From positions 1-23,822 of IMG/VR virus record IMGVR_UViG_3300044632_002125: 23,822 nucleotides of DNA. One strand, 5' to 3'. The stretch comes from a virus. The notes under the pieces were generated by a model. That model saw only the letters and a program-made list of their open reading frames with translations, had not been told where the DNA came from and searched no databases. Shown here piece by piece: positions 1 through 23,822 of this stretch. Both the position numbers and the translations under genes were made by a program. Each line of letters begins with the position of its first letter. Position 1 is the stretch's first letter.

Positions 1-402
1 AATATCTATTTCGAAGCTGCACACGAACCACTCAAAGGTCAAAAAGCGGTAGCATTCGTAACAATCAATCGTGTGCAGACAGGCAATTATGCACACACAA
101 TTTGTGATGTTGTCTTTCAGAAAACCGGAGGAACTTGTCAGTTTTCATGGTACTGCGATAAGAAGTTTACCGATAGACGCTTGACAATCAAAGAAACAAA
201 GTTGTATAATGACATTCGTGAGTTAGCAACGCACATCGTCATAAACTTTGAAAAGCTGAAAGATGTAACTGAAGGAGCAACTTACTATCATGCCGACTAT
301 GTTAATCCAGGTTGGAAATTGGATAAAGTCGACCAGATTGGTCGGCACATTTTTTACAAAAGAAAAGGTGACAAAATTGACAGAAACAAGGAATTCATCT
401 AA
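1..402 (+). CDS. SleB-type cell-wall hydrolase (endolysin), 3' part
   Basis: The reading frame is open from the first base of the window, so the gene begins upstream; 133 codons and the TAA are visible. The translation begins with NIYFEA, followed by a GQKAVAFVTINRV stretch, ICDVVFQ and QFSWYCD. These are the ordered landmarks of the SleB/CwlJ hydrolase family (Hydrolase_2), whose members cleave peptidoglycan as spore-cortex or phage lytic enzymes. The glutamate of NIYFEA is the expected catalytic acid. In a phage this is most simply the endolysin, acting on the wall at the end of infection. An internal GTG at 73 could mimic a start, but it would remove the catalytic segment. The next gene starts 1 base after the stop. 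Family assignment is strong; the endolysin role is inferred. Confidence 0.85.
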   Translation, partial: NIYFEAAHEPLKGQKAVAFVTINRVQTGNYAHTICDVVFQKTGGTCQFSWYCDKKFTDRRLTIKETKLYNDIRELATHIVINFEKLKDVTEGATYYHADYVNPGWKLDKVDQIGRHIFYKRKGDKIDRNKEFI

Positions 403-403
403 A

Positions 404-628
404 ATGAAAGATTCTTCCACATTCATTACTATTGCGGTTTGTGTTATGATTACACTGATGGCAGGAATTATTTCTCTATCTTTGAATCAACTCAATGATA
501 GGAATAACATGGCTAGGAACATTGAAGCCGCAATTGCAAAAGGTGTTGACCCTCTAGCCGTTAAGTGTGCATACGAAACCAATCCTACTGCTACCTGCGT
601 ATCTTATGCATTGAATGTTAAGAAATGA
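404..628 (+). CDS. Small membrane protein of unknown function (74 aa)
   Basis: The start at ATG 404 has an AAGGAA ribosome site at about 388-393 and lies right after the hydrolase stop. A longer in-frame start at 290 would overlap the hydrolase by over 100 bases and is unlikely. Residues 7-28 form one hydrophobic membrane-spanning segment. The remaining 45 residues are polar and contain two cysteines (C55 and C65) in the segments VKCAYE and TCVSYA. The stop overlaps the next gene's start as ATGA. I do not recognise the family with certainty. Its place beside an endolysin allows a lysis role (holin or inner-membrane spanin), but the soluble tail is short for a spanin and no second hydrophobic segment supports a classical holin. 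Confidence 0.75.
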   Translation: MKDSSTFITIAVCVMITLMAGIISLSLNQLNDRNNMARNIEAAIAKGVDPLAVKCAYETNPTATCVSYALNVKK

Positions 629-1767
629 GCGATTCAGTTTCCAATTTTTTGGCCAAAATCAGGGCCGAAAGCCCTGCAATTGCCATTCGTCGTAGAAAAG
701 CAAAAGGTTCTAGAAAAAAAAGAGCATTTAAAAAGTGGGTTTGGGCCGCAGAAGATGTAAACAACAATATTATGAATAATGAAAAGATTTTTGTCGGTGC
801 TTCCGACTACAGCGATTACGTATACTCTCAGCTACTTGATAAAAGAGCGAATTCTAACCTGAGTACACTTAGCCGTGAATATCAGCTACATTGCAACCGC
901 AAAAAGTGGCATGATTACATGGAGAGTGAATTTGACGGTGATTATATCCTAGAATCAACGGATTCTTACGGGATTATTATCACTGAAGGTTTCAACTTCA
1001 TCCGTTACAATTTGAGTTCAAATTCGGTCACTGTTACTGTTTATGGTGACAAAGAATTTATTGAAGATATTAGAGAATCCGTTTTTGGTCACTTCGAAGA
1101 AGTTACCTCCCACATCGAATGGGTCTATGCCAGTGATGGAAGTTCTGTGAATGTTCCTCTGAACAAAGACCGTTTGCCTGTTGCTGAAATGTATCCTTTC
1201 TTGAAAGATGAAACACTTGAAAGCTACTATGACCGTTACCTCAACTCACAAGCAAATATTCTTTTGCTGATTGGACCTCCAGGTACCGGTAAGACTACTT
1301 TCATCCGTGGTTTGCTGTCGCATAGCAACTCATCTGCAATTGTTACCTATGATGCAAGCATTCTGGAAAAAGATTTTCTCTTTGCTCGTTTCATTGAAGA
1401 TGATGCCAACATCATGGTTCTGGAAGACTCCGACAACTTCCTGAAGGCTCGTAGTGATGGCAACACAATGATGCACCGTTTCCTAAACGTTGGTGATGGT
1501 CTTGTCACAACGAAAGGTAAGAAACTTATCTTCTCAACAAACTTGCCTTCTATTCGTGACATTGATTCGGCACTTGTTCGTCCAGGACGTTGCTTTGATA
1601 TTCTGAATTTTGATACACTTACACAAAGCGAAGCCGAAGTTCTTTCTGCTCGTCTTGGTGTTCAGCTTGATGGTACCCGCGATAAGTGGTCTATTGCTGA
1701 AGTGTTCAATAAACAAGTTGAAAATTCTACCATAAAAAAAGTTGGTAGAAAAGTTGGTTTTATTTAA
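625..1767 (+). CDS. AAA+ ATPase (BCS1/FtsH-like ATPase core)
   Basis: This 380-residue protein has a basic N-terminal segment (about residues 20-38), a long N-terminal region without a recognised domain, and one AAA+ module. Walker A is GPPGTGKTT at residues 217-225, Walker B is IMVLEDSD at 263-270, and the second region of homology carries FSTNLPS and RPGR (319-322) with the expected arginine finger. It should therefore hydrolyse ATP, probably as a ring-shaped oligomer. The single module and RPGR signature resemble BCS1/FtsH-type ATPases rather than the phage clamp loader (gp44) or helicase gp41. It overlaps the upstream gene by 4 bases and is followed 9 bases later by dsbA, so it belongs to this operon. 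Its substrate cannot be told from the sequence. Confidence 0.85.
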   Translation: MSDSVSNFLAKIRAESPAIAIRRRKAKGSRKKRAFKKWVWAAEDVNNNIMNNEKIFVGASDYSDYVYSQLLDKRANSNLSTLSREYQLHCNRKKWHDYMESEFDGDYILESTDSYGIIITEGFNFIRYNLSSNSVTVTVYGDKEFIEDIRESVFGHFEEVTSHIEWVYASDGSSVNVPLNKDRLPVAEMYPFLKDETLESYYDRYLNSQANILLLIGPPGTGKTTFIRGLLSHSNSSAIVTYDASILEKDFLFARFIEDDANIMVLEDSDNFLKARSDGNTMMHRFLNVGDGLVTTKGKKLIFSTNLPSIRDIDSALVRPGRCFDILNFDTLTQSEAEVLSARLGVQLDGTRDKWSIAEVFNKQVENSTIKKVGRKVGFI

Positions 1768-1771
1768 GGAG
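1766..1771 (+). promoter_or_regulatory. Strong Shine-Dalgarno of dsbA
   Basis: AAGGAG overlaps the stop codon of the ATPase gene and lies 5 bases before the ATG at 1777. This spacing decides for that start over the downstream in-frame ATG a few codons later. Confidence 0.75.
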
Positions 1772-1776
1772 TTATT

Positions 1777-2049
1777 ATGTCTGTGAAACAAATGTCTATC
1801 AATCAAATTTCGAGCGAAGCTGACCGCAAGAAACTGTTTGATGCAATTAAAGAATGTTCCGATTCCATGACACGAATCGAAGGTGAAAAAGATTTCATCA
1901 AAGAAGCAACCAAAAAAGTCTGTGAAGATTTGAAGTTGCCTAAGCGACTAGTCAATCGCCTCGTTAAAGTTTATCATAAGCAAAACTATGATGAAGAAGT
2001 GGCAACGCATGAACAATTTGAACAATTGTATGAAACGATTGTCAAATAA
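1777..2049 (+). CDS. dsbA: DsbA-like dsDNA-binding late transcription protein
   Basis: The product is 90 residues, almost the size of T4 DsbA (about 89), and sits where T4 has dsbA, directly before genes 33, 59 and 32. It is rich in charged helical sequence, with a motif ISSEADRKKLFDAIKE near the N-terminus and NRLVKVYHKQNYDEE near the C-terminus. T4 DsbA binds double-stranded DNA near late promoters and supports late transcription. The stop TAA shares one base with the next start (TAATG), suggesting coupled translation with gp33. The call rests on family resemblance and on the conserved gene order; DNA binding is not visible as a named motif. Confidence 0.75.
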   Translation: MSVKQMSINQISSEADRKKLFDAIKECSDSMTRIEGEKDFIKEATKKVCEDLKLPKRLVNRLVKVYHKQNYDEEVATHEQFEQLYETIVK

Positions 2050-2270
2050 TGCCAACTAAAGACGAAATGTTCAAGTTTCAGCAAGAGATAGAAAGTCTTG
2101 TTATTGAAACCGATTACAATTATTTGGAAGCAATAGTTGAATATTGTAACCAGACTGGTATGGAAATTGAACTAGCATCAACCCTTGTTAACAAAGATTT
2201 GAAAGCAAAGATAGCAATCGAGGCCGAAAATCTTAACATGTTACCGAAAGCCGCCAGACTACCAATATGA
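2049..2270 (+). CDS. 33: Late promoter co-activator gp33-like
   Basis: The product is a small acidic protein of 73 residues, shorter than T4 gp33 (about 112). It contains the helical segment NYLEAIVEYCNQTGMEIE and a C-terminus ending LPKAARLPI. In T4, gp33 tethers the gp45 sliding clamp to the host RNA polymerase beta flap and co-activates late transcription with gp55. Its position between dsbA and gene 59 is exactly that of T4. It overlaps gp59 by 4 bases (ATGA). The sequence is short and diverged, so the call leans on gene order. If correct, the reduced length would represent a minimal flap- and clamp-binding core. Confidence 0.7.
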   Translation: MPTKDEMFKFQQEIESLVIETDYNYLEAIVEYCNQTGMEIELASTLVNKDLKAKIAIEAENLNMLPKAARLPI

Positions 2271-2851
2271 CCGGTTATGAAGCCTTTTCTCTTTATCATG
2301 TTCTGAAATTACACTTCACTTCCGATAGTTACGATTACTTCAAGTACAATGGTAAATGTAACATCAATATTGAAACTTTCGAAAAGCGCAGAGACAAATA
2401 TCACTTCTACAAGTTGTCCAGGAAATATGAACAAGATGATTACCGAGAGTTTGTTATTTCTGCTCTCATGCAAAACGAAAATGCATGGGCAGGAACTCTA
2501 CTTGAGGATGACACCTACGATAAACATCTGAAGCGTTTGGCAATCTTGCAAGCACTAGGCTATACATTCAAAAATGACTGTGCTATAATTCGTGAAGCAG
2601 GTGGCGTTAATAGTGTTTTGAAAATTGATGATGGTTATCCTCCTCTGTTGACAATGACTCTACAGAACGTTACAACTATTGAAACTTTGTGCATACTCAA
2701 TTCTTTTATGAATTTCTTGCCAGTTTGGAACAGAAAGATTGCAGATACAATCCGATGGCCAATGCTGTATAGAAAATTTGTGAAGTATGCACCCTTTGTA
2801 CACTTTGATGCGGAAACCTATCGCAAACATGCAATTCAGGAATTAAAATGA
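2267..2851 (+). CDS. 59: gp59-like helicase loader
   Basis: The 194-residue product resembles T4 gp59 (about 217), which binds fork DNA and gp32-coated ssDNA and loads the gp41 replicative helicase. Typical features are an N-terminal MTGYEAFSLYHVLKLHFTS segment, a basic middle with FEKRRDKYHFYKL, and an aromatic-rich C-terminal half. The gene overlaps gp33 upstream and the nucleotidase downstream by 4 bases each, so all three are probably translated as a coupled group. In T4 gene 59 is directly followed by 32; here one extra gene intervenes. Confidence 0.85.
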   Translation: MTGYEAFSLYHVLKLHFTSDSYDYFKYNGKCNINIETFEKRRDKYHFYKLSRKYEQDDYREFVISALMQNENAWAGTLLEDDTYDKHLKRLAILQALGYTFKNDCAIIREAGGVNSVLKIDDGYPPLLTMTLQNVTTIETLCILNSFMNFLPVWNRKIADTIRWPMLYRKFVKYAPFVHFDAETYRKHAIQELK

Positions 2852-3339
2852 TTAAGAAAATTTATTTGGATATGGACGGTGTTCTCTGCAACTTTGAACA
2901 AAAGTACATTGAACTTTTTGGAAAAGAACCGGCGGCTGCTGACCGTAATCGTAAAGAGTGGTCGACTAACTGGGATAAGTTTTGTCTAGAAGGGCATTTC
3001 GAAAACCTTAACTGGTTTCCTGGTGGAATTTTTTTGCTTGACTATGTTGAGCGAACAAATATCAACATAGAAATTCTTTCTTCATCTGGTGGTAAAAAAT
3101 ACCATGACATTGTTGAAGCAAGTAAGAAGCTGTGGTTGAAACAACACAACATTCCTTATAAAGCCAACATTGTTCCTGGTCGTTCGTATAAAACCGCATA
3201 CGCAACACCAGAAACTGTACTGATTGATGATACTCCAGATATCATTGAGGCTTTCAACAAAGCAGGTGGCCACGGCATTCTTCACAAAAATGCCGGCGAA
3301 ACTATCGAAATTCTGGCCAAGCTATTGACAAATGGCTAA
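2848..3339 (+). CDS. HAD-family 5'(3')-deoxyribonucleotidase
   Basis: The 163-residue product starts with the HAD motif I, YLDMDGVLCNF, with the nucleophile D8 and general acid D10. Motif II is at ILSSSG, and LIDDTPDII (D127, D128) is the metal-binding motif IV. The cap is small, as in the NT5C-type deoxyribonucleotidases, which remove the phosphate from dNMPs. For a phage this could tune nucleotide pools during replication; substrate choice is inferred. The gene sits between 59 and 32, an insertion relative to T4. Its last codons contain the -35 box of the gp32 promoter. Confidence 0.82.
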   Translation: MIKKIYLDMDGVLCNFEQKYIELFGKEPAAADRNRKEWSTNWDKFCLEGHFENLNWFPGGIFLLDYVERTNINIEILSSSGGKKYHDIVEASKKLWLKQHNIPYKANIVPGRSYKTAYATPETVLIDDTPDIIEAFNKAGGHGILHKNAGETIEILAKLLTNG

Positions 3340-3354
3340 ATAATTTTATATAAT
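3325..3354 (+). promoter_or_regulatory. Consensus sigma70 promoter of gp32
   Basis: TTGACA (3325-3330) and TATAAT (3349-3354) are both exact matches to the bacterial housekeeping consensus, separated by 18 bases. The -35 box lies in the last codons of the nucleotidase gene. Transcription would start near 3361, giving a leader of about 50 bases. This promoter would let gp32 be made early and strongly by unmodified host polymerase, in addition to read-through from upstream. Confidence 0.8.
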
Positions 3355-3371
3355 GAATTTTGTGGATAAAA

Positions 3372-3391
3372 ACATACAACGACATACATCG
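3372..3391 (+). repeat. Tandem 10-base repeat in gp32 mRNA leader
   Basis: ACATACAACG is followed immediately by ACATACATCG (9 of 10 identical), and a related AATATACGAA follows. The leader is A-rich with no obvious hairpin. In T4, gp32 represses its own translation by binding its unstructured leader; these repeats could be the binding register here, which is inference. Confidence 0.5.
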
Positions 3392-3411
3392 AATATACGA
3401 AAGGAAATATT

Positions 3412-4293
3412 ATGTCATTCGCTAATCTAAAACGCAACCGTGATAGCCTTGATAAACTCACCAAGGCAATTGAGAGCACCACACAAACTGCTGAGGCTGG
3501 CTCTAAAGACGACACTCGATTCTGGACTCCTACTGTTGACAAATCTGGCAACGGCATGGCTATAATTCGTTTCCTTCCCGCCGCTGGTGTGGATGGTGAA
3601 GATGGTCTGCCTTGGGTTCGTTTGTTCGACCACGGCTTTCAGGGACCTGGTGGTTGGTACATTGATAAGTGTCTAACCACACTTAATGAAAAGTGTCCTG
3701 TTTGTGAGCATAACAACACTCTATGGAATTCTGGTGTTGAAGCAAACAAAAATGTAGCACGTAATCAAAAGCGCAGGCTTTCTTACTACGCAAACATTTA
3801 TGTGGTTTCTGACCCATCTAATCCACAGAATGAAGGCACTATTCGTCTGTACAAATTTGGTAAGAAAATCTTTGATAAGATTACTGAAGCAATGAATCCA
3901 GAATTTCCGGATGAAGCACCTTTGAATCCGTTTGATTTCTGGGAAGGCGCAAACTTCAAATTGAAGATTCGCAATGTTGAAGGTTATCGCAACTACGATA
4001 AGTCAGAGTTTGCTGATAAGTCTGCTTTGCTTGACGGTGATGATTCTAAACTTGAAAAGATTTATTCTCAGCAATATTCTTTGAAAGAAATGGTTGACCG
4101 TAAACATTTCAAGCCTTATGAACAACTCAAAGGTCGCCTTGACAAAGTTCTTGGTTTTGAAGGTATTGCTCCTCAGGGCCGTGCTGAAGAAATTGAGATT
4201 CCTGTTGCAAAAGCTAAAGGTGCAGTTCCTCTGAATAGCACTATCGATGACGATGACTTGGATTATTTCAAGTCTCTAGCAGAGCAAGAGTAA
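3412..4293 (+). CDS. 32: gp32 single-stranded DNA-binding protein
   Basis: The 293-residue protein (T4 gp32 about 301) opens with a basic LKRNRDSL segment, which matches the LAST-type self-association motif. A zinc site is formed by H74, C87, C95 and C98; T4 has the same order with H64, C77, C87 and C90. The aromatic-rich OB-fold core follows, and the C-terminus is strongly acidic (DDDDLDYF), the part that recruits replication partners such as gp59. It coats ssDNA during replication, recombination and repair. AAGGAA at 3401-3406 lies 5 bases before the ATG. The gene has its own promoter and terminator, so it can be expressed as a single unit. Confidence 0.95.
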   Translation: MSFANLKRNRDSLDKLTKAIESTTQTAEAGSKDDTRFWTPTVDKSGNGMAIIRFLPAAGVDGEDGLPWVRLFDHGFQGPGGWYIDKCLTTLNEKCPVCEHNNTLWNSGVEANKNVARNQKRRLSYYANIYVVSDPSNPQNEGTIRLYKFGKKIFDKITEAMNPEFPDEAPLNPFDFWEGANFKLKIRNVEGYRNYDKSEFADKSALLDGDDSKLEKIYSQQYSLKEMVDRKHFKPYEQLKGRLDKVLGFEGIAPQGRAEEIEIPVAKAKGAVPLNSTIDDDDLDYFKSLAEQE

Positions 4294-4299
4294 TTTAGA

Positions 4300-4322
4300 C
4301 CCCGCTTCAAGCGGGGTTTTTT
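4300..4322 (+). terminator. Rho-independent terminator after gp32
   Basis: CCCCGCT (4300-4306), loop TCA, AGCGGGG (4310-4316), then six T (4317-4322): a 7-bp GC-rich stem and U-tract 7 bases after the gp32 stop. The last T residues overlap the stop codon of the convergent gene. On the minus strand the same stem lacks a U-tract, so it is directional. Confidence 0.92.
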
Positions 4323-6561
4323 ATGTTTGTGTAAACAAGTACAATGCTTCTGCATCAATTACACCAGCGACTGCTTGGGAGTCTCCTCTGCCGGCGGAGT
4401 AGTTATTGTTTGTGGTATTAACAGTTGTTCCTCCACCAGCGTCTGGTGACATTAGAGCCATGCGTTGGTCCATATTTTCAATTGAAAGTGCGCTAATTTT
4501 TTCTGATACGGATATTGCATTTTTTAATTCTTCTTCTGTTGGACTTCTGTAGTTGCCTTGCTTATCTTTTACACCAAAATGTAAATGTGGGCCTGTAGAC
4601 CTTCCTGTATTTCCAGAGAGACCTATTAAATCTCCTCGTTTTACTTTTTGGCCTTTTATTACTTTTGAAGAATTTAAATGTGAATAACTGTATACATTAC
4701 CATCAGCATCTTTTATTGAAACAAAATTTCCAGAAGGTAAATTATTTCCTACTGCTATCACTTCTCCATCAACGGCGGCCGTGAGTGGATGATTTGGTCT
4801 TAGTTCAACATCAACGCCTTTGTGAAATTCTCTTTTTGTTCTATCTGTGGGGCTGACTCTATCTCCATATTCACTGCTAACACGATAGCGGCCATGTATT
4901 AAATCATTCATTCTAGGAATTCGCGTAGGTGCAGTACCTGGTGTGACTGGTGTAATTGTACCTGGTGGTTGAGCGGCGCTTTGAGGTGGTGGATTTGATG
5001 GTTGTCTATCGGCTAATGCATCATCTGCGGCATAAATGCCGGTTTCTCGCTCAACTTCTTGCTGATAACTTTCTCGCATAAATTTTGGAATATCTTTTAG
5101 TTGCTCTTGTCGGCGTCTACTTGCTTCTTCTCTTTGTCTTTTTTCTTCCAGTGCCGCCGCAATTTCTATTCTTTTCGTTTCTGCATCAGCGATTCCCAAT
5201 TCCTCATTTGTTAGACCGCCGGGATTGCGGCTTCTACCGAAATAGTTAGTATCTCTGCCTCCAGGTTTATTATAGCCTTCCATTATTTCTTCTAGAGTCT
5301 TTTTAGGACGACCTCGAATTACTGGAAGTTCACTGAGTCCTTTTTTTACTATACCTTCTTGATTTTTTAAATCGGCTTCCATTTCAGGTATAGTTTTTTC
5401 ACTGGTCATATAACCAAAACCAGCAGCTAAAGTAGCAATAGCTGCACCCAACTTTGGTGCAATCAAAACTGCCGGACCCATGTATCCTAATGCTATTGCC
5501 GCAAAAATTTTACCTCGGTTTTCATTGAAAAGTTTATCTGCTTGATACCTGAGTTCTTCTCCCAAAATTGAAAAAGAATGGGCTAAGGTGTTGAACGCCG
5601 CTTTCGAATGAATCAACATTGTTCTAACAACAGGTGCAAAAATTTCTTTAAAACTTTCTACAGCTGGTCTAAATGCGTCTGCAACGGCTGTTCCAATATC
5701 CGAAAAAATTCCATCAATTTTTCCGGCCGTTTCTGTTGAAAAACCAAGTTTGACTAGAATCTGCTTAGTTAAACTATTTTCTTTATCCTCTGGGTCTAAT
5801 CCTAGTCCTTTTAAAATGTCATTTTTTAACGCTGAAAAATTAATATTTTCAGAAACTTTTTTCAACAAATAAGCGACACCCGCCAGAGCAATGGTTCCCA
5901 GTAAAAAACCATTAGGAACAACTCTCATTACAGTAGCAATGGCGGATAAGATACCTCCGCCAATAGTTCCAACGGTACCTAAAAGACCACTAACAACCGC
6001 GCCGAGAAGATTGGCGCCGCCAGAAAATAAACCACCCAAAAGACCAGAAATTCCTGCGCCACTAGACTGTTTATTTCCACCTTCTTTTGTTGGAGATTTT
6101 TTACCCAAAGAGTCGATTGATTGATTTCTGGTTTTTACATCATACCACATGGCATCTTGGGACTTTGCTGATTTACCGGCTGCCAATCTTGTTAGTGTTG
6201 ATATGTTTTGGCGAGTGATATTCATATCTCTGGCCATCATGTTCATATTGAAAGTGTTTTTAGAAATTACGCGAAGAAGTGCTTCTTGTCTTTCACTCGA
6301 TGATATTAAATCACTCGTTGCAGAAGATTGAGCCGCCGCTTGGGCCGAACTAGGAGCACCTGTGGCGCCGGAAGAAAGTGCAGAATAACCACGACCAAAA
6401 ATTTTTTGTCCTGTCGCAGACAACATTCCTTTTCCACCAAAAAGCATATTTCTAACATCCATTCGTTCTCTCGCACTCTTTAGAACGGCAGAACCCATAG
6501 AACTCAAAATACCTTTGCTTTTTAGTTCTTGTTTATAAACTGATGCGAATTTTGTTGCCAT
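4321..6561 (-). CDS. Tape-measure-like tail protein with C-terminal M23 peptidase
   Basis: This is a 746-residue protein. Residues 1-140 are helical and Met/Ser/Ala-rich. Residues 171-234 and about 350-385 are long Gly/Ala-rich hydrophobic stretches, as in tape measures that enter membranes. A charged helical part (about 440-500) and a Pro-rich linker (about 515-545) follow. Residues about 555-675 form an M23 (LytM-type) endopeptidase: H580 and D584 of HKGVD, H628 of YSYSHL, H659 and H661 of HLHFG are the metal-binding and catalytic set, all present. It should cut peptide cross-links in peptidoglycan during DNA injection. Its start shares one base with the stop of the gp26 frameshift extension, the position of a tape measure behind its chaperone. 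The peptidase is certain from motifs; the tape-measure role is inferred and a hub protein remains possible. Confidence 0.8.
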   Translation of the reverse strand: MATKFASVYKQELKSKGILSSMGSAVLKSARERMDVRNMLFGGKGMLSATGQKIFGRGYSALSSGATGAPSSAQAAAQSSATSDLISSSERQEALLRVISKNTFNMNMMARDMNITRQNISTLTRLAAGKSAKSQDAMWYDVKTRNQSIDSLGKKSPTKEGGNKQSSGAGISGLLGGLFSGGANLLGAVVSGLLGTVGTIGGGILSAIATVMRVVPNGFLLGTIALAGVAYLLKKVSENINFSALKNDILKGLGLDPEDKENSLTKQILVKLGFSTETAGKIDGIFSDIGTAVADAFRPAVESFKEIFAPVVRTMLIHSKAAFNTLAHSFSILGEELRYQADKLFNENRGKIFAAIALGYMGPAVLIAPKLGAAIATLAAGFGYMTSEKTIPEMEADLKNQEGIVKKGLSELPVIRGRPKKTLEEIMEGYNKPGGRDTNYFGRSRNPGGLTNEELGIADAETKRIEIAAALEEKRQREEASRRRQEQLKDIPKFMRESYQQEVERETGIYAADDALADRQPSNPPPQSAAQPPGTITPVTPGTAPTRIPRMNDLIHGRYRVSSEYGDRVSPTDRTKREFHKGVDVELRPNHPLTAAVDGEVIAVGNNLPSGNFVSIKDADGNVYSYSHLNSSKVIKGQKVKRGDLIGLSGNTGRSTGPHLHFGVKDKQGNYRSPTEEELKNAISVSEKISALSIENMDQRMALMSPDAGGGTTVNTTNNNYSAGRGDSQAVAGVIDAEALYLFTQT

Positions 6562-6761
6562 TATCGTTTTCTTCTAGCTAAATTTTGTTGTTTAATTTTC
6601 TCATTTTCTTGCTCAATATATTGTAGGAGCATAGTCACGTAAACGTTCCTCTCCCACGGCATCATTTCATTTAAATCACTAAGACTATATTTGTGGTGTT
6701 GCATCAATGCAAAGTTAGTCTGGAAATGATTGCTCAGATTATCATAACGAATGGTTAACCG
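6561..6761 (-). CDS. -1 frameshift extension of gp26 (66 codons)
   Basis: The -1 frame is open from the slippery site at the end of gp26 to a TAA that shares one base with the ATG of the M23 protein. It adds 66 residues, including YSLSDLNEMMPWERNVYV and a charged C-terminal helix ending LARRKR. Slippage after codon 244 would give a 310-residue gp26 fusion. Internal ATG at 6704 could start a 47-residue protein, but I see no ribosome site before it. The sequence looks coding: no stops, helical pattern, and a PWER-type motif reminiscent of the second part of frameshifted tail-assembly chaperones. Whether it is known in relatives I cannot check here. Confidence 0.72.
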   Translation of the reverse strand, partial: RLTIRYDNLSNHFQTNFALMQHHKYSLSDLNEMMPWERNVYVTMLLQYIEQENEKIKQQNLARRKR

Positions 6762-7492
6762 AAAAAACTTTGGATTCCTTCAACTTCAATAGTATCAGAA
6801 TAACCACACTTACCACATTCAAAATCAAGTTTCTTTTTCAATTTTGGAATATTTTCGAAAAAGTTTTGTATTCGTGAAAAATTTTCTCTCGATAAACTAT
6901 CGACAAAATCAATCAATTCTTCTTTTGGTGTATCTTTTGCATAGTAAATACTCTCATCATCATAAATGTAATCTATAGAACCGATTATTGTGTTTAAGAC
7001 CAGTTCAGTTGAAGAAATATTTTTATCCTCAGTTAATGCATCTATACTTCCGAATGTTGGATATTTCAAAACAATTCCAAGTTTAGGAGTCAATTCGACT
7101 TTATTATTTTCTTTTTCTGTTAAATTAGGTTCGACCTCAAGTGCATTGAAACTCAACGAAACAACATGATTACATTTTCTTTTCTCTCCATCTTTTTCAA
7201 TATCGTTGTTGCATTTGTATTGTAAGTCGATGGTCTCACCAACTGACCTTGCTCTCAAATGCAAGAACAGATACTCAAAATCTAAAATAGGCAAATCATC
7301 AACGTCTATCTTAGTAACCAAACAATTTGTAATTATTTGCTTAATCGCTAAGATGACTGCGTTTTGTTCATCTGATTCCGCAGCCATCAACAAAATCTTT
7401 TCTTCTTTCACCAAAAACGGTCTAAACTTTACTTTCTTTTTCATTAATGGTAAAGTAATCTCGTACAATGGCACATCAATTTTAGGTAACAT
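6755..7492 (-). CDS. 26: gp26-like baseplate hub subunit / assembly chaperone
   Basis: The 245-residue product (T4 gp26 about 208) starts LPKIDVPLYEITLPL and continues with KVKFRPFLVKEEKILLMA, the hallmark opening of the T4 gp26 hub family. Two cysteine pairs, around YKC and RKCNH near residue 105 and ECGKCGY near the end, look like a zinc ribbon. In T4 gp26 is needed for hub assembly. GGAG at about 7499-7502 provides the ribosome site, and the gene lies just after the gp54-like gene. The gene ends with a slippery sequence that can extend the product by 66 residues. With the tape-measure-like gene next in line, it probably acts as the tail-assembly chaperone. Confidence 0.82.
   Translation of the reverse strand: MLPKIDVPLYEITLPLMKKKVKFRPFLVKEEKILLMAAESDEQNAVILAIKQIITNCLVTKIDVDDLPILDFEYLFLHLRARSVGETIDLQYKCNNDIEKDGEKRKCNHVVSLSFNALEVEPNLTEKENNKVELTPKLGIVLKYPTFGSIDALTEDKNISSTELVLNTIIGSIDYIYDDESIYYAKDTPKEELIDFVDSLSRENFSRIQNFFENIPKLKKKLDFECGKCGYSDTIEVEGIQSFFG
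6761..6778 (-). promoter_or_regulatory. Programmed -1 frameshift signal
   Basis: On the minus strand the zero frame reads AGT TTT TTC GGT TAA, containing the canonical X XXY YYZ heptamer T TTT TTC (6767-6761), only two codons before the stop. GAAGGA lies 8 bases upstream of the heptamer, similar to the stimulatory Shine-Dalgarno of E. coli dnaX. No strong downstream hairpin is obvious. Confidence 0.7.
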
Positions 7493-7504
7493 AATTTCTC
7501 CAAA

Positions 7505-8293
7505 TTAAAAAATACTGAACGGGTTTCTCAAAGCTTCTTTCGCGGCTGCGGCAGTACCCTTTATCTGCCCAGCTAAAACATCTTTTACAGGTACACCAGC
7601 AATAGAACTTCCAAGCAATGCGGCTGTAGCGGCACCTAAATCATAGCCGCCTTCATAAATTGTTCTATGTCTCTTGTATGCAAATTGAATCGTTAATCTA
7701 TGAAAGCCATCATCAGACCAACTCAGTGGTTGTGCCGAAATTGTTTTTGGGAAAGCATCAATCAACTCAACAGCATAAATTTGTTTGATGAAATCATCGT
7801 ACTGAACAATCGTTATATTTGTCAGGAACCTTGTTTCTTTTCCATTTGGAAACCTGATGTTATTTGTATCTGTAGGAACTATTGCTTCTAACCACTTATC
7901 GAAAAGCTTTCTTTCATAAAATTCATTGGTACAGAGAAAGGTCAATGAGGTGTCTGTATAGACAGCCTGATAAGGAACTTCATAGGTCAAGTTATAGATT
8001 TGTATAGGCTCAGTGTTCAATGATTTACCTGGCAACTCTGCGGCTTCACACTGTAATGCAAGATACCTGGAGATACTTGGATTGAAAGAGCGCGAGTTAT
8101 TTTCACCCAAAACTCTTGTTGAAACGTCCGAAAACACAGAGTTAGGTAGATTCAATAATCTCTCTAAGAATCCATTTTCCAGAAACTTGCTTATGTATTG
8201 TGGTATAGGTAAAATAACCTGAAAGCGATTTGGTCTAGCTAGACCATCTTTCGCTTTGATATTTGATAAAAATAACTGTGGTAAAAATGACAT
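7505..8293 (-). CDS. gp54/tail-tube-like baseplate protein
   Basis: I take the start at 8293 (262 residues, MSFLPQLFLSN), because its ATG shares one base with the upstream stop (TAATG); a longer frame to 8380 overlaps the upstream gene. The segment LARPNRFQVILPIP matches the ARPNxFxV opening of T4-type tube proteins (gp19, gp54). The middle EAAELPGKSLNTEPIQIYN matches their second strand region, and WSDDGFHRLTIQFAYKRH matches the closing beta strands. The size lies between gp19 (about 163) and gp54 (320); with gp48 as divergent neighbour, gp54 (baseplate-tube junction, tube initiator) is favoured. The C-terminus is Ala/Gly-rich. A tail tube protein is the main alternative. Confidence 0.7.
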   Translation of the reverse strand: MSFLPQLFLSNIKAKDGLARPNRFQVILPIPQYISKFLENGFLERLLNLPNSVFSDVSTRVLGENNSRSFNPSISRYLALQCEAAELPGKSLNTEPIQIYNLTYEVPYQAVYTDTSLTFLCTNEFYERKLFDKWLEAIVPTDTNNIRFPNGKETRFLTNITIVQYDDFIKQIYAVELIDAFPKTISAQPLSWSDDGFHRLTIQFAYKRHRTIYEGGYDLGAATAALLGSSIAGVPVKDVLAGQIKGTAAAAKEALRNPFSIF

Positions 8294-8871
8294 TAGAATT
8301 TCTTTCGTGAGTCTGACCAGACTTTGTTTGCTGAAGCTTTTTCGAATTGTTCTACGGGTAACAATGCGGCAATGTCCCATTCGTCAGCAAATATTTCAAC
8401 GAATCTGGATTCAACATGACTGGCCAAGTATCTTTTAATGCAAGGTGTTGCTTCAAAAGCGGTAGCAAAAGCTGACAGAGTTTGATAGCTCAATTTTAAT
8501 CTTGTTTGCATATCGTAGTTTTTATTGCTTGCAAACTGCGATAGTTTATCTAATAGAATTATGCGATGTTTTGGATGAATGTAGTGCAGATTCAGACCAA
8601 GAAAACCATCATTGTATTTTTGTATAGGTATCACCAAAGGAAATCTGTCGTAATAAGGTAATTTGTCTTTTGTTTTCGGGTCGTAGAAGAAGAAGTACAT
8701 ATGACCAATAAAATTCGAATTGGTCATTCTTTCTCTGTCTTGCATCAATTTTTGAGGTGTCGGTTTTAGTTCCGTAACCTTCGAACGTAGCCATGCGCGG
8801 GCCTGCGTGGTGCGAGCTTCGAAACCAGTCTTAGCTAACTGTGTATTGATTCTATCTAATAGGTATGCCAT
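8293..8871 (-). CDS. Conserved-looking protein of unknown function (192 aa)
   Basis: I cannot name this family. The 192-residue protein is soluble and basic, with no signal or membrane segment. It has an N-terminal basic helical region (residues 1-50), a compact core containing HMYFFFYDPKTKDKLPYYDR, then FPLVIPIQKYNDGFLGLNLH, and a C-terminal VESRFVEIFADEWDIAALLP followed by KVWSDSRKKF. The motif density suggests a conserved virion or assembly protein. It lies between gp4 and the gp54-like gene and overlaps the latter by one base, so a tail or head-tail joining role is reasonable. AT-rich sequence with a weak AGAG precedes the ATG. Confidence 0.75.
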   Translation of the reverse strand: MAYLLDRINTQLAKTGFEARTTQARAWLRSKVTELKPTPQKLMQDRERMTNSNFIGHMYFFFYDPKTKDKLPYYDRFPLVIPIQKYNDGFLGLNLHYIHPKHRIILLDKLSQFASNKNYDMQTRLKLSYQTLSAFATAFEATPCIKRYLASHVESRFVEIFADEWDIAALLPVEQFEKASANKVWSDSRKKF

Positions 8872-8952
8872 AACTCTATTTATTTGCCTTTTAGGACGTA
8901 TACTATTGCCTAGTTTTATTCTTCTTGTGTGTATAAGTATTGGTGTTCCGGT

Positions 8953-9408
8953 TTAAAGAGTTAGACCTAGGTCCTTCTCCGTTAGTATCTGGAACTTCCA
9001 ACCGTGAGTATGACAGAACTCATCTGCCGCTTTCCACTTCATTTGATTAATTGCGTAAGTGGCTGCCTCTTGTAAAAACCTTTGAGTTTTTCTTTTCCCT
9101 TGTACAGGTTTCCTTGTCTGAGCCTCAGGTTTAACCTCAATCACATGGGTCATGACAGTTCCATCGATTTTTTTAACCTTAATAATGAAGTCTGGAAAGT
9201 ATCTATGTACTCGACCGTCGACCGGGTGTACGTATGGTATCGCTAGTTCTTCTGAGGACCACCACACGATGTTTGGATGGTCATCAAAGTAGTTCATGCA
9301 CCTCAACTCCCAAGAAGAACGGAAAATGATGTTATCCGGGTTGCCGTTGTACTTAGCTGGGTTTTTAGGGGTAAATTTACCCTTGTAGGAATTCTTGCCG
9401 TATGTCAT
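8953..9408 (-). CDS. 4: gp4-like head completion nuclease
   Basis: The 151-residue product matches T4 gp4 (about 150) in size and order of motifs: KFTPKNPAKYNGNPDNI, IFRSSWELRCMNY, RYFPDF and IEVKPEAQTRKPVQGK. These form a TnsA-like PD-(D/E)xK nuclease core with E34, D73, E91 and K93 as likely active-site residues. In T4 gp4 (also called 50/65) acts after DNA packaging, completing heads before tail joining. It is the first gene of the minus-strand block. Its start codon overlaps the late promoter element of the opposite strand. About 80 bases separate it from the next gene, with no terminator visible. Confidence 0.88.
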   Translation of the reverse strand: MTYGKNSYKGKFTPKNPAKYNGNPDNIIFRSSWELRCMNYFDDHPNIVWWSSEELAIPYVHPVDGRVHRYFPDFIIKVKKIDGTVMTHVIEVKPEAQTRKPVQGKRKTQRFLQEAATYAINQMKWKAADEFCHTHGWKFQILTEKDLGLTL

Positions 9409-9415
9409 ATAAATA
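9408..9415 (+). promoter_or_regulatory. T4-type late promoter upstream of gp48
   Basis: TATAAATA is an exact match to the T4 late promoter -10 element. It lies 24 bases before the gp48 ATG (9439), so transcription would begin near 9421 with a short leader carrying AGGAAAA. Its first base is inside the start codon of the divergent gp4 gene. I found no other exact copy correctly placed before a gene in this window. Confidence 0.78.
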
Positions 9416-9438
9416 TGTAGTCAACATTTAGGAAAATC

Positions 9439-10722
9439 ATGGCATTATTTAATCTAACAGATATAGCTTACAAAGCGGTAGAAGCAAGGGACAAATTTGT
9501 TCCTTTAGTCTCTAAGGTATCTGGAAACGCCGAACGAAATCGATACTATCAAAACATGAGGCGCTATCCTATTGACCTTGGTAGTGTCGATAGGGGTCAC
9601 TATATGCTGATTCATATCAATGTACAAGATAAAAGCAGTTACAAAGCAGACTTCTCAAAAGATATTCCAACAATTCAGAGAAACAGAACTGGTTTAAAGA
9701 ATCAAACGGGAGCAACCAACATTGGTGGTTTTGCTAATCTTGGTGTTGATAACTTACAAAGAGTCGGTGGTTTTATTGGAGAAAAAACACCTAACTCGGT
9801 TATACAAGGCATAGAAAAAGTAAAAGAAGGATTTTCTTCGTTTGTAGCTAATAAATTAGTTCCAACTATCCGTTCAACAAATGTTGGTGATGAAGCGATT
9901 GCCGCCGCGGATGCCGCCGCGGAGATTGCCAAACAATTTGGTTCTGGAGTAAAAAAAGGATTAACAGAACAAGTTGGTAATTTAAATAATGCAAATTTTC
10001 TAAGAACAACAAAGAGAACTACAGAAACAATCGCGTTGTATATGCCTGGAACAATGGCTTATACACACAATCAACAGTACAATCAACTACAAATGGGTGG
10101 AGAACTTGCCGCACAGTTCGGTGCTGGAATGTCTCTCATAACAGGTGCAGTAAAAGGTGAGATTAGTCCGGAACAGTTAGGTAAAAACTTGACTCCGTTC
10201 ATTGCAGAAAAAATAAAAAACATATCTTCTCCGTTCTTAGGAACTAATTCAGCGACTGGCTTATTTGCAAGTATGATTGGTGGTGTTCAAAATCCACAAC
10301 TTGAATTAATATACACTTCACCAAGTTTCAGAAGTTTCAGATTCGATTTTATGTTTTATCCTTCAAGTGAAGTTGAAGCTGTAGAAGTACAAAAAATTAT
10401 TGAATCTTTAAAATTTCATCAAGCACCAGAAATAATGAGAGATACTGCTGGTTATTTCTTAGTTCCTCCTTCTGAATTTGATATTGAATTTCATTACAAT
10501 GGTGAAGTTAATCCTAATATACCAAAAATTTCTACCTGTGTATTGACATCCATAGATATGGATTATGCACCAAAAGGTTTTGTTGCTTTTGAGGTGCCAA
10601 ACCAAAATATTGCAACTATGGGTGGAACAGGTATGCCTTTTGCTATTAGATTATCGTTGAGTTTCCAAGAAACGGAAATTATGACAAAGTACAATTTCCA
10701 AGATGGTCGACAACTAAAATAA
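9439..10722 (+). CDS. 48: gp48-like baseplate tail-tube cap
   Basis: The 427-residue product (T4 gp48 about 364) has YQNMRRYPIDLGSVDRGHYM near residue 40 followed by LIHINVQD, the gp48-type opening, and a tube-like C-terminal domain with SPSFRSFRFDFMFYPSS and LSLSFQETEIMTK. gp48 caps the hub and starts tail-tube growth together with gp54. The middle (about 80-260) is a longer, Ala/Gly-rich insertion that includes a GC-rich alanine repeat. It is the first gene of the late plus-strand operon, behind a late promoter with a modest AGGAAAA ribosome site. A 9-base gap separates it from gp53. Confidence 0.82.
   Translation: MALFNLTDIAYKAVEARDKFVPLVSKVSGNAERNRYYQNMRRYPIDLGSVDRGHYMLIHINVQDKSSYKADFSKDIPTIQRNRTGLKNQTGATNIGGFANLGVDNLQRVGGFIGEKTPNSVIQGIEKVKEGFSSFVANKLVPTIRSTNVGDEAIAAADAAAEIAKQFGSGVKKGLTEQVGNLNNANFLRTTKRTTETIALYMPGTMAYTHNQQYNQLQMGGELAAQFGAGMSLITGAVKGEISPEQLGKNLTPFIAEKIKNISSPFLGTNSATGLFASMIGGVQNPQLELIYTSPSFRSFRFDFMFYPSSEVEAVEVQKIIESLKFHQAPEIMRDTAGYFLVPPSEFDIEFHYNGEVNPNIPKISTCVLTSIDMDYAPKGFVAFEVPNQNIATMGGTGMPFAIRLSLSFQETEIMTKYNFQDGRQLK
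9901..9923 (+). repeat. GC-rich direct repeat inside gp48
   Basis: The 11-mer GCCGCCGCGGA occurs twice, separated by one T, coding an Ala/Asp-rich helix. It stands out in AT-rich surroundings and probably arose by local slippage. Confidence 0.6.
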
Positions 10723-10731
10723 TAATATAAA

Positions 10732-11370
10732 ATGGCAAATTATTTTTTCAATTTTCCTAAAACTGTTTATGGTCTCAATGGTTCGACTTCACTCGACGTT
10801 GTAACAAATTTAACTGCTAGTTTTTCTTTCGATGAATCTTTGACTGAAAATTCTATTTTGTATTATGAATATTCTGTCTCTGATGGAGAAACACCAGAAA
10901 TAGTTGCACACAAATTGTACGGTTCATCCGAATCTCATTGGATACTTTTAAAACTCAATGGTATTATGGATGTAAAAAAGGACTGGCCTTTAGACCAAAG
11001 AAGTCTATCTGTTGCAATTAATGATAAGTATGCAAACAATGGAGTTGCTTTTAGCCAAACTGGTTATCAATGGGCATTCAATAACACACACTCATATTAT
11101 AAAATAGAAACAAGAACTCTTGTTACCTCAGGTGAAAAAACTGTTGATACTATTCAAGTTGATGCAAATACTTTTGCCAATATATCAACCACATCGGTAC
11201 AGTATACTTTGCCAGATAATAACGTTTTAAAAATCGATACTGCAAAAAGTGCAAAAACTTATTATGAATATGAAGTTGAACAAAACGACAACAAAAGAAA
11301 TATAAAAGTTCTAAAAGAAGAATATGTTCCTGTTGTCAGAGATGAATTCATTAGGGTTATAAATGTCTGA
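10732..11370 (+). CDS. 53: gp53 baseplate wedge subunit
   Basis: The 212-residue protein (T4 gp53 about 196) starts MANYFFNFPKTVY and contains YYEYSVSDGETPEIVAHK then LYGSSESHWILLKLN around residues 40-75. This LysM-like stretch is the characteristic signature of gp53, the wedge protein that holds wedges to the hub. The C-terminal half is beta-rich and lysine-rich and ends in VPVVRDEFIRVINV. The start is preceded only by AT-rich sequence without a clear ribosome site. The stop overlaps the start of gp27 by 8 bases, suggesting translational coupling. The gp53-27-5 order places wedge and hub genes in one transcript. Confidence 0.88.
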   Translation: MANYFFNFPKTVYGLNGSTSLDVVTNLTASFSFDESLTENSILYYEYSVSDGETPEIVAHKLYGSSESHWILLKLNGIMDVKKDWPLDQRSLSVAINDKYANNGVAFSQTGYQWAFNNTHSYYKIETRTLVTSGEKTVDTIQVDANTFANISTTSVQYTLPDNNVLKIDTAKSAKTYYEYEVEQNDNKRNIKVLKEEYVPVVRDEFIRVINV

Positions 11371-12688
11371 TAGTAATGTAGTAAGCACTTCTCAGTTTAA
11401 AATAAAGAAATTGGCTATTGTTTCTAAAATTGGACCAATAGATGTTTCTGGACTTTTTGAAGAACTGAACATACATGATTGTATTTTTACGCCATGTATA
11501 ACTGGTAATATTTTAATAAATGATTCTATTGGTTTAACAAATAAACTCGCATTCGATGGTTCTGAAGTTTTGGTTGTTGAAATGGGTAAAACAGAACAAG
11601 ATGCAGTTTTTAGTAAATCGTTTAGAATTTATAAGCAATCTGAAAGAAAATCGATTAACCTAAATTCTGAAGCCTATTTGTTACACTTTGTTTCGGATGA
11701 ATTCATACTGTCACAACAAACAAGAGTTGCTGAGTCTTTTAGGGAAACATATTCTAAAGTTGTCGAAAGAATTCTTAAAGAATATTTGGGTGTTCGTGAT
11801 GATATGGTTGGTTATTTTGAAGAATCTGAAGGTATTAGAAACGTATTGATACCTAACAAAAAACCGTTTGATGCAATTAAGTTCTGTTCAAAAAGAGCAT
11901 TAAATAAGAAAAAGTCACCGACATTTTTATTTTTTGAAAATAAACTTGGCTACAACTTTGTAACTCTTTCGAGTATGCTTGCTAGTAAACCAGTACATGA
12001 CATTAATTTTCAAATTAAAAATTTAGCCGATGATGGAAAAGAATTGATGGGTGCTATCAAGTATGAAGTCATTTCACAATTTGATTTAAATAAAAGTATA
12101 AAATCTGGACTTTTTGCAGGAACGTTTATTGGTTTTGATTTGATGACACAGAGCATAGCTGTCAAAACTACAAATTATGATAGCCTTTTCAATAAAAATG
12201 AACACGCAAATAAAACACCGAATATTGGAGTCATAACAAATAAATTCGGAGTGAAAAATACAGAAATGTATGATTCTAGGGTTGTTGTTTTTCCAATGGA
12301 CGCTTTTCGTTCGGAAAGTAATTATATTAAACAGAATGACCCATTATCAATTGATGCTGCCGATGATACTTACAATTATAAGTTGCAAAGACACGCATCT
12401 ATTAGAAACGTTTTAAATCAAAGAGTGAAGGTATTAATGCCAGGTAATTTTGATTTAACTTCCGGGCTAACTGCGAACTTGACGGTTCCGGTAAGAGGTG
12501 AAAAGGCCGAAGGAGTAAATAACATTGATAATTCATTAAGTGGAAAATATTTGATTATTGCTTCAAGACAAATGATTACATATCAAAAACACGAAACTAT
12601 TATTGAAGTTGCTACGGATTCCAATAATAGAGATTCATATTATCGTAGCACCGAACTACAAAACAACTTTATGGATTACTATGGATGA
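11363..12688 (+). CDS. 27: gp27 baseplate hub subunit
   Basis: The product is 441 residues (T4 gp27 about 391). The opening region contains DVSGLFEELNIHDCIFTP and TGNILINDSIGLTNKLAFDG, the standard gp27 tube-like domain signature, and SEAYLLHFVSDEFILSQQ follows. gp27 trimers form the hub ring that supports the gp5 spike and joins the tail tube. The C-terminal part contains NQRVKVLMPGNFDLTSG and GKYLIIASRQMITYQKHE, typical of the second hub domain. It overlaps both neighbours by 8 bases. The gp5 N-terminal gene comes directly after, as expected for partners in the hub-spike complex. Confidence 0.9.
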   Translation: MSDSNVVSTSQFKIKKLAIVSKIGPIDVSGLFEELNIHDCIFTPCITGNILINDSIGLTNKLAFDGSEVLVVEMGKTEQDAVFSKSFRIYKQSERKSINLNSEAYLLHFVSDEFILSQQTRVAESFRETYSKVVERILKEYLGVRDDMVGYFEESEGIRNVLIPNKKPFDAIKFCSKRALNKKKSPTFLFFENKLGYNFVTLSSMLASKPVHDINFQIKNLADDGKELMGAIKYEVISQFDLNKSIKSGLFAGTFIGFDLMTQSIAVKTTNYDSLFNKNEHANKTPNIGVITNKFGVKNTEMYDSRVVVFPMDAFRSESNYIKQNDPLSIDAADDTYNYKLQRHASIRNVLNQRVKVLMPGNFDLTSGLTANLTVPVRGEKAEGVNNIDNSLSGKYLIIASRQMITYQKHETIIEVATDSNNRDSYYRSTELQNNFMDYYG

Positions 12689-13853
12689 TAATAAATTCGT
12701 TACTCACATAACCGATTTTGAGGTAAACTCACAGAACCAAATCACGGGGTTCATTACATGGATTGGAATAGTTGAAGATATTTTTGACCCCCTGAAGTCA
12801 GGTCAAGTGCGAGTAAGGGTTATTGGGTTTTATAACCCAGACAGAGTTAAGATGCCAACAGAAACTTTACCATGGGCTACCGTAATAATACCGAGTACAG
12901 GCGCTGACGGCACTTCACGGCTTCAACTTGGTGATTGGGTTACTGGTTTTTTTCTTGATGGACTTGAAGGTCAGAGACCGACAGTTTTAGGAAAATATAA
13001 CGGTGTTTATTCGCAGAACCCCGACCTTATTTCTAATAGACTTCTTGACCCCAACTATGGAAATAGTATTTTTAAAAATACTAGTTATGCAGTAAGTCAG
13101 TTGACACCTGAGCAACAAAAAATGTTGAGGTCTTATCCTAAACCTGCTTTAGGTACACTTAAACAAATTTACGATAGACCAACGTCACCGCTTCTCTCTC
13201 AAGGAATTGTCGAAGGTACTGCTGTTGGTGTAGCAAATAAAAAAAGAGCACACGTTTGTGATATTAGTGGAGCAATGAAAACTGCTGCCGCAGCCGCACG
13301 AATTGCATTTGGTGTATTAATGCAAGGAATTCGCGCCGCCGTTCGCGCAGTGTTAACGGCTCTTGGATTCAATCCAGAAAGTGAATCTGGAAGATTTCTA
13401 CAACTGGCATTATTAATTATTAGAGGAATAAAATATGCACAGGCGTTTATTGATGAAATTAATGATTATGCTCAGGTTTTTATTGTTTATGCAAAGCAAG
13501 TTCGTGCAATGATTGATTGGATTTTAAATTTACCTAAAGCTCTAGCCGCAATGCTTGCAGGGTGTTTAAATGAATTATTAAATGCGGTTAGTGTTGGTTT
13601 TTCATCACTTGTTGGGGGTTCTATTGGTGTAGATTTGCAACAATCTTTAAAAGTCGTCAACGATATCGTAGATTCCGGAAAAAAACTTATAAACGATACT
13701 ACAAAACTGCTTACTGTGCCTGGCCAGGTTGTTGATGCACTTGCTAGACCTTCTACATCGGAAACGCAAAATGCGGCACTCAATACTGTTCTTACTTTTA
13801 CATCCAGTTTTTCAACATCAAACAATTCTTTAAGTAGCATATCGAGACCTTAA
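12681..13853 (+). CDS. 5: gp5 N-terminal part: OB-fold hub protein without lysozyme
   Basis: I chose ATG 12681 (390 residues, MDDNKFVTHI), which overlaps gp27 by 8 bases; a longer frame to 12603 lies inside gp27. Residues 26-107 are the OB-fold domain of T4 gp5: GIVEDIFDPLKSGQVRVRVI, then PTETLPWATVI and a DWVTGFFLDG to TVLGKY ending. In T4 a lysozyme domain follows; here I find none of its motifs. Instead residues about 190-345 form an Ala-rich helical region (ISGAMKTAAAAARIAFGVLM, IDWILNLPKALAAMLAG) of unknown function. The beta-helix spike is encoded by the next gene. This is thus a hub connector between gp27 and the spike. Confidence 0.85.
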   Translation: MDDNKFVTHITDFEVNSQNQITGFITWIGIVEDIFDPLKSGQVRVRVIGFYNPDRVKMPTETLPWATVIIPSTGADGTSRLQLGDWVTGFFLDGLEGQRPTVLGKYNGVYSQNPDLISNRLLDPNYGNSIFKNTSYAVSQLTPEQQKMLRSYPKPALGTLKQIYDRPTSPLLSQGIVEGTAVGVANKKRAHVCDISGAMKTAAAAARIAFGVLMQGIRAAVRAVLTALGFNPESESGRFLQLALLIIRGIKYAQAFIDEINDYAQVFIVYAKQVRAMIDWILNLPKALAAMLAGCLNELLNAVSVGFSSLVGGSIGVDLQQSLKVVNDIVDSGKKLINDTTKLLTVPGQVVDALARPSTSETQNAALNTVLTFTSSFSTSNNSLSSISRP

Positions 13854-13855
13854 TT

Positions 13856-14770
13856 ATGGCAGCAATACAAAATTTTGATGATGGTTCTTATATACAGACA
13901 TTCGAAGATGGTTCCACATTAACGATGGATGCATCTGGGAATATTACGTCTACTCCTCCAACAAAACCAGAAGGTGATTATTCCTGGACTGAACCCGAAT
14001 CTGAAGCAAACGTTGAGAATCCTCCAGTTTACCCATATAACAACGTCACACAGACGGCATCTGGACATACATTCGAATTAGACGACACCAGAGGTCGTGA
14101 AAGAATCAGACTTCAACATGGCGGCGCTAGAACCGGCGGACAAGGTACCTTTTTTGAAATGCATTCTAATGGTGATAGAGTAGAAAAAATAATAGGAAAA
14201 AATTATCAAATTGTCGCTAAAGACAACAATGTTTTAATTAGTGGTGTATGTAATATTACGATTGAAGGTGATTCTGTTGTACACGTTAAAGGTGACAAAT
14301 ACGAAAGAATTGATGGCAATTATATACAAGAAGTTCGTGGCACATATACACAAAATTTAAAAAAGAAAGCGACAATTACCTCCGATGAAGACATGACCAT
14401 TGGTGTTGGAAAAATTGGCACAGGTGTATTAACTTTTTCTGGTGACTATGTTTATTTGGATAGTGATTTAACTGTTGCTGGTTCAGTGACGGGTGATATG
14501 ATTAGTGCCACTTATAAAGTAAATGCAGGCACCGGTGTTACTGCTGGACCTTTAGGCTTTGCTACATTATTGGGTGGTGTTTCTGCTGGTTTACCTGTAG
14601 CTATTCCTGGACAAGTTAACGCATTGGTTTCGGTAAGTGCTCCGTTGATAAATGGTATTATTGTTAAAGACATACAAGGCACTATGCTGGGAATGAGAAT
14701 GATATATAACTTCCATAAGCATCCAGCACCAAAAGGTATCACTGGGCTTCCTGTCAAACCTATGTTATAA
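13856..14770 (+). CDS. gp5 C-terminal part: beta-helix spike as separate gene
   Basis: This 304-residue protein matches the T4 gp5 C-terminal region: YPYNNVTQTASGHTFELDDT (59-78), ERIRLQHGG, and IIGKNYQIVAKDNNVLI. It then has five exact octads with the x-x-G pattern (ISG, IEG, VKG, IDG, VRG) at residues 128-167, the repeat that builds the trimeric beta-helix needle. After a Gly/Ala-rich region comes NFHKHP (H287, H289), a possible iron-binding HxH tip as in P2-type spikes, so no separate PAAR cap may be needed. It starts 2 bases after the upstream stop, making the pair equivalent to one T4 gp5 gene minus its lysozyme. The role is piercing the outer membrane. Confidence 0.85.
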   Translation: MAAIQNFDDGSYIQTFEDGSTLTMDASGNITSTPPTKPEGDYSWTEPESEANVENPPVYPYNNVTQTASGHTFELDDTRGRERIRLQHGGARTGGQGTFFEMHSNGDRVEKIIGKNYQIVAKDNNVLISGVCNITIEGDSVVHVKGDKYERIDGNYIQEVRGTYTQNLKKKATITSDEDMTIGVGKIGTGVLTFSGDYVYLDSDLTVAGSVTGDMISATYKVNAGTGVTAGPLGFATLLGGVSAGLPVAIPGQVNALVSVSAPLINGIIVKDIQGTMLGMRMIYNFHKHPAPKGITGLPVKPML

Positions 14771-14781
14771 TGGAGAAGTGA

Positions 14782-15630
14782 ATGTCAAGTATTTTTGGAC
14801 GATTAAATTTTAATTTTGATGAGACAAAATTTGGTGATTCGATTTATTTAACCGATGAGGCTAAAAACTATCTAAACACCGCACCCACAGAATTGCAAAC
14901 TTGGCAAATAAACGATATTGCAAATGGCAATATTGAAATGACGGATTATTATAAAAACCCAGTAATTAATGTTACAATACAATTATTGAATAACGTTTCT
15001 ACTTTAAATTCTGTAGTATCAACAATTGAGTTTTATGACTATGTTGTAGACTCAGCCAATTTAGTTTCGGGCTTAGCTAACTTGGTGATTCAGATAGAAG
15101 AATTTAGAAAACATACAAACAATGTATCTGGAGTAAATACCGCAGTTTCTTCAACTAATGAGTTGGGTACTGATGCCTTGCATTTTCCAGATTATGATAA
15201 CGCAGTCAATTTAGGTCAACAACTACTATTGTTAGTTAATGAATCTGACGGTGTTCAAAATTCGACGCCACTTTTGGGCAGTATGACAAGTCTTTTTGTT
15301 GGTGATGAATTGATTTCTAACACCACAATTTTAGTTAATGATTTATTAACCGTAAATAATAGTCTGAGACTTGATGCTCCAGAAAATAATGTCTACTGCA
15401 ATTTAACTTCAACTCAGGTAAATACGATTCTCAGTCATGTAACTACAGCGAACACATTAATTGCTGGTAGGAGAGAACATGATTGGAATTTTTATCGACA
15501 AGGACTGGCTGTTTTAGATGATTACTTTAAAGTTGAAAAGTTGACAAGAACAGGTAACACACAAAATTATCTTGTTAATAATTTAATCGGAACCGACAGA
15601 TATAAAAACAACCTATCAGGCAACACATAA
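14782..15630 (+). CDS. Putative virion protein of unknown function (282 aa)
   Basis: I do not recognise this 282-residue protein. It starts after GGAGAAG (14772-14778) with correct spacing. It is Asn/Ser/Thr-rich, has no signal peptide or membrane segment, and alternates polar loops with leucine-rich helical stretches such as NLVSGLANLVIQIEEF and NLGQQLLLLV. A C-terminal LIAGRREHDWNFYRQGLAVL is the only part with several aromatic and charged residues together. Lying between the spike gene and gp25 in a baseplate operon, it is probably a structural or assembly protein. T4 has different genes (5.1, 5.3, 5.4) at the corresponding place. Confidence 0.7.
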   Translation: MSSIFGRLNFNFDETKFGDSIYLTDEAKNYLNTAPTELQTWQINDIANGNIEMTDYYKNPVINVTIQLLNNVSTLNSVVSTIEFYDYVVDSANLVSGLANLVIQIEEFRKHTNNVSGVNTAVSSTNELGTDALHFPDYDNAVNLGQQLLLLVNESDGVQNSTPLLGSMTSLFVGDELISNTTILVNDLLTVNNSLRLDAPENNVYCNLTSTQVNTILSHVTTANTLIAGRREHDWNFYRQGLAVLDDYFKVEKLTRTGNTQNYLVNNLIGTDRYKNNLSGNT

Positions 15631-15640
15631 TAAATAAGAT

Positions 15641-16045
15641 ATGGCAACAGTAGTCGCACAAGTAACCAGGAAATATAAAGACCTGGATTTAGCATTCACA
15701 ATGCATCCGGTCAAAAAAGACGTTAACAAGCACATAGATGACTTGGCGGTTATTAATTCCGTAAAGAATCTTATTTCGACTTCTCGCTATGAAAGACCGT
15801 TTCAGCCACAATTAGGTTCTGGTGTCCGAAACCTTTTATTCGAACAAATGGATTCTGTGACAGCCGCTTCACTGAAAAGAGAAATAATGCAGACTCTGGA
15901 TAATTTTGAGCCTAGGGTTGTCGTGCAAGAAGTTGCAGTATCTCCAGATTTCGATAACAATGGATTTAAAGTCGGTATGACATTTTTGATAGTCAATAGA
16001 ACAGAACCAATAACAATACAATTCTTCCTACAACGAGACAGATAA
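15641..16045 (+). CDS. 25: gp25 baseplate wedge subunit
   Basis: The 134-residue product (T4 gp25 about 132) belongs to the GPW/gp25 family: KDLDLAFTMHP near the N-terminus, INSVKNLISTSRYERPFQPQ in the centre, then LGSGVRNLLFEQMD. The basic residues and ERPFQPxxG motif are the conserved core. gp25 forms the inner wedge and contacts the sheath at the baseplate, triggering contraction. It comes before gp6, its direct partner in the inner wedge core, whereas in T4 gene 25 is unlinked to 6. The ATG has only a weak AAGAT-like ribosome site; 3 bases separate its stop from gp6. Confidence 0.93.
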   Translation: MATVVAQVTRKYKDLDLAFTMHPVKKDVNKHIDDLAVINSVKNLISTSRYERPFQPQLGSGVRNLLFEQMDSVTAASLKREIMQTLDNFEPRVVVQEVAVSPDFDNNGFKVGMTFLIVNRTEPITIQFFLQRDR

Positions 16046-16048
16046 AAA

Positions 16049-18121
16049 ATGGCTGACCGTTTAAATGTAACTGAGTTAGATTTTGACTCAATAAAATCAA
16101 ATTTAAAAAATTATCTTAGACAACAATCTGAGTTTCAAGACTATGATTTTGAAGGCTCTGGCTTAAATGTCTTGTTGGATATTCTTGCTTATAATACTCA
16201 CTATAATGCATACTATCTTAACATGGTAGCTAACGAATCTTTTATGGATTCGGCCGCACTGAGAAATTCTGTTGTATCTCACGCTAAAAGAGTTGGATAC
16301 ACACCACGTTCCGTATCTGCTCCTAGAGCCGTTATAAACATCACTGTTCAAACGAATAATTCGACACCAGGTTCTTTAAGTATACCTAGAGGATATTATT
16401 TTCTTGCATCACAAATTGATGGTAAATCATACAGATTTGTTACACTAGAATCTTTCACAACCACAAAAACTGGAAACAATTTTGTCTTTACAAGTGTTCC
16501 GGTTTATGAAGGACAGTTCGCTTCTTATTCTTATAATAACAGTTATGCAAATAATCCAAAACAACTGTTTACGATACCAGATTCGAATGTGGATACTAGC
16601 ACTTTGAAGGTTAGCGTAAGACAATCTTCTTCAAACAATGAAACGATTGTTTATACACAAGCAACCGAAATTCTAAATTTGACTTCAACCTCTACTGCAT
16701 ATTATTTGCAAGAGGGAAGAAACGGCCAGTATGATGTTTATTTCGGTGATAACATTATCAGCAAAAAGATTCCAGATGGTGGAGTTGTTACTTTAGAGTA
16801 TTTAATTTCGAATGGTCCTGAGTCAAATAAAGCAAATAACTTCACCTCTACACTTTCGATTGGTGGCTTTTCATCAATTTCCGTAAATCCAATTACTGCC
16901 GCTTCCGGTGGCTCGACTAGAGAAAGTGTCGACCAAATTAAATTTGCCGCGCCATTGAATTTGCTTTCACAGAATCGCGCAGTTACAAAGAACGATTATA
17001 TTAAATTAATTCAGCAAAAGTACCCATCTTTCGAATCAGTTAATGTTTGGGGTGGTGAAGAAAATGACCCACCAGTTTATGGTAAAGTTTTTATTGCTGC
17101 CAAACCAAAACTTGGTTTTGAGGTAACAAATACTGAAAAAGACTTTATTAAGAATACAATTTTAAAACCGATAAGCATCTTGACGGTTACGCCAGAAATT
17201 GTTGATATAGATTACAATTATTTGAAAGTAACTTCAACCGTTTTTTATGAAAAAAGTAAGTTATCAGTTTCTGATTCTGAATTGAAAACTGGTATTAAAT
17301 CTGCCGTCGAAAATTATTGTTCGACCAACTTAAACGAGTTTAATAGTTACTTTAAATATTCTGGACTAGAAACTGCAATTGATAGTTATAATTCAGCAAT
17401 TGTTTCTAACGAAGTTGAATTGTTTGTTGCTAAGAAGTTTAGACCCGCACTGAATCAGACAGATAACTATATGTTAGATTTTGGATTCGAATTGAATAGG
17501 GGAACAACAAGCGATAACTTCTATTCTTCACCAGACTTTACAGTTATCGATGAAGAAGGTGTTTCGCGCAAATGTTTCTTTGAAGAAATTCCTTCTTCAT
17601 TTACTGGCTTAGAATCTGTTACAGTTACAAGTCCAGGTTTTGGTTACACTACGACACCAACAGTAACTGTTGTTGGTGACGGCACAGGCGCCACCGCAAG
17701 AGCCGTCATCGTTAACGGAAAGCTATCTAAGGTCGAAGTGTTGACACCTGGAGTTGGTTACACCACTGCTGCCATTCAAGTTACTGGTGGTGGAGGAAGT
17801 TTGGCCGCAGGTTCTGCGGTTTTAGAAGGAAGATATGGTAAACTTAGAATCTCATACTATAAAGTTGATGAGATTAGTAGCCAAAGTACAAAAGTAGTTA
17901 TCAATAAAAATAGAAATGAAGGTATCGTTGGTACGATTGATTATCTATTGGGTAAAATAACAATCAATAACTTCCAGCCAACATCGGTGAATAATTCATT
18001 CGGTGATATTATGGTTCACATCAAACCCAAAATCAACATTATTCAGTCGAAATTGAATAAGATGCTTGTTTTGGATGCAGAAGACCCAACAAGCGTAATT
18101 GTTAAAACAGTTATTATCTGA
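16049..18121 (+). CDS. 6: gp6 baseplate wedge subunit (J-like)
   Basis: The 690-residue product (T4 gp6 about 660) has the classic N-terminus LKNYLRQQSEFQDYDFEGSG followed by LAYNTHYNAYYLNMVANESF, shared by T4 gp6 and baseplate J proteins. gp6 dimers form the continuous inner ring of the baseplate. The middle contains RAVTKNDYIKLIQQKYP, the family's second conserved part. Residues about 523-590 hold two GxGYT-type repeats (SPGFGYTTTPTVTVVGDGTG and TPGVGYTTAAIQVTGGGG), an insertion compared with T4. The stop and the gp7 start share one base (TGATG). Confidence 0.93.
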   Translation: MADRLNVTELDFDSIKSNLKNYLRQQSEFQDYDFEGSGLNVLLDILAYNTHYNAYYLNMVANESFMDSAALRNSVVSHAKRVGYTPRSVSAPRAVINITVQTNNSTPGSLSIPRGYYFLASQIDGKSYRFVTLESFTTTKTGNNFVFTSVPVYEGQFASYSYNNSYANNPKQLFTIPDSNVDTSTLKVSVRQSSSNNETIVYTQATEILNLTSTSTAYYLQEGRNGQYDVYFGDNIISKKIPDGGVVTLEYLISNGPESNKANNFTSTLSIGGFSSISVNPITAASGGSTRESVDQIKFAAPLNLLSQNRAVTKNDYIKLIQQKYPSFESVNVWGGEENDPPVYGKVFIAAKPKLGFEVTNTEKDFIKNTILKPISILTVTPEIVDIDYNYLKVTSTVFYEKSKLSVSDSELKTGIKSAVENYCSTNLNEFNSYFKYSGLETAIDSYNSAIVSNEVELFVAKKFRPALNQTDNYMLDFGFELNRGTTSDNFYSSPDFTVIDEEGVSRKCFFEEIPSSFTGLESVTVTSPGFGYTTTPTVTVVGDGTGATARAVIVNGKLSKVEVLTPGVGYTTAAIQVTGGGGSLAAGSAVLEGRYGKLRISYYKVDEISSQSTKVVINKNRNEGIVGTIDYLLGKITINNFQPTSVNNSFGDIMVHIKPKINIIQSKLNKMLVLDAEDPTSVIVKTVII

Positions 18122-20922
18122 TGGAAAACGTTAACCTATCAAGCATTGTTGCTAGTCAGTTACCTGATTTTATCAGAAGTGACTACCCTAAGTTCGTCAC
18201 TTTTTTAGAGAAATACTATGAGTGGTTGGAACAAATTGACCGTGTTTCATATGAAACAGATGCGCTAAAAAATTCATATGATATCGACGAGGCCGATACT
18301 TATTATTTGAACTTATTGAAAAAGGATTTGTTACCTTATTTTCCAACTGAATTACAAGCCGACAAAAGATTATTTCTAAAATTAGTAACTAATTTATATA
18401 AGGCAAAAGGAACAGAAAATTCTATAAAGTTCCTTTTCCGTGCGTTGTATAATGACGGTATTGAGATTTATTTACCAAAAGAAGATATATTAAAAGCGTC
18501 AGATGGTAAGTGGACACTACCTTTAGCTTTGCGTATTGATACTGATGATGCCAATATTTTCAATATTGCAAAAACACTTATTACTGGTCAAATTTCTAAA
18601 GCAACCGCAGTTGTTGAAAAAGTTATTCGTTCTGTTGACCGACAGTTGGGTATTTCTTATATTGAAGCTTACGTTTCAAACGTTGACCGACTTTTCGAAA
18701 CTGGTGAAACACTATCATCAACATATGTTGATTCAAGCACAGGATTAGAAGTCACTGTTAGCGGTCGTTTGATTGGTTCGCTTTCTGAAATAAAGATTGT
18801 TCCAACAGCAAGAGGTCTGTTCTATAATGGATTCGACCCAGATACAAACTATGATGGTGACCCAGTAAGTATTGTTGGTGGTTTAAATCCTACTGCAAAC
18901 AATCCGATTGGTGCGGTCGCATATGTCGGTGAAACCACAAAAGGTGGTATTACCGATATTTTGGTTATCAAAGGTGGTTTTGGGTTTCGTGACCCAGCAG
19001 TTAACATTAATTCTTCAATTGTCGATTTCAGAGGTGGCTTTGAGAATGCACCTTTAGGTTCTGAAGCAAAAGCAAACATCTCTTTGTTAGACACTTCAAT
19101 ATCCAGAACAATTAACATTTCAAATATGTCCGTTTCAACATTGGACGGTTTATTTGCAAATATATCTGTAATTGAAGCCAGAGCTATCAGCGCAATTTCT
19201 ACATATCAACCTTTCAGAGTTTTTCCTATTTCATTCGTTGCAATCGAAGGCTCTGGTGGTGGTTATAGAACAAAACCAGATGTAGAAACATACAGTTTTT
19301 ATAATGAAGATTTGCCTGATAGTTTGATTGCATCGTCATTAACAATAGCAAAAGGTACAAACAGAATATCATCTGCACTGGTTAATTTTACGGTTTCTTT
19401 AGAACCAGGAAACTATGTTCGTTTGTTTATAAACAACAAATTCGAAGAAGTTAAAGAAGTCACTTACGTAGATACAAATAATGTTTACTTTGCCGATAAT
19501 TTTCAAAACGATAAAACGAATGTAAGTTTATTTAAAATTAACAGGAATGACCTGTACAAAATAGGTTCTATTGGAAGAATAAACATTGATAATGCTGGTA
19601 GTGGTTATTCAAACGGTGATATTTTAATTTTCACCGGAGGTTCTGGATATGGAGCTAACGGATACGTTAATGTTGCTATTGGTGGTGCAATCACTTCCGT
19701 GACAATTAATAACCATTCTTCTGGTGACTATATCATAGGCGGAGAAGGTTATGAAGCAAACAGTTTGCCAGTTATAACTATTCAATCTGCCGCAGGAACA
19801 AATGCAAACCTATCGGTTTCAGAAATCGTAGGTGATGGTGAAGAATATGGTTTAACCACATCTAGAATTGGTGCAATTACTTCATTACGAATCGTCAGTT
19901 ACGGTTATGATTATGTTTCTGCTCCTATAGTTTCTTTAAGAAATGCAGACTTGGTTACAACGGCGATTACGGAAGGACAACTATTTGTATCCAATACCGC
20001 AGTTTATCAGGGAACATCAAACAGCAACTTCACATTTAAGGCCTTTGTAGATAGTTATAATGATGATACTGGTCTTTTGAGAGTCTACGATTATAAAGGT
20101 ACATTAGACGTAACTAAATTGCTGAAGTCTGATAACAACACTACAACAAATGCAATTACTGCAACAGTTACCTCTACAATTTTCTATGGTGATGGAAATG
20201 CAAGAGCGAATGCTAAGTTTGAAAATGGTCTAATTAGATATCCTGGAATTTACCTGAATACAGATGGTCATGTAAGTTCAGACAAAAAGTTGCAAGACGG
20301 TGAAAAATATCACAACTTCTCATATATCATTAAAACGCAAACGGATTATGCTAAATTCAGAAGTGCCTTGAATGATATTGTACACCCAATAGGAACAAAG
20401 ACGTTTGTTATCAGAGTTGATTCGAATGAAGAAAACATTGCAATAAGCAACAATACACAAGTTATAGCTATTACTGAACTATCAGACACTTTCAATATTG
20501 CAGTGAATTCAAATACCATCGTATCCACAAACGGCAGTGCTAATTTGTTGGCCACCGTTAACGTTGGTGATGTTATTATCTTGTCGAATGTACATAAAAC
20601 ATTGCAAAATACAGTTAATATTGTAACTGGTTCCAACCTACTTTTTGGTCACGCAAACAGTGTAAACTTTATTAATGACTTGCAAGAGGGTGATACGATT
20701 TATCTATCAACTGGAAACACAACCACCATTAAGACAGTCACAAACTCCAATTATGCCATTTTGAATACTGTCATTAATGTAACTTCTACATCAGCTACAG
20801 TGAATGTTATTCATACTGAATTTTCCACCGCAAATTCTGTCAATGCTAATACTATTATTACCAAGACAATATTTAAGGCTAATGGTCGCAATTTAAATGC
20901 TACCATCCAAAAAGTTAGATAA
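18121..20922 (+). CDS. 7: gp7 baseplate wedge initiator
   Basis: The 933-residue product (T4 gp7 about 1032) follows gp6 and precedes gp8, as in T4. The N-terminal domain contains DFIRSDYPKFVTFLEKYYEW and LFLKLVTNLYKAKGTENS, a conserved start seen in gp7-type proteins of aquatic T4-like phages. gp7 nucleates wedge assembly by binding gp10 and gp8. The central part carries several GxGY-type repeats, at about residues 280-320, 487-570 and 584-610. The C-terminal 160 residues carry a second repeat type with VGDVIILSN and EGDTIYLSTGN. Both suggest stacked small beta domains facing outward. The sequence is highly diverged from T4, so the name rests partly on gene order. Confidence 0.8.
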   Translation: MENVNLSSIVASQLPDFIRSDYPKFVTFLEKYYEWLEQIDRVSYETDALKNSYDIDEADTYYLNLLKKDLLPYFPTELQADKRLFLKLVTNLYKAKGTENSIKFLFRALYNDGIEIYLPKEDILKASDGKWTLPLALRIDTDDANIFNIAKTLITGQISKATAVVEKVIRSVDRQLGISYIEAYVSNVDRLFETGETLSSTYVDSSTGLEVTVSGRLIGSLSEIKIVPTARGLFYNGFDPDTNYDGDPVSIVGGLNPTANNPIGAVAYVGETTKGGITDILVIKGGFGFRDPAVNINSSIVDFRGGFENAPLGSEAKANISLLDTSISRTINISNMSVSTLDGLFANISVIEARAISAISTYQPFRVFPISFVAIEGSGGGYRTKPDVETYSFYNEDLPDSLIASSLTIAKGTNRISSALVNFTVSLEPGNYVRLFINNKFEEVKEVTYVDTNNVYFADNFQNDKTNVSLFKINRNDLYKIGSIGRINIDNAGSGYSNGDILIFTGGSGYGANGYVNVAIGGAITSVTINNHSSGDYIIGGEGYEANSLPVITIQSAAGTNANLSVSEIVGDGEEYGLTTSRIGAITSLRIVSYGYDYVSAPIVSLRNADLVTTAITEGQLFVSNTAVYQGTSNSNFTFKAFVDSYNDDTGLLRVYDYKGTLDVTKLLKSDNNTTTNAITATVTSTIFYGDGNARANAKFENGLIRYPGIYLNTDGHVSSDKKLQDGEKYHNFSYIIKTQTDYAKFRSALNDIVHPIGTKTFVIRVDSNEENIAISNNTQVIAITELSDTFNIAVNSNTIVSTNGSANLLATVNVGDVIILSNVHKTLQNTVNIVTGSNLLFGHANSVNFINDLQEGDTIYLSTGNTTTIKTVTNSNYAILNTVINVTSTSATVNVIHTEFSTANSVNANTIITKTIFKANGRNLNATIQKVR

Positions 20923-20930
20923 ATAAAATT

Positions 20931-22256
20931 ATGTCTGCACTTATAACAAAAAACTTCAAGATTTTATTGGCCAAACAAGTTTATAACTTGATGGAACTTG
21001 GCGCCAATTCTTACCTTCCGGCGGATAGAAAATCTTTTATTTACGCATTTTTAGGTAAACAATTACCTTGGAATTCCGGAACGGAAGTTGCTGCCACACC
21101 AGCCGACAGCATCAATGCATTCAATGATTATTATAAACGAGGCATTTTTGCTAAACAAGTTTCTTTGGAAAACTCATCACTTGTTGCACCAAGAATAGAT
21201 TGGACTTCCAATACAATATACAACACATATGAAGCAAATTCAAACTTTTATGTGTTGAATTCCAAAGACCAAGTTTTCAAATGTCTTTCCAATAATTATG
21301 GAACTTCATCGACAAGTGAACCAGAACTCTCTCTTTCCACCACATCACTTGAAGAACCATATGTCGAAACTTTAGATGGATATAAGTGGAAATATATGAT
21401 GACGTTAACGTCATTGCAAAAACAAAAGTTTTTGACTGCCGAATGGATGCCTGTCGTTTACAATAAGTTTGTTCGTGCTGCCGCTGAACCGGGTTCAATT
21501 GACATTGTAACAGTGACTAATTCTGGAAATAATTACACGGATGGTACGACACAATCTATTATAACAATTGAAGGTGACGGTACAGGAGCTATTTTAAAAG
21601 CAAACGTTTCCAGTGGACAAGTTCAAGATATTGTTATACAGAATCGCGGAAACTATTACACTTATGCAAATTTAACTTTCACTGATGTGACTGGTGGAAC
21701 AGGAACTGCGGCCGCCGCAACAGTATCAATTGCTCCACATGACGGACATGGTTATGACCCAGTTTATGAATTGGGCGCAAGTACAGTTATGTTCAACGTA
21801 GAATTTGACGGTGAAGAAGGTGGTGCAATACCAGTAGATAATGACTTCCGTGAAATTGTTCTGATACAAAACCCATATTTGAACGGAACTACAACTCTAG
21901 CCACCGCCAATGGATATAGTCTCTACACTAAAGTGAAAGTTTCGCCTGGTATCGGTGATTTCAATACAGATGAGATTGTTTTCCAAGGAGGAACTTTCTC
22001 TGATGCGAGTTTCACGGGTGAAGTAATATCTTTCGACACCGTTGAGAATTTTTTATACTTGAACAACGTTCGCGGAACAATTTCAGAGAATCAAGCGATT
22101 AAAGGATTCTCAACGGGTTCTATTCGCATTGTTAATAATGTGGTAGCACCGACATTGGATTTATATTCAGGTAAGGTATTATACATAGCTGATAAATTAC
22201 CAATTACAAGAGATGCTGACCAAACGGAAAGAATCCGTTTCATACTGAGTTTCTAA
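20931..22256 (+). CDS. 8: gp8 baseplate wedge subunit
   Basis: The 441-residue product is longer than T4 gp8 (about 334). The signature YEANSNFYVLNSKDQVFKCL, followed by a spaced EP and PYVETLDGYKWKYMMTL, is characteristic of gp8, which bridges gp6, gp7 and gp10 in the wedge. The extra length comes mainly from about 80 residues (190-270) of two GxxY-type repeats, such as VTNSGNNYTDG and IQNRGNYYTYANLTF with GDGTGA. No clear ribosome site precedes the ATG, which lies 8 bases after the gp7 stop in an AT-rich spacer. Confidence 0.9.
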   Translation: MSALITKNFKILLAKQVYNLMELGANSYLPADRKSFIYAFLGKQLPWNSGTEVAATPADSINAFNDYYKRGIFAKQVSLENSSLVAPRIDWTSNTIYNTYEANSNFYVLNSKDQVFKCLSNNYGTSSTSEPELSLSTTSLEEPYVETLDGYKWKYMMTLTSLQKQKFLTAEWMPVVYNKFVRAAAEPGSIDIVTVTNSGNNYTDGTTQSIITIEGDGTGAILKANVSSGQVQDIVIQNRGNYYTYANLTFTDVTGGTGTAAAATVSIAPHDGHGYDPVYELGASTVMFNVEFDGEEGGAIPVDNDFREIVLIQNPYLNGTTTLATANGYSLYTKVKVSPGIGDFNTDEIVFQGGTFSDASFTGEVISFDTVENFLYLNNVRGTISENQAIKGFSTGSIRIVNNVVAPTLDLYSGKVLYIADKLPITRDADQTERIRFILSF

Positions 22257-22265
22257 GAGGAATAA

Positions 22266-23822
22266 ATGACAACTCTATTCAATTACGACCCATACTACGA
22301 TGATTTCGATGAAGATAAAAACTTCATGCGCGTTTTGTTTCGTCCAGGTTATTCGGTCCAAGCAAGAGAATTAACGCAATTACAAACCATTCTTTCTAAC
22401 CAAATTGAAAAATTTGGTAATCATATCTTTAAGAGTGGTAGTCCAATTATCGGTGGTAAAGTTTCTCTTGATAAGAAAGCAAACTATGTACTATTGCAAT
22501 CTCAGTTTGGTGGGACGGACATTGATGCAACTCAGTTTTTGAATAAAACCGTTGTTTCTTTTGGAAGCGGCAAAACCGTAAGAGCAAAAGTTATTGCTAT
22601 TGATACTACAGATTCAACATCTCCAGCACTTATTATTAAATATTTGAGCGGTGATAAATTTGCAGAATCTGAAACTGTTCGTGTTTATGGTGAAGACATT
22701 TTTGCTACACTTAAAACGACAAATGCAACTGGTGGTTCTTTCGTTGCAAGTATACAAGAAGGTGTTTATTACTTTAAAGGACAATTTGTTAAGGTTGTTC
22801 CACAATTCTTATTGGTCGAATTGTTTTATAGAATTGGTAATTCCTCTACAGTAAATCTCAAACCCTCATACAAAATAGGTATTGAATTTGATGAAAATAT
22901 TGTAGATGAGGTTGATGATACTTCTCTGTTGGACCCAGCACAAGGCTCATTTAACTATCAAGCACCTGGCGCAAACAGATTTGAAATTGCTACAAACTTA
23001 GCAAAGAGAACAATTGATTCTTCTGACGTTTCAACCTTTTTCGAAATCATTCGCTTAGTTGATGATACAGTTGTTAAAGAAATTGATTATCCAATTTACA
23101 GTGAAATTGAAAAAACATTAGCACGTAGAACATATGATGAATCTGGAAACTATACTGTTGACCCATTCGTCATTTCATTGGAAGAAGGCGATGTGGCCAA
23201 TGGAAAATTTAGTGTCGTTCTCGACCCAGGTAAAGCTTATGTTGGTGGTTATGAATTTCAAACGATAGCACCAACAACAATAAGTGTAGATAGAGCCCGA
23301 GAAGTTTCGAATGTAAACGATTATGATTTGCCAACAAATTATGATTCCAGTGTTGTTCTAGCTAACGTTCGCGGAACATTAGATATTTCCACATATCCAC
23401 AGTTGGACATACACTGTGTTCCTCATGCAAGCATTTCAATATCTACAGGTCCTGCGTATAACTCCACAAAAATTGGAACTGTTTATACACATATGATTCG
23501 TTACAACGATTCAACGAATTCCGCTAACGGTAATTCACATACGTTTACAACATATACATTTGGTGCAAATAATTCGCCGATAACCGGAACTCTAGGTGCT
23601 TCAGGTTCTTCAGCAACAACTATTGCTATTCCTGCCACGTTTAATTCTTCATTGACTGCAAATGCATATGCAAATATGTATTTTAGAATTATGAACGGTT
23701 TAGGTAACGCACTTGCTCCTATTCTGATTGTAAGTTCAAATACAACAACTTTGAATCTGGAATCTTCTCTACCTTTCATTCCTTCATCAAACACATTTAG
23801 CATTGAGTCTGATTTTTCTGCG
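22266..23822 (+). CDS. DUF4815-like virion structural protein, 5' part
   Basis: An open frame of 519 codons starts at ATG 22266 and runs off the window. AAGAGGAA overlaps the gp8 stop and lies 5 bases before the ATG. The N-terminus TLFNYDPYYDDFDEDKNFMR, then LFRPGYSVQARELTQLQTIL and GNHIFKSGSPIIGG, is typical of the DUF4815 proteins of T4-like phages. The segment TLARRTYDESGNYTVDPF and DPGKAYVGGYEF supports the same family. Such proteins are peripheral baseplate or fibre-attachment components. The place after gp8 is where T4 has gp9 and gp10, so it may do that job, which is inference. The final residues visible are Asn/Ser-rich. Confidence 0.8.
   Translation, partial: MTTLFNYDPYYDDFDEDKNFMRVLFRPGYSVQARELTQLQTILSNQIEKFGNHIFKSGSPIIGGKVSLDKKANYVLLQSQFGGTDIDATQFLNKTVVSFGSGKTVRAKVIAIDTTDSTSPALIIKYLSGDKFAESETVRVYGEDIFATLKTTNATGGSFVASIQEGVYYFKGQFVKVVPQFLLVELFYRIGNSSTVNLKPSYKIGIEFDENIVDEVDDTSLLDPAQGSFNYQAPGANRFEIATNLAKRTIDSSDVSTFFEIIRLVDDTVVKEIDYPIYSEIEKTLARRTYDESGNYTVDPFVISLEEGDVANGKFSVVLDPGKAYVGGYEFQTIAPTTISVDRAREVSNVNDYDLPTNYDSSVVLANVRGTLDISTYPQLDIHCVPHASISISTGPAYNSTKIGTVYTHMIRYNDSTNSANGNSHTFTTYTFGANNSPITGTLGASGSSATTIAIPATFNSSLTANAYANMYFRIMNGLGNALAPILIVSSNTTTLNLESSLPFIPSSNTFSIESDFSA

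Follow-up and report, generated by a model that had tools for sequence, protein, structure and literature searches.

A conserved slippery heptamer at the end of a gp26-like gene points to -1 frameshifting of a tail assembly chaperone in a T4-like phage

In phage lambda (G/GT), ribosomes slip by -1 close to the end of a gene that precedes the tape measure gene, and a minority of the product thereby gains a C-terminal extension; the lambda slip site is G GGA AAG. The gp26-like locus analysed here lies in a window of 23,822 nucleotides (the whole stretch of DNA that was analysed), a T4-like phage fragment with genes for the tail tube, for head closure, for the DNA end protector and for the baseplate. 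It resembles lambda in this arrangement but is unrelated in sequence, and its slip site is U6C. The slip site of phage P2 E/E' is T TTT TTG. Here too the likeness is one of arrangement, a T-rich slip site in a myophage tail gene that precedes the tape measure gene (Christie et al. 2002), with no sequence relation shown between the two. Frameshifted tail genes as a class are credited to Xu, Hendrix and Duda (2004), as cited in PMC10885494 (PRFect). The chaperones of Vandenendeviridae and Andersonviridae (PMC12846349) share with the window a conserved poly-T -1 site and an open -1 frame (>200 bp) that leads up to the tape measure gene; they differ in having a GTTTTT site in another heptamer context, and are likened by arrangement, not by family.

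For the tail assembly chaperones of T4-like phages the work cited both in PMC10885494 and in PMC12846349 (phage Adele) is that of Vladimirov, Gautam and Davidson (2022; Virology 566:9-15); as relayed by these two papers, T4-like phages have poly-T slip sites in their short-form genes, and some have separate short and long genes. The likeness of the window to the gp26/gp51 chaperones of this group consists of the PF12322 family, the C-terminal domain of PHROG 634 and the existence of short and long forms, and the window fits the frameshifting groups as they are outlined there. T4 has two genes without slippage, whereas the window has one gene with a slip site. Vladimirov and co-workers are said to have found frameshifting conserved in several T4-like groups, T4 itself reportedly using genes 26 and 51. 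A frameshifted chaperone is already known in T4-like phages; the window is a well-supported further member and brings no new mechanism.

The features of the locus are listed in Table 1. The product of the gp26-like gene matches PF12322 (T4_baseplate; Pfam 2e-57, 194.8 bits against a curated cut-off of 24.5) and PHROG 150 (3.2e-63), and the 3' end of the gene reads GAA GGA ATC CAA AGT TTT TTC GGT TAA (zero frame, minus strand). An earlier note on this DNA had described a slippery heptamer two codons before the stop, followed by a 66-codon open -1 frame that shares one base with the start of the next gene. When sequence and translations were read again, all of its coordinates proved correct to the base and the heptamer was indeed canonical and in phase, but the sense codons between it and the stop number one, not two. 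The shared base was read directly in TAATG, and the 310 residues given for the fusion match the count (244 + 66 aa). After FF the -1 frame is translated as RLTIRYDN...ARRKR.

Table 1. Features of the gp26-like locus (positions are those of the window)
Feature	Position	Strand	Basis
Gene for a 746-aa product with an M23 peptidase domain, probably the tape measure protein and presumably the chaperone's client	4321..6561	(-)	position + Pfam
TAA, stop of the extension; last base is the first of the next gene's ATG (TAATG)	6561..6563	(-)	direct reading
-1 frame extension, 66 codons, all helical, TAC-C / 'gp51' domain	6564..6761	(-)	PHROG 634, dN/dS, AF2
gp26-like gene, 245 aa, predicted short chaperone form (TAC-N)	6755..7492	(-)	PF12322 T4_baseplate, PHROG 150
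TAA, zero-frame gp26 stop, one codon past the heptamer	6755..6757	(-)	direct reading
GGT, single sense codon between heptamer and stop	6760-6758	(-)	direct reading
Slippery heptamer T TTT TTC, X XXY YYZ phase	6761..6767	(-)	direct reading + relatives
ATCCAAAG, spacer between GAAGGA and heptamer	6775-6768	(-)	direct reading
GAAGGA, Shine-Dalgarno-like; candidate internal stimulator, separated from the heptamer by 8 bases	6776..6781	(-)	direct reading
Gene of the tail tube protein, immediate upstream neighbour of the gp26-like gene	7505..8302 (start approximate)	(-)	PHROG 45, 3629

Some tape measure proteins carry an M23 domain, and one is found in the 746-aa product (Pfam, 2.2e-25). The description of this gene as tape-measure-like thus stands on its position and on the domain; a BLASTP comparison of the product with two annotated tape measures gave no match. 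Elsewhere in the window, two consecutive genes (12681-14770) match PHROG 430 (baseplate hub and tail lysozyme), one in its N-terminal part (8-115) and the other in its middle (312-471). It seems from these matches that gp5 is split here; an M23 peptidase domain resides in the 746-aa gene instead. The gp6-like baseplate protein (16049-18121) is closest to those of Pelagibacter and Methylophilales myophages, at ~41% identity.

The statistics obtained from the window's single sequence favour frameshifting, though they are suggestive only. When gp26's own codons were shuffled, an in-phase T TTT TTC within the last six codons had P ~0.0009; any in-phase XXXYYYZ near the end of gp26 has P ~0.05, and 66 open -1 codons, taken alone, P ~0.017. 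Among the 69 in-phase XXXYYYZ sites of the window (7177 codons), the one in gp26 is followed by the longest open -1 frame (66 codons; the next has 53).

The check proposed in the earlier note, a search of relatives for a conserved heptamer at the end of gp26 with an open -1 frame, came out clearly in favour: 80 out of 80 IMG/VR relatives, which span gp26 identities of 42-100%, have an in-phase T TTT TTY with a stop after one further codon, and the -1 frame is open and homologous in all of them; because of this the observation was accepted as real. The sole variant of the heptamer, the T TTT TTT of L055, is likewise slippery. A tree and a synonymous-site analysis were based on 45 representatives with <95% nucleotide identity. 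On that tree, the third positions of the slip site underwent 0, 0 and 1 parsimony changes against a gp26 median of 12 per codon, and the ratio of observed to expected synonymous divergence at the slip codons was 0, 0 and 0.1 against a median of 0.93. Phe codons mix freely over gp26 as a whole (TTT:TTC = 428:185), whereas at the slip site the order is fixed, TTT and then TTC. Comparison thus shows, at the level of sequence, the slip site, its phase and its conservation. Only one other column of the gp26 alignment is as frozen as the slip codons: the Leu codon of column 2 (near 7489, minus strand) is TTA in 44 of the 45 relatives, with zero third-position changes, perhaps reflecting a constraint on the initiation region.

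The extension behaves as a protein domain. It is matched by PHROG 634 ('baseplate hub assembly catalyst', gp51) with 3.5e-26 over positions 56-118 of 121, the match beginning at the second slip Phe, and its AF2 model (pLDDT 86) has three helices, the first of which spans the junction; a fold search with the 68-residue C-terminal domain returned nothing significant. Codons 1-19, which lie upstream of the first ATG, have dN/dS values of 0.06-0.11 in four of five clades (0.34 in the fifth, where the changes are too few to judge). The first TTG/ATG of the window's -1 frame is found at codons 19-20 and has no ribosome-binding site. The relatives have no conserved start codon or ribosome-binding site in the -1 frame in common, and even the most frequent ATG, that of codon 20, gives way to GTG or ATA in several lineages. 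The earlier remark that no ribosome site supports independent initiation is borne out by this absence of a conserved site and by the purifying selection on codons 1-19. Because these codons are selected as protein and no start is shared, their translation can enter only from gp26; comparison of the relatives shows the -1 frame to be read as protein directly from the slip site.

The same design was found in isolated phages, namely S-PM2, ACG-2014j, S-SZBM1, P-SSM4, S-H34, S-B64, Pelagibacter phage HTVC008M, Sinorhizobium phage phiM12, pf16, DLP_6, Aeromonas phages 65 and Ahp1, Cronobacter phage S13 and relatives of KVP40, as well as in two marine single-cell phages; the heptamer of all these T4-like isolates is T TTT TTC or T TTT TTT. 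T4 gp26 ends GAG TTC TTT GAG, with neither extension nor slip site. T4 gp51, encoded on the opposite strand, has a gp26-like domain and an extension domain in one chain: the extension profile aligns with its C-terminus (hhalign E 2.7e-5, residues 200-244, Phe200 lying opposite the second slip Phe), whereas no alignment with T4 gp26 was obtained with hhalign. Since gp51 is the fused form and gp26 lacks the extension, T4 would thus make from two genes what the window makes from one.

A homologous-looking open -1 frame also follows gp26 in three Ackermannviridae, Vibrio phages K445 and K469 and Dickeya phage PP35 (L091 2226, L093 2172, L094 2244). Where T TTT TTC would be expected, ahead of the stop, these phages have TCA CTT TTC AAG, ACG CTT TTT GCG or GAA ATT TTC ATT, which suggests that a different slip site is used. 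In cyanophage records the extension is given as a separate gp51 that starts just past the gp26 stop, or is left unannotated (L082 2510-2683, L083 2508-2691, L085 1513-1704); no joined gp26-extension feature was seen in those records.

The last observation touches on the main competitor of frameshifting, namely that the extension is a small gene in its own right ('gp51'), with its own start or translated by termination-reinitiation at the gp26 stop. A separate gp51 is annotated in S-PM2, P-SSM4, S-SZBM1 and others, and most cyanophage annotations agree. The earlier note had held that relatives keeping the extension as a separate gene with its own start would speak against fusion; no such start is conserved, but some relatives do have an ATG overlapping or adjoining the stop codon of gp26 (TGATG or TAATG), and reinitiation there could supply additional free C-terminal domain. 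Reinitiation is possible in some relatives, not in the window. As a general account, a separate gene is very improbable, given the late TTG/ATG devoid of a ribosome-binding site, the conservation of codons 1-19 under purifying selection and the fusion of the two domains in T4; moreover, an independent gene would give gp26's last Phe codons no reason to be frozen at their third positions.

Slippage of RNA polymerase on the U6 run, adding a U to some mRNAs, would yield the same fusion. There is a homopolymer before the fusion, and longer runs occur in two relatives (8 T in L055, 7 T in pf16). However, 44 of the 45 representatives have TTTTTTC, and the run never departs from its codon phase, although polymerase slippage needs none. 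Six U is a short run for efficient slippage by polymerase; because of the short run and the constant phase, we consider this explanation still less probable than a separate gene. As for a chance heptamer beside an accidentally open frame, or a sequencing error that split one gene, in-phase XXXYYYZ sites are admittedly common in this AT-rich genome, as the 69 counted above attest. Yet 80 contigs, drawn from many samples, share this stop and the open -1 frame, as do phages isolated on many different hosts. Conservation refutes both, and their probability is negligible.

It is therefore very probable that the gp26-like gene yields a short and a long tail assembly chaperone by -1 programmed ribosomal frameshifting. 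The proposal that gp26 is a frameshifted tail assembly chaperone, made in the earlier note, gains support from the frozen third positions, the selected extension, the fusion in T4 gp51 and a predicted N-terminal fold that resembles those of known tail assembly chaperones. Most ribosomes would end at the TAA and release the 245-aa short chaperone. In a minority, we infer, the two tRNA-Phe in the P and A sites on UUU UUC would slip in tandem one base back to UUU UUU, and these ribosomes would bypass the gp26 stop, so that their product is 310 aa long and ends in a helical C-terminal domain. Both forms would then coat and present the tape measure protein encoded by the next gene while the tail tube subunits assemble around it.

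The predicted fold of the N-terminus is consistent with such a role. In the AF2 model of the gp26-like protein (pLDDT 86), the N-terminal 85 residues resemble the tail assembly chaperone HK97 gp13 (2OB9; Z 7.1, rmsd 3.3 over 83 residues, 11% identity), although the window's gp26 has a further region of ~160 residues. The top three PDB structure matches are 2OB9 and two other small proteins, YqbN (3KLU) and 3FGX, with Z of 7.1-7.8 (under 8), the next match having 2.8; YqbN belongs to the XkdN-like chaperone group. The model supports, but does not prove, a TAC-N fold. Foldseek with the predicted gp26 structure gave no significant match, and PDB sequence searches with the window's gp26 and with T4 gp51 gave nothing. 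For T4, gp26 and gp51 both figure as hub assembly chaperones in PMC3004832, according to which gp51 is needed for assembly but does not remain in the final particle.

Potential stimulatory elements were sought on both sides of the heptamer. GAAGGA, previously likened to the dnaX stimulator, is present at the distance claimed, but no nucleotide constraint beyond the encoded amino acids was detected among the 45 representatives. It encodes a conserved Glu-Gly, and relatives carry purine-rich equivalents. Whichever synonymous codons are chosen, Glu-Gly yields GAAGG or GAGGG, and relatives move freely between the synonyms; because of this, conservation is uninformative on whether GAAGGA acts, and from its sequence the motif is a possible upstream stimulator. 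A downstream stem, whether of a hairpin or of a pseudoknot, gained no support: RNAalifold gave just four pairs, none of them covarying, and the region after the heptamer showed no RNA structure in the window itself (z-scores 0.3 and 0.8).

Extension codons 4-6 (6752-6744, minus strand) show third-position changes of only 4, 6 and 2; the consensus of the relatives is TTT CGT TAT, and the window has ATT CGT TAT. Third-position changes are thus unusually rare in the TTTCGTTATGA region, and no RNA structure is predicted there. The low change may reflect an unstructured stimulator or merely codon preference. That such a downstream element, ~9-20 bases past the heptamer (consensus TTTCGTTATGA), boosts the U6C slip in this clade is conceivable, though we regard it as unlikely.

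These results settle how an often misannotated gene pair should be read: in cyanophages and their relatives, the small 'gp51' appears to be the C-terminal half of a frameshift product. Since this 'gp51' would be part of a longer protein, automatic annotation loses the long chaperone. The window offers a clean comparison with T4, where both proteins come from two genes.
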